Positions 1 through 64,000 of a stretch of DNA of 64,000 nucleotides are shown here, in pieces; the stretch's first letter is position 1, and every line of letters begins with the position of its first letter. A model generated the notes under the pieces. The model was not told where the DNA came from and made no database searches. It was given only the letters and a program-made list of their open reading frames with translations. Origin of the DNA: Agapetus fuscipes. Its lineage: Eukaryota > Arthropoda > Insecta > Trichoptera > Glossosomatidae. The stretch spans positions 6,061,852 to 6,125,851 of the forward strand of contig OX637350.1 of assembly GCA_951799405.1 (NCBI GenBank), read 5' to 3'. The translations under genes were made by a program, and so were the position numbers.

Positions 1-1073
1 AATGCTACCGGCCCGCGTATTTAATTAGCAGGAACGGTTGCACATTTCCCAATCAAAATATGTTATTCTGTTCATTGATAAACAATAATGTTATTAATGA
101 TATGCAAATACGCATAAAGCAATTAATCACATCACTGGAAACGTAATTTTTAGCGCGGCGCTTTTCAGAGGCAATGGATCAACAATATAACACAATACTC
201 CGATGATGATCACTGACGTCGATAATTCAATTATTGCTAAAAATAAACAGCAACATATAATTCGCTGATTAAATTCGGCTTTTTGATGAATTCAACATTT
301 TATTTGTTGTTATGACGGTGTACACGGGAGGAGGTATCATTAAGAACGAGGGGGTTTCCTGATTTCATGTTGCTAAGAACGGTAACTGCGTATAATATTC
401 CTAGTAAATGGCTGTCGTGATGACATTTATGACTCTGTATTATAGGGAATTTGTAAGCCGTCAAAAGTTTTCCACTTAAAAATTGTACCTAGCGTAACAG
501 CGGTCACACTAAAAATAGAATAAGCGCTGAAAACACACAACAATTCTGATAAACGACTTTTGTCAAACGCTACATTGGCGGTCGTGGACGTTTATTGTTA
601 TTCATTTTATATTCGTGTCAATTTTTTGGTTTCATTTTCAAGCCGGGGCTGATTTGCGGCGGACACATTAATAATGCCGCGGCAGGAATGGAAATATCAC
701 GTTGTCTTTGGAGTCAGGGGCTGCAAGATAAAAAATATAAATTGTTTCTCTTTTTTTTTGGCTAAATTATTTTACAGTGCGCATAAAATATCGCGTCACG
801 GTTTCGTCGAGCCGGAAGACTGGGATATAAATCATGGGACCGCGGGGCGGGGGAGGGGCAGGGAAACAGCCTGGGAGGAGGAGGGCAGGGGCTGTCCAGA
901 TAACGTCAGGAAGAAATGCTATAATATGTATGTACATGCTTACTATACAGTATACACCTATATCAATTCCAGAAAAACATGCAGTCATACTGTTTTTTTT
1001 CTCTTAAAGCTAACGTACATAGAACCTAATTAGAGAAAATGTGTATGTACTGTAATAATATAGTGCGTGTATA
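1..1073. other. intronic DNA, nothing assigned
   Basis: AT-rich sequence with a GC-richer patch at 640-900. A 119-codon plus-strand open frame at 674-1033 has low-complexity G-rich and T-rich parts and no recognisable domain. Confidence 0.5.
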
Positions 1074-1335
1074 TTCCTTGGCTTATAGGTTGATATAAGG
1101 TTAAGCAACAATACTGTACAGAATGGTTCACTTTGCGAATGTCTGATTCAGGAAAGGTCGGCAAAAGTTGAAGGGTTTATGGTTCAGGTTTGTTCATTTG
1201 AGGTTTGGATTTAATTTTTGTAAGTGCACATGCAGTATTTGTAAGCACGAACTTACGCGTGTCTGCATAGAGGCATGCATTTAATATGAATTAAATTGTA
1301 AATATATCTTAACAACATAGATTATAGATATAATA
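1074..1335 (+). mobile_element. family A repeat (subfamily A2)
   Basis: The copy begins at TTCCTTGGCTTATAGG. It contains AATGGTTCACTTTGCGAATG, AGGAAAGGTCGGCAA, a GAGGTTTGGATTT-type centre, and AGGCATGCATTTAATATGAA near the end. It is diverged, with a few small indels. Confidence 0.7.
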
Positions 1336-3650
1336 GATAATACTATATTTTATAGATAGTTAGTTAAAAATCTAATGAATATCTATTGCTCAATCAGTAA
1401 ACTTCGATACACGAAAAGGACAAAGAGTAGATTTACAAAATCAAAGCTCTTCTTGCTGTTAAAACCACAGAACTTTCCGGCGAAAGCGTTCATGCTTCTA
1501 CTCAATTTGCTAGAGACATTAAATAAATAGGTGGGGTGGCCTGGCCTGGGGTGCGTGTCTTACGGAAATTCTAATGCATTTCTTCTAGGAAGGAGAGGCA
1601 AGATGAGACACCTATGCTCGTGATAAGCGGCCCTTCCTTCTGCCTCTATAAACGCGATTACCTTTCCCATCCAATACGGGGCTCTTGTTTTACGGTGAAA
1701 TTACAGGTACTTAAATTATATGGAGGTTATCTATTGGAGAATGAGATTGAACGATAAAGAAATGTAATACAAAATCATTGTATTTAATATGAAAAGAAGT
1801 TTCGTGTATATTTATAATTCTAATGAATTAAAAAATATGTAATAAAAACATGTGATGTAAATACACATGAACATTGTGCATGTGAGTGTGTTTGACATTT
1901 TATGATGTGAAAGAGTTCAGAATGTTTATTTTTCACGGGAATTCACCAAACATTTTATATTCGCGTTGAAAACGCAATTTGATTTGAATTCACATTTTTG
2001 TGTTTTTAAATTTCTTTCCCTGCGAAATGTAAATTGTACAATTTTTCAGAAAAAAAATCGGTATAAATTGTTGGCTTTGTGAGCACTGTCTGCGTTATTA
2101 TATGGCAGCGATGGCAGCTACAGCTATCTTCGTTTTTCCAATGAATGCTCACGCTGTGATTGGGAATCTATTTGTCCGTCCGGAAATGAGGATGGAAATA
2201 AAGTTAACTGTATGGCGAACTCTGTTACTCCGCCTATCAGCCCCTGATAGCGGCGGCTATACAACTAGGGGCACTCCCACACACCCCTCCACCCACATCC
2301 CGGCGCATAATGTACGCAACGCTCCGATATTCCCGACAACGAGTTTTCATGTTTCCAGATAACAAAATGCGGCATCGATAAACTTCGTAAATTATCCACG
2401 CAGGAAGTGAAAATGTGTAAACTCTAAAAATGTTCAGCTAGAATGATGTACAAGCGCGCATCGAACAATGTTTCAAATTACGGAGGGATCAGTCTCTTCA
2501 GAGTCCCAATTCTCATCAGCGAGGGGGAGAGTTAATACTTTTATTTTTTAGTCTCATCAAATAAGCAGTAAAGGCAGACGTCCCTGTAAAAAGAGAACAA
2601 AAAAAACTCCAAGATAAAACAGCACACCTGCCTGTAAATGTTTAATCAAGTGAGATTACATTACCTGTTTAGAATGACCGTTTTTTTTGCTCGCGGCAAT
2701 CAGCTCTCGCGAGTTTCTCTTCCTTTGCAGCTTTTGTGCCATCAGATGTGACATCAGATATGAACCGAGACTCCCTGCGCTCGTTTGACAGCTGTTATTG
2801 CGCAGTATGTTGGGGCCATTGTGACTCAATTTACATAATTAAACGGCGAGGCGAGCGCTGTGCGCGTTATCGTATTCAGTTATCGGATTCGAAAATTTTC
2901 CGTCCTTACACGTCCGCCAATTGTCATCCCGCCGTGGAGGGCAACTGCCACTTTTATATGCACTATTGAAATATCCCAGCTACTTAATAATTGATACGAT
3001 CCAGATTAACTGTGATTACCTGTTTTAGAACACACTCGGTACTTACTAAAACCTCTATCATAATGTACATCACGTAGATCGTATTCGGAAACGCACGTAT
3101 TTGCTTAATGTTTTTATGATAACGTTGAATAATTTGAAAGAAAATAACAACTTTCATACATAGAAAGACTTAAAAACAGACAAAATACTATACAAAAAAT
3201 ATAGCGTCATAACGCGGGGTAACTAGAAAAAAGGCATTTTTTTTTGTTATAGGTAGCCAAGGACCGTAATCCCTTAGAAGTGTGTCGTTTGTGACGAAAA
3301 AATCTTAATAAAAAATTCTGTCAAACATAAAATTTTCATCACTTTCAAAGCATCTGAATAAAGATATATTCTGAATGAAATTTTAACTAAGAGATACAAA
3401 AAATCAGTATAAAAAGTGACTTTAGATTTACGACTAAAAAATCAATGGTATCCACGATTATCTGTGGTTTTCCCCGCGTGCAGATACCAGGAGCGCATGA
3501 GAGCTAACAATAAAGTGGTTGCGCTGGTCCCAGGCCGTGGGTAATACATCACGGCTGCCTGGGAAGCCAACATTCAATGAGACTGCTGCACATCCCTTCT
3601 GCTCTCCTGTCAACAAGGAGAGCGGATGCCTCTAGGAAATATTATCTGAA
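1336..3650. other. intronic DNA, nothing assigned
   Basis: Mostly AT-rich. GC-richer islands at 2200-2340 and 2700-2960 contain short unrecognised open frames (86 and 77 codons). No repeat family of this window is present. Confidence 0.5.
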
Positions 3651-3809
3651 CCTCGAGTATAAAACTTCCCGTTTCAACTCAAGCATTACGGTTTCACCAA
3701 ATCATCTATCAAACAAAACTTTTAACAGTTTTGCTGTTTAAGGTTCCAGTACATTTTTGATTGAATGCTACGGTTGAGTGTTGACGTAAAATTTCGTACT
3801 CGGAGTACT
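3651..3809. mobile_element. family P palindromic MITE, copy 1
   Basis: CCTCGAGTATAAAACTTCCC, TTTCAACTCAAGCATTACGG at the left pairs with ATGCTACGGTTGAGTGTTGA ... TTTCGTACTCGGAGTACTG at the right. Family consensus arm: GTACCCCGAGTATAAAACTT, TACGTTTAAACTCAACCATA, GCGTTTAACCAAAAATGTATG. Confidence 0.72.
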
Positions 3810-4722
3810 GAGCGGGGATTCAACGTGAAATATTGCGTAAATATACTTTTGCGAATGGTGGGGATGAAAAAGGAATATTTACCGGCTCTCTATGATTGAT
3901 GCACTTGCTGATACAGAAGTAGAAATGAAAACTGTTTGAAGAGTGAAGAAATCGAAACAAATATATAGCTAAGAAATACACAGTTTTTTTTCTTTTCAGC
4001 AACGAATTTTTAAAAATTACGTACTTCATTAAAAATAATTAAATTTTTTGAACGATCAACGAAAGACAACAATTCTGTTGATTTGAGGCTTCAATATTAT
4101 TTCTGTGCCTAAGAACATAAACCACTGTAATACAAATTTACTAAATGTGCAGGAGAAGAGTTTTAGTAAAAATATACACTTTAAAATATCATTACTTCTG
4201 CCCAAGATGAGATAGTTTTGATCTGTAGAGACTTCTTGTTTTTTCCTATGAATTTTGTACAAGGTTAATTTTATTTGACTTTCGTTTTCTATTTAATATA
4301 CAAATATATGTACACATGTGGCAGGCGTTAGCGAAAATTTAGATGAGCTTGCTTGTGATTGAGTAGGTATTGAATCTTAGACGTAAATATTACGTACGTA
4401 TATCTTTGCCACTTAAATTATTATAGGTAACTTTATATGGATTTCGTTGTTTCAGCGTTTAATAAGAACATAATAATTACGTAAAAGTTGGATTTATTAA
4501 TCAGGAATATTTCAGGTCGGCACACGGAATTGATTAAAAACATCCACGCGGGCGTTACCTTCGTCAAATTTAATTTCACGGGCCCCGCTTTGGACTGTGG
4601 TAAAATGGCGAAATAGCGTCGAAAATATCCCGAAATCAAATTAAATAGATGAGTAAATCTGTTGTAAAGGCATAACGAGGATTATGCTAATTCATTAAAA
4701 ACAACGTATAGCGTGCAGGGCT
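3810..4722. other. intronic DNA, nothing assigned
   Basis: AT-rich; open frames under 70 codons only; no repeat seen. Confidence 0.5.
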
Positions 4723-4730
4723 GCGGTGTC

Positions 4731-5377
4731 TAGGTCCGGATTAAGGGCGGTTCGAGCGGTGCGACCGAACCAGGCTGGAAGTCTCATCCCCACGGTAATT
4801 CTTACCTACCGAATATAGGTAATATTTGTATGAAGACAAATCAGCCATATTGGATTGACAGGTCTTCATAAAAATATTACCGATATTCGGTGGGTAAGAA
4901 TTACCGTGGTGATGAGACTTCCAGCCCAGGGCCCACGCACCCAGAAGGGCCTCAAAAGAGTTTGAAAAAATAATAAAAAATGATGTTTAGATTAATGTGA
5001 TCACTTTTACTTTTACTCAAATACCGTTATTTAGTACAGACAAAGACACAGATAATTAAGAAATAAAAGTTTTTTGCAAGGAAATCTTAAACGATCTAAA
5101 TGGGGCCCCAAAAAATTAAAGCTTAATTCTTCAGTAATAGGGTGGTATTTTTATAAAGGGGATGGGAGGGGGGGGGGGGGTTATTCATTTTAATTATTAA
5201 AAAAAAACACAAACAAAATAAAATGAAAGTGCTGAACTATAAAGTTATACCGTTGACAAAAGTAATATGACAAAGTAATAGAAAAGCCATATTTTGTACA
5301 CAAAAAATCCAAACAAGTTATGGGGGGCCCTAGATTTTTTTCGCACCAGGGCCCCCAGAGGGGTTAATCTGGGCCTG
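4731..5377. mobile_element. hAT-like non-autonomous element with 8-bp TSD
   Basis: The ends are TAGGTCCGGATTAA and TTAATCTGGGCCTG, inverted to each other with three mismatches. Flanks are GCGGTGTC (4723-4730) and GCGGCGTC (5378-5385), an 8-bp duplication with one difference. GGGCCCC-rich words near both ends are typical of this kind of repeat. It contains a G-run (about 5167-5180) and a nested MITE at 4771-4929. Confidence 0.8.
4771..4929. mobile_element. MITE N, long TIRs, nested in a hAT-like element
   Basis: The arms GGCTGGAAGTCTCATCCCCA ... and the complement ending TGATGAGACTTCCAGCC pair over about 55 bp with three mismatches. The centre is about 45 bp. A half copy lies at 38624. Confidence 0.8.
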
Positions 5378-5491
5378 GCGGCGTCGGTAATTATTGTAAA
5401 CAAAGGTGGGTGAGATTGTCCTGTACGCACTGTAAAAGAGAAGTACACTGAGCCCGCACTTTGTCTCATAAAGCTTTCCGGTTATATATAT

Positions 5492-5690
5492 CTAAAATAT
5501 AATCTAAGTTGCAAATATAGATATTTAAGGCTCATATTTAATGCATACCCACGAGAAGACACATGTAAGTTCGCACATACAAATGCTGCATGTTTACAAA
5601 CAAAGTAAACTAAACCTCACATGAACTTTGCAACATCTGCCGCGTTTCCTTGAAAACGGAAGGACATTGGCAAAAGTGAACCATGCTTAC
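5492..5690 (-). mobile_element. family A repeat (A2), 5' end missing
   Basis: The plus strand carries the complement: AATCTAAGTTGCAAATATAG, AATGCATACCCACGAG and GACATTGGCAAAAGTGAACC. It is diverged from the A1 copies. Confidence 0.65.
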
Positions 5691-7746
5691 AGCAGCTGCT
5701 TTTGATTCTGCTCATCACTTTCTATTGCCTTTTTAGTATTTATTAAGACCACCTGACTATGCAAACAGGACGTTTGCCAAACCGGTTGTGGATATTTAAT
5801 CATACTAAAAAGCAATAAAAAAAAATAGCTTCATTTCTATCTGTTGAAATGAAAGATTATTAAAGGTAATACCTTTACAATAAATGAAACTCAAACACGT
5901 TTTTATGAGCAGAGGTTAGTTCCATTTAATAAAACTGAGAGTAGTAACGTTGCTTCGAAAATATTAAGTGATGCGAAAATTTGTTAATAAAGTTGGTATG
6001 AATACAAAGATCGAGAGTAATGCTTTCGCGGGTACTACTCTCGGTAGGTTTTCGAATAAAAATTGTTTTTTTTATTGTATAAATAAACAAAGCTTTGAGT
6101 ATGATGCTCTTTTTCAATATGTAAAACAGTTCAATAGATAAAATAACAAATATTTTGTAGCTATGAAAAAATAATCACACAAAAAAAATGGACGGGCTTA
6201 AAAATGTAGTATATAATAACATTATGCTGACTTTCAAAGTATTAAGGTTAACTCAGAAAATGAGTGAAATAATAAGAAAGAAAATACAATTAAATTAAAC
6301 AAGTGAAATCTTTTTCAGGACAACAGCAGCGGGGTTTAGTTAAGATTGAAAAGTTTAAGAATAAATCACATAGCGTTGTGTTGTAATTTTTTAAGCCGCT
6401 CCTCCTTATATAAGCAGGTCGGCGCTAGGGGCGACAAACAGAAGGACGTGTCGCGTCGCTAAGCCAGCCTCCGCCGACAGTCTACTCTCCTTAACTTTAT
6501 CTCATTAAAAATTAATTAAGTAATACGGGCGAATTAAAATACAGAGCCATAAATTATTTTTTCGCGAAATAATAAATTAAGACGAGAAGAGTGTGAGGGA
6601 AACAGGCATTAGTTGAAATGAATAAAGTTTTTTTATATTTTTTTTGCGAGACGGAAAAAATAGCATTCCCAAAAATTAGAAAGTTTGCGATGCTAATAAA
6701 TTTCTGTAACACGATTTTCAACACAGTTTTTTACGGAGATTATCACGAAAAAAATGTGCAGTCAATTTGAAAATGAAGTTTTCTTAATTAAAGGAACTGA
6801 TTCAATTAAGATTTGAAAGCATAAAATTTTTGAAATGAAAATAGTTGAGACGTTTTTGAATGGCTTTTGCAGTCATGTGAAAAGATAAAAACGTTAAAAG
6901 AGAAGTTATGAAGTAGAGGCTTTGAAACTGCGTGTCACGGTGATTTAAGTATTTTGAGTGTTTTCTATTTAACCGCGAAGTTTGTTGGTCTCACAAGCCC
7001 TGATATCCCATTAGCATGTGCGTTGGTGCGAGACATAAAATAAAAGTTTCATTGTAGCTGCGAAAGAGATTTTTTTTGTAATATTTTTTGAAAAGCACGC
7101 TATAAAAAAACAGAATAAATTGCATGCAATTGAAAAGGTCACCAATGAAACGAAAGGTTATATGAGACGCTATACGGGGTAAACTCCAGGGGACTGAAGT
7201 AAGGGCAAATTCTGTAGAGTGCGTAACCTTTTAAGGCTTTATTTAGGTTGCAAACACTTTGTTTGTTCACAGTGCAATAAATTGGCTTTTGAACATCCCT
7301 TTCTTGCTAAACTTTATAGGTTTTCCGCGTTTAAGGAAAAAGGTTTAAAGACAAATAAGAAAACAGTACAATTTGCTCTACGCTAACCGCAGCAAATTTA
7401 ATATGTGATACATTATTTTAACTTATGGTAAAAATATGGTTGAAACTGAAGGGTGGTTTTCTGGATCTGTTACCGTGGTCATTTGGAGTTGAAGCTTCGG
7501 GACGCACAGTCCATATTTTATATGAACGGATTAAGGGTAATATTAAAATTGTTAAACAATGCGTTACCATTTTCTTCAACATCATAATATCATCACAGTG
7601 TTGAACAGACCTATTGCAGATAGAAGCAAGACATCCTTTCGATGGACAACGGTAACCAATGGTGGAGACCAACCCTTCAGTGTCTCCACTGGCCATGAAA
7701 GTTAAAACATTTCTGAGAATTTTTGAATTTCTGCTTCTCATTCCTA
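5691..7746. other. intronic DNA with one TATA-like GC-rich patch
   Basis: AT-rich except 6395-6490, where TATATAAG (6407-6414) precedes a GC-rich stretch. A 122-codon minus-strand frame (7418-7786) starts inside the S1 SINE; no domain was recognised. Confidence 0.45.
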
Positions 7747-8196
7747 ACGAAACGACGTTAGCCATGTTGAAAGCACCGGTTCCCATAGATCACCGAAGTT
7801 AAGCAACATTGGGCGTGGTCAGTGCTTGGATGGGTAACCGCTCAGGTACACCGCGTGTCGTTGGCATCTTGGACCGGTCCGTAGTCCGTAGTGGCAACAC
7901 TTCGGACTCGTAAATGGAAGGTTGTGGATTCGGATCCCGGCGGAGCACAAAAATATACCATTTATATTTCGAATATGCTCTTCGCTGGGTTGAAAAATTC
8001 ATAAACCTTTACCAATGACCGGTCACCAAAGGTCCATCCAGCCTTACAGCAACTGGGTCTTGCTTGAGTATTGGCGCTTTGTAGCGACGACCAAGCTCGT
8101 ACACCTCTGCGGCACTACAACAAGTGTCATAGACCCCTAGAATCTCTAGAATCTAAGGAGTCTCCCGCACAGGATTTCTTTTAAAAAAAAAAAAAC
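7747..8196 (+). mobile_element. S1 SINE, chimeric 5S rRNA + tRNA head, polyA tail
   Basis: The order is as follows. 7747-7867 is 5S-rRNA-derived, with CATGTTGAAAGCACCGGTTC, GATCACCGAAGTTAAGCAAC, the box C equivalent TGCTTGGATGGGTAACCGC, and an ACCGCGTGTCGTTGGCAT 3' end. 7868-7945 is tRNA-like, with A-box-like TAGTCCGTAGTGG and B-box-like GGATTCGGATCC. 7946-8095 is the S1 body shared with other copies. 8096-8182 is a variant tail, and A13 lies at 8183-8195. A pol III-transcribed retroposon is inferred. AmnSINE1-type SINEs are a known precedent for a 5S-tRNA chimera. Confidence 0.85.
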
Positions 8197-8489
8197 CTCT
8201 TCCTGTCCACTTTTAAATGTAGCTCTCTTCCAATTTCATTTCCCCATTATTGAATGAATATGATCAACGCTAATATTTAAAGACACTTGAAGTCACAATC
8301 TTAAGATATATGATCTTCCACATTACCAAGGTGTAGGAGATACGATAGACATTACACATCAAAAAGGATTCATCAAAGGACACATCAAAGATTACACATC
8401 AAAAAGGCTGAGCTGCTAAAATGGTGCATTAAGGTTAGTTAAGAGAACAGAATGAAAGATAACCTTGGAATGTGTACTTTAATGAAAAT

Positions 8490-8662
8490 AAAGTAACTGT
8501 AATTTTGTTGCCATTCCGCTAGGTGTGGTCAGAGCTTCCGCAGATTTGCCTTCATTCTTTCCTATCCTTGCATACCTTTTTCAATTCATTCATATCCATC
8601 ACCCTTTTCAAACAATTCCTTCTTTTAAATTCGCTTTGGTGTTAAGTATTTTACAAATGCTC
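8490..8662 (-). pseudogene. 5'-truncated 3' end of a LINE related to the 25-28 kb element
   Basis: The minus strand translates to RVMDMNELKKVCKDRKEW followed by RQICGSS and a stop. This aligns with the last about 35 residues of the full LINE (MKKVMNIEEMKVVCKDRKKW...). It also keeps the following UTR word TAGCGGAATGGCAACA, equivalent to TAGTGGAACGGCGGCA in the full copy. Only the extreme 3' end is present, as expected from abortive target-primed reverse transcription. Confidence 0.8.
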
Positions 8663-8785
8663 GCTCGCGTGATGTATGCAGCGTCCTAAATGCTCGGCTC
8701 GCGGAAGATTATGATTCATTCCGTTGACATTATCTGAAAGTTCATGCAGACGACGTGCGGAAGTAATCCGTTGGAGAGCCTCTCA

Positions 8786-8826
8786 TCGCACGCCACCGCA
8801 CGCCTCCGCACGCCCCACACGCTCCT
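8786..8826. repeat. short CGCACGCC tandem repeat
   Basis: CGCACGCCACCGCACGCCTC, CGCACGCCCCACACGCTCC: four to five 8-9-bp units inside a GC-rich block. Confidence 0.7.
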
Positions 8827-9223
8827 CACGCCGTGCCAGCAGCTGGAAGCAAAGCCTGACTAATGACCTATGAATATGGCGCAGCTTTCCCTAATCAGTC
8901 AACAAGCCGGCAGGAGACGACGAGAGCTGATGAGCCAGAAGAAAGACACGCCCGATATGCTAATGGGAGACCAGCAAATGTTTATAACCAAAGCCAATCA
9001 CAACGTCGACAATTGACGAGCAGAAACTCCCCCAATTTGTGGTGTCGAATGAATTTTAACGGCATAGGTACAAATAGATTATGAAGCGCCATCGAAGTCT
9101 GCTATTAATTTTAGCGAGGCGTGTTTTTAGCTTCAGTAACATCAAAACTCGCAATACGCAACAAAGCTACATATAAAGTGCAATTTCTTACAGCGTTGTC
9201 ATATGGCAGCGTGTGGAGTTATC

Positions 9224-9290
9224 TAAAGGACATTGAACCCATTTTTTAAAGTTATGGGTTGGCATCTAATCTAAAGGCTCTTGTTTTATT
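9224..9290 (-). mobile_element. repeat R, degenerate fragment
   Basis: ACATTGAACCCATTTTTTAA, TTATGGGTTGGCATCTAATC and AAAGGCTCTTGTTTT correspond to 32954-33012 (ACATCGAACCATTTACTTTT ... AGAGGTTCTTGTTTT). Confidence 0.4.
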
Positions 9291-9996
9291 TTTTCAGGTA
9301 TCAGTAGATTTTCCAAGATTGAAAAAATATATGACTTACGAAATGAACAAAAATAATTTAATTTTCGGAAGAATAAACTAACGGATTATTGAGGTTTTGA
9401 CCCATCAAGGCAAGGCGACAAATTACAGTAATGTTTTAGTTTTGAAAGTATTAAGATTAAACAGTTTTTAAACTTTTCCCTGAATGTGTGGATTTGTATT
9501 CCCTACAAAACAAAGTGAATTTATTTCATATTTAGGAAATTGAACATGTTTTGAAAGCACATTTTTGAAGCGTAATTATTTGTAATTAATAATGTAATAT
9601 TCAGATAATTATATTGTGCAAATATTTTCACACAATTATTGCATCACGTAATGAATATTAAATTATTAAATGTGCACTTTTAATTAATGTTAAATTAATA
9701 AAAATTAGCTCTGTCATTTTGAAAATCACATCCACAAAACAAGTAGTTTATAATCTATCACTACTTAAAAAATAAATATTAAATATTATTAAAAAGCGTA
9801 TTTTACAAATCGTGGAGAAGAGAGGTTTGACAAATAGTGAAACGCTGTAATTCTTATTAAAAAATATCTATACTAACTGTTGATGAATTTGATGGATTTT
9901 AGATTCTAGAAGAATTGTAGAAAACATTTTCATATGTAAATAGTATTGCACCATAACCAAAGCATTGCAACCATATGTCATCATCATTATATGTTT

Positions 9997-10330
9997 TGTA
10001 GTTTTTTAAATTTTTTACTGTTTAATTGTTTAGAGTTTATTTGTTTTATATATTTGAATGTATAAATTGCTTGTATTCCTTGACTGATAGGTTGGTATGC
10101 GACTGACCACTCATACTGTAAAAAATGGTTCACTTTGCCAATGTCACCCCTGCTTCAGGGAAGGTCGGCAAGAGTTGCAGGGCCTATGTTAATTTGAGAT
10201 TGGGTTTTTTATATTGTAGGTCCACATGCGGCATGTGTAAGCGCGAAATTAAGCACGGTTGCTTGTGGGAATGCATTTAAAATGAATCTCAAAGATACAT
10301 ATCTTTGCAGCTTAGATTTAGATTTGGATT
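9997..10330 (+). mobile_element. family A repeat (A1), long 5' form
   Basis: The standard body starts at 10075 (ATTCCTTGACTGATAGGTTG) and ends in GCTTAGATTTAGATTTGG. About 75 bases upstream (GTTTTGTAGTTTTTTAAAT..., TTTGTTTTATATATTTGAAT) are shared with the copy at 57939-58262. A longer version of the element therefore exists. Confidence 0.8.
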
Positions 10331-10340
10331 ATCATCATCA

Positions 10341-10392
10341 TCACTGGCGCCTCTGCAGATTTGCCTCCATTCTTTCCTACCCTTGCATCTAT
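10341..10392 (-). pseudogene. LINE 3' coding fragment, part 2 of the split copy
   Basis: The minus strand reads GCAAGGGTAGGAAAGAATGG and then AGGCAAATCTGCAGAGG. This is the segment encoding CK-x-RKEWRQIC, which follows KEV in the LINE. It ends in a (ATG)n run. Together with 12093-12222 it reconstitutes one LINE 3' end interrupted by family A. Confidence 0.7.
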
Positions 10393-10416
10393 ATCTTAAT
10401 CTATGTTGCAAATATA
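10393..10416 (-). mobile_element. family A repeat (A1), 3' end of a split copy
   Basis: CTTAATCTATGTTGCAAATA is the complement of the family A 3' end. The rest of the copy resumes at 11865, beyond a 1448-bp inserted DNA element. Confidence 0.75.
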
Positions 10417-11864
10417 TCAGGAGGTGAGATTCAAAAATGGTCATGTCCGAAATTCAGAATTTTGGGAAATGACGTATTTAGTTTTCGGTGTGTTCCATAG
10501 GCAAAATACTTTATTAAATGACATTTATGAAAACCCGTTGTTATTATTATGCTCATTTTATGAAAATCCTTTAACTTTTCCAGCAGAAACTCTTAAAAAA
10601 ATGATTTTTTAAATGGACTTGACTAGTTTTGAATCGAAGTAATGGACTTGACTATATTTGAAAAATATTCGGTGGGACTTGACTATTATTGAAAACTACT
10701 TGATGGGACTTGACCATTTTTGTCATTCACTATGTTAACAACTTTTTAGGGCTGTCACAATTTGTTGCGTGAAAATGAAATGAAATCAAATAAAAAATAA
10801 TTAATTTTTGAAAACTCATATTTATTCAGTACAGCGTTAAAGTACAAAATATTATAATGTTAATGTTTTTAAAAATGTTGTTCTACATACTGATACAACA
10901 ACTCCATTTACCTTCTTTATAAAGTATTTAATAGACGTATTTTTTGCCTTTCCAGTACCGGTTCGAAATATTTTCCTTTGAGGTGTTATAGCTTTTGTAA
11001 ATTTAAAAATAAAACTGTCTTGGGCTTTTTTCCTGGAATTTCGAAAAATTTTGAATTGAAGTTTTTGATGTCCTGTAAACTTAGTGAGCAGCATTGATAG
11101 GCTTTTGTATTAAGCCCACATGTATAATTTTGGAGGGGCCGTTGAGAAAAATACCAGAAAATATATTATAATATTAATTAATTATCATAATTATAATAGT
11201 AATACATGTTACACATAAAAAACTAATAAAAAGATAAAGTTAATAAATCGTATAGGTACCTAATACATATAATAATAAGAATAATAATGCATATTGCATA
11301 TAAACAACTTATCAATATAAAAGTCAATATGTAGGTACATCATAATTTTTTATACTTATATTTACTTTTAAGTGACAACCCTATATTGAAATTACTAAGA
11401 AAAATACGGACCTTTTTTTCTTCGATATCTCTCTTTTCGAGGATTCCGGCTGTTGCTTTCTTTTTCTCGCTTGATGAGGCAGTACCTCGGCTATAATATT
11501 CTCCATAATTTCTTCTTAAATATGTGAAAAAACTAGTATAAATCCTTAGTTTTTAAGAGCGCTCTCAAGACGTTTCTTCCGAGTCAACTGTCATCGAGTG
11601 TATGGGAATAAACAAGATGGCGGCTGTAAATCGAGTCACACTATTGGTCGGAACGGACCTGACTATATTTGAAACTCAACTGCTTAAAAAATGACCACTT
11701 TTGAAAATGAAGTAGTTTTATTACTGCTTATAAACAAGAAATTCACGGATTTGATTATTTTTGAAATACATATACTAAATCTACTGAAAATACTGAATAA
11801 AACTACAATAAAATCCCAAAAAAGATAAATTTGGACCTGACCACTTTTGAATCTCACCTCCTGA
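10417..11864. mobile_element. 1448-bp TIR DNA element with reiterated subterminal motifs
   Basis: The terminal inverted repeats are about 38 bp: TCAGGAGGTGAGATTCAAAA at the left, and its near-perfect complement ending CACCTCCTGA at the right. They are flanked by TA on both sides, consistent with a TA target duplication. At least nine copies of a GGACYTGACYATTTTTGAA-like word occur in the outer parts (10425, 10613, 10641, 10673, 10703, 11652, 11692, 11750, 11828). No transposase was recognised; an 80-codon minus-strand open frame (10852-11094) is unremarkable. It is therefore non-autonomous or decayed. Confidence 0.75.
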
Positions 11865-12092
11865 TATGTATATATATTTGAGGTTCATATTAAATGCATT
11901 CCCACAAGCAGGCATGTATAATTTCGCGCTAACACATGCCGCATGTGGACCTACAATATAAAAATCCAATCTCAAATGAACGTAAGCCCTGCAACTCTTG
12001 CCGACCTTCCCTGAAACAGGGGTGACATTAGCAGAATGAACCATTTTTTACAGTATGGGTGGTCAGCCTCATACCAACCTATAAGTCAAGGA
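11865..12092 (-). mobile_element. family A repeat (A1), main part of the split copy
   Basis: This is an almost consensus complement, including CACATGCCGCATGTGGACCT and ending TATAAGTCAAGGAA. It sits inside a LINE 3' end: LINE sequence is found at 12093 and again at 10392. Confidence 0.85.
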
Positions 12093-12222
12093 ACCTCTTT
12101 AAATTTATTCATATGTATCACATTTTTCATGCATTTCTTTCTTTTACATTCGCTTTGTAAATCCCAATCTTTCACAATTTCACCAATCTGATCCAGCCAT
12201 ACTTTCATTGTTGTGCTGAAAA
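12093..12222 (-). pseudogene. LINE 3' coding fragment, part 1 of a copy split by family A
   Basis: The minus strand encodes VWLDQIGEIVKDWDLQSECK and continues CMKNVIHMNKFKEV. This matches EWLDQIGEIAKEWNLQSENK onward in the intact LINE. It stops after KEV exactly where a family A repeat begins and resumes at 10392. Confidence 0.8.
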
Positions 12223-12310
12223 AGTCCATCGAAGACAAGTCAAAAAACTTAAATAGACCACGGCAACAGATTTCGGAAAGCAACTCTTCTGTGTTAAAAA
12301 CCAGTAAGTT
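12213..12310 (+). repeat. relative of the 28770 dispersed repeat
   Basis: GCTGAAAAAGTCCATCGAAG, ACAAGTCAAAAAACTT and CCACGGCAACAGATTTCGGA align with 28830-28910. It overlaps the edge of the LINE fragment at 12093-12222. Confidence 0.4.
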
Positions 12311-12727
12311 CAAAACTCGTATGCATATAGTTCAGAGTTGTATCTTCTTTACCATATTAATTATTATTATATGCTCGACATTTCGGAATACTCATATGTA
12401 AAGTAAAGTTATAGAAATAGTAAATATTATTGGTGATATCGTGTTTATTGATTATCTGCAGTACATATCGTTTGACAAACGCGTTGAATTGAAATAGCCA
12501 TCGAAATTTACTGGCAACACGGTTTCCAAAATTAGTATAACCGAAGTCATCCTGTGTGGGCATAAACGTAGCTACATGATGATACAAACAGTTGAGTATG
12601 TTGGAGCTATCGGAGCTCAGGGGAAAACTGGTAATTGAAAGTTGTACAAACGTTATATAGTATGGAAGCTAATAAATGTGCAATTTATCAAAGTGCGTAT
12701 TGCGTTTGACATTTGCAACTGTTATAA

Positions 12728-12895
12728 ATGCTCAAACCCTCCTCGTACCCGTGCCGTATGTATGTGTCAGAAGGAGCCACACTATATGAATGCTCGTACA
12801 AAATAATATATTTTGATATTAGCGGAAGGCCATCCGTGATGTTAAAAGCATCGGCACGACAAAAAAAGGAATACGTTAGATGCGAGATTATAAGT
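12728..12895 (+). mobile_element. repeat R, 5' part
   Basis: GCTCAAACCCTCCTCGTACC, GTATGTATGTGTCAGAAGGA and GCGGAAGGCCATCCGTGATG align with the minus strand of 33147-32990. No tail is visible. Confidence 0.6.
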
Positions 12896-12912
12896 GCAAA
12901 TGTAAACTAAAT

Positions 12913-13157
12913 CGAATCTTAATCTTAGCTGCAAAGATATATATCATTTAAGATTCATATGAAACGCATTACCACAAGCAGACATGTATAATTTTGCGCT
13001 AACACATGCCGCATGTGGACCTGCAATATACCCAATCTCAAATGAACATAAGCCCTGCAACTCTTGCCGACCTTCCCTGAAACAGGGGTGACATTGGCAA
13101 AGTGAACCATTTTTACAGTATGGGTGGTCAGCCTCATATCAACCTATAAGTCAAGTA
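12913..13157 (-). mobile_element. family A repeat (A1)
   Basis: Full-length complement, from TTAATCTTAGCTGCAAAGAT to CCTATAAGTCAAG, with CACATGCCGCATGTGGACCT in the middle. Confidence 0.85.
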
Positions 13158-13963
13158 ATAATAGTGATAATTTTCTAATACAAGGTTTTTCTAATTTGAT
13201 AAAATCATGAATTTTGAACTAATACACTTTTATGAAACAGTGTACTACAAATCACAGCAAAATAATATTTGGTTCAAATTTGATGTAAATGTTAATGTTG
13301 GAAGGATTCAAATAAAACGCAAGAATGGATAATCTTTTTTTAGGGTTTTTCAATTTCCCCGGTAATGCGATTCAATTCAGTGACGGACAATAAGCATTTA
13401 TAATTAAATTTATTCATTCTCGCGGCAGTGCCAATGTTTCCACGAAAAACATCATAATAATTTCCGACCCCGACGTGTGTAGGTACTGTATACGTAATTA
13501 AATGAAAATAATGAAAACTGAATGAATAAATTCGCAATCCTAAAGCAAACAGAAAATGTACATTTTGAATTATATTTCCGTTTTTACAATAACTAACCCT
13601 TTATTATTATTATCATCCGGATTATTATTTTTTCATTTCGGCCGAATTTGAGTTCTGGGGAAAACTGTCAGTCCGAACAAATGATATTTGTTTAGTTTAC
13701 AAAAATACAAAACACGCCGGTAATTAAAAATAAATTGCGATTGTCATCAAATCAGCCTTCGGCTGCAAATAATTGTCAAAAATATCAATTAAAATTGGTG
13801 ATTACACAAGCTATTATTTGATTTATTTTTATTTAAAAAAATTACAATCTCAGTTTTCGTTTATTTTTTTCCATTTGTAATTCACGAAATCAGTACTTTC
13901 AATTGATTATATAATCTATTCTGTTATCAACCTGTGAAAAGGAATACATTGGCTAAGCCTTAG
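13158..13963. other. intronic DNA, nothing assigned
   Basis: AT-rich; short open frames only. Confidence 0.5.
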
Positions 13964-14113
13964 CTTGTACTTTAACTATAAAACTTAGTTTAAACTCAAC
14001 CGTAGTATTCTACTTAAATGTATGAAAAATAAAACAGTGGCGATTAGTTTTCATACATTTTTGTTAAAACGCTACGGTTGAGTTTTTAAAGTGTATATGT
14101 ATGCTTTACGTAC
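13964..14113. mobile_element. family P palindromic MITE, copy 2
   Basis: TTAGTTTAAACTCAACCGTA and TTAAATGTATGAAAA pair with TTTTCATACATTTTTGTTAA and AACGCTACGGTTGAGTTTTT. Confidence 0.7.
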
Positions 14114-14114
14114 T

Positions 14115-14356
14115 GTACCCTTAGTACGAGTTGCAAAACTTAAGAAAAGTAAAGATTACAGAAAATATTAAAGAGTGATTTCTTCCAAAATCTGCCGTTT
14201 TTGTTTCTTACACATTATGGTCTTAGCAAATGAGTTACAGTGATGAAGAAAATCAAGTTCAAACTAACAAAAACGGCAGATTTTGGGAGTAATCACTCTT
14301 TAATAATTGCCGTAAACTTAACATTACTCAAGTTTTGCAACTCGTACTAAGGGTAC
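14115..14356. mobile_element. MITE Q, 242 bp, long inverted repeats
   Basis: GTACCCTTAGTACGAGTTGC at the left pairs with GCAACTCGTACTAAGGGTAC at the right. Pairing continues inward to AAAATCTGCCGTTTTTGTT and AACAAAAACGGCAGATTTT, with a break of about 25 bases. Confidence 0.78.
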
Positions 14357-14896
14357 TGGCTAATGTTTAGAGCGTTATTTATGTAGGCGCATCCATAATG
14401 ATTTGCAGGCTCCGTCAGCATGTAGAGTTGCGCCGACGTAGTTTGGCAGTCGGAAAGCTAATTATCGCGCCTGACCACTGCGACGCCGGCGCTCCCGTTT
14501 AGTTTTTTGCTTCGGGACCAAATGGCCAATCGCGGCTACGGCTGTGGGAGGGGGAATCAGCCCGCGGTTGCAGCGTTCTGATTAAATAGTTGACGAGTCC
14601 TCTTTGAAATTGAAATAAATATTTTAGGAGCGACCAGTCGACGATACATTTCGATGTGTTTATAGGAATGTGGTCTTTTCATCAAATGGAGCTTTTAATT
14701 GATCATAACAGTAGGGACTATTTTCAATCGTACATTAAACGTGAAAATAACAAGGAAACTATACTTTGATAAGTTTTACACAGTTTAATGGTTTTTCAGG
14801 ATTTTAGCTTTTTTGATGTCTTGATAGTGTAACATTAAACATATCTCATGCCATATTTATATCGAACATATTTCGGAGTGGTTCGCGTTAAGCTGG

Positions 14897-14992
14897 CATA
14901 CCTTCCTGCAAAAATAAATAGGTTCCACTCGCCACATGCGGAACCCTTCGGGGATAACGCGACAAGAAGTTACACTATATCTGTAGCTTAGG
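14897..14992 (+). mobile_element. S2 tail module, solo
   Basis: GCAAAAATAAATAGGTTCCA, CTCGCCACATGCGGAACCC and GTTACACTATATCTGTAGCTTA match the last about 95 bases of S2. No tRNA-like head is attached. Confidence 0.65.
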
Positions 14993-17520
14993 TGCTCTTA
15001 GTAGCTTTATAATTTATGAAAAAGCTTTTGCATGCATATACTAATAATATACTAATATTTTCAAATAAAACGTGCAAAATCTACGTATGAAATTGACAAT
15101 TACCAAATGACATTGTTTTCTTTATTTCTGTATTAGTTCTTGTGTAGGTATGCACACATGATATACTAATCCTAGCGGATACCGAACATCCAGCGTCATG
15201 TTTTATTGTTATTGTTACATGCTACAGTATTTCAAGTAAAACTCGGAGATAAATTCAAATGAACGTGCTCAAAAGGATACAGGGCCGGAGCGAGACACGG
15301 CGGCCACTTTTACGACTCGAATATAAAATGGCTGAATAATAATTTTGCCCGGGCGTGTTATTTTATTGACCCAATCATGGGTCATCCGAACAGCTCTTTC
15401 CAATTACTGCGACAGCTTACTAGGTAGAACGTTTACAAACTGGCAAACGCGAGCCAAGCAATAAAATTTCACGGGTGAGCTAGTTGTCCCGCGCGCGCCC
15501 GTACGTGACCTGCGCTTCCACTGGCGCTGGACATGGTGGTAGCTGCGGCCGCCACCAACATATCAAGTACTTTCCATGTACAAATTCAAGAGAATGAACC
15601 ATAATTGGAACGTTTACTTTCTTTTGTTTATGTGCAAATTTTTGAGAATGAAACATTTGTGAATAATTTGTTATCATCTGACAAATTATCATATATAAAC
15701 TGTACTGACAATCTATTTTGGATTATTCATACATACTTCAGACGATTAGATGATACTTAGATACTATAATGTTTAAGAAACAATTTCCTTTGAATTTTGA
15801 ATGCATTGTAGCAAATGAACCATATTGTTTGGTAATTCTTTGATTCACACTTCAATGTTATTTTCAGAAATAAAATAACAGTCAAAGTTCACTTTTTGAG
15901 ATGTTTGCTTTAAGCCATTGGAAAAAAACATTTCTTATTTGAGATAAATTATATTAACCAGGTGAACTTTAATTAAAAAAAACTTCCTTTACAAAACATG
16001 AAAAGTTCTCACTGAAAATTAATTCCGAGTCAAAAAAATATTCAGAATTCAATTTATGACCTCTACCAATTTATGTTGTTTGAGCCACATAACTTCTTAC
16101 ATCACCGCTAACTAAAATAAGATTCCAAAATGAACAAAAACAATTTCACTAGAAACTAAAATAGGAAAGATATTCAACAGTAATATTTCTGGCATTTGCT
16201 ACGATTTGTCGTAGACATCAACGTGGTACGCTCTTGTCTTGCCTGCGGAACCCCCTACTACTTTTGCGGTTCTCTCTACGCCCAGTTGCAATCATGCAGT
16301 GACGGAAGTAGGTACTCGGGCATGCTCAGCCTCGTCCCTGCACTCCCGCATATTTATTGTATTGAAATTGGTCACGAAAATTGTGCACCGGGAATGCAAG
16401 AGTTAAAGGGGAAGTCTCGAACATGCTGTGAAAGATTTAGGAGTAATCTTTGTAACACAACATGAATAAAATACAAAATGCTTATTTTGTTTCCGTATTC
16501 CTTGTTTTGTCGCTTTCCGTCATGCATTTCTGGACATAAGCCTTTTGGTGTTTTTTTTTGGTAGAAAATAATCAATATCATTTTAGAAGAATACTAATTT
16601 AAATACACGGTTTCTACTGATGATTGATATGTTCATGAAGAATTGCTAATAAAAATACATATGTCTACTCTTTATTGCAAAAATATTTAAAAAAAAAATC
16701 ATATGAATTAGGTTATATTATTCCTATACTGTGGGAGTGTTCAGGATAGACCGTAAAATCGTATAAACATTTCTTTTGTCCCTAATATTAATAAAAAAAA
16801 CAATTGATTAACTGATATTCAACCCTTTATCTTGTTCTCTTATTTATAATTTTTTTTTTGAAATAATAATTTCAAGTCGAATGGACCGAAATAATACGAG
16901 TACTTGTTTCGTACAGAATACATTATTTCTCGAATCTTATCACCACGATGCGAGTTAATTGTCACATTCGGTGCCTATTGTTTTTGTACATACGCACGGA
17001 TACGCGTAGGTGTTTTTGGTGTATCCGTAATGTAAATACGTAATATTCGGCGTAGGCTCTTTGTGCGTTCCGGCATTTGTTCGCGGCCGGATAAGATTAG
17101 CTGGGAACGGAACGAAAAACCGCCCCCACACCCTCTCGCAGCCCAACCCCCCAAAAAAGGGATGGAAATTTACACTCAAATATTAAAGCGATAACGATTT
17201 GTGGACGTGCAGTAATCTAATTACTACCACAGATGGAATGGGTGTATGGGAATATGTGAAAATAATGCGCAAGCTGTTTTTTTATTTATCCGCCTTTTTA
17301 TTTTTGAAGCTAAATACAAATCAATGGATATGGCAGGACTTTTTAAAGATGTGTAGGTTGGTAAAAGGAAACATCATTTTGAAATATTTTTTAAAGATGG
17401 ACAACAATTCAGTTGTATGTTGAACCACCAACTCTGATTGAAAGGAATGAGCCTCCGATGATCAGGGTTTAGTTTATACTGATTTATTGAGTCAATTCTT
17501 TCCCTTCTTTACTAAAAAAT
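14993..17520. other. intronic DNA, nothing assigned
   Basis: GC-richer patches at 15270-15560, 16220-16400 and 17000-17160 break an AT-rich background. An 89-codon frame at 16196-16465 is Cys-rich (eight Cys) but shows no family signature. Confidence 0.45.
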
Positions 17521-17578
17521 CTTATGCATATATAATCATATGCATATATAATTATATGCATATATAATTATATGCATA
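17521..17578. repeat. AT tandem repeat, about 18-bp unit
   Basis: About three units of ATATGCATATATAATTAT, each containing the ATATGCATAT palindrome. A further unit lies at 17886-17905, beyond an inserted retroposon. Confidence 0.85.
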
Positions 17579-17884
17579 TTTATTTATTTATTTATTTATT
17601 TATTCACAATCATACACCAACAGGTACAACATAAAAATAGCACATTAGGCAAATTAACAAAAGAAGAAATCATGTTGCACCCCATTACCGGTGTAAGCGT
17701 AATACAATGTGATAAAAAAAGCACACAAAAATATCAAGATAATTTCACTTACATACTAAGGATAAAAACATTTTTTTTTAAAACGGAATACAACATTCAA
17801 AAATTCAAACAACAATAATAAAATAATATAAATAGAAGTAGTAGGGAAGAAAGAAAGGGGAAGGGGAAGGGAAGGGAAAAAATG
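17579..17884 (-). mobile_element. retroposon 3' end with (AAAT)n tail inserted in the tandem repeat
   Basis: On the minus strand, about 270 bases of unrecognised sequence end TACCTGTTGGTGTATGATTG, TGAATAAATAAATAAAT. The far end is a GGGAAGGGGAAG tract. TAATCATATGCATATATAAT occurs on both sides (17534-17553 and 17885-17904), compatible with a target duplication. The TGAATAAATAAATAAAT tail is usual for several insect LINE 3' UTRs; the clade is unknown. Confidence 0.6.
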
Positions 17885-18540
17885 TAATCATATGCATATA
17901 TAATAATACATGCATGGTATAAGAATTTCTATACATGGTAACTTTTCTAGCTTAAGAAACAAATAATAATTATTGAATACGTATTGAAAAGTATTTAAAT
18001 CTTTTGAAAAAATATTTTGTTTTTTTTATTTGAATGTTTTTTTCGGCTGTAAATAAAGTAATATGTCTTCAAAATACTGAAATTCTCATAATCGAAATCA
18101 TCTAAGCTATTTATTTACCTGACTTACAATAATGAATATTACGCTAAATGTGTTGTTTAAATATTTGTTTTATTATTAAATATTTAATGCTGCGTTGAAA
18201 GCTGAGAGAGATTTTTGGTTAAACGTACTTTTCCCTTCTGAGAAAAACGAGATTTCCAACTAAAGATTATTTCGAGTACACAGTGAAATATTTTAGTTGT
18301 ACTTTCGAAATGCTTTATAATTGCTAATGGTTAATTAGTGTTCCGACCCGCAGAACCCGTGAAAAACTTTGTAGCTTATTGCTTTCTGAGAATTGAAGAA
18401 CATGTGTAATTTGTTTTGAATATAACAACTAAAGTTACTTTAAATAACAGTTTTACACTCACAGAGATCATAAAATATTTAAAATAATTGTCGTGCTAGA
18501 TACAATGTTAAATTAAACATTTGTTGATATTTAAAGTTAA

Positions 18541-18831
18541 ATTGTTCAGTTTACTTAAATGTAATTAATTGTTTGTATTCCTTGACTTATAGATTGGTAT
18601 GAGGCTGACCACCCATACTGTAAAAAATGGTTCACTTTGCCTATGTCACCCCTGTTTCAGGGAAGGTCGGCAAGAGTTGCAGGGCTTATGTTCATTCGAG
18701 ATTGAGTTTTTTATATTGTAGGTCCACATGCGGCATGTGTTAGCGCGAAATTATACATGTCTGCTTGTGAGAATGCGTTTAATATGAACCTTAAATGATA
18801 TATATCTTTGCAGCTTAGATTTAGATTTAGA
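18541..18831 (+). mobile_element. family A repeat (A1)
   Basis: The body starts at 18577 (ATTCCTTGACTTATAG), with TAATTAATTGTTTG upstream resembling the long 5' form. It ends GCAGCTTAGATTTAGATTTA. Close to consensus. Confidence 0.87.
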
Positions 18832-19089
18832 CTACAAAGCACATAAAGATGCTTTTCTAGTTTTCAAATATTTTTCAATTGTTTTTTTCTTATAACAAAG
18901 ATTAGTATTTGTTTTGTTTAAGGCTCAATTGGTTAAACTTGCGCTATCTTAGTTAAAACCTGGTGATCAAACACGATAAATACAGAAATGATTCAGTATT
19001 TAGGAAATTTTTGTTATTCACTAGCCCGAAAAGAAAAAAATATTTCATAAACAGAGAATAGAATTTCTTCAAATAAACAAAACCGCGCA

Positions 19090-19178
19090 AAATAAAAAAT
19101 TAGTTCCACTCGCCACATGAGAAACCCTTCAGAAATAACGTGACAAGAAGCTACACTATATGTGCAGCTTAGTTACAA
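19090..19178 (+). mobile_element. S2 tail module, solo
   Basis: GTTCCACTCGCCACATGAGA and GCTACACTATATGTGCAGCTT match the S2 tail and the copy at 14897. No head is visible upstream. Confidence 0.6.
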
Positions 19179-19737
19179 TTGCGCAAAAATATTTCAGGAA
19201 ATAAGTGTGAAGAAACTTTATAAAAAATGTGATGCACCCAATGTTCGAATTAGAAAAGATAAGATGTGTAAATGCATTGATCATTAAGCAGTATTAAGGT
19301 TGGTAGAATGCAGTTGGGAGCTGGATGGATGGGATGAAATGCAGCCAGAGGGGAGAGATAGCGTTGTATTGAATGGACCCGGGATTCAATGTAGCGTAAA
19401 CCTGCCATTGTTGTCCCTGCATCTTTTTTAGGATAAGGGAATTCTGGAGACTTTTGGTACGAGCAATCTTGTTAGGGAGACGACGAGATGGTATATACAA
19501 AGCTACCCTAAGTATTTTTGCTTATTCACGCAGTATATGTACTTGGATACTCTGTATATTGTACTTACAAATATAATACGACTATACTTTTTTACATATT
19601 GGCTAAAATGACATTTTTTTACATAGTAATAGTTGTAATATTTATTAACAAATAATGTAAATAAATACTTAATAAAATACAAATTGTTACTTAAAAATGA
19701 AAATGTGGTACTAAATTTGAATATTTCATGTGAAATC

Positions 19738-19860
19738 GGTGTTATGGCCGAGGGAATCAAGTGGCTGATCTTTCTAGCGTATTTGAAATAGAATAACACT
19801 TGTTCGATCCCCGTTTGGGTCATTTGACCATAACTTTGATCCTGGTTCAACAGATCTCAT
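19738..19860 (+). mobile_element. S4 SINE, tRNA-Ser/Leu-like head
   Basis: GTTATGGCCGAGGGAATCAA has the GGCCGAG signature of class II tRNAs. It is followed by GCGTATTTGAAATAGAATA and the B-box-like TTGTTCGATCCCCG. It shares a head with 32566-32660. Confidence 0.6.
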
Positions 19861-20655
19861 TGAATAATTATTAATTAATAATTCATTAAAATATACAATG
19901 ATTTTTTTTTAATTGATGACATTAATATCTCTTTCAGGCCAAGAAAAAAAGGTTGGTGAATTTTATTCCTCTTCACAAACCTATTGAAAAAAGTGTTTGT
20001 TTTTAAGTTTTTGCAGGTGAAACGCAGAAAGACTTATTCGCCTAAAATTAATTTCTGGATTCCAGTTTTAATAAAAGGGGCTGGGACATAGGAAAAAAAA
20101 CAATTAGAACAAGGCGTGGATTGCAGCAGTGAGTGGCTTTTTAGGTCGGCGTCGCTAACAAGGTAAAGAGCCACCAATTTAAAAGTGGTTCAGGATTTTA
20201 CATGCAATTCTGGTAATTGTATTAAAGTTAATGCGCCCGGCTAGCAGCGCGTGGAGGAGCAGAGACTGCCGCTGCAATGGTTGGTGAAAGGACGACACTA
20301 GAATGCAAGCGGGCTATGAAAAAAATTCTGACAAAAGTTACGATTTATGAAATTCGCTTTAACATCAGAGGTAAAGAGTTTTATGCAACCTAAAGTGCTC
20401 TAAATGCTAGTATTGTCAAAAATTAAAACAAATGAGCTTTTTTCTGTACAAGGTAAAAAACATGAAGAAACGGTTACCTTGGACTAATATGACGTTAATA
20501 TCATTCACATATACTAAGTTAACAAAATCTAAATTTTAAAAAACCCCATGATATAATCTCTATACCAAATATCAGTACCTACGAACGTAAAATAAATACT
20601 GTTTTTTTAAAGGGTCTACTAATTCAATTAAAATTCAACTATACATTTGAATCAT

Positions 20656-20728
20656 AGAGGAGGCAAATATGTAGATGCCCTGTTCTCCTTTAGCGGAATG
20701 GCGACAGAGTAACAGTTACAGTTACAAT
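20656..20728 (+). pseudogene. LINE 3'-most scrap with TTACAG tail
   Basis: The sequence GAGGAGGCAAATATGTAGATG ... TTTAGCGGAATGGCGACAG matches the last codons and short 3' UTR of the full LINE. It ends in two or three TTACAG/TAACAG units, equivalent to the (TACAG)n tail at 28478-28500. Confidence 0.65.
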
Positions 20729-20740
20729 GATAAACGTACT

Positions 20741-21195
20741 TTTTTTTTAAAGAAATCTTGTACGAGAGACTCCCTAGATTCTAGAGACTCTAGGGGTCTA
20801 TGGACACTTGTTGTAGTGCCGCAGAGGTGTACGAGCTTGGTTGTCACTACAAAGCGCCAATACTTAAGCAAAACCCAGTTGCTGTAAGGCTGGATGGATC
20901 ATTTAGTGACCGGTCTTTGGTAAAGGCTTTATGATATTTTTTCAACCCAGCGAAGAGCATATTTGGAAATATAAATGGTAGGTATATTTTTGTGCTTCGC
21001 CGGGATCCGAATCCACAACCTTCCATTTACGAGTCCAAAGTATTGCCACTGGACTACGGACCGGTCCAAGATGCCAACGACACGCGGTGTACCTGAGCGA
21101 TCACTCATCCAAGTAGCATCCGCGCCCAATGTTGCTTAACTTCGGTGATCTGATGGGAACCGGTGCTTTCAACATGGTATCGTCGTTGCAAACAT
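20741..21195 (-). mobile_element. S1 SINE, chimeric 5S rRNA + tRNA head (second copy)
   Basis: This is the minus-strand copy of the 7747 element with the same module order. The 5S part (21071-21195) extends further 5' and begins with GCAACGACGATACCATGTTG, very close to a normal 5S rRNA start. The tRNA-like part is at about 20996-21066. The tail and polyT (as seen on plus) are at 20741-20760. Substitutions relative to the first copy are spread evenly, so it is an independent old insertion. Confidence 0.85.
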
Positions 21196-21720
21196 GATAT
21201 GTTTCACTTTTTAAGGCATTGTCAAAGCTCTATTAAGAGCTTAAGTTATATTTTAAATGGTGAAGTAGGTATGTTAGTGGTAAAATTCATCCCACGGTAG
21301 TTCAACTTAGCAGTTTTGGTGGAATCACCGTTGGCCGTTGGACCGCAACAAGCGTAGGTGTTATTAAGAATTTCACGTCATCATACATGCATCGTTTTCA
21401 TCACGACCACCCCAGACAATGCTTTAATATTAATTCCTCATAAGCACGCCATAGCCATAACAGACTTGCTTTATTCAAGTGTTGGCTCGTGTACGTCAAC
21501 ACTTGAATCGTCAATTACAAACCTTCGCCCTCCTGAATAATTTCATCTCCCTCGACCCTCCTCCCTTTGCTACTATCCTTCTCTCTCAACTGTTATACCC
21601 CTTTCGTTCTGTACGCTAAAAACAAACAATACTTTTGCTTAAACTTAAATCTGGATTTTACCAAAAAAAACCCAGACACGAGATGCACAAATTGTGTTTA
21701 GCTTCAGGTGAAAACAAAAT

Positions 21721-22250
21721 TTAATGCAACTAAGCTACTAGGGGCAAAGGGTGCCATACAAGCCGATTCCCATCGGTTTCCCGTTTAAAATGAGGCCAAA
21801 ATGATAATAAAGTAGATTGCATGGTTTTAATGTGGGAAAAATACGTATTGTTTCTTTGGTTTAAATGTATTTTTTTACTTTGTGCCTATATTTTTTAACT
21901 ACTTTGTTACATCATTTTAATAGAGAAGCCGATGGGAACCGGCTTCTATGGCACCCTTCGCCACTGTAAGCTACACAATATGTGTAGCTTAATTGAACTC
22001 ATTTAATTTTACAGGTAAGGAGACTAGCCTCACGGAAACAACTTCAGATGAAGTGAAGATTTCTCAGTTCTTTTCCCAAAGGGAGCTGGTTTTCAAATAT
22101 TATTTAGGTTAAGTAAACTTTGCTGGTATTTTATTTCGGGTTTGAAGTAAACACCGAAATGGGAAATCTGTTCTGACACCCTCGGTAGGATTTGAACCAG
22201 AGCTCTCGGCATGGAATGCATTTACTCACTGAGCTATCAACCAGATAGAT
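21721..22250 (-). mobile_element. S2 SINE interrupted by a hAT-like element
   Basis: The head (22160-22250, minus) has GAGTAAATGCATTCCATGCC and a GGTTCAAATCC B box. The body continues down to the CTGTAAAATTAAATGAG module and GTGTAGCTTA. There it is split by the 228-bp insertion at 21739-21966, whose 8-bp target duplication is part of the S2 tail. Confidence 0.78.
21739..21966. mobile_element. 228-bp hAT-like MITE with 8-bp TSD
   Basis: A perfect TSD TAAGCTAC lies at 21731-21738 and 21967-21974. The arms TAGGGGCAAAGGGTGCCATA ... and TATGGCACCCTTCGCCACTG pair over about 40 bp, including GCCGATTCCCATCGG. It is inserted in the tail of an S2 SINE. Confidence 0.85.
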
Positions 22251-22274
22251 GCTAAAAAACAGACGCTTTTTAAA

Positions 22275-22586
22275 GATACCAATTCGACCAGTCCGTAGTC
22301 CAGGTGGTAACACTTCGGACTCGTAACTGGAAGGTCGTGGGTTCGAATCCCGGCGGAGCACAAAAAATATACCATTTATATTTTCAAATTTGCTCCTGCT
22401 GGGTTGAAAAATTCATAAACCTTTACCAAAGACCGGTCATCAAAAAGGTCCATCCAGCCTTACAACAGCTGGGTCTCGCTTGAGCGCTTTCTACAGCGAC
22501 GACCAAGCTCGCAGAGGGCTCTTGAGGTGTGATACACACAAAAACAGCGCTCACCAAATAAATCAGCCTAATTTTTTTTTTTTTTT
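22275..22586 (+). mobile_element. S1 SINE without 5S head, with L2-type 3' tail
   Basis: The tRNA-like head (22286-22352) has a canonical B box GGTTCGAATCC. The same body follows, and then a different 3' tail: AGAGGGCTCTTGAGGTGTGA, then TACACACAAAAACAGCGCTC, ending in AATAAATCAGCCTAATT and polyT. The tail matches the 3' UTR of the L2-like LINE at 23709-23810, so this subfamily is probably mobilised by that LINE. Confidence 0.85.
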
Positions 22587-23342
22587 AAATGGTCGTTTTG
22601 AGGAGTAGGAAAAAATCTATTTATTCAACTATTGATTTTTAATGTATTAAATGCGACTTACAGATATTGTTGATCATGTTTTGAGTAGAGCAGAAATGGA
22701 CTTACCTGATAAAAGGAAAGAGATTTGTTAACAAAATATTGAATGGATGGCATAATGAAAAGTGTTAAATAGTTTTTTGTTGTTGTTACTTAATACATAC
22801 ACAGCTTCTTTAATCAACACTTATTTTTTTGTGTGTTAATCGGATCATAACTCGGATTAACTCGGAGGTTTTTCCACTCGATCATACCCTTAATTATAAA
22901 ATTTAATGCGCATACTTTTTTTGGTAAAATGAAAATTTTATACCACGGGGAGGCCTTTTTCCCTCTCTATGCTGCGTACACTAGAGGGTTGTCTATTATT
23001 ACCACCCGTAGAGATTTTGCAATTTGCAATACCACTTCAACGAAAGTGGAACAAAAATGCAACATAATTTTTATGAGTCACTAAGCGCAAGTAGCCTAAT
23101 TTGTATTTCTTATTCCAATATGCTTTAAACTAAATATCTAATATAGATTTTCTTATGAATATATTTTTTTATGATTATAATTTGTTTAAAGAACTTGAGT
23201 AATATAGAGCCATTTTAAAGTAATATAATACTTTCAAAATGCTTAAATTAAACGCCATTTTTTTAGTTAGATGATTCGTCCAGTCTTGGTTGGTAGAATA
23301 ATTGTTTATTTAAAATCAAAATCACAGGATTGCTAAGGTTAA
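22587..23342. other. intronic DNA, nothing assigned
   Basis: AT-rich with no recognisable repeat, apart from sequence directly upstream of the L2-like fragment. Confidence 0.5.
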
Positions 23343-23810
23343 CTCAAGCTTCACATCACTCCGCTGTTAAAAACACTACATTGGCTTCGTTTCCCGGAGA
23401 GGGTGGTCTACCGTGTTTGTGTGATGGTATATAAAGCCATCAATGGCTTGGCTCCACCTTATTTGACTGACATGATGTTGCCTGTTGAGATGGGTGTAAG
23501 GAGGCAGACACTCAGATCCGCGGGCGATGAAGTGGTCAATTTGGTTCAGCCACGCCGTCAGATTCGTACAAATTTTGGAGACCGCGCTTTCCGTGTTGCG
23601 GGTCCGGTGGAGTGGAACAGACTGCCACCCGGAGTGAAAAACTCCAAATCTATGGATGTATTTCGCGGAGCACTCAAGACACACCTATTTAGAAAGTCTG
23701 ATCCATGATCGGAGAGGGCCCTTGAGGTGTGACACACACAAAAACGGCGCTCTCTTATCATTTGTAATTTAAAATAAATTAGCCTGATATTATTATTATT
23801 ATTCACAAAA
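23343..23810 (+). pseudogene. L2/CR1-like LINE: C-terminal RT fragment plus 3' UTR
   Basis: One open frame from about 23343 to the stop at 23708 reads HITPLLKTLHWL..., then VYKAINGLAPPYL, NFGDRAFRVAGPVEWNRLPP and FRGALKTHLFRKSD. This is the conserved C-terminal tail of L2/CR1-type reverse transcriptases (HWLP..R, YKAL.G.APPYL, GDRAFS.A.P..WN.LP, FK..LKTHLF). The 3' UTR (23709-23810) contains a GAGAGGGCC...GGCGCTCTC stem, a GTGTG/CACAC inner hairpin, and a (ATT)n tail. The same tail is found on S1 SINEs. It is heavily 5' truncated. Confidence 0.85.
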
Positions 23811-24168
23811 AAAATTAAAACGTGCCTTTTCAGGAGCAGAAAAATTATACATATTTCAATTCAGAAGTTCACTAGCTACTAGCTATTTTATGAAATATAC
23901 CTGAAAATACTTTTCCATTAAAAATATTCTTGCTATTTTTTCAAAGCTCTGATTTTATATGGAACGATTTCATCAAAAACGTGACACAAGAAAGAGTAAT
24001 TAATAATTAATTTGTTGACACACATAAAATGTTATGTCAACTTTCATACTAATATTATGAAGAATCTGACTTCACATGGTTAGCGCCCGATGTGTAGGCA
24101 ACCATACAACACGCACAGCATTTACTTGACAACGTCCGCACCTTTATTTCCATACAATATCCAAGTAC

Positions 24169-24316
24169 AAAACATATCGTTTTACTCACTAAAAGCGTAA
24201 ACCAAAATATATAGAGAAACAACTACACTCACTTGAGGAGCTGCAGTATTTTCATATATTTTTTTGGAAAACGCTGTGTTTGAGTTTACAGGTAAAGTTG
24301 TATACTTGGAGTACAG
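24169..24316. mobile_element. family P palindromic MITE, copy 3
   Basis: ATCCAAGTACAAAACATATC and AAAGCGTAAACCAAAATATA pair with TATATTTTTTTGGAAAACGC, TGTGTTTGAGTTTACAGG and TATACTTGGAGTAC. Confidence 0.68.
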
Positions 24317-24599
24317 ATTTGTGTGTACACACACGGTCGGCCCAAGTGCCCATTAAAAAAGCTTTTCATTGGGATTTTTAAATTAATGAAATTTCATCAG
24401 CGAAATAAAGTTGTCCCACATAATTTCACGCTACGACATTCCATTAAAAATATAATAACGGATTTTTTCAGGAAATCATAACAATGCTAGTTATTAATGA
24501 TTTAATAACCAGGAAATTAAATGAAATGACTGCGATAAAATGTTGAGTACATTTTTTTACAAAAAAATGTTTAAAAAAAGTTGTGTGGAAATATTAGAA

Positions 24600-27500
24600 G
24601 TATGATTGCAAGATGCAAGATGGCGCCTTTGGCGACACAGCGTGTGCTGTCAGCTCCGCGATTGTTTTTTAAATAATAAATCAAATTAATTGTTTCGTGA
24701 AATAGTACATTTTAATTAATAATTAAGGATAAATTACAATTTTTTCTTAATCTATCATAACCCATAATACTCGTAATGAATGTAACGTTTTTGTGTAATT
24801 TGTGTTTTTAATTTGAATGACAAATAGTTTTTTTTTTTTTTTTTTGTGACAATATAATTTTGCGGATTAATAATTTTAAATTTTTGATGATAATATGATA
24901 TAAATATTTCAACTAATTTACTTTAAAGAATAATGGATTTTAATGCTGTGACCAATGGTTGTGACCGGTTAATGTGATAAAAATGATTTGTGTTCAAATT
25001 TTTTAGGCGAAAACGTTTGACTTTTTTAAAATAAAATTTAGTGAATTAAAACAGTGTATTATTTAATTAATTGTCAATATTTGATTTAAATTATTGGATT
25101 TTAACGTAATAATATAAATAATTTAATATAATTTAATAAATGGTGCGATCTTATACGACCAATGAACTCCTAAGTCTGAGAAGACATAGCCCTGTCTGTC
25201 ACATTGAAGTGAGCGATTGTGTGCGGAGGGTAGTGCAGGGGCAGGGAGGACATGTCGTGGATAGTGCTGGGGGGAGGAGGCGCAAGCGTGGCAGGCGGGC
25301 GGGACGTCGCCTGTACTGCAGGCCACCAGCTGACAACTGCGAGGACGGCGCTGCACAGCACGAGAGGGGGCGCGCAGAGACAGACAACCTCCGCCGCCCG
25401 GAAGCCGTGGGAGTGTCAAATGGCCTCTGTAGAGGCGTCAAAGCTGATTCTGTCAGGAAGGCTGAAGAAGTGTGCGAGCGACGAAAAGAATGCGTGAGAA
25501 GAAAGTATGCGAAGAAAGAGGAATGGAAGTTTGCAACGTGGAACGTGAGGGACTGGAATGACTGTAAAGAGAGGGAAATCTCAAATATTATGAAAGAGAG
25601 AGGAATAAAAGTTCTTTGTGTGACTCAGACGAAAATGATAGGAGATGGAGAAAAGGAAATGGTAAATGGTGAATTTTTTGTATGGTGTGGGGTGAAAGAT
25701 GGATACAAGAGACAGGGTGTAGGTGTTATCATTGATGAAAAAGCGAAAGGTTGTATTACTAAGTATGAAAGAGTCTCCCCGAGAATATTGTTAGTGAGAA
25801 TGAGATTTGGACGGATGAAAGTTCTACTGATTGCGTGCTACGCCCCAGTGGACTCGGAATGCAGGGTAGTGAAAGAAGAATTCTGGGAGAAAGTTAACAT
25901 TGTTATGAGACAGAAAGAAGAGAATGAAAGAACGATTCTACTAGGAGATTTTAATGGATGGGTAGGTATGAGACAAGATGATAGCGAGAATGTGGTAGGA
26001 CCGAGTGGTAAAGGTGTAGCCAATGATAACGGTAGAGCGCTAATAAGCCTATGTATGGAGCATAGACTCTTTACGTCGAATACCTGGTTCAACCACAAAA
26101 GTATACATTTGTATACGTGGCAGAACAGAGCGGGCAACCGTACAATTATTGACTACATCTGTGTGGATGAAAGAATGAGAGGGGATGTAAGAGACTCTCG
26201 AGTATACCGTGGAGCTGTGCTGAACACGGACCACTATTTGCTGTGCTCGAGAATAATGATAGGAGATGTAAAAAGAAGAGCACAAAAGGAATTGGTGAGT
26301 ATGAAGCGAATAAAAGTTGAAAAAATGAATGATGTAAGTATAAAAGAAAAGTACAAATGTGAGATGAATGAAAGACTTAACCACGATGAGTTAAAAAAAA
26401 CAAAAGAAGAAGGATGTGTTGAAAAAATGTGGTCAAAAATGAAAGAAAATATGATTGAATGTGCGAAATCTGTTTGTGGTGAAGCGAAGGTCTGTAAAAG
26501 AAGAGGTGATGCATGGTGGAATGACGAAGTGAGAGAAGCTATTGAACAGAAGAAGAATGCTTTTAATAGATGGCTGAATGATAGGAAAAATCAAGCTCTA
26601 GAAGAGATATATAAGCAAGCAAAACGAAGAGCCAAAACCGTCGTCTTTGAGAGTAAGATGAAAATAGAAAGTAAGGAAAATGAGAGAGCGCAGCAGAATT
26701 TCCTCACCAATAAAAAATCTTTCTGGAGCTGGGTACGTGATAAAAATGAAAGTCGCGGATCAACCACCCCAGGCATTAAAAACGCTGAGGGAATCTTGCT
26801 GTGGGACGAAAGTGATGTAAGGAAGAGATGGAATGAATATTTTAAAGATTTATATGGCCAGGGCGAAAGAGACTATTATGATGTTGAATATAATGACAGC
26901 GATGAAGAAATTGTGAAAGAGGATGTGATAATAAGTATAAAAGATCTGAAGAATGGAAAAGCTGCTGGAAATGATGGTGTGAATGCTGAGATGATCAAAT
27001 GTGCTGGGGAGTGCATGGTTGAATGGATGTTTGAACTGTGCAAGATGTGTGTGAAAGAGAGTAAAGTGCCGATGGACTGGAAAAAGGCGGTCATTGTTCC
27101 TATCTACAAAGGAAAAGGTGACAAAAAGGACTGCCAAAATTTCAGGCCCATCAGTCTTCTCAGCATAGCTGGTAAAGTATTGTGTAAGGTTCTCATAAGA
27201 AAAGTGAGACTGTCTACCGGTCATGGGGTTTCTGATATCCAGACTGGCTTTATGCCAGGAAGAGGGTGTGTAGACCAGATCTTCACTCTCAGACAGATTG
27301 TTGAAAAACATCTGGCTGTGGGTCGGAAGGTCTACACGGCTTTTGTGGATCTCGAGAAGGCTTTTGACTCGGTGGACAGAGGTATGATGTGGAAAGTACT
27401 CCTAAAGTACGGTGTGAACGGCAAGCTTCTGAATGGAATACGCGCCATCTATGAAAATAGTTTGGCGTGTGTAAGAGTGGATGGTAAATGTAGCGAATGG

Positions 27501-28500
27501 TTTGATGTTTACAAGGGAGTACGACAGGGGTGTGTAATGAGTCCGTGGTTATTTAACATAATCATGGACAATTGTATGAAAGAAGCAGAAATTTCTCATT
27601 ATGGTGTGAAAGTGGGTGAGACGAATGTTGGAGTTCTTCTCTATGCTGACGATGCCGTAGTGTTGGCTGATACAGCGGAGGAGCTCCAGATGATACTCAC
27701 CAAAATGAATGATGCTTTTAGTAAGAACGGTTTAAAAGTGAATGCCAGTAAGACGAAAGTATTAGTGTTTGACAGGACTGAGGAATGCGAGGAAATTGAG
27801 ATAAGACTGAATGAAACAAGAGTGGAGGTCGTGAAAGAATTTGATTATCTGGGAAGCAAGTTTGAGTCGAATGGGAAATTGACGAAAGAATTGGAAAAGC
27901 GTGCTAGTAGAGGAAGAAGTGTAATGGGAACGATTGGAAGAATTGCAAGAAATAGGAAACTTACGAAGAATATGAGATTGGCGGTCCACAATGGCATATT
28001 GGTTCCGACTTTGATGTATGGAAGTGAGGCGTGGACAGTTAATGAATGTGAGCTGAGTAAAGTATGTACGGTTGAAATGGCTTACCTGAGAGCAATGGCT
28101 GGAAAAACACTGAATGATAGAGTACGTAATGATTGGGTGATGAACGAGTGTGGTATAAAAGAGAATATGAGAATGAAAGTACAAAAAAGTACGATGAGAT
28201 GGTTCGGACATCTCGAAAGAATGGATGATGAACGAATAACGAAGAAAGTGTACAAAGGAAATGTCAGAGGAAAGCGCGGAAGGGGAAGGCCGAGGAAAGA
28301 ATGGTTAGACCAAATAGGTGAGATTGCGAAAGAATGGAACCTGCAGAGTGAAAATAAGAGAAGAGTTTGTATGAAAAAGGTGATGAATATTGAGGAAATG
28401 AAAGTGGTTTGTAAGGACAGAAAAAAGTGGAGGCGCATCTGCGGAGGTACCGGCCACCCCTAGTGGAACGGCGGCAGGATACAGTACAGTACAGTACAGA
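24600..28500 (+). mobile_element. APE-type non-LTR retrotransposon (LINE), nearly full length
   Basis: The element is built around a 1107-codon ORF and is richer in G on its sense strand than the surrounding AT-rich DNA. The 5' end is uncertain. A switch to GC-richer sequence near 24600 (a GATGCAAGATGGCGCC-like stretch) may be the start of a 5' UTR of about 540 bp. The 3' UTR is only about 37 bp and ends in a pentanucleotide tail (TACAG)n at 28478-28500. Such a simple-repeat tail, rather than poly(A), is typical of several LINE clades. A family A repeat follows with no spacer. The element is antisense to the Musashi-like host gene. Confidence 0.85.
25140..28463 (+). CDS. LINE ORF: AP endonuclease and reverse transcriptase polyprotein
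   Basis: This 1107-residue uninterrupted ORF is the enzyme of a non-LTR retrotransposon: it nicks target DNA and primes cDNA synthesis on the element RNA. Residues 1-128 are basic and Arg-rich and were not recognised. Residues about 129-370 form an exonuclease-endonuclease-phosphatase fold: WNVRDWN (134-140), ACYAPVDS (232-239), LLGDFNGWVG (267-276), IDYICVD (337-343), and NTDHYLL (362-368) carrying the catalytic DH pair. Residues about 600-880 are the reverse transcriptase: YKGKGDKKDCQNFRPISLLS, motif A AFVDLEKAFDSVD with Asp737, motif B GVRQGCVMSP (793-802), and the YADD box at 835-838. The C-terminus (GRGRPRKEWLDQI..., ending CKDRKKW) resembles proteins often annotated as 'craniofacial development protein 2-like' or endonuclease-reverse transcriptase in insects. 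The position usually held by the catalytic Glu (L-x-ETK) reads VTQTK with Gln163. No separate ORF1 was seen. The clade is RTE-like by general look but not fixed. Confidence 0.92.
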   Translation: MVRSYTTNELLSLRRHSPVCHIEVSDCVRRVVQGQGGHVVDSAGGRRRKRGRRAGRRLYCRPPADNCEDGAAQHERGRAETDNLRRPEAVGVSNGLCRGVKADSVRKAEEVCERRKECVRRKYAKKEEWKFATWNVRDWNDCKEREISNIMKERGIKVLCVTQTKMIGDGEKEMVNGEFFVWCGVKDGYKRQGVGVIIDEKAKGCITKYERVSPRILLVRMRFGRMKVLLIACYAPVDSECRVVKEEFWEKVNIVMRQKEENERTILLGDFNGWVGMRQDDSENVVGPSGKGVANDNGRALISLCMEHRLFTSNTWFNHKSIHLYTWQNRAGNRTIIDYICVDERMRGDVRDSRVYRGAVLNTDHYLLCSRIMIGDVKRRAQKELVSMKRIKVEKMNDVSIKEKYKCEMNERLNHDELKKTKEEGCVEKMWSKMKENMIECAKSVCGEAKVCKRRGDAWWNDEVREAIEQKKNAFNRWLNDRKNQALEEIYKQAKRRAKTVVFESKMKIESKENERAQQNFLTNKKSFWSWVRDKNESRGSTTPGIKNAEGILLWDESDVRKRWNEYFKDLYGQGERDYYDVEYNDSDEEIVKEDVIISIKDLKNGKAAGNDGVNAEMIKCAGECMVEWMFELCKMCVKESKVPMDWKKAVIVPIYKGKGDKKDCQNFRPISLLSIAGKVLCKVLIRKVRLSTGHGVSDIQTGFMPGRGCVDQIFTLRQIVEKHLAVGRKVYTAFVDLEKAFDSVDRGMMWKVLLKYGVNGKLLNGIRAIYENSLACVRVDGKCSEWFDVYKGVRQGCVMSPWLFNIIMDNCMKEAEISHYGVKVGETNVGVLLYADDAVVLADTAEELQMILTKMNDAFSKNGLKVNASKTKVLVFDRTEECEEIEIRLNETRVEVVKEFDYLGSKFESNGKLTKELEKRASRGRSVMGTIGRIARNRKLTKNMRLAVHNGILVPTLMYGSEAWTVNECELSKVCTVEMAYLRAMAGKTLNDRVRNDWVMNECGIKENMRMKVQKSTMRWFGHLERMDDERITKKVYKGNVRGKRGRGRPRKEWLDQIGEIAKEWNLQSENKRRVCMKKVMNIEEMKVVCKDRKKWRRICGGTGHP

Positions 28501-28752
28501 TTCCTTGACTGATAGGTTGGTATGCGGCTGACCACCCATACTGTAAAAAATGGTTCACTTTGCCAATGTCCCCACTGCTTCAGGAAAGGTCGGCAAGAGT
28601 TGCAGGGCTTATGTTCATTTGAGATTGGGTTTTTTATATTGTAGGTCCACATGCGGCATGTGTAAGCGCGAAAGTATGCATGTCTGCTTGTGGGAGTGCA
28701 TTTAATAAGAATCTCAAATGATACATATCTTTGCAGCTTAGATTTTAGATTG
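28501..28752 (+). mobile_element. family A repeat (A1) abutting the LINE tail
   Basis: It starts TTCCTTGACTGATAGGTTGG directly after the LINE (TACAG)n tail and ends CAGCTTAGATTTTAGATT. Same orientation as the LINE. Confidence 0.88.
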
Positions 28753-28769
28753 CGTGAAAAAAAACTTAC

Positions 28770-28940
28770 ACGTCCCTACAGGCTTACAGATTCATCCAGA
28801 TCATTTTCATCATTTCACTTTCACGCTGATGAAGCCCATCGTAGACAAGTGTGAAACATTCGAAAGTTCTTACTCCCACAGATCACGACAACAGATACTA
28901 GAAAGAAACCTTCCAGCAAGTCTATTTTTGTCAATTTTAT
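28770..28940 (+). repeat. dispersed repeat with CTGATGA...GAAAC words
   Basis: GCTGATGAAGCCCATCGTAG, ACAAGTGTGAAACATTCG and ATCACGACAACAGATACTAG are partly shared with 12213-12300. It lies between two family A copies. No product was recognised. Confidence 0.4.
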
Positions 28941-28943
28941 CAG

Positions 28944-29200
28944 TTCCTTGACTTATATGTTGGTATGCGGATGACCACCCATACTGTAAAAAATGGTTCA
29001 CTTTGCCAATGTCACCCCTCTTTCAGGGAAGGACGGCAAGAGTTGCAGGGCTTATGTTCATTTGAGATTGGGTTTTTATATTGTAGGCCCACATGCGGCA
29101 TGTGTTAGCGCGAAATTATACATGTCTGCTTGTGGGACTGCATTTAATATAAATCTTAAATGATATATTTCTTTGCAGCTTACATTAGATTAGATTAGAT
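28944..29200 (+). mobile_element. family A repeat (A1)
   Basis: Full-length copy, starting TTCCTTGACTTATATGTTGG and ending in TTAGATTAGATTAGAT. It lies about 190 bp after the previous copy in the same orientation. Confidence 0.87.
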
Positions 29201-29827
29201 CGAGATTTTATAAAAACTGATGTCTCATGATAATCTTAAAAAAGAGTAAACAATTCGCTAATTGGTTTTTGGAAAAAGTTTAATGCAAAATTTGCAAAAA
29301 AGATTACGTTAATATAATGCAGAAAGGTTACGAAAAATCAATGTACCAGGATGAAGTAATTTGTTAAAAAATATTTTTGTCTTTTGATATGATACTTCCA
29401 TTAAGCCTGTGAAAAAAATTCTGTGGCAGACTGCAAAAATATGAAAAGCGTATTAAATGCAGTGAGTGTGCAAATAATATATTTAGCTCAAAGAGATGTA
29501 GAAGGGGAAGAATCTCTTTTGAACGGGTTCAGACCAGGACAGCAGGAATTAGGAGATTAGTTAAATGTACGAGTTTTTTTTTTTTAATAAAAGGCGTAGT
29601 TATATCACGAGTTACATACATCAAGTTATTTATTTTCAAAAGAAGTGTGTGCTTTTATTGTTTTAAATATTTAGAAAAGGTAGTAAAAGTCATTTTCTGT
29701 GTTTCCTTGTATTCACATAATTTACAAAAAATGCTAAATTACCGTAATTGATTGTATATAACTCAAATAAAGTATTTTCTTGTAATAAAAGTTAAGGTTC
29801 ATCCTAAATCGTCCAACAAAAAGGGTG

Positions 29828-29875
29828 CCTTCTGAAAACGTTGGCTATGATGCGAGTAATATAAGTAAAACAATA
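29828..29875 (+). mobile_element. fragment of the hammerhead-like repeat
   Basis: TTCTGAAAACGTTGGCTATG, ATGCGAGTAATATAAGT parallels 56231-56270 and 51797-51845, strongly decayed. Confidence 0.35.
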
Positions 29876-29898
29876 TCTTTTTTTTTTATCTGAACGTG

Positions 29899-30200
29899 AC
29901 TAAGCTACACATACAGTGTAACTTTTTGCCGCGTTCTCCACGAAACGATCGCATGTGAACAGTAAAATCTATTTATTTTTACAGGTAAGGGGGGCGGCCT
30001 TACGCCAACCACTTCAGTTGCATAGCCAGTATCCCAGCTCGCTTGGGGGCAGGTATTCATTTCTTGTAAAGCTTATTATTTTGTGTTTGAAATAAACAAC
30101 GAAACGGGAAATTATTTCTGACACTCTCAGTGGGATTCGAGCTCGAGCCCTTGACACGGAATGCAAGCACTCTTTCAACTGAGCTATCTACCGGACTACT
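29899..30200 (-). mobile_element. S2 SINE, tRNA-derived
   Basis: On the minus strand the head is GATAGCTCAGTTGAAAGAGT (A box), followed by GGGCTCGAGCTCGAATCCC (B box). The body follows, then a tail module CTGTAAAAATAAATAGA ... CACATGCGATCG ... GTTACACTGTATGTGTAGCT. The tail module recurs alone at four other sites. Confidence 0.8.
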
Positions 30201-30481
30201 ACAATGAATCGATTTATAAATATCTCCCCATTTCCGCATCACATTAACTAAAATTCTCTAACATCAATTACTCTGTACTTATTACTAACCAATGACAACT
30301 GTCCACTCTCCACTTGACAATTGTTTGCTATCTCCATCTGTACGAGGCGTTAAGCAGATTTGCTTATGTTGGCTCCTCACCCCACCGCGCTGCCCTCCGC
30401 CCTGCGAGCATCACTTACAAAACGCAAATTAATAAAGGTGACTGCGGCGCGGCTGGTTTTATGATAATTACGAGTTGTCCC

Positions 30482-30540
30482 GAGGGGCGGGGGGGATGGG
30501 AAAAGGGGGGAAGAGTAAAGCTGGAAGGGGGGGGGGGGGT
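30482..30540. repeat. G-rich tract
   Basis: Repeated G-runs (GAGGGGCGGGGGGGATGGG and G13 near 30526-30538) have the spacing expected of a G-quadruplex-prone sequence on the plus strand. Confidence 0.7.
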
Positions 30541-30624
30541 ACCAAAAAGGCACTCTTGTCGGGAATAAGAGCAATTGTACAGCAAATATAGTTTGAGGTC
30601 CTTAAAATTGATTATTAAAATGAT

Positions 30625-30782
30625 TTTCCTTGACTTTTAGGGTGGTATGAGGCTGACCACCCATACTGTAAAAAAATGATTCGTAAAAAATGCGAAATTA
30701 TGCAAGTCTGCTTGTGGGAATGCATTTAATATGAATCTCAAATGATACAAATCTTTGCAGCTTAGATTTAGATTTAGATTAG
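30625..30782 (+). mobile_element. family A repeat (A1) with an internal deletion
   Basis: The 5' end (TTCCTTGACTTTTAGGGTGG) runs to TACTGTAAAAAAATGATTCG. It then jumps to the 3' portion AATGCGAAATTATGCAAGTC... and ends with TTAGATTTAGATTTAGATTA. About 110 bases of the centre are missing. Confidence 0.8.
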
Positions 30783-30865
30783 AACTACACGTGTTTGTTT
30801 GTGGGCATGCATTTGATATAAGCTTTAAATGTTAATATATCTTTTTTCAACTTAGATTATAACAG
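30783..30865 (+). mobile_element. family A repeat (A2), 3' fragment
   Basis: AACTACACGTGTTTGTTTGT, GGGCATGCATTTGATATAAG and CAACTTAGATTATA are the A2 3' end, joined directly to the preceding A1 copy. Confidence 0.7.
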
Positions 30866-31191
30866 ATCATAGACTTCTAAATCATTCCATACACAACAGT
30901 CTTTCAGATACGACAATCGAGCTTTCTGGAAGTAGAAAAAAATCCTTCTTACAATCAATTGATAGAGACATCCACTTCAAATTATTTTGTTAAGAGTCTT
31001 TCAATTAAAGTAAAATTTAGTGTCCAATTTTATTGCAAATTAAAGTTTTTGTCTCGCGATACGAAATTTCGTACAAAAATTATGTAATCACATTTTCGTA
31101 TTTTCTAGAAATCAAATAAAGATAACCTCATTCAAGAATTATGATAATGATTTTAAAGGCTACGATTTCTGCTTTATTTTCTAAATTGCCG

Positions 31192-31312
31192 GTAGTTTTA
31201 CATAAGCACCGAACCCCGACATCATATCTGACACCCTTAGTGGGGAGTGAACCTTAGACCTCTGGCAAGGACTGCAAACATTTTAGCAACTGAATTCTGG
31301 ACCGCACTCAAC
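31192..31312 (-). mobile_element. S2 SINE head, degenerate
   Basis: The plus strand reads ACCGAACCCCGACATCATAT, CTGACACCCTTAGTGGGGAG and GACCTCTGGCAAGGACTGCA. This is collinear with the complementary strand of the S2 heads at 22160 and 30120. Confidence 0.6.
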
Positions 31313-31586
31313 GTACCGAAAGTTTTTTGCTTTCGCTTTGCGTTTGCTTCCAATAAATGAGATTTTTACACCAAGATAAACTTGGTACTATGTATTTTCT
31401 TTGGCAGTAAATGAACTATAATATAATAATCCCTTTCAGGTGAGTACACATGAAAACGTCATAATAATTAGCACGAACCAACTGGCCACGAGCGCTTTAC
31501 ACTAAATACCCGCCATTTGTTGGGAGTACATTAAATTGTAATATTTAATACGGAGAGTCACGCACTAATCAGGGGTCCATTCAAAT

Positions 31587-32299
31587 TAGGGATGTTATGG
31601 ATATGAAATTTCGGATAGGGATATGGATAAAGATATTGCAGTTACATTATTTTGGTTACGGATATGGAAATTTAATTATTTCGGATATCCGATAGTTTCG
31701 AGTAGTTTAGGTTACAGATATTAAATTTTTAAGCAATTGACAAATGTTCTCTATAGTTTTATCTCGCTTACGCATCGATTGACATAAAGACCACTCAGAC
31801 GGAAGAACGAGACAGAGATAATTAATGAATTATTTTTTAAACTGTGTTTTTTACGCTGCATTACACGTGTTTTAGTACCTATGAGGCTGACCAGCCATAC
31901 TGTACAAAATGGTTCACTTTGCCAATGTCAACCCTGTGTCAGGGAAGGTCGGAAAAAGTTGTAGGGCTTATGTTCATTTGAGGTTTGGATTTTATTTGTA
32001 AGTACACATTCAGCATTTGTAAGCGCGAACTACACGTATTTGTTTGTGGACATGCATTTGAGAGCTTTAAATGAATATATCCTTGCAACTTAGATTATAG
32101 AGATTATGGATGGTTTTCAGTTTTTACTTGTTTGTTGAAAATCGACGGGCGAAAACGAAAACATGTCTCATTTAGATTCCACCATTATTCGAAACTATCC
32201 GAAAAAAATATTTCAGTTTCGGTTACGGATACGGATATTATTTTTATTTCGGATATCCGCTAGTTTCGGATATGGATAAGGATATCCATAACATCCCTG
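31587..32299. mobile_element. hAT-like non-autonomous element with 8-bp TSD, hit by family A
   Basis: Perfect 8-bp flanking duplications ATTCAAAT lie at 31579-31586 and 32300-32307. The ends are TAGGGATGTTATGGATAT and ATATCCATAACATCCCTG, inverted repeats of each other. Subterminal GGATATGG/CGGATATCC words repeat many times. An 8-bp TSD and a (T/C)AGGG end suggest hAT. The centre holds a family A2 insertion. Confidence 0.82.
31875..32104 (+). mobile_element. family A repeat (A2) nested in a hAT-like element
   Basis: TATGAGGCTGACCAGCCATA, AATGGTTCACTTTGCCAATG, GAGGTTTGGATTTTATTTG and TTGCAACTTAGATTATAGAG are the A2 type. The first about 20 bases of the family are missing. Confidence 0.82.
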
Positions 32300-32565
32300 A
32301 TTCAAATAACCCGAATCGCCAGTATGTGACTCGTACGATATCCATTTGAATAATGTTGACAATCCACCAAATTATACCTCCGAGGGTTGTTATTTTTTAT
32401 TACGCTTACTTAATATTTTATTGCCATCGGAGTTTTTAAAGAAAGTTTTAGCGATAAAGCATTATGGTGTTTTTCACTCTTTCGTGGAAAATTTCTAGAA
32501 TTTTGTGTGATTACAGTATAATCACTTTCAAACGACTGACCTAAAACAGTAAGACATTAAAATGT

Positions 32566-32660
32566 CAGCTATGGCCGAGCGGACATGGCAGCAGCTTATC
32601 TGGCGTATTTGAAATAAAAATACATAGACAGGTTTTGAGGTCCATAAGTCACCTTGAGGA
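32566..32660 (+). mobile_element. S4 SINE head, second copy
   Basis: CAGCTATGGCCGAGCGGACA and GGCGTATTTGAAATAAAAA match the head at 19738. The B-box region (AGGTTTTGAGGTCC) is degenerate. Confidence 0.55.
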
Positions 32661-32725
32661 TAGCTTTCATCATGAGTTTACAGTTGTCATTGATAACATC
32701 ATTATCCCTGTTTCTCTTCACGATT

Positions 32726-32836
32726 CCTATTTCAGGAAAGGTCGGCAAGAGTTGCAGGGCTTATGTTCATTTGAGATTGGGTTTTTTATATTGTAGTTCC
32801 ACATGCCACAATAGAGGTGTTAGCGCGAACTTATAC
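32726..32836 (+). mobile_element. family A repeat (A1), left part, split by repeat R
   Basis: TATTTCAGGAAAGGTCGGCA runs to GTTAGCGCGAACTTATACA. The 5' about 80 bases are absent. Confidence 0.75.
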
Positions 32837-33147
32837 AGATTTAAATTATTATTATTATTATTTCGTATTATGTGTATCATTATTCACGCTACTCGTGATC
32901 TAGCAACAATCCCACAAGGAGTGCCACCCGAGGTATGCTATTAGCTTCAGTAACATCGAACCATTTACTTTTAGAGTCATGGGCACGCTTCTGACCTAGA
33001 GGTTCTTGTTTTTTCGTGCCGTTGCTTTCACTTCACGGGAAGGCCTTTCGCCACTTGAGAAAATATAAAGCTTTGCATGAGCGTCCATGTGCTGTGGGTC
33101 CTTCTGACACATACATACAGGACGGGTACGAGGAGGGTTTGAGCATG
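32837..33147 (-). mobile_element. repeat R (SINE-like, 3' AAT tail) inserted in a family A copy
   Basis: Read on the minus strand it begins GCTCAAACCCTCCTCGTACC, passes through TGTATGTATGTGTCAGAAGG, and ends in (AAT)n at 32853-32870. A second copy starts at 12728. The insertion splits family A between ACTTATACA and CATGTCTCC. Confidence 0.65.
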
Positions 33148-33225
33148 TCTCCTTTTGGGAATGCGTTTAATATGGATTTTAAATGATATATATCTTTGCA
33201 GCTTTGATTTAGATTAAATAGATTT
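33148..33225 (+). mobile_element. family A repeat (A1), right part, split by repeat R
   Basis: TGTCTCCTTTTGGGAATGCG and GATATATATCTTTGCAGCTT continue the copy broken at 32836. Confidence 0.75.
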
Positions 33226-34488
33226 GAGAATGGATTTTATTTTATTTTTAATATCTAATAAGTTTTTCTTACGCTCTAATAAAATCCTCGATAGTCCGAA
33301 AATGTAGCATTTAAAAAAAATATGTATGCTTCCATTTTTTACCTTTAAATTTTTGTTTTTCAGTTTGAATACTAACAAAACATACCCTCAATTTGGTTAA
33401 AACTATTTTAACCCTCAATTAATCAAGAATGACTTTAAAAAAAAAAAAAAATTCTTTAAAGATTTTTTAAAGGGGAAATTAATGGTTTAAAAAGACAAAC
33501 AACAGGTGTGCTGCTATATCAGCTTTGTCAAATCTGGGAAAGGTTTTACCCACGTTTGTTCTGACAATTATATGGGTCGTTTTATCCTTCAAAATGGCAC
33601 GTACAACGTGAAAACCAGAGAGCCACGAGAATAACGTACTTTTGGCACGATAAGCGCAGCATAAAATTTCGCATCGAAATGCGTTTTCAATTAATTGAAT
33701 TTCATAATAAAACTATTCAAATTATTTTCATTGATTGTTTACACACTGTTAATGGAATGTTTTAGCATATGGAAATATTCCGAAACGTTTGCATGTGTTA
33801 ATTCATTTATGTGAAAGAGATATCTACTCATCCCAAAACCAAAATGTTTAAGCTTCATGTTCAAAATGTTTTTCGAATCACGTTTACTTTAAAATGTTTT
33901 TCATTTATTTTATTCCTTTTTCGAAAAAAATATTTTGTAATCCACACCAATATTTTTGTGTTAAGGTACTTCATTAAAGGTTCATATTTCAAGGTCGCCT
34001 TAAAGAAACATGTGAATGTTCAAGTTTACATATGTATGTAAAAAATCAAACCCTTATTTTTTAATTGAACATGAACCTTGCAACTCTTGACGCCTTTTCC
34101 TGAAACAGGGATGATCTTTGCAAAGTTGAACGATTTTTTTTGCAGTAGTATAGGTGGTAGTTTCATATCATAGTCACAGTACATGATACACAAGAATATC
34201 TGATGTAATATGTATTTTAATTTGATAAAAATGATTATAATAATAATCTGTTTTGATTTGAACTGTCTTTGTTTTTTTTATATGAAAGAAAACAGAATGA
34301 AAAAAATATGAAAGAAAACAGTAAAAAAATTAAGATTATGATTTTTCCCATTGTTTATCATTCAAAATATTATAATAATACCTTTGATTAAGTAGTATAT
34401 GTTCTGCCAAAGCAAGTACATTACGTTTGATTTCTGTCTAGCACAATAATATCTACGGTAGCGCATACATATTTTGTTCAGTGCCCCG
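33226..34488. other. intronic DNA, mostly nothing assigned
   Basis: AT-rich; contains only the family A fragment at 34062-34175. Confidence 0.5.
34062..34175 (-). mobile_element. family A repeat, 5' half only
   Basis: The plus strand reads TGAACATGAACCTTGCAACT, CTTGACGCCTTTTCCTGAAA and CAGGGATGATCTTTGCAAAG. This is the complement of the family 5' half, diverged. Confidence 0.6.
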
Positions 34489-34640
34489 AGTATAAAATAT
34501 TGTGTAGACTCATCTCGATTGCGTAGATCGAAAAATGTGTAAAAACTAAATCACTCTGTAGGATTGTCATCGTAGATTCCATATTGTTTTTATTTACGCA
34601 ATCGAGGTGAGATTTACGCAATATTGTATTTTCGGGATAT
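34489..34640. mobile_element. family P-like inverted-repeat element
   Basis: The outer arm CCCCGAGTATAAAATATTGT is family P-like. The inner arms CTCATCTCGATTGCGTAGAT and TTTACGCAATCGAGGTGAGA differ from the other copies, so this may be a related subfamily. Confidence 0.55.
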
Positions 34641-36407
34641 AGAAGCCCGGCACGTTATTATGCATCATTATAGCGGCGTGATGATGCATGCCGGAGCCGC
34701 GTATTGGCGGCCAAATTATCGAATCGACCGTGAAATGACATAAGAGATTAATGTAGCCGACTAGACTGGTGAGTGAAATTACCGGGAGGCGCGATGACGT
34801 CATTATCGAAAGACTGATTGGTTCAATTCGGAATAGAAATCAAAATCATAATTCATCAATAAAAAAAAATGTGTTTCGAAGAAGAAATGTGCTACCCCCG
34901 ATGGCAAAATTCAAATTAAAAACAAAATGAAGATTATAGTTCAAGCAAGGTGTGCAAACGAGTTTATATTCTAGCTAGGCCAAATGTATTCATACTTTTC
35001 CTTGGACTCATTGGTCTCATGGAGTGCACACCCTTAGTTTGTAAGTAAAATAAATTATACGTAGATATACAGAGCATGGCTTGAGAAGGAAGTTAGGTGT
35101 ACTTTTATCTTGGGATAAATTGATTCTAAATGCAAATTAAGTTCACCCAAGAATAAACAATTGCTTCATGAATTTCTATTTAAATCTGCGAGTTGCGGTC
35201 ACTCATTTATAAAGCGGGACAAATGTAGCCGCGGTATCTCAGGTCGCATTGTAATTTGTAGTCCGTTTCCACCGCAATATCATCTGGCAAAATCAACAAC
35301 AAATTCGATCCGGCCACGCATTATCTGCAGCAAAAATCTCCCTTAGGCTCAAGTTTAGTAGAAACAATTTATTAATTCGATTAGAATCCCCGGTGCGGGC
35401 ATAGATACGAAATGTTCTGTACCGACACCGCATGGTTCTCTCCCCGCAGTTGCTCTCCACCTAGCCACGTTGGTCAGCTGTACGAGCGGCATTAGGGGAA
35501 GGCCAAACTAACTTTGCCATCACCAACTATCGCCGAATTATACTGGACGGAGCGGTGCTTTGGCGGCTTTAACCCGATACTGGCGGCAGTTCACACCGCA
35601 AGCGGTGGGTTAATCTTTGGAATAATCGCCAAGTGTAAGTTTAAATCTAATTCGGCGGTATCGGTCGACTTGTTCCGGTCCAGTTCGGGAACGGGTTCAA
35701 GTTTCGTGGATTTGTTTAACCGATGGGATCCGGTGGGCGGCGACGCCAGAGCTTAGTGCGTCGCATCACTGGCTGGGAGCTTTTTCTGGCAGGCGGACGG
35801 GAAAAAGCTCATTTGCGACGTAGCAGTTGGCCGCTGAATTTGCTAACTTTGAGCTTTTAGTGGTATCTGACAAAATCCGTAGGCTTTTTTTGGAATTTCT
35901 CAACTTTGAGAACACAAGAAAACTCTTGCGTTGTTTATACACAAGCTAATTTCATTTTAAGGATAAAAGAAAAACAGCTTTGTTTTCGATTACGTGAGTA
36001 TATATATTTTTATACCACAACCGGTTTCGCAAACATCCGTTTGCATCGTCTGATGAACGATTACAAAGTTAATGCCTCTACAATCAATAAAATAATTTCA
36101 TTTTAATTACACACAAGTTTAAGCGAATGGGTTATGATATTTACATAATAAAGTTTACTCACTTATAATGAAAATAAGTTTTGCAAAAATTATATTTCCA
36201 TTTACTGTGAGTATCTTGAGGTCTAATAACTACATTTATGAGAGATATGAAAAACAGGGTAAATCTATCGCTTGCAATAAGTTTTCTCATATTTTTTTTT
36301 TCAATCTGCACATTCATTACTTTGCATGGAAATCAAAGATACAGGTTTAAAAATTAAACATAAAATCACAAATAAAGTGTATGCTTAAGCATAAGTCTAT
36401 GTTGCCA
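34641..36407. other. intronic DNA with a GC-rich island
   Basis: 35390-35830 is clearly GC-richer and rich in CCG/CGG words, with an 80-codon plus-strand frame (35514-35756) of no known family. This could be a regulatory island, a decayed element or an alternative exon; the sequence does not say which. Confidence 0.4.
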
Positions 36408-36533
36408 GCACTTCAAGTATAAATAAATACGTTTAAAATCAACAAAAAACACATGAAACCAAAGCGCTCATTAGGTTTTTGTTTGAGATAATATACATTA
36501 GTTGAAGTGAAATATTTTATACCAGGAGTAGTG
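36408..36533. mobile_element. family P palindromic MITE, short copy
   Basis: CTTCAAGTATAAATAAATAC ... CCAAAGCGCTCATTAGGTTT ... ATTTTATACCAGGAG follows the family order with truncated arms. Confidence 0.5.
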
Positions 36534-36544
36534 ACGTGTAATGA

Positions 36545-36918
36545 TGTTTGTTTGGCAGGCCTGTGATACCCGCCGGCTTATGAGCGGTGTGACTGAGGCT
36601 TTGTTACACTAACTGGCACAGAATTATCGCTAATATGCGCTTCCGATATGATTAGCTGGCAGAGTGTTGGCTCGCTGTTAATGCGAATTTGATTACTTGT
36701 CATCCGCGTGGTCCACATTAAAGTTGCCACAGATGAGGATTCTGCTGAATGGTTAGTGGAAATTGGTAAGTGACAAGTACCAAGTGGTAAATGTTTAGTA
36801 ATAAATGGCGAGTAGTAAGCAGAAAATAAAAATGGTATATTTTTTGCTCCACCGGGAATCAAACCCACAACCTTCCCATTCAGAGTTCGAAGTGTTACCA
36901 CTGAACTGTTGACCGGTC
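36545..36918 (-). mobile_element. S1-headed tRNA SINE with a different body
   Basis: On the minus strand, GACCGGTCAACAGTTCAGTGG ... GGTTGTGGGTTTGATTCCC is the S1 tRNA-like head. The S1 phrase AAATATACCATTT follows. The rest (CTGCTTACTACTCGCCATTT... down to about 36545) is unrelated to the other S1 bodies, so it is either a different subfamily or a chimera. The left boundary is not resolved. An open frame of 107 codons here (36578-36901) is not thought to be a gene. Confidence 0.6.
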
Positions 36919-37075
36919 GAGTTGAGATTTGAGATTTAGCTTTTTATGTTGCAGGTTCACATGCGGCATGTGCAAGCGCGAACTTGTACGTGTCTGCTTG
37001 TGATAATACATATAATGTGAATCCCCAATGTTACATGTATTTGCAACTTAGATAAGATTAGATTAGATTAGGTTA
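36919..37075 (+). mobile_element. family A repeat, 3' part
   Basis: GTTGAGATTTGAGATTTAGC, CACATGCGGCATGTGCAAGC and TTAGATAAGATTAGATTAGA are present. The 5' half is missing. It abuts a minus-strand S1-headed SINE. Confidence 0.75.
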
Positions 37076-37942
37076 CTTGTTTAAAGCAGTAAGAAACCCT
37101 GCTCTGTATGTATGCTGACAAAAAATCAAAGCATAAATGTATACTCATTCAGCCACTTTCTACTATGAATGTATGCACACACTATCCCGGTCTGAGCTCG
37201 GTGTAAGCGCCGCAATGTGTGCAGATTTGTGGAATAAGTTCGGGCTCGTAAAACTGCCGCTAAAAATGAGTTTATCTTGTGTAAACAGGGCGCTGCACTA
37301 GTCGCTAACTATCCAGGCTACGCTAATGCGCCCCCAGATAACTCCGCCGAGGAATTATAATGGCCGACTTGCGGTTAGTCGGGCTAATCACGTTTAAACG
37401 TCTCAGGAATTAGCGGCGGAGATTATGGCGAAAAATAATGCAGAGAAATGGAAATTATAGAAATGTTTCCGGCGCAAATAAAGTCACAAATATTTTAAAG
37501 TAACTTGGAGAGATGTTTTTTAAAGTTATTTAGCTTCTTGAGCTTTTACCTGAAAATACAATTAGTATTTTCAATATAATGGGTTCTAACGTTAATATCA
37601 AATTGTTAATTGAGGAAAATTCAAATAATTAGTTAGTCTTACAAAAGGGTACAGCTTTACGCTTGAAAATAAATCGAGCAATGAGTGTAGATTTTAAAAA
37701 AAAGATAAAAGTTTATGAATATAAGAACTTAGTTAACAAAATAAAAATGAATAATATACAATAAAAAGCGCTTAAAGAAAAAACATCAACATTAGATATT
37801 CGACGTTTCGATTGTTTAAAAATATTTCATGAATAAACTTCACATAATCACATGCTAATTATTTTTTAACCAGATAGATAAAAATATTGGCAATATCGTC
37901 TGTTCAGAACTGGGAGTAGTAGGATGTGGAAGGGGTAGGGGT
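37076..37942. other. intronic DNA, nothing assigned
   Basis: A GC-richer patch at 37190-37430 is followed by AT-rich sequence. Confidence 0.5.
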
Positions 37943-38090
37943 ATAATAGTTATTTATGCCACTGCCTAGTAATGATAGTCTTTGTAACACGAGTGCTAGT
38001 TTGTGCTATGAGGCGTAGCCGAATGGCACAATAGAAAGCACGAGTGTTACAAAGGCTAATTACGTGCAGTGGCATACAATACTTTTTCTA
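37943..38090. mobile_element. short inverted-repeat element
   Basis: ATGCCACTGC and CTTTGTAACACGAGTGCT at the left pair with AGCACGAGTGTTACAAAG and GCAGTGGCAT at the right. The apical loop is about 30 bases. Confidence 0.65.
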
Positions 38091-38210
38091 CGACCATGAA
38101 AGAATTAACAAAATAGTGAATAATAGTCATTATAATGTACTCGTCCATTTGAAGTAATTAAAACCTTACCTTTGTCAAAACGTGTGATTTATCATTCCCT
38201 TCGATTATTA

Positions 38211-38433
38211 AATCTAACCTAAGTTGTAAAGATAAATTATATTTAGGTTTCATATTGAATTCATGCCCACAAGCCGACACAATATACGGTCGCGCTTTTA
38301 CATCCTGCATATAAGCTTAAACATTCAAACCCAAAACTCAAATAAACATATGCCCTGCAGTTGTATTGGCACGTGAACCAAGTTTTTACAGCATAGGTGA
38401 TCAACCTCATACCCACCTATTAACCAAGTAACT
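38211..38433 (-). mobile_element. family A repeat, old copy
   Basis: The complement is recognisable throughout (AATCTAACCTAAGTTGTAAA, TTCATGCCCACAAGCCGAC, AACCTCATACCCACCTATTA), but the REP-like CACATGCCGCATG hairpin is lost. Confidence 0.65.
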
Positions 38434-38623
38434 GATTAAGTTTGTTTATTTTTTGCGGTGAAAATATCTTGTATTATTTTCCTTTTAAGCCTTTTATTTT
38501 CTTTTGAAAAAAGGGAAGCTATAATTTGGAGCATTTCGATAAACAAATTCGATGAATTTTAGCACTATTAACAAATTTTATTTGACTCTACAGATAAAAT
38601 ATATTTATTTTCATCTGAACAGG

Positions 38624-38745
38624 GCTGGAAGTCTCATCACCACGGTAATTCCTACCTACCGAATATCAGTAATATTGTATGAAGCCTAATCAGCTGATCG
38701 CTTGCGGCCATCTTGGATTGACAGGTCTTCATACCCCCATACAAG
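38624..38745. mobile_element. MITE N, one arm plus centre
   Basis: CAGGGCTGGAAGTCTCATCA, CCACGGTAATTCCTACCTAC and GGATTGACAGGTCTTCATAC match the left half of 4771-4929. The second arm is absent. Confidence 0.7.
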
Positions 38746-38817
38746 GTTGACATTTGAAATAAAAAATGGTTCCAATTCTGACAATGCGCATGCGCACATT
38801 TTTATTTCAACACGGTT

Positions 38818-38850
38818 ACCCGTTGCGTAATGTTACATTACGCAACGGGT
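38818..38850. repeat. perfect 33-bp palindrome
   Basis: Two perfect 16-base arms (ACCCGTTGCGTAATGT and its complement) flank a single central base. A GCGCATGCGC palindrome lies 25 bp to the left. The origin is unknown; it may be the collapsed centre of an inverted-repeat element next to the MITE N half copy. Confidence 0.8.
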
Positions 38851-40984
38851 GTAAAAATGTATGTCATTGTGATTGCGTTAGCCGTTTTGTCATTAGTAAA
38901 TTACCAAATGGGAGTAGAAAAGGTATTTTTTTAAATGTATGGTCACAAAGTTGATGCCTTATAAATGAAGGATTTCAAATGTCAATTTATTTTATTAGAT
39001 GAATTTAGGCACTAACATTTTATTTTTTATTTATTTAAAAATAGGGGAAGATATTTGGTGTATTATATTTAAGGCGTGCTGCTAAGCTGGGTATCTTGAA
39101 CGCGAACCTTCTTAGAGCGGTATTTAAAAACACGAAATCCGCGAGTTGACGTTCATCCGACATAATGACTAAATCTTACAAAAATAATTATTAAATATAC
39201 TGTAAGCTGACATACAGCTGGGGTAGGATTATTATTCATATATTTTATTTTTTTTCCATTTAAAAATCTATATTTGTTTTCACATTCAAGTATAAATATT
39301 TATTACCTAGTGTTGTAGCTGTTCCGTGTGAATGCTTTGAAAGGAATGATAACAAGGTTGATGAAATAAGAAATGTAAGTTTCTGTGTGTAATTTGAAAG
39401 TGATAAATTATTCCCATTTCCCGGCGTGCGTTGAAGAGCATTAAAGTGGTTTTTATACTTGTAGTATCCACGCGTAGAGCCGGCTAAAGTTTTTAGTGTA
39501 GGCATTAAACTGACGCGAATATATTGGTTCATATTTCAATCGAGATAAAAAAGTTTGAGCCGAGGTGAAGACACATCGCGCCAATTTAACTTAAACTTAG
39601 TTAAAGTGGAAAGGATCGCTTTATGGGGTTGGTTTCCTGTGTTGTGGTGAGCGGGAGGGAGCAGGCGGCGAGGTGGGGGACGTGCAGGAGGAAAGAAGAC
39701 AGAACATCGCCACGTGTCCCTCTCTCCCCGAGAAAAGCCTTTAAGGGGATAAGAGGAAGTTTGCGATATTGGAATGAAACATTTAATATTTATGAAGTTG
39801 TGAATAAGACACGAAACCTTTATGTGCTCCATATTGAAACGTTATTTGCATGCAAATGCAACTTTTTTGTTCCCAGACGATCTAGCCGAACGGCGAAATC
39901 TTTTAACGTGCTTCGAATGTATTCAATGTGCGATGATGTAGAAATAAAAGCTCCGCAGCGTATGTGTGCGGCGCTTCCCGAGGATTACCGACGATTTAAG
40001 TTGCACAATTTGTAACCGAGTTTTATGATTGCCTACGAAAGATTTTTATCTATCAGAGACTTACCTAGGCAGGGAAGATATCTTGTATTCAATATCGGAA
40101 ATAACAATATGTTTTTAAATAACATTGTAGAGATTTCAGTTAAATGTAGCGGAAGCATTTGAGAAAACAGTCAAGCTTATATTTTAATCTAAAGTTGAAA
40201 TTGCGGCTGTAATACCTGCTGCGAGAAGGGAAAGATATTCCGTTTTATAGCTCACAAAAGTCAAATGCAACAAAGCGAATCAAGCGTTAGTCAGCGCGAT
40301 TCCGGGCCGCCATAACGATCTGAATTTTTAGATTTGCAGCTTTTCGATACTTTGAAGGGGAAAAGTTTTAGCAGTAACCGTTCGTATGAAATAAGAATTC
40401 CAAAGGAAAGCACGCATTGCTAGATGCCGCGCTTCTCGGAGTGCAGTACTAAGGTCTGCTGCACATACATGAATAATGATCCAAAAATGGCTATTTTTCT
40501 GCCATCAATTAATGCGTTTGGTAAACATTTAGTTTCACAACTGTTTCCCATGTGCAAGATTTCCGTACGATAAAAATAAAACGTTTGGTAAATACATTTT
40601 CGATAGAAATTTAGTAACTAAACGTTTTGAAAAATAAGTAGGTAAGATGATAAATGTTACAAAACTTCTAAGATATAAACATTTTCAAGTGACAAAAACA
40701 CAAACATTTTTCACTAAGCTATTCAACTAAAAATATATAAACGTGTTTAAAGTAGTGGATTGTATTTTCCATAGTAATATGAAATGTAGGAGAAATTCGG
40801 AAGGAAGTTGGCATCATTACGGCATTAAGTAAAGTGCCCAACTTTATCCATCAAAATTCTAGTTTCTTTTATTCTTGTTTACTTTCGGAACTCACGAGAG
40901 GCAAAAAGGTAATAAAAAAGAGAAAACGGTAAATAATGCGGGACAAACGTGGCTGGTCCTTTGACTACCGGAATCAAACTGAGC
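38851..40984. other. intronic DNA with one long unrecognised open frame
   Basis: 39623-40015 is open for 130 codons on plus, starting with ATG, in GC-richer sequence. The product is basic with no domain I recognise. The rest is AT-rich. Confidence 0.4.
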
Positions 40985-41118
40985 CCTACCAGACCAAACC
41001 AAGCCAAACCAAACCAAATGAAACCAAACTAAACCAAGCCAAGCCAAACCAAATAAAACCAAACTAAACTAAACCAAACTAAACCAAGCCAAACCAAACT
41101 AAACAAAACCAAACCATA
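40985..41118. repeat. degenerate (CCAAA)n simple repeat
   Basis: A run of ACCAAACCAAGCCAAACCAA-type pentamers about 130 bp long, C on one strand only. Confidence 0.9.
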
Positions 41119-41450
41119 AGTCCTTAAGAAGGCGAGTAACAAAATAGTGAAAATATGCAATGAAAAACAATACAATAAATAGTGCAGAGTGAAAAATTAC
41201 ATTACTTTTGTTAAAAAAAAATTGTTGTTGAAAAATACTCGATACAAAGTATAATTTTAAGTAGGTACTTATGCGTAAAATTAAATGCAGGAACAAATAA
41301 AAAATAGTATTTTAAATATGAAAAACATTACTTTAAAACAAGAAAACATTAAGAATATCCGAACTATAAGTGAATATATTCTTTTTTAAACATAGATAAA
41401 ATGTTGCGCAAATAAACAAAGTAATAATAATAACATAAAAATAAATATTA

Positions 41451-41720
41451 AAAAATATAAATGGTAAAACATTGTTTTAATTCACTTTATTCTTTTTGTT
41501 TATGAAATGTTAATGTTTTGGAAAAAGAATTGTTTTGAAAATTGTTTTAAAAATTATTTTATAAAAATATATTTGTAACCATTCTGCTCTTGAAGATGCC
41601 TCATTAGGCGAAAATATTCGAGCATAAACAAAAAGAATAAAGTGAATTAAAACAATGTTTTACCATTTATATTTTTAAATATTTATAAAAATGGACTTTC
41701 ACTGTGTTAACAGATCAACA
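41451..41720 (+). mobile_element. inverted-repeat element with hammerhead-like core (Penelope-like remnant?)
   Basis: A perfect 54-bp inverted repeat (41451-41504 with 41623-41676) flanks a 118-bp spacer. The right part contains TTGAAGA-T-GCCT-CATT-AGGC-GAAA (41590-41614), that is a CUGANGA-hairpin-GAAA arrangement with one extra base. A second, opposite copy with an intact CTGAAGA is at 58665-58800. Penelope-like elements are known to carry hammerhead motifs in their long terminal repeats; the assignment is an inference. Confidence 0.5.
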
Positions 41721-43105
41721 CTAAAAAATATAACATAAAAAGCTTATTTTAATAGTTAACAAAGAGTATATTCTAAACCATCCAATTGTACACATGAAAA
41801 AGAAAACGAAACCCACTTAATGTGCTCAAGTAGCATGAATAAAATATAATTTAAAATATTTTTCTATCTACTTAAACTGAGCATAAAATTTTGAAGAGTT
41901 TCCTTGGCTTCCCCGATACATTCTCCGAGTTTTTCAGCGCGTTTAACCGAAACACAGCAGTTACGGCGCGAGAGAGAGCGCGGGCGATAAAACGAATTGA
42001 ATCCGATGCTTCGAGTGCGATGGTCTATGAATATTTAATTCCCATATTCGTGCGGCACATTGTTGTATGTAAATATTCGCATTTGTGACGAGATGCAGTG
42101 CCGGCAGTATTCCGGTTTGTCGCCAGGAGCGCCGAATGTCTAGATGATTTGAATCCGAAATCAAATGTGACCTGTATCCCGAGTACAAAATTTGGATTCC
42201 ATTTCAACAAATGAGTTTTTTTGAAAAAAAATTAAAGAATATTTAACGCTCAATAGACGCATTTCTTTATATTTTATTTATTTTAAAGTTAAAAGTTTGA
42301 TGAGTTTGAACGAAAAGTTTTTTGACTAGAACTTTGTGACTAGAGTCTACAAATATGTTTATGCAATTATTCTAATGGATTAAATTTGTAAAGGCATTTC
42401 TGTTTGTATACAGTGAACACAACACAGTAAGTGTCCATTGTATTTTTTTATAAATTCAATAGAAAAAAACAAAGTTTTATTTAATTATTTTTTTCAAACA
42501 TTTTCTAATGGATTACCATTATTTAATTGAAGTTGTACTATTAATTCAACTCTACACCTTTTTCTCTTTTTTTTTGTCGGCTTCAATGTAGAACTGACAA
42601 TATTTTTTTAATGCCAAATGCATGCTAAAATAATACGTCTAAAGCAGGTGGGTGAAGACAAAAATTGGCGATAATAATAAAAAATCTAAGGTAAAGAATG
42701 TGTATATATTTTAATTACATTTGTTCAGAAATTAGACATGTACTTTCAAATTATTTAAAAAAAGCAATTCCCATTACGTTGATAAATTGTAAAAATACGT
42801 TTTGATAGAATAATGTGTTCACCATACAAATAGCGTATAAAATAAACACAATTCATGTTTATGGCAAAACGAATCTTGCATGTTTTTTATTTGCAATCGC
42901 ATCACATTCAAATGGAGAAAGCAACATGATATTGAAGAAAAAGACGGCGGAATACATTTATTAGGAAACTGGGATAGTTGTAATGGAGACATCTCGGTAT
43001 CAGTCCGCCATTTTCTTAATGCGCTTACAATCGCGCTCTGCATTTGATATTCAACATTAGAGAGAATCTATGTTCTCCTCATAATGGCACGGGAACAAGA
43101 GAACT
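41721..43105. other. intronic DNA, nothing assigned
   Basis: AT-rich; a modest GC patch at 41900-42180. Confidence 0.5.
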
Positions 43106-43272
43106 GCACCTTGAGTAAAAAACTTCACTTTCAAACTCAACATAAGCGTTTAACCTAAAAATCTACAGAAATTTAGACATCACTTCTATTGAGCGTTTTT
43201 GTTTGAGTTATTTTTTTTGTCTAAACGCTTTGGTTGCGTTTTAACGAATAGTTCAAGTACTGGTAATGTCGC
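43106..43272. mobile_element. family P palindromic MITE
   Basis: CACCTTGAGTAAAAAACTTC and TTCAAACTCAACATAAGCGT pair with AAACGCTTTGGTTGCGTTTT and TAGTTCAAGTACTGGT. Confidence 0.68.
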
Positions 43273-44085
43273 AGAACTGGGAAATGCTGCTTGCATTTAT
43301 CAAGGAGGGATGGCCGTCTTGTATGCGCACCGCACACAGATGCTTGTTTGCGCAAAGAATAAAAATGCGAATGCTAAAATACTGTAATTTTACATTACTT
43401 ATCTTGAAGTAAACCTCTGTTTAGTGTCTACGACCGTTTGGTACTCAGTGCTTTTAAATCGTTGAGATAATGTGTTGGGATAAATTTGAATACCCGAACT
43501 GAAAAATATACACTTCTCAAGTATGCTGGGTGGTCTGAATTTAGCCTGACAGTTTGTCAAACTAGAAGGAAAGCTCTCATAGCAATCAGAAGTAAAAATA
43601 AAAACAATACGTTTTTGTGTCTTCTGTCATTTCGTATGTAAGCTCTTTCTCGGTTGTACCGACTTCAGAACAGGAAAGTTGTGTTGCCGGCGCGTGTAGT
43701 TTTTGACGAATATACGAGTATAGCGTGTTAAAAAAAACATGACTCTAATTTCTGCGAGTTGTAGTCCTCTCCAGCGTTCCTCCTTTATTCCTTATTTCCA
43801 AACCTCGTCCAGATTCCCATCACTATGAGTTATATACTTTTTAAAACTTAACTAATATTTCACATTTTTATGAAGCAATTCCCATCTACTTGCATTTGTT
43901 CATTAAGAGATGGTCTATCTGTGTAATTTAGAAAACTACTGGATTTATTGATTTCTCAAGAATGTTGCGAGGGCTAAAAACCTTAGGAACGCACTCAATC
44001 TTAAAAACTACTGACATATTGAAGTTGTTTACAAAACAAGGGTGATACAAAACTCAATGTTTAAAAAAATGATGTGTAAAAAACT

Positions 44086-44290
44086 AAAAAGATGCTAATG
44101 TCACCCCGCTCTCAGGGAAAGGCTCAAGGAGTTGCAAGGTTTGTGTTCATGTGAGGTTTTGTTTATTTATATGCACACATACATACATGTGCAGGCGCGA
44201 ACCTACATGCACCTGTCTGTGGGCATGCATTTAATATGAACCTTAAATGTTAACCTTACTTTGAAGCTTACATTATAGATTATTATAGAA
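44086..44290 (+). mobile_element. family A repeat, old copy
   Basis: AATGTCACCCCGCTCTCAGG, GAGTTGCAAGGTTTGTGTTC, GGGCATGCATTTAATATGAA and TTACATTATAGATTATTATAG are present. Confidence 0.65.
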
Positions 44291-44770
44291 AGTTGAAACA
44301 TGAAAAAAATAGTAATGACGTGAATAGGTCGAAAGTACTTGAGGTGGTATAAAATACTCAATTTGTGAAAATAAAACTCTGCGTGTTTTTAAATTTTTAT
44401 AATTTCTTATAAAAATGAATTTTCACTGTGTGAATACACAAAACTTTAAAAAGTCTAATGAAAAAGGTATTTTTTTTTGTAAAAAGTAACACCGGAAATG
44501 TTAAGAAGTTTAAATTGTAACTCTTTCGAGCGAAAATAAAAATACTTTCGCTGTAATGCAAACGCGGAATCTCGCAGGGCATCTCTGGAGTAATAACTAC
44601 CAAATTATAATGGTTGTTATTCCCCAATTATCTAGTGAGGGAGCTCTGCCAGCCAGTAAAATGCTTACACAGAAACTCTATTTGCCCAATTAATGTCTCG
44701 GATTCCTCCTCCTCAAATACTATTTTGTGCCGACTTACGGAAAAGTTGTGGGCGAGAAGAAGGGACTTTT

Positions 44771-44905
44771 ACTCCAAGTATAAAACTCTGACTTTAAACT
44801 CATCAAAAGCGTTAACAAAAAAATGTATTCAATACAAAAAGTGGCTCTAGGAAACATTTAAATTACGTTATATTTTCTGTGAACGGTGTGTTTGAGTAAC
44901 ATGTC
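44771..44905. mobile_element. family P palindromic MITE, right end lost
   Basis: CTCCAAGTATAAAACTCTGA and CTCATCAAAAGCGTTAACAA pair with CTGTGAACGGTGTGTTTGAG. The terminal part of the right arm is missing. Confidence 0.55.
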
Positions 44906-45106
44906 GTAGAACGGCCCCTTCTCGCGTGTCGCTTTTTGGACTCTTGCGTAATTGATGGACGATATTTCATGGAGACGATGAAAGTAAAGATAGTGGAAGC
45001 GATGCATGGAGGGTTGGAGGGGGGTAGAAAAGAAGGGGGGGGGGTGACGTCACTTCCGATAGCAACAAAAAGTGAAATGGTATGACTGCATCGCATCGTA
45101 AGATTA

Positions 45107-45236
45107 AGTACCTAAGTAAAAAACTGTAAGCCTGACCTTAAAAATAACGCTTACTCAAACATATTAAAATTAAAGCATGTAAATGCTACATGGTTATTTT
45201 TGAACGTAAATTTATATACTTTGTATACGGGTACTG
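45107..45236. mobile_element. family P-like MITE
   Basis: AAGTACCTAAGTAAAAAACT, GTAAGCCTGACCTTAAAAAT at the left pairs with ATTTTTGAACGTAAATTTAT and CTTTGTATACGGGTACT at the right. Confidence 0.5.
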
Positions 45237-45814
45237 AATACAATATTTGTTACTCGCTAAGTACAGGTTCTATCGAAACATCGTGGAGATTGATTTTTGT
45301 GATGATTGAATTGAATCGTCGAATATTCTGAAACTTTCATACAAAAACTATGAATGAAAAATGATAAACTAAAGACGTAAATTAAGTGTAAAGGTTAAAC
45401 GTACATTATAAATTTATTAATTTTTTTAAAGCATTCTTAGTGATAATACTGTTAGTAAAACATAAATTTACTAGCATTTATCATTTTCTTACACAATAAA
45501 GTTGTTGAAAACATTGTTGCAATATTTTCAATGAAAACAGTTTGTTTATTTTTAAAGATATTGCTCTACTGAAGGACATTTACAATGTCCTTTAAATTGT
45601 GATTTGTACCAATTTTTTCTTGAAAATGATGAAAGCTGACGCAAACTACTCTCGAGTATAAATATAAGCCGAGGCAGCAATCTGTTTCAACGTCAAAAGA
45701 AACAGACGTCTCTGCAGAACTGTCAAACTACGGCACATGTGATTTTTGTATTTGTGCAGTATTTGATATGTGACACGTCGTACGGGAGGGATGATTGTAG
45801 TCGAGGGAAGAGCA

Positions 45815-45955
45815 CTTCCCAAGTATCAAACTTTTCGTTTAAACTAATACATAACGTTTACGAAAAACTTCATAGTAAATACAACAGCGGCTCTAGTAAG
45901 TGTATTAGTTCACATACATTTTGTAAACGAGAAAATAGAGTTTGTGGTTGGGAGA
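45815..45955. mobile_element. family P MITE about 30 bp from the Musashi-like exon
   Basis: TTCCCAAGTATCAAACTTTT, CGTTTAAACTAATACATAAC, then GTGTATTAGTTCACATACAT and TTTTGTAAACGAGAAAATAG. It lies just downstream of the exon's donor site on the transcribed strand. Confidence 0.58.
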
Positions 45956-45981
45956 TGGATGATATTATTACATTATGGCAG

Positions 45982-45987
45982 ACTTAC
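45982..45987 (-). other. 5' splice site of the Musashi-like exon
   Basis: The minus strand reads CACAGAG|GTAAGTCTG. This is a consensus donor directly after the HR(G) codons and leaves the frame in phase 1, as required to continue into the RNP1 motif. Confidence 0.85.
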
Positions 45988-46036
45988 CTCTGTGCCTGTT
46001 AGTCTGTTTGTCGAACATGAGCATGGCATCTTCAAT
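45988..46036 (-). CDS. Rbp6/msi-like: internal coding exon of a Musashi/Rbp6-family RNA-binding protein
   Basis: Read on the minus strand, this 49-bp exon encodes IEDAMLMFDKQTNRHR plus the first base of the next codon (G). In Musashi, MSI1/2 and Rbp6 proteins this string is the beta2-beta3 part of the second RRM and lies immediately before the RNP1 motif RGFGFVTF. These proteins bind UAG-containing mRNAs and regulate translation in neural, germline and gut stem cells. The exon is preceded by a long polypyrimidine tract ending in TTTTCAG and followed by GTAAGT, so both splice sites are near consensus. Frame: phase 0 at entry, phase 1 at exit. The GC content and codon choice stand out from the AT-rich surroundings. 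Insect Rbp6 and vertebrate MSI2 are more similar here than Drosophila msi as I recall them, so Rbp6 is favoured, but 16 residues cannot settle the paralogue. No neighbouring exon was recognised, so both flanking introns appear very long. Confidence 0.9.
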
Positions 46037-46060
46037 CTGAAAATAGAAGAAAAACAAAAT
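46037..46060 (-). other. 3' splice site and polypyrimidine tract of the Musashi-like exon
   Basis: On the minus strand the sequence is an almost unbroken pyrimidine tract ending TTCTATTTTCAG directly before the exon. This is a textbook acceptor and fixes the exon start. Confidence 0.85.
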
Positions 46061-46315
46061 ATTATTTTTCTGTTAGGTAATATTAAAAATCTTATTTTTA
46101 CGTACCTAATTGTGCTAAGTTTGTATATTTACCTCACACAAAATTATTTTTACAATTATCAGGTTTAAGAGTAAAGACCGTAGAAGTACCTACTACCTAA
46201 CAAGCGTTTCATTACAATTTAACAACAATATATGCAGTACATTATACAGAAAATCCATATAATTTCCAAATGCTATTAACCGACATCTGGTAGGTCACTA
46301 GAGAATAAAATTCTA

Positions 46316-46473
46316 GATTCCCAAGTTTAAAATTTTACGTTACAACTCAATCAAAGTGTTTAAAAATATACAATGAAACCTAAACAGTCACTAGAAATTC
46401 TGTTTTAGTAACAGTATGTTTTTTGGTAAACGCTGTGGTTGAGTTTAAGGGTAACGATTTAAGCTAGGGGTAC
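46316..46473. mobile_element. family P palindromic MITE upstream of the exon
   Basis: ATTCCCAAGTTTAAAATTTT, ACGTTACAACTCAATCAAAG pairs with TTTGGTAAACGCTGTGGTTG, AGTTTAAGGGTAACGATTTA and AGCTAGGGGTAC. Confidence 0.72.
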
Positions 46474-46929
46474 ATAAGTTAGGTCATAGATTGTAAAGTT
46501 GATATTATGATAAGCAAAGCCGTTTAGAGCTTGTACTCGGGAGAACTGTCTTCCTCCAGTGGCCATAATGTATTCCTAGAATGGAGACCTTCTAGCTAAC
46601 AGTGACTGGGCACGCAGTTTTCAGGAAAAATTCACAAGGGCGACTGAAAATATTTCAGTCAAAGCAATTGCTAGCGGGTCGGGTAACGGAGAGAAATCAA
46701 CCATAATTTTGAGCATTTTATTGAAGGTAAGTAAACCAAGAAACGAACATGAACGAAACAAACCTGAAATATATTTTATTTGTGTTGATCAAAATTCAAG
46801 TAGACGGTTAAATATTAGGTTGGTGTTTTATTATTTTAAAATATCTATTAAATTAGCGTCAAATATAATTTTTCATAGGACACCCCAAAAATGATATATA
46901 TTGTTCAATTTTATAGACCCTGACCCATT

Positions 46930-47325
46930 TTATAGCACTGGCTGAGGGTCCGAGAGAGGGTGGAATTTAAGTTGTGTCTCACTGTGCATAGGGCCCTGAA
47001 CGGCACTGCACCCCCATGTCTCGCTGAGCTATGCTCTGTCGATGGGACTTCAAAAAGACCACTACGCTCTGCCCTTACTGCTGTCAACAAGGTTATAGTG
47101 CCCAATAGAGCAAACACATCAAACTTTGCAGACAGAAGCTTTGCGGTGGCCGGGCCGGTGGCCTGGAACAATTTACCCATCGGCGTTCGCGCGAACCAGC
47201 CTACCACCACCTTCAGAAAGGAACTGAAGACACTACTTTTCTCGAGAAGCCATGGCGCCCTTGAGATGGTCCTGGACCATTAAATGGCGCCACAGGAAAG
47301 AAATCATCCATCATCATCATCATCA
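46930..47325 (+). pseudogene. second L2/CR1-like LINE 3' fragment
   Basis: The frame reads HWLRVRERVEFKLCLTVHRA, LNGTAPPCLAELC, FADRSFAVAGPVAWNNLPIG and FRKELKTLLFSR, followed by a stop. Just upstream the frame is closed by TAG before HWL, so this is a decayed copy. The tail has ATGGCGCCC...GGCGCCAC complementary arms and ends in (CAT)n at about 47305-47325. It is a different subfamily from the copy at 23343. Confidence 0.83.
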
Positions 47326-49734
47326 TCATCTGAACCAAAAATAGTGAAAAAAAAATGTGACGTAACCTGAAAAAGTTGCTGAACCACAATTATTCTGCAT
47401 TTTGTTATTGGTTCCTTATGACCTAGGTCATATTACATATATTTAACGTCATAAAACGGGATTTTTTTTTATTATAAGATTCAATTGCGTGAAAGTCATT
47501 TCCTATTTGCAATTTTAGAGGATGACAAAGTATAGAGACAAATGGCTGGCACAACTAAAAATTACCTCTATAGATGATGGTGATAGACTTGTTTATATTT
47601 CTTTGTTGATTATTCACTTGAATATATCGTGCGTTATCAAGATAGCAGGAAACAGGCGATCAATTACTAATGTTTTTTTAATCAAAGTTGATTCAATATA
47701 GTTTTTTTCACAATACACATTATGCTCCCGTCTTCCATTCATTAAATAACTCCTCTACTTTTATGTTTCCCTGATATTGGTTTCATTCAGAGGCACACAT
47801 AATTACAGAATCGCGTGCAAGGAGCACTCCGTACGGAAGATCTTATCAATAGCAACGCAGGAGGCCTACAGCGCTGTAAGAATCGACCTCCTCATATTAT
47901 TTTGATACTTAAATTACACACATGAACCAAAGACTTATTCTCATACCCACACAAAAATGTGGAACTATTTAGAAATATCGAAATAAAACAATTTGAGTAC
48001 AGAAGAAATCTAGAATCGCATGAAAAAGATTATTGAAAGTAATTTTGAAATCATGTGTTGTTTTCAATATAAGGGATAATTTCAATATTATTCAAAGACT
48101 GTTTTGCAGTAATTTTTAAACTTATCAATTAAAAATATGCCAAAAACTAATGTCAAAATGACTTGAAAAAACAATGCGTCCATGATATAGATTATTTACT
48201 TCTAAGATTTGCAAAATTATTTTTATGTTTATGTACTTGTAATTGGTATTTGAGAATGTCTTCAAAGTTTCAAATGCCAAAAATAAGAATCAATTTGATC
48301 TTACGATTTTAGTTTTCACAAGTTAAATGCTTGCTTTGAAAAATGAGGGTCTACGCTTTGGCGTAGAGGGGTGGATGCTCTACGCTGCTACGAATGCTAC
48401 GTTTGTACGACTGTAGGGATGGCCGTAGGGCGGCTGTAAAAACGGTCTGCCAATTGGAATCGACGGCGGAGTATTGACGTAAGGCAGGTGCGGGTACTTG
48501 GGCGAGGTAACTGCGCCACTCGCAGCTAAACAAACCCCTCGCGCCAAATACAAATGAAGCGAGATTGAAAAAAAACGCCCCCGTTGGTTTTGTTCACAAA
48601 GATTGTAAAGATCATGAATCAAGATTTTTTCTACCATCAGTTTTGTTTCAAGTCAGCAACCTTTTGTGTTTTGTTTTGACTTATAATCAAAATTACAAAA
48701 AAAAATGATAACAGATCGTGGTAGTTTGTGGGTTAAATCTCAAACTTTATACGTTATGATAAAATACGTAATTCTAGAAATGCGGTAAAAATCTTACTCT
48801 AGAATTGAACATAAATAAGAGAATCGGTGTAAATACAACAAGGTTTTTAATGGTCCGCATCTTGAGAATTATTTGACTAAACTAGTGGTACAAGTGCATT
48901 TGAAGATGTTTCTAAAACAGTAAATTTACTTCCAAATAGCTTCTTTTCTGTGACTTTATTTATCATCATTACAGCAAAACCAAAACAGTCAAATATTAGA
49001 AACATAACATAAAATATAAGCATAAATTTAAGAAGTTTTTATTACCTATGTAAAAACATATGTTTGAAAACTCTTGTATAAGATAGAACGAGAGGAATAT
49101 TCAAATTTCTCCCAGATATTATCCGAAAATCTGTTAAGTACCTGTGTAACATTCAACAGTGGCGTAACGATTTGTCTGGTTATACATAAGGCACACGTTC
49201 CTACGTACATATATTGATAGGGTACGGGCGTTCGGTCCGCCGAGGGCTATTCGGCCGCGAAGCCTCCGGGTCGGGTTCTGGGGGGGTGTGGGAGTGGGTG
49301 GGGGAGCAGGGGGAGGGGCAGTAACGGCTCCCAGGGGTGGTCTTCCGCTACTGACTTACCAATTCAACTTTTTGTTATACTTACAACGGCGCGCGACTAC
49401 GCATGTTTTCCGTGTAGCGAAATTTGCGTTACACGGCCGTAACAATTGAATGTACAGACTACGTTGTCCGTGGGCGATATAGCGCTCCGGTTTTCTTGCT
49501 AGAAGGGAAACGCGTGTACCTACAAGAACCATTTCAGTTTAATTAATCTATAATAAATACAAATCATGAATTTGAACATGGTTTAAGGTACATATATAAT
49601 TACAACAAAATGGAAGTAATTAATATACCTAAAAATAGTCCTAAAAACGATATAAAGACTTCAAGTTCGCTTACTTTAAATCTTGAGTTACGGTAGTTTG
49701 ACGTATTAAAATTAACTCTGAAATGGAAAATAAT
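47326..49734. other. intronic DNA with a GC-rich island at its right end
   Basis: AT-rich to about 49190. 49220-49510 is then GC-rich, with G-runs at 49280-49320 and many CpG. No coding signature or splice-flanked exon could be supported in it. Confidence 0.45.
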
Positions 49735-49890
49735 GACACTTTTTGGTTTGTAGACGAACCGTTCACCCTCAATCATCCTGGAGATGAATACCTCCTAGCT
49801 AAAATGTCAGCGGAACGTCGAGAATAATGTAAGTGTTTTTAATTTTTAATTTGTGAAAACCAATTATAAAACGTTCAATACATTAGTTTC
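49735..49890 (+). mobile_element. diverged relative of the 51780 repeat
   Basis: It shares GAACGTCGAGAATAATGTAA (49813-49832) and the following AAAACGTTCAATACAT context with 51780-51880. The core is degenerate (CCTGGAGATGAATACCTCC). Confidence 0.45.
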
Positions 49891-50561
49891 ATTACAAATA
49901 AAGTTCGTAGACACAACAGCGCAGTACGATTGTTTTTATTTTAAATATATTGTTAACGAAAGAATAAGCATCTTAAGTACGTACAGTCTATATTCATGAC
50001 TCTGCCAAAGGGGCGGTGCGCAGTTTGCCAAGCCGGAATTAACACTTCTGTTTTGGCTTATACCGGTTCCGGAGAGAAGCACAAAAAAGTAAGCAAATAA
50101 ACTTTGCACACAGCGAGCAAGCTTTATTGAAAAGAAGCCTGAAAATATGATAGTGCTAAGATTCGGGGCGAAATTGGAAAATTGTAAAAGTGGAATAAAT
50201 CGCCCCTCGTCGATATTCGAGAGTGGGTGACAGAAATATTGAGACTAGACATGAAGAGAATCTAAATGAAAAAGGGCACCTGTTTTTTTATGATGTGAGA
50301 TTGCTGGGATGTGAGGTTGCGTGACAGGTTAGAGGGGTCACAGCAGGCAAGGAGAAAGTCAAAAATTTGGAAACGGTTTTTTATTTTATTTTAACATAAA
50401 GCGAACATGGGAGAGAGTGGGATTGCTTTTATTAGCTGATTATATTAAAATGTGGAACAAACCTTTTCTAACACTCCCATTCAAAGACATTCCGACATCA
50501 ATGATGTGAATTGTACCCAATGATGGTCTAAGGATAAAAAACGCTTCGCTGCGCTACTAGG

Positions 50562-50668
50562 CTACATATATGGTTAAACTTCTTGCCGCCTTTTCCCCTA
50601 AAGGGATCGCATGTGGCGATTGGAACCATTTTATTGTTACACGTAAGGGGGCCTGAGAGGGCTGGTAG
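50562..50668 (-). mobile_element. S2 tail module, solo, next to an S1 SINE
   Basis: The plus strand reads GGCTACATATATGGTTAAAC, TTCTTGCCGCCTTTTCC, GATCGCATGTGGCGATTGGA and ACGTAAGGGGGCCTG. This is the complement of the S2 tail. An S1 SINE begins about 25 bp further on. Confidence 0.62.
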
Positions 50669-50691
50669 GTATTATTTTTTTGTGAAAGCTG

Positions 50692-50985
50692 AGTTAAACT
50701 TACGTAGTATAGTGGTAACGCCTCAGAATCGTTAATGGAATTTTATGAGTCTTAATCCTGGTGGAGCACAAAAAATGTACTAAGTATGCTCTTCGCTGGG
50801 TTGAATAATTCATATACCCTTACCAAAGACTGGTCACTAAAAGTCCATTCAGCCTTACAGCAATTGGGTCGTGCTTAAGAATTAGCGCTTTTTATAGCGA
50901 CGACCAAGCTTACAAAGGGCTCTTGATGTGTGATTCACACAAACACAGCGCTCACCAAATAAATAATCTTAAAATTGCTATAATA
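50692..50985 (+). mobile_element. S1 SINE, degenerate, L2-type tail
   Basis: The head has GTAGTATAGTGGTAACGCC (A-box region). The body GCTCTTCGCTGGGTTGAATA and CCAAAGACTGGTCACTAAAA matches the other S1 copies. The tail GGGCTCTTGATGTGTGATTC, then ACACAAACACAGCGCTC, matches the L2-like LINE tail. It ends in an ATT-rich tract. Confidence 0.8.
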
Positions 50986-51779
50986 TTATTATAATAATTA
51001 AAAGAAATAGAATAAAACAATCCAACGGTGAGCACTCTAAACTTAGTTTGCCGTAAGTAGAAACCAGTGTAATTCAAAGACGATTTATATATTTAGGGAT
51101 TAAAGTGTGATTACACGAGATCTAGTAAAACTCGGCTAAATTTCTGTGCCAGACTTTGAATAAGCCCTTTTAAGCCTCCAATATGGAACAATGCGACGAG
51201 CGAATTTCACGCGAGGGTGTAGGTTTCTATTTCTGCAGACTTTGAAGGGAAATTTACGGCCGTTTATTTATTTTTTTCTTTTCAACTATACTACTCTGAA
51301 TGGAAAACTTTCACTGAATGGATAAAAAAGACCTAATTCTTTTTATGGAAGGGTCTGGAAATAATTATACGGGTCCCGGTTCGGCGTGCTGCGATAAATA
51401 AAGGAAACATGGACTTTAGAATTTTTTTAACCAAAGGATATTTTTTAAGTGAAGACTGAAAAACTCAAAATGCAGTATGGAAAACGGAAACTGTTTACAA
51501 AAAAATCTTAATGTGGACATTTAAGCCAATATTTTCGTTTCAAAGAAAGATCAAAAAATTCCTCTTATATGACGGTCTATTCAAAACTGACGACTTGTAT
51601 GAGAAAATAAAAAAGGGTCACCTTTTCATATATTTTTTTTCAATTGAAATATCAGCAGTAAAACAAAAAAACAATTCATACAAGAAAACATGACACATTT
51701 ATTAAAATTGGCATACCGTCGTATGCCGTGATTTGTGACAATTGTTATAGAAGAAGAAATCAGTTCATCCTCAGACGTT
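50986..51779. other. intronic DNA, nothing assigned
   Basis: AT-rich; no repeat family recognised. Confidence 0.5.
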
Positions 51780-51880
51780 GTGCAGAGAGGGTCTCTCCTG
51801 AAGAAGTTAGCTACGTCACTAACGAAACGTCGAGAATAATGTAAGTTCTCTTATAATGGTTTGTGTAATATCCAATACAT
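51780..51880 (+). mobile_element. hammerhead-like repeat, second family
   Basis: CCTGAAGA-A-GTTAG-CTACGTCA-CTAAC-GAAA at 51797-51827 is followed by ACGTCGAGAATAATGTAAGT and AATATCCAATAC. The stem is a perfect 5 bp. The same downstream words recur at 49811 and (partly) 56258. Confidence 0.5.
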
Positions 51881-52110
51881 ACATTTTTATTGAATAAACA
51901 AGTAGCAATTTACGTCTTGGATATATTTTTCAAACTTATTAAATATTTAAGGGAACTGAGCATCATTAAAAAGACTTTAAACAATATTGTCATTTATTTA
52001 ACAAAATATTTATCATTCGTTTCTCATTGTTCAAACAAATATGAAATAGTTGAATATCAGAATAGTTGGTGGTTAACCGTATCGCTAACACAGAGGTGTT
52101 CCCAGATGTG

Positions 52111-52256
52111 TGTACTTCAAGTGTAAATCCTTAAGTTTAAACTAAGCCATAGCGTTCTACTAAAAAAATATGTTAACTGATATAACACCTCTAGTGAGCG
52201 CTTTAGTTTAGCTACATTTTTAGTATCACAATATGTTTAAGTTAAAGGTGCTTCCA
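52111..52256. mobile_element. family P palindromic MITE, first of a tandem pair
   Basis: GTACTTCAAGTGTAAATCCT, TTAAACTAAGCCATAGCGTT pairs with GCTTTAGTTTAGCTACATTT and GTTTAAGTTAAAGGTGCTTC. Confidence 0.62.
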
Positions 52257-52263
52257 AGTGTCT

Positions 52264-52405
52264 GTATCTCAAGTGAATCATTAATCGTTTAAACTCAACC
52301 ATGGCGTTTCACCAAAAATGTATGCAAACTAAAAAAACATTTCTAGCGAGAGTTTTGGTTAACATGCATTCTTAGTATAACGCAGGTTGTAAACTTAAAC
52401 CTTAT
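52264..52405. mobile_element. family P palindromic MITE, second of a tandem pair
   Basis: GTATCTCAAGTGAATCATTA, GTTTAAACTCAACCATGGCG, ACCAAAAATGTATGC pairs with GGTTAACATGCATTC and GGTTGTAAACTTAAAC. It follows the preceding copy after about 7 bases. Confidence 0.62.
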
Positions 52406-52587
52406 AATACAATATCGCCGCATATAATCCTATTTGTCTGCCGGGTGTAAGGAATACCTTCGTAGGACTTCACATGATATGCGAGGAAGTGTGCCGGGTG
52501 CATTATTCGCAAGGCATTCCTGAAAACCGCACCCTATATGGTCGGGGGTGAGGTCCCATCAATTATTGGTTGATTTTAAATATACAT

Positions 52588-52780
52588 CCTTTCTTTGACT
52601 AATAAGTTAATATGAGACTGACACGCTGTTAATAATTTTATTTACTTTTGACTATGCAACTCCGGTTGCAGGGAAAGGCGGTAGTTACAAAGTTTATGTT
52701 CATGCAAAGTTCAGTTAATTTTGTATGCACATATACAGCGTGTGTATTGTGTAAGCGCAAACTTACAATATTGGTCAATT
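52588..52780 (+). mobile_element. family A repeat, very diverged
   Basis: CTTTGACTAATAAGTTAATA, GAGACTGACACGCTG, AGTTTATGTTCATGCAAAGT and GTGTAAGCGCAAACTTAC follow the family order with many substitutions. Confidence 0.5.
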
Positions 52781-53115
52781 TTTATATGGCGCCGTTTAGT
52801 GGTACTAGCCACCCCAAGGGCGCTTTTATGTGTTGAAGCTTCTGTTAAACAAATGTGTCTTAAGCAACTTCCTGAAACTGCCAACATTGGTCTCTGTTCT
52901 CAACTCCAGAGGTAGACTGTTCCAGCAGGATGATAAAAGCCCTGTCTCCAAAATCGGTTCTGTTCCGACGAAGTGGCAGTTGAAGCCTGTTTACGGCGTC
53001 ACTCTGTGCAGAACGAAGAGCTCGTCGTTTTCAAACCTATCTGATCGACTCTGCACAATTCACACAATTATGATGGGGCAGCTCCTCTGAGGGCGTTAGA
53101 AACATTAAACGGGCG
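52780..53115 (-). pseudogene. third L2/CR1-like LINE 3' fragment, frameshifted
   Basis: The minus strand gives NALRGAAPS, then DFGDRAF in one frame. After a shift it gives WNSLPLELRTETNVGSFRKL and LKTHLFNRSF, the L2-type C-terminus. After the stop, GCGCCCTTGGGGTGG ... AAACGGCGCCAT parallels the 3' UTR of the 46930 copy. At least one frameshift and a stop break it. Confidence 0.78.
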
Positions 53116-53717
53116 TTAATTAAATATGTGCTTGCCTGTAGATTTGCGCTAAATGTCAATATCTTTTTGGCAACCTTGATTAAAATTTCTTAGAAAGCTT
53201 ATTAAAGACGGTATTTTTTTTTCATTTGCAATGTACGGAATCTTTTATTTTCTAAATTGAAATCTTTCCGTCTGTGATTTATGAAAATCTTCATACAAGC
53301 TCGTGGATCCTGAGAAAAAAATGTCCATTTTTCCCTTTACAGGAAGTCTTCCTCATATTTTCATGACTTAATATATATTCGAGTATTTGATGAATCATCC
53401 ATTATTTTAAAGTCACTGACTAGTAAAAATACAGCATAAAGCAATGAATATGCCAAAATCCAATAAAATATATTTATTTAACTTTATTGAATAAATTTAT
53501 AGAAACAGCAAAGGGCCACGCGTCATTTGCAAAAAATCATTAACCAAAAATGTTTTTCACTGTGTACGCAACGACCTGCAAGAGTTTTTTATGATGAAAA
53601 TTTACGCAAGCGCCGATTTTGCATCCAAATCATCAATTGCGATTACAATCATCGTCATTTCAAACGATATTCGGGCCCTTAATGTGTTTTTGTAATTGGC
53701 CTGCGTATTGCGGCTAC

Positions 53718-53880
53718 CAGTACCCTAAGTTTTAAACATGACATTCAAACTTAAATAATGAGTTAAAAAAAAGTGTATTGAATCTAAAACGCTCACTACC
53801 AGCACTGCTTAACTTTCCGTACATTTTTTTGTATACGTTATGGTAGAGTTTGAACGTGAATTTTTTTACTCGGGGTACAG
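53718..53880. mobile_element. family P palindromic MITE
   Basis: CAGTACCCTAAGTTTTAAAC and CATTCAAACTTAAATAATGA pair with CGTTATGGTAGAGTTTGAAC and TTTACTCGGGGTACAG. This copy shows both termini clearly. Confidence 0.73.
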
Positions 53881-56124
53881 GTGAAAATGGACGGACATTT
53901 TGAATTTAAGTGCTGCAATAAAATTGTCAAAAAGGCGATTACTGTCCCTCCCTTTTACCTCAACCCTTCCCCCCTACCGCCACCAACACGTCAAAATGGC
54001 ATCGTGTTTCATTAAAAAACAAAAATAAATATTCTCGTTTTTTTTTTCAAGTGAACATGGCGCCGGAATACTGCCGCATTTAGTTTTACTGGAGTGATTT
54101 GTGTCATAAGGAACCAAAGTCGTCCATCTAGCTTTTATTTTGAAAATGAGATAAAAATATACAAACACAGGAAACCATTCTCTCATCATACCAAGCTTTT
54201 ATTTTTATTTTGAAAAACATCTTAGATTGCCGTGTTTGATTCTGTACGACTCATTTATCAAAGTGTAAAAAAATAATCAAAAAGTGAGGCACAATTTTGC
54301 ACAGCAGACATGTTAGTGACATTTATTGAAATGATTCAATTTTCAGTTTTTAAAATGAAAAAAAAAAAACATGAAGCCTGTCACATAAACGAAGGTATAA
54401 TAAACAAATTTTGTAACAAAATAATAAGTTTTTTAAAAATATTTTTTTACGTTCTTGACACTGAGTATCCATCACGTAAAACTTTAATGTCTATCTGTGA
54501 ATATTTTTGTTATAAATGTGTCAATTTTGTTGAGATTTCTTGAAGCATTTGTTGAAGGTAATCGCGAAATTACGTTGTATTACGAGAAAGACAGGACTTA
54601 TTTATCAAAACAATAAACAATTTGAAAGTTATACTTTGAAATCTTAAATCTCAGCCTGAATCACGCTACGTTGAAAACAGAGAGAGATGAGTTTATATTC
54701 AAACTGCGTGAAAGGCCTAAGTTTTTGTTTGTTTACAACAGAGGTTCCCAAAGTCTTTTTCCACATAGACTTCTTTATTTTTTTGTTTTCCATACACCTC
54801 CAAAATAGCTTACCTCTAATTAACAGTTAATTTTCCGAACTGAATAAAAAACAATTTTTCTTCATATCTATTTGCCTCATAATTAAGGACAATACTCATC
54901 TTGCTGAGTATCTTCTTTATTTTACACAATCTTCCACCATAGTTACTGATTTTTTAAAAGGAAATGTTGCCGAGAAATTATCATTATTTTACATATTATC
55001 AGTTCATTTAGTTGTTAATCCAAGTAAAGCTCTTTCACCTTCCAGAAATTCATCTTTTGCAATAATCCCAAGACTCAAAAGTCCAAGACTGAGTGTTTTG
55101 CAATGAAGAATTGGATAAACAGAATTTACAGTTGGCCAAAAACAACCAGCTGATTCAACAAATTTGTCTTCTTAGACAAGCATCGCTAGTTCTCAAAATC
55201 TACAATATCCTCTTATAGTAAAAATCTATTTTTTGTTCGGGGATAAGTATGTGCATGCGCATTAATTTTTGTTCCGATGTTTGTAATATCCAATCATTAA
55301 CAAGTCTGTCCATGATTATTTCCGAATTCCACCATTGCCGACATTAAAAATATCGATTTCCCAAAAACGGTTGCGTGCCTAAATGGAAAACTTTAGAAAC
55401 AGATGATATGTCATCAAATGCTAACAATTACAGTAATATTGCTTCAGATTGTTTGCAAAACACCGTTTGTTTAATTTGGTATAGATTTTGCAACTGAGAT
55501 TCTCGAAATAAGATGCACACTCGGTTATAATAAAACGAAGATCTATGCAATTTTTATTTACGTTGCCATTCTTGCATATTCCAGATCATTTGATCTCTCG
55601 CTCATACCACACCGCCGTTCTATGTACCTTACTACTACCATCATATTAGAGCCAGATTGTTCTACACACTAGCGTACATGTTCAGGCACGCATGGGTACT
55701 TCAAATCCTTAGTTCGTAACAATATAGTCCACTTTGGGAGCCTCTGGTCCAGGAAGTGCTCCGCCAAAATACGTTGCGTGCTCGGCGGCTCTTTGTTGTC
55801 TGATTTTATTTATGAATGATGTGCGATGATTAAAAGTGGAACACTGTATTTATCAACTCCAACACATGTTTGTTTCCCAAATGTAATGCAAACATGTGGC
55901 AGGTAATACAGTTGTAAAATGGAAATATCATATTCAAGTATAAAAACATCAAATATGAAGGAAAATTTCTGGGCTAAAGAAATAAATTTAAGTACATTTC
56001 TTTCTTCTGGATCTTTATTTAAAGCAACGGAACGCATACCCCAGAAATTCTTAATTTCTAAAAGACACTGCAAAAATGTTTAGATCCGAAAAGGCTTGAT
56101 TTAAACTAAAAACGAACCATCAGT
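53881..56124. other. intronic DNA, nothing assigned
   Basis: AT-rich; open frames under 90 codons; no repeat recognised. Confidence 0.5.
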
Positions 56125-56172
56125 CAGATTACATTAACAGTCGTACGCTCTACCAGCTGAGCTATCGAAGGT
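56125..56172 (-). pseudogene. tRNA-Tyr-like 5' half
   Basis: On the minus strand, CCTTCGATAGCTCAGCTGGT followed by AGAGCG is the 5' half of a typical animal tRNA-Tyr (acceptor strand, D arm). After GACTGTTAAT the sequence departs from the tRNA. No T-arm/acceptor 3' half follows, so it is a tRNA-derived head, not a functional tRNA. It abuts the inverted repeat of the next element. Confidence 0.55.
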
Positions 56173-56290
56173 GGGAGAACTTACATCATTCTTGACATTT
56201 CATCCCTAATCGTCTTTTAGAGAAGTTGTCTTCTGAAGACGTTGGCTACGTCATCTAGAATGACGTAAGTTCTCCATTAAAAATTCGTCT
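56173..56290 (+). mobile_element. hammerhead-like repeat with flanking inverted repeats
   Basis: GAGAACTTACATCATTCT (56175-56192) is inverted at 56258-56275 with one mismatch. Between them, CTGAAGACGTTGGCTACGTC (56233-56252) matches the core region at 51798. The GAAA element is lost here. Confidence 0.5.
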
Positions 56291-56744
56291 AATATCCGAA
56301 AAGTTTAATTACCTAAGTGAAATTATTATAATTAGATACTCGATAAAGATATTTGAGCAAAAACACTGCAAAAACTGTAATAAAAAACGCTCCATATGCT
56401 ATATTTTGATCAACTTCTTTACATTTCACACCTCCATCTTTTAATAGGCATCTTCAGAAATAAGTTTCACAACGAAAGATCTATTAAAAACACAACAATT
56501 TGTCAATGAATAAATAGTTAATAAGCTTGAAAATTGTATCTATAAAGCAAGAAGCTTAAAAATCTAGCACACATATTACGTAGCTTGTTAGACAAGAACA
56601 TTTCATTTCTGTCTATTACCGCCATTATGAATTTCTCGTAGTATGTTTTTTCTACACTTTGCCTCGCCAGTCCTTACATGCACTCGCTGCGCTGGGTTCC
56701 CGCAGTTTTAGTGGTCTGTATCGCTTATGACCGGGACGTGACGG

Positions 56745-56920
56745 CTCTCCCATACTACTTCTACGAAACTTTACGTATAAACTCAACCATAACGTACAAC
56801 AAAAACTACATTAAAACTAAACCACCACCTAGAGGCACTGTCTTAGCTTTGGTATTTATTTTAGTAAGAATCTTTTCGTTTAGTTTAAACGTTAGGTTTT
56901 ATACTGAAGGCGCTGGGTAC
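56745..56920. mobile_element. family P palindromic MITE
   Basis: CTCTCCCATACTACTTCTAC, TATAAACTCAACCATAACGT pairs with CGTTTAGTTTAAACGTTAGG, TTTTATACTGAAGG and GGGTAC. Confidence 0.62.
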
Positions 56921-57220
56921 CACGGCGAACGCTAAACCAGAGCAAAGCACACTGTAATTTGCCAAATGTATGTACATATTATCCTACGAGAAGCAAAAAA
57001 ATAAACAATGTAAAGCCTTGCAGTATAAAAGTTTTGTTATACGTTTGTTTATATTTTGAAAAGATTTGTGAGTGAATAAACGATCATGCGTCAAATTACT
57101 TTATTGTGATAAATTATAATTTATAGTGGCCATGTGAAATCTGTTTGTTAATTGGACAGTAAAATGTTTTCTGTACATTTTTTTTATAATCAATCATTAA
57201 AAACGATTTTAAGCCATCTT

Positions 57221-57476
57221 TATTCCTTGACTTATAGGTTGGTATGAGGCTGACCACCCATACTGTAAAAATGGTTCACTTTGCCAATGTCACCCCTGTT
57301 TCAGGGAAGGTCGGCAAAAGTTGTGGGGCTTATGTTCATTTGAGGTTTGGATTTTATTTGTAAGTACACATTAGTATTTGTAAGCGTGAACTACACGTGT
57401 TTGTTTGTGGGCATACATCTGAGAGCTTTAAATGAATATATCCTTGCAACTTAGATTATTGATTTATATTATTATA
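57221..57476 (+). mobile_element. family A repeat (A2), full length
   Basis: TATTCCTTGACTTATAGGTT opens the copy. The centre is GAGGTTTGGATTTTATTTGT and the end is CTTGCAACTTAGATTATTG. It is the best A2 reference copy in the window. Confidence 0.85.
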
Positions 57477-57938
57477 GATTTATGAGAGAAAACTAGAACA
57501 GAACTGGGAACTTTATGTGAATGAAAAAATGATTTTTTTATATCAAAATGATTTATCATGGTTTACAAAAAAACATAGCAAGGCGCTTAAACGCTCGTAA
57601 AAGAATTCAAGTAAGAATTCAAGTAATTTCTAAGGGTTGAAAAAAAGTATAATGTTTGATGGAAATCACCATGTGCGAAGTTGATTTCACCAGCTGCCCG
57701 GATATGAGATTTATGTTGAAAGTTTCGCCCATTTAAAACACGTGATATTTCTGTGCCGATTCCTGGAACTAATAATTTGGTAAGTCAAAGAGTTTGTGTG
57801 GAAAAAAGGGGTTGGTAAAAAATGAAAAAAGTTTCCACGCTTGTAATGCTCGTGGATGTTTTCTGAGAGAAAAGTTTGAGTTTAAGCTCTCGAGTTAAAC
57901 ATAATTATACATCATGTTTGTATGTACAGAACATGCTT

Positions 57939-58262
57939 AAATCTAAATCTAATCTAAATCTAAGCTGCAAAGATATGTATCATTTGAGATTCATATTAAA
58001 TGCATTCCCACAAGCAGACATGCATAATTTCGCGCTTACACATGCTGCATGTGGACCTACAATATAAAAACCCCAATCTCAAATGAACATAAGCCCTGCA
58101 ACTCTTGCCGACCTTCCCTGAAGCAGGGGTGACATTGGCAAAGTGAACCATTTTTTACAGTATCAGTCAAGGAGTACAAGCAATTAATACAATCAAATAT
58201 ATAAAACAAATAAATTCTAAGCAATTAAACAGTAAAAAATTAAAAAAACTACAACACCTATT
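57939..58262 (-). mobile_element. family A repeat (A1), long 5' form
   Basis: The body runs from AATCTAAATCTAAGCTGCAA to TTTTTTACAGTATCAGTCAA. About 20 bases near the head (the TAGGTTGGTATGCGGCTGAC region) are deleted. The upstream extension AAACAAATAAATTCTAAGCA ... CTACAACACCTA is shared with 9997-10075. Confidence 0.82.
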
Positions 58263-58279
58263 TTTTAAATTTAAAAGCC

Positions 58280-58470
58280 TCAGCTTTAACCGCCAGCATT
58301 AACGGTCAACCGCCATTTCTTTCGATCCTTGCATATTTCTTTCATTTCATCCAGAGCCATAACCTTTTTCATACAAGCTCTCCCTTTCTTATGACTCTGG
58401 ATATCCCATTCATTCGCTATTTCGAAAATTTGGTCCATCCATACCTTTAACGTTATTGTAATTATTTTTT
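58280..58470 (-). pseudogene. LINE 3' coding fragment
   Basis: The minus-strand frame reads VWMDQIFEIANEWDIQSHKK, then CMKKVMALDEMKEICKDRKKW. It aligns with the C-terminus of the intact LINE (EWLDQIGEIAKEWNLQSENK; CMKKVMNIEEMKVVCKDRKKW). A family A copy in the same orientation follows it. Confidence 0.82.
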
Positions 58471-58664
58471 GCGCGTTCATGTGAATTGCGTAATATTTCT
58501 GTTGTATTTTTGGTTAAGTATGTATGTCGGTAAATTTATCAGATAACGATATAAACGATTAACAAATATATCAACAAGATCCGTTGTAATCAAATATTTT
58601 CATTTGTTACCTGAAAATCTATTTCATTAATTATATTTTTAAGGGCTAATCTGTTTACACAGTG

Positions 58665-58800
58665 AAAGTCCATTTTTAATTGTTTAAAAATTCAAATGGA
58701 TAAAACATAGTTTTAATTCACTCATTTATTTATTTTTTTGTGCTCGAACATTTTCGCCTAATGAGGCATCTTCAGGAGCAGAATGGTTACAAATATATTT
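58665..58800 (-). mobile_element. second copy of the hammerhead-like repeat
   Basis: The minus strand reads TAACCATTCTGCTCCTGAAG, ATGCCTCATTAGGCGAAAAT, GTTCGAGCAC ... GTGAATTAAAAC. It is collinear with 41570-41670, followed by a shared TGGACTTTCACTGTG end. Confidence 0.55.
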
Positions 58801-59850
58801 TATAAAATAATTTTCAAAACAAAAACAAAATTCATAGACAAAATTTAACAAAAACTATTATTTAACTATTTCATCAACATTATTCAAACTTCATTTTAAA
58901 ATGTTGTTTTTCCGTATAACATTTTAAATCCAAAAAGTTTGAAGTTGAGAAATGAGATAAACTTGGGCTCGAGTTCAACCTGCCAAACAAACAAGTCGGA
59001 TTGGATTTTATTAAATACAAAAATATGAACATTTGAAAGTTCTACGTCAATTTTATTTTATCTGGAAGAAAGAGAGCAGTGAAATACGATTGGTAAAAAG
59101 CGGCAGACATGTATAAACTGGTATTAAATCATACAATGCGAAAATATAGTGAAGAATTGCGCCGGAGGGAGGACTTCACATTCGCAAGCTTTTCCGGCTC
59201 GTATGATCGCTTCCTGGTACGGAGTCGATAGGCTGGTTGTCGATACATAATACGCTTAAAACAGACTCTGCCAGCATGCGAGATCTAATACCAATGGCCT
59301 CAGACTACGAGAAAATTCTTTACGTGCTCCTTTTCTGTTTAGAAATTGAGAAAAGTAATCTCATAAAATAGGATACAAGGCTCGCCCCGGGGTACGTGTG
59401 TTTTTTTTATTTGATCGTTGCAAACGTACGTCTTATGAAAGACAAAACAATTGGCCTTTTCAAATCAGAATTTCCTCGGATATGTATTCGTATTCAATGA
59501 GGTTATTTTGCATTTCGGAGCGAGTGAAATATCTTTGTGACTATTTTTGGATGGGCCCGTTTTTACTTCACTACTACATGTTGTGTTAGGAAAAACCCGA
59601 GTGAATATTTATTACCGAATTTATTAGGTATGGACGTTTTTTTTTCTCATTTCGCTAAAAGGACGAAGAAAGGAATATTGGAAGGTTTGGAAATACTTTT
59701 AACGATAATGCCTTCTTTTGAAGGTTGTCTTTTTAAAATATAAAACGTATTTGATATAATGTACTGCTTGAAAGGCTTAACAAACAGTCACACACCTATC
59801 TTATCTTTGTGATAAAACTAAAAACAGTTTTAAAAAATGTATGATGTATT
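58801..59850. other. intronic DNA, nothing assigned
   Basis: A GC-richer patch at 59150-59300; otherwise AT-rich. Confidence 0.5.
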
Positions 59851-60109
59851 GTTCCTTGACTTATAGGTTGGTATGCGGCTGACCACCCATACTGTAAAAA
59901 TTAGTTCACTCTGCCAATGTCACCCCTGTTTCAGGGAAGGACGGCAAGAGTTGCAGGGCTTATGTTCATTTGAGATTGGGTTTTTATAATGTAAGTCCAC
60001 ATGCGGCATGTGTTAGCGCGAAATTATACATGTCTGCTTGTGGGAATGCATTTAATATAAATCTTAAATGATTTATATCCTTGCAGCTTAGATAAGATTA
60101 GATTAGATG
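59851..60109 (+). mobile_element. family A repeat (A1), full length
   Basis: It opens GTTCCTTGACTTATAGGTTG, carries CACATGCGGCATGTGTTAGC, and ends in AGATAAGATTAGATTAGAT. Confidence 0.88.
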
Positions 60110-60941
60110 TAAAAAATTGAGAAAATAATAAAGCTTCCAAATTTATTTATAGTTATATTAGACTTGTGGAAAAATCCACAGTAGAGATAAAATTTAATAC
60201 ATTATTTATATACTGCATGGCTTACAGGAATTTTATGCTCCAGTGATAAAAGGGAAAGGAAAAGGATGTGTGTACTATTTTCTAGAGAAAATTTTACATC
60301 TAGATGACTTCAAAAGGAAATCCGCCTTCTATACATAACCACGAGAATAATGTGATTACGTATAATACAATGTGAACGATTTGTTTTTAAAGCTTGGAAA
60401 CTTTGTATGATTTTCTAGGATATACAAAGCAAAATTAATTAGTATAGAGAATCAATTCATCAGTTAATAAAATTGTTGTTAGTGTTATTAAAGCAAATAA
60501 CATAAATAAAAATTACGAAAAAAAAACATCCAAAGAGTGCAAAACGTCTAAAACATTTAGCATAAAAGTAATAAGCATTTAGCATAAAATCAGGCGCGTG
60601 TATTGGAAACATTTTAGAATAAATATGTATATTTTTCTTAAGTGCACCTAAATTACAACAATAATGTGAAGTCTTAAAGTGAACAAAATAATGTTCATTT
60701 TCATTCTCTATTAAATTTTTTTTTACCATTGCGTGTTAATTTTATAGGTACTTTTGGCTATATGAGATGTTCGCCCCTGCCCAAAATGTTTTTCATACAG
60801 AAAGCGTCTGTCATCGGGGCGAATAAAAAACAATCGCACACACATTATAATTACCGGTGAATAAATTAAATACAAACAAGAAATTAATTCCGAGAAACTC
60901 TAGTAAATGCTCCGCTTTAATCTCATAAGACGTAGCGGGAA
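60110..60941. other. intronic DNA, nothing assigned
   Basis: AT-rich, low complexity; nothing recognised. Confidence 0.5.
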
Positions 60942-61141
60942 CTTCCCAAGTAAGATACTACTTTGAAAGGAGAGAAACAGAGAGAGTGTGAGGCCTTAAA
61001 GCGTCAGTTTAAATATGTTACTAAGTATTTGAGTAAACTAAATTTTGTGAGAAAATTTATAAAAGCGCTTTCCTAGTTTCATACAAAATTGAAATACTTA
61101 ATGATTTCGTTTAGTCGTTTATATTTGTACTTGTGTTACAG
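60942..61141. mobile_element. family P-like MITE, diverged
   Basis: CTTCCCAAGTAAGATACTAC at the left and TTTATATTTGTACTTGTGTTAC at the right, with AAAGCGCTTTCCTAGTTTCA in the centre. Confidence 0.42.
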
Positions 61142-61737
61142 ACCGCAGATGTAATGTTGGATATTAAAGGGGGCACGCCTTCCGATGACGTCACGACGCC
61201 TCTTCACTCGTCAGGTGTTAAATCGACCACATGTTAACCATAGTCTTAAAGGAGGCTCCCTCTTTCGTCTAAAAGCCTCCGGGCTAATTCCCTTAAAGCT
61301 TAATTTAATTAATTAGAAACACTATTCCTTTGCTGTGCTATCCGAGTGTAGTTCATTGCTACAGGAGATAATGAACGTATTATAATAATGCTCGCAGTGG
61401 TATTAATTGTGTTTGGATAGTTGTGTAAACTGTGAGACTTATGTAGAGTAAATGTTTTCGTAGACAGACAATCATACCTGAATACAAATTTGTGTTTTAA
61501 AGGATTAACAAATTGGTTTTATTGTTATCCCTCCTAAATAATTTTGTAAATTTAATCTGACAGTGCGTTGATTCTCTTGTATGAATTTGCAAAATTAAAC
61601 GCAAGCAAAATTTAACTGTATGAGAATTATAATTTTTAAATTATTTTATATGTTGTGAAAGCATACTTATTTTACTGTATTTTACAGATTTAATGTTACA
61701 AATTAAATTTATGTTGTTGCCAATTAAATAAATGGTA

Positions 61738-61800
61738 ATTTAAAGTTTATGTAAAGTTTGGATTATTTTGTAAGTATACATCCGACATCAGTGTAAAATA
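61738..61800 (+). mobile_element. possible family A (A2) remnant
   Basis: TTTAAAGTTTATGTAAAGTT, TGGATTATTTTGTAAGTATA and CATCCGACATCAGTGTAA resemble the A2 centre. The match is short and weak. Confidence 0.3.
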
Positions 61801-62235
61801 ACACAATATTTTTTATAATTTTAAATCGGAAATATAAAAAACATGCAGCAAAATCTCAAATCTTTTTTTTTTAAATTATTTGACGACGCACATATGAAGT
61901 TGTTCAAACAATGATGCATTAGGATAAAGAACTAAAATAAACAAATATAAAAATCGTGCTTCACAATACATTTCCTTATAATTTACAGCGACTTTTAACG
62001 GCGGGCCGCGCCGAGATCATCGTCTTTTATTATGACAATCACAGGACGCGATTCCGGGTGATTTATGCAAAGGTATATTTCCGTCATAAACTCTGCGGAA
62101 ATCTGCGGAAGCCGGCCGACTTATTTTCACGTAGCCGTGCAAAAAACCTTGTTCAAATAATTAATTTATGGTTTTATCATTGGCGAACGCAAAGTTTATC
62201 GGCGGGGAAAGTTTGGGTCGGACCAGAGCACAAGT

Positions 62236-62394
62236 CCAAAGCGTCACGTTCAAACGCAACCACAGTGTTTTAACAAAAATACACATAAATTAAAAACACG
62301 CTAGAAGCCGTGTTTTAATTTTTGTACATTTTTCGTGAAACGCTTTGGCTTAGTTTGGTCGTGACGTTTTGTACTTGGGGCTCAGGGCGGGGTT
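62236..62394. mobile_element. family P palindromic MITE
   Basis: ACAAGTCCAAAGCGTCACGT, TCAAACGCAACCACAGTG pairs with GAAACGCTTTGGCTTAGTTT, GGTCGTGACGTTTTGTACTT and GGGGCT. Confidence 0.7.
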
Positions 62395-63739
62395 GGGCGG
62401 GATGGAGGCGGCTTTTGTTATGAGAGTCACGCAGCCGCCCACTTCCACAAGTGTTACTACAGCCTGCCGGAGGTTTTATGTAGAGCTCTCTCGGCCGCCC
62501 ATCCCCTTTACCCCGCCCACTTCCCCGCCTGTACCGAGCTCTCGCTATGACACACAAACGTCACGTAATTTGACTTAATATAAAGATTCCAGGAAGTCTG
62601 ATGTGTGTTTTGGCCTACTAAACGTATTCATAGTCTGGTTACTAATGGCTACTGAGATTTTGAATGGTTTATTTTTGTAGATAAAATATGTTTTTGTTTT
62701 AAAAACAAAAACTTAAGGCTTTATTGTTTATATGCATGCCATTAAATACATAAACTCTTTTAAGTGAAATTAATGATTTAAATAGATTTATCATAAAACA
62801 TTTCAAATTTAATAGATAGCATAACATAAGTTTTTTGAACGAAAAATCTAGGTTCAAATCCTACGAAATCAAACATTGCTTCCAGTTTTGGATAAACCTT
62901 TTATCGTAAGTTTACTTATTGGCAATTTTTGTTCACTTTTCAGTTTTCAGCCACAGAAAAAAATGCAAGCCCACTCATTCTGTTAAATGGCAAATTTTAC
63001 GAATCGATCAAAGTAATATGGGGAGGAAAAGTTACACAAAATAAATTCTAGCCCGTATTTGCGCAAATTTAATAAGTTTTCCAATGAAATGAAAATCCTG
63101 TCATTTGTTATTACAATAATATAATAATAATAAGAAATAAATAATGAATAAAGATTTTCCTTTAAAGAGGAAAAAAGATAGGAAGGATATGCTAAGATAC
63201 AAAAAAATAATAATCAAATGACGTAGTCTGTTCGTTAGACTTGCTACGCATTCTCGTAGATGTGACTGTACCGGAAGGCTTCGGCCCAGGGGGGAGGTAT
63301 GAGGAGAGGGTTTGGGTGGGCGTGGGGGTGCCAACACGCTCGTTAAAGCTAGCGGCGTCCGGTCAGTGAGGGTCTCAAACTTATAATTAGCCGAGTACGC
63401 CTCGAGCCATGCTAAACATATTTTCATTCTCACCTAATCTACATAATGCTCAGATTGTTTTGTACGTTTCTTTTTAACGAGTTTTTTTTTTGGAAATGAT
63501 TTATGCGTAGCATTAATTTAAATATGGACATTCACAACTGCGTGAGTGCGACATTTCACAAATTATAATTTAACATTTTTATTGCAGTTTTTTTTATTAA
63601 TTTTCCCCGAATATCGTTCATTGGAATTTCTAGGGAAAAATATTTATTTTGGTGGAATTTTTTTAATATTCTGTTTATGGGCATTCCAGATTTTAAGCTT
63701 TCGATAAAAGCTTTTATAGTTTCACTTTTGGTCTAAAAA
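62395..63739. other. intronic DNA with GC-rich patches
   Basis: 62380-62560 and 63230-63410 are GC-rich with CpG. Open frames in them (69-110 codons) carry no recognisable motif. Confidence 0.45.
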
Positions 63740-64000
63740 ATCTAAATCGAAGTTGCAAAGATATGCATCATTTGAAATTCATATTAAATGCATTCCCACA
63801 AGCAGACACGCATAATTTCGCGCTCACACATGCCGCATGTGGACCTACAATATAAAAACCCAATCTCAAATGAACTAAGCCCTGCAACTCTTGCCGACCT
63901 TCCCTGAAACAGGGGTGACATTGGCAAAGTGAACCATTTTTTACAGTATGGGTGGTCAGCCTCATACCAACCTATAAGTCAAGGAATACAAGCAATTAAT
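63740..64000 (-). mobile_element. family A repeat (A1), runs off the window end
   Basis: Full-length complement with CACATGCCGCATGTGGACCT. It ends AAGTCAAGGAATACAAGCAA, whose last bases belong to the long 5' form, so the element continues beyond the window. Confidence 0.87.

Follow-up and report, generated by a model that had tools for sequence, protein, structure and literature searches.

5S-headed and dimeric SINEs described previously

The closest described architecture is that of AmnSINE1, a member of the DeuSINE superfamily of amniotes, whose modules are listed in a figure legend as a 5S-derived promoter, a tRNA-derived region, the Deu-domain and a 3' tail (PMC3234267), an order also given in a quotation of Nishihara et al. 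(PMC6337102). In moths, HaSE3 of Helicoverpa armigera and related noctuids has a 5S head together with a body and tail common to a tRNA SINE, for which template switching was proposed (PMC3272025), and 5S heads are also reported for PxSE4, PxSE5, LaSE2, CsSE2 and other lepidopteran SINE3 elements (PMC8010984, PMC10886601). PxSE4 and PxSE5 have a common 5' part and different 3' ends (PMC8010984). The tails of HaSE3 and PxSE5 resemble HaRTE1.1 or PxLINE1.1 (PMC3272025, PMC8010984), and simple-repeat tails are described for HaSE1 and HaRTE1.1, (TGA)n (PMC3272025), and for PxSE4 and CsSE2, (TGA)n, and PxSE5, (ATGT)n (PMC8010984). The excerpted text on HaSE3 gives a 5S part, a HaSE1-like body and an RTE-like tail and makes no mention of a tRNA head (PMC3272025); the passages on PxSE4, PxSE5, LaSE2 and CsSE2 likewise mention none behind the 5S, and it is by these descriptions that we set them all apart from the elements reported here. 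Sbg9 of Blattella germanica is likewise a dimeric insect SINE but is composed of Sbg1 and Sbg8, the heads of which are described in the available text as tRNA fragments, with no 5S (PMC9191728). A table of the pink bollworm cadherin locus lists a HaSE3 match (HaSE3 112-152) 16 bp upstream of a SINE2 match in the same orientation; this pair is only a lead, the accessible parts of the paper being silent on whether HaSE3 112-152 is 5S (PMC4026531). Within the open-licence PubMed Central literature, in the portions available to us, we found no description of an insect SINE that retains a tRNA head behind a 5S head.

We analysed a 64,000-nt stretch of the Agapetus fuscipes genome (the window), in which the first-pass annotation had proposed a SINE with fused 5S rRNA and tRNA heads and had named AmnSINE1-type elements as its precedent. 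The precedent is apt: as in AmnSINE1, a 5S part is followed by a tRNA-derived part, a central domain or body and a 3' tail (PMC3234267). The differences are that the LINE partner listed for AmnSINE1 is of CR1 type (PMC3747384) and that AmnSINE1 is old, with about 1000 identifiable human copies (PMC6337102), whereas the Agapetus elements include a young subfamily with poly(A). The suggestion that such a fusion would be notable in an insect holds for the keeping of both heads, but no further, because 5S-headed moth SINEs (HaSE3, PxSE4, PxSE5, LaSE2, CsSE2) had been published; judged by those descriptions, the novelty here is that both heads are kept. It is quite unlikely that we are dealing with HaSE3 or PxSE4/5 in another species. 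Those elements too join a 5S head to the body of a tRNA SINE, but their published text, as far as available, passes from 5S to body and tail, whereas here a tRNA-derived part of about 75 nt lies between (a comparison with the HaSE3 text, not an alignment); and in place of an RTE-like tail with TGA repeats, as in HaRTE1.1, the tail here has its match in another LINE-type end and is closed by poly(A), again by description.

Our preferred reading, to which we assign a probability of roughly 0.8, is a five-module SINE family that arose by one fusion, in which the 5S promoter took over, and which moves as a unit and is copied with the aid of a LINE. Its basis in the sequence is the unit itself, the common joint, a 5' end at 5S +1, the states of the tRNA boxes and the two tails.

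Structure of the 5S/tRNA SINE copies in the window

Both window copies have the order 5S, tRNA-derived head, body, tail and poly(A), with no gap after the 5S (Table 1). The proposed 5S head was confirmed by full-length matches, positions 1-120 of the Rfam 5S_rRNA model being covered at 7748-7865 (+) in copy 1 (66.8 bits, E 7.1e-12) and at 21072-21190 (-) in copy 2 (88.0 bits, E 1.8e-17). These E-values and the genomic copies described below exclude a chance resemblance to 5S. A plain 5S gene or pseudogene was also rejected: 12 gene-like 5S places elsewhere in the genome differ in their 3' end, have T-rich flanks and carry no tRNA part. Aligned over 451 columns, the two copies show 90.7% identity and, as the first-pass annotation had noticed, share an identical joint, GTTGGCATCTTGGACCGG. 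The elements it placed at 7747-8196 and 20741-21195 (minus strand) are thus real, with limits that we amend to those of Table 1. The start of copy 1 was set at 7751 because genomic copies begin with GTC followed by AACGACG or near-variants; copy 1 itself lacks the first three nucleotides (GTC) of this family 5' end.

The tRNA-like module, described initially as carrying A and B boxes, stands as a tRNA-derived head with a body, but its boxes are damaged. The A box of copy 1 is interrupted, both copies depart from the B box at two positions, and ARAGORN found no tRNA gene within the window; with lowered cut-offs, the consensus of the family yielded no more than a weak tRNA-Thr(CGT)-like fold.

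Palindromes occur at the SINE 5' end at L006:1484-1513 and at window 7744-7761 (GGCTAACGTCGTT-TGTC-AACGACGTTAGCC and CTAACGA-AACGACGTTAG), and they look as if the cDNA end had snapped back at insertion.

Table 1 Features of the window, with coordinates counted from its first nucleotide.
Feature	Position	Strand	Evidence
5S+tRNA SINE copy 1, young subfamily, poly(A) included	7751-8195	+	Rfam match; 39 other scored genomic matches, 98-99%
5S rRNA-derived head, copy 1	7751-7865	+	Rfam RF00001 (match 7748-7865); genomic 5S consensus as comparison
Joint, copy 1: 5S trailer remnant ATCTT (older copies mostly ATTTCTT)	7866-7871	+	
tRNA-derived head, copy 1	7872-7948	+	
A-box remnant TAGTCCGTAGTGG, tRNA head of copy 1	7882-7894	+	
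B-box remnant GATTCGGATCC, tRNA head of copy 1	7927-7937	+	
Body, copy 1; common to the 5S-less sister family	7949-8099	+	
3' tail, copy 1; matches a LINE-type 3' end	8100-8182	+	
Poly(A), copy 1	8183-8195	+	
5S+tRNA SINE copy 2, older; A box intact, B box with 2 mismatches	20740-21190	-	
LINE-type tail, copy 2	20750-20831	-	
tRNA head and body, copy 2	20832-21066	-	
5S head, copy 2	21072-21190	-	Rfam
Sister SINE without 5S (family T): intact tRNA boxes, same body, other tail	22283-22586	+	
LINE 3' end, ORF C-terminus ...FRGALKTHLFRKSDP and stop, then sister-tail match at 23713-23752	23343-23771	+	
Open LINE ORF, 1107 aa	25140-28463	+	Reverse transcriptase domain (RVT_1), E 3.8e-37; endonuclease match weak, below Pfam cut-off
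5S-less copy: tRNA head and start of body	36822-36918	-	
Older sister SINE without 5S	50702-50972	+	

Genomic copies and abundance

The host assembly (618 Mb, 148 contigs) was searched with copy 1, which gave 2719 first-look candidates. The best 40 were scored. They comprise copy 1 and 39 further matches, which agree with it at 98-99% (98-100% over the full set); each covers the query from position 12, and they lie on many contigs; picked by score, they are full length by choice and prove a young subfamily, not the average age of the copies. Thirty copies were fetched (L001-L030, copy 1 included), and the 29 besides copy 1 each have 1 to 4 differences from the consensus outside its last 25 columns. 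All of these 29 (L002-L030) begin with GTC followed by AA, GTC being the start of the 5S at its nt 1.

Five further copies with the joint were met by chance, in the flanks of L018, L021, L045 and L054 and in an arbitrary 60 kb sample (L065), with 5S parts 86-100% like the young 5S. Five per roughly 234 kb would correspond to a copy number on the order of 10,000, a rough estimate drawn from 58 loci with 3 kb flanks plus the 60 kb, in which SINE flanks are a nonrandom sample and the arbitrary sample holds one copy. A short copy at L065:7408-7590 has a complete young 5S and the first part of the tRNA head, followed by AAAAACTTG repeats.

The elements are thus short, dispersed and present as numerous near-identical copies, with a head derived from polymerase III genes (5S and tRNA-like); the 5S-derived 5' head with box A, IE and box C is that of the SINE3 class.

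A common joint and a probable single fusion

The joint was present in all 45 element places examined whose 5S head reaches the 3' end, namely the 30 copies L001-L030, copy 2, the five chance copies and nine from a search with the 5S family; L032:1364-1402, the start of a 5S only, was left out of this count, L026 and L030 have similar left flanks and are perhaps not independent, and in three copies (two of L001-L030, plus L080) point changes depart from the joint pattern, the joint being present on reading. From 17,830 first-look candidates in the 5S search, 47 were scored, and 22 of the scored places were read. Among the 13 places read at the outset, 12 were gene-like, giving the host 5S sequence, and one was an element (L074, the same as L077); the ten read further, L077 included, comprised nine 5S+tRNA elements and one 5S copy without SINE (L082). 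Many of the scored 5S places lie within C28:6.42-7.05 Mb, several as close inverted pairs, and others are dispersed on further contigs.

Relative to the 12 gene-like places, the elements share the 5S changes C111T and T119A. That these changes are common to the elements points to a fusion that happened once. The 5S of the elements continues as TTTCTT, CTTTTTT (L084) or (A)TCTT into the tRNA-derived sequence, with small deletions just behind the joint in L078 and L085. L084 (C29:5687200-5687318) is an old copy whose T6 run between 5S and tRNA head looks like an intact terminator. Outside the host, the joint pattern (an 18-mer) matched one viral and two bacterial contigs, which we took as chance, and the body pattern had no match in the viral collection.

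As to the making of the joint, we lean somewhat towards a template switch over an insertion behind a 5S gene. In the latter case a tRNA SINE would have landed downstream of a 5S gene copy, only a few bases away, with read-through giving the joined RNA. This is a serious contender, if the somewhat less probable one: the joint retains about 6 nt of T-rich sequence like that of genomic 5S flanks (e.g. L072, GGCT followed by TTTCTTTTTTTC), and the old copy L084 has its T6 run at the joint, but a 5S precursor RNA with a U-rich end would leave an identical joint, and no founder locus was seen among the 5S places read.

Movement as one unit

The flanks of 31 insertions were joined and compared with other loci. 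A related stretch spans the site in 8 of the 31; it is clean at the junction in five (L004, L009, L015, L018 and L027, with 71-95% identity and, in L027, long gaps elsewhere), and in the other three (L002, L006, L024) the junction is not clean-cut. The five clean related empty sites are empty of the whole unit, and the 5S+tRNA SINE therefore moves together.

Target duplications are short. Over 28 genomic copies outside the window, their mean best length was 3.86 nt against 2.17 nt in shuffled pairings, and none of 500 shuffles was as high (L030 was left out, its flanks resembling those of L026). In 12 of the 28 the duplication is absent or only 3 nt, and several copies have a few extra bases between the duplication and the SINE 5' end. 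The check for target duplications thus succeeded over the genomic copies, but none above chance was found at the two 5S copies or the three 5S-less copies of the window.

It had been claimed that the fusion precedes retroposition, a claim that would fall if the 5S and tRNA parts proved to be separate adjacent insertions. The common joint, the shared C111T and T119A and the clean whole-unit empty sites bear the claim out. Two neighbouring insertions, of a 5S retropseudogene and of a tRNA SINE, might coincide by chance in two copies of one window, but with the same joint in every place, on many contigs, and with the clean empty sites, we reject such an origin as having a negligible probability.

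The tRNA boxes and a probable change of promoter

A search with the 5S-less sister element (22283-22575) gave 3004 first-look candidates, of which 40 were scored and 30 read. The sister family starts with GACCGG at the position of the 5S family's joint, and across tRNA head and body its consensus is 91% like that of the young 5S family, the tails being unrelated. Scored against A and B box motifs that we assume to be the appropriate ones, the A box is exact in 30/30 and the B box in 27/30 sister copies, although these were taken as the top matches to a single intact-box copy, which biases the sample towards intact boxes. All 30 copies of the young 5S family have an insertion in the A box and a mismatched B box, and in the 14 older 5S-bearing copies the A box is exact in 11 and the B box in none.

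A type 1 promoter starts transcription at 5S +1, and the tRNA promoter here would start it about 120 nt downstream. The 5S head probably took over transcription, because both tRNA boxes are damaged throughout the young family and its 5' end coincides with 5S +1. By its sequence, the tRNA head of the young subfamily looks like a decaying passenger and not like a second working promoter. It appears rather improbable that the tRNA head remains the active promoter, with the 5S as an inert 5' extension. Such a promoter would accord with the exact A box of most older 5S-bearing copies and with copies that start near the tRNA start (L029:2166-2395, L065:1966-2194), but in complete copies the 5' end lies at 5S nt 1, about 120 nt ahead of the tRNA start, and in the young, near-identical copies both boxes are damaged in all 30. 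Because older copies retain an exact A box, the tRNA promoter may have been active long after the fusion.

Our preferred reading, a takeover by the 5S promoter, would run as follows. The reverse transcript of a tRNA-headed SINE would have switched template onto a 5S RNA that still had its U-rich trailer; the internal (type 1) promoter of the 5S would then have assumed control of transcription, with its start at 5S +1, and polymerase III could have read through because the T run that follows the 5S is broken; and the old tRNA promoter would have decayed. The SINE RNA would be copied by a LINE sharing its 3' end, by target-primed reverse transcription that leaves short target duplications.

Within limits of box A, IE and box C that we presume to be correct, the 5S control region of the young consensus is not clearly better kept than the remainder (box A 0/15 positions changed, IE 2/6, box C 3/18, rest 12/78), and special conservation is unsupported beyond box A. 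No T4 run occurs in the young consensus, but 15-26% of random sequences with the same composition lack one too, and a T4 run is present in both window copies; selection against T4 runs, considered as a further possibility, was dropped as not significant.

Tails, putative LINE partners and apparently recombinant copies

A repeat that was fetched from six places is matched by the tail of the 5S family at 91-94%. All six share upstream sequence that is absent from the SINE, and the tail is followed by an A run in five and by a T run in L094. In one of the six (L093) this upstream stretch forms an open frame whose C-terminus is SFLCQTARLWNELPVSVFPSQFNLALFKSNINRHFL, and we took it for a LINE by its appearance; a similar frame is present in L032, where the tail matches less well (76% over 57 nt). 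The SINE thus has a 3' end in common with a LINE-type end, plus poly(A). L052, tried as partner LINE of the 5S family, led in its search to hairpin-like repeats, and L022 was used instead.

The sister tail lies directly behind a LINE ORF C-terminus in the window (23713-23752) and in three of seven further places (L010, L053, L061:4630), the four others having no preceding LINE frame (L006, L011, L036, L061:9025). The LINE-type tails of the 5S family and the sister family differ. Three copies, L018, L045 and L054, combine the front of the 5S family with the sister's 3' end, the changeover falling inside the body at diagnostic sites, and look like recombinants. An order of events in which the 5S was added to a sister that already had its own tail, with the tail swapped later, was dropped, because, among copies that could be followed as far as the tail, those whose 5S is the most gene-like (L077, L078, L080, L081) have the other tail, and because these three copies look recombinant at the diagnostic sites.

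Other repeats in the window

The open LINE ORF of 1107 aa has a 3' end with ACAGT repeats, and proteins of Phthorimaea and Plutella are among its named relatives (45-49% identity in the searched part), others being bacterial; by these moth names the genome appears moth-like. A repeat family of ~250 bp, which opens with TTCCTTGACTTATAGG and closes with TTAGAT repeats, occurs at window positions 10075, 18577, 28500, 28943, 30626, 57223, 59851 and others; in L015 and L027, and apparently also in L006 and L025, a copy of the 5S SINE lies inside this repeat. A long hairpin at 4795-4904 matches the mir-786 model below the gathering score and is perhaps a MITE, and 40968-41131 holds a tandem repeat with ACCAA-type units.

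A SINE possibly changing its promoter class

With moderate confidence, we propose that a tRNA (type 2) SINE has here been caught changing its promoter class. One fusion would have given it a complete 5S (type 1) promoter and a new start site, with which it multiplied into a young family as its A and B boxes decayed; LINE tails would have been exchanged with the 5S-less sister by recombination, head and tail being separable modules, and the architecture of AmnSINE1 would have arisen a second time, in an insect. The gain of promoters by SINEs is mostly inferred from old, worn families. A single genome here holds an intact-box 5S-less sister, older 5S+tRNA copies with partly worn boxes, mixed copies, gene-like 5S and both LINE-type ends, and this set of forms therefore makes promoter takeover and partner exchange testable, by transcript mapping and comparative genomics.
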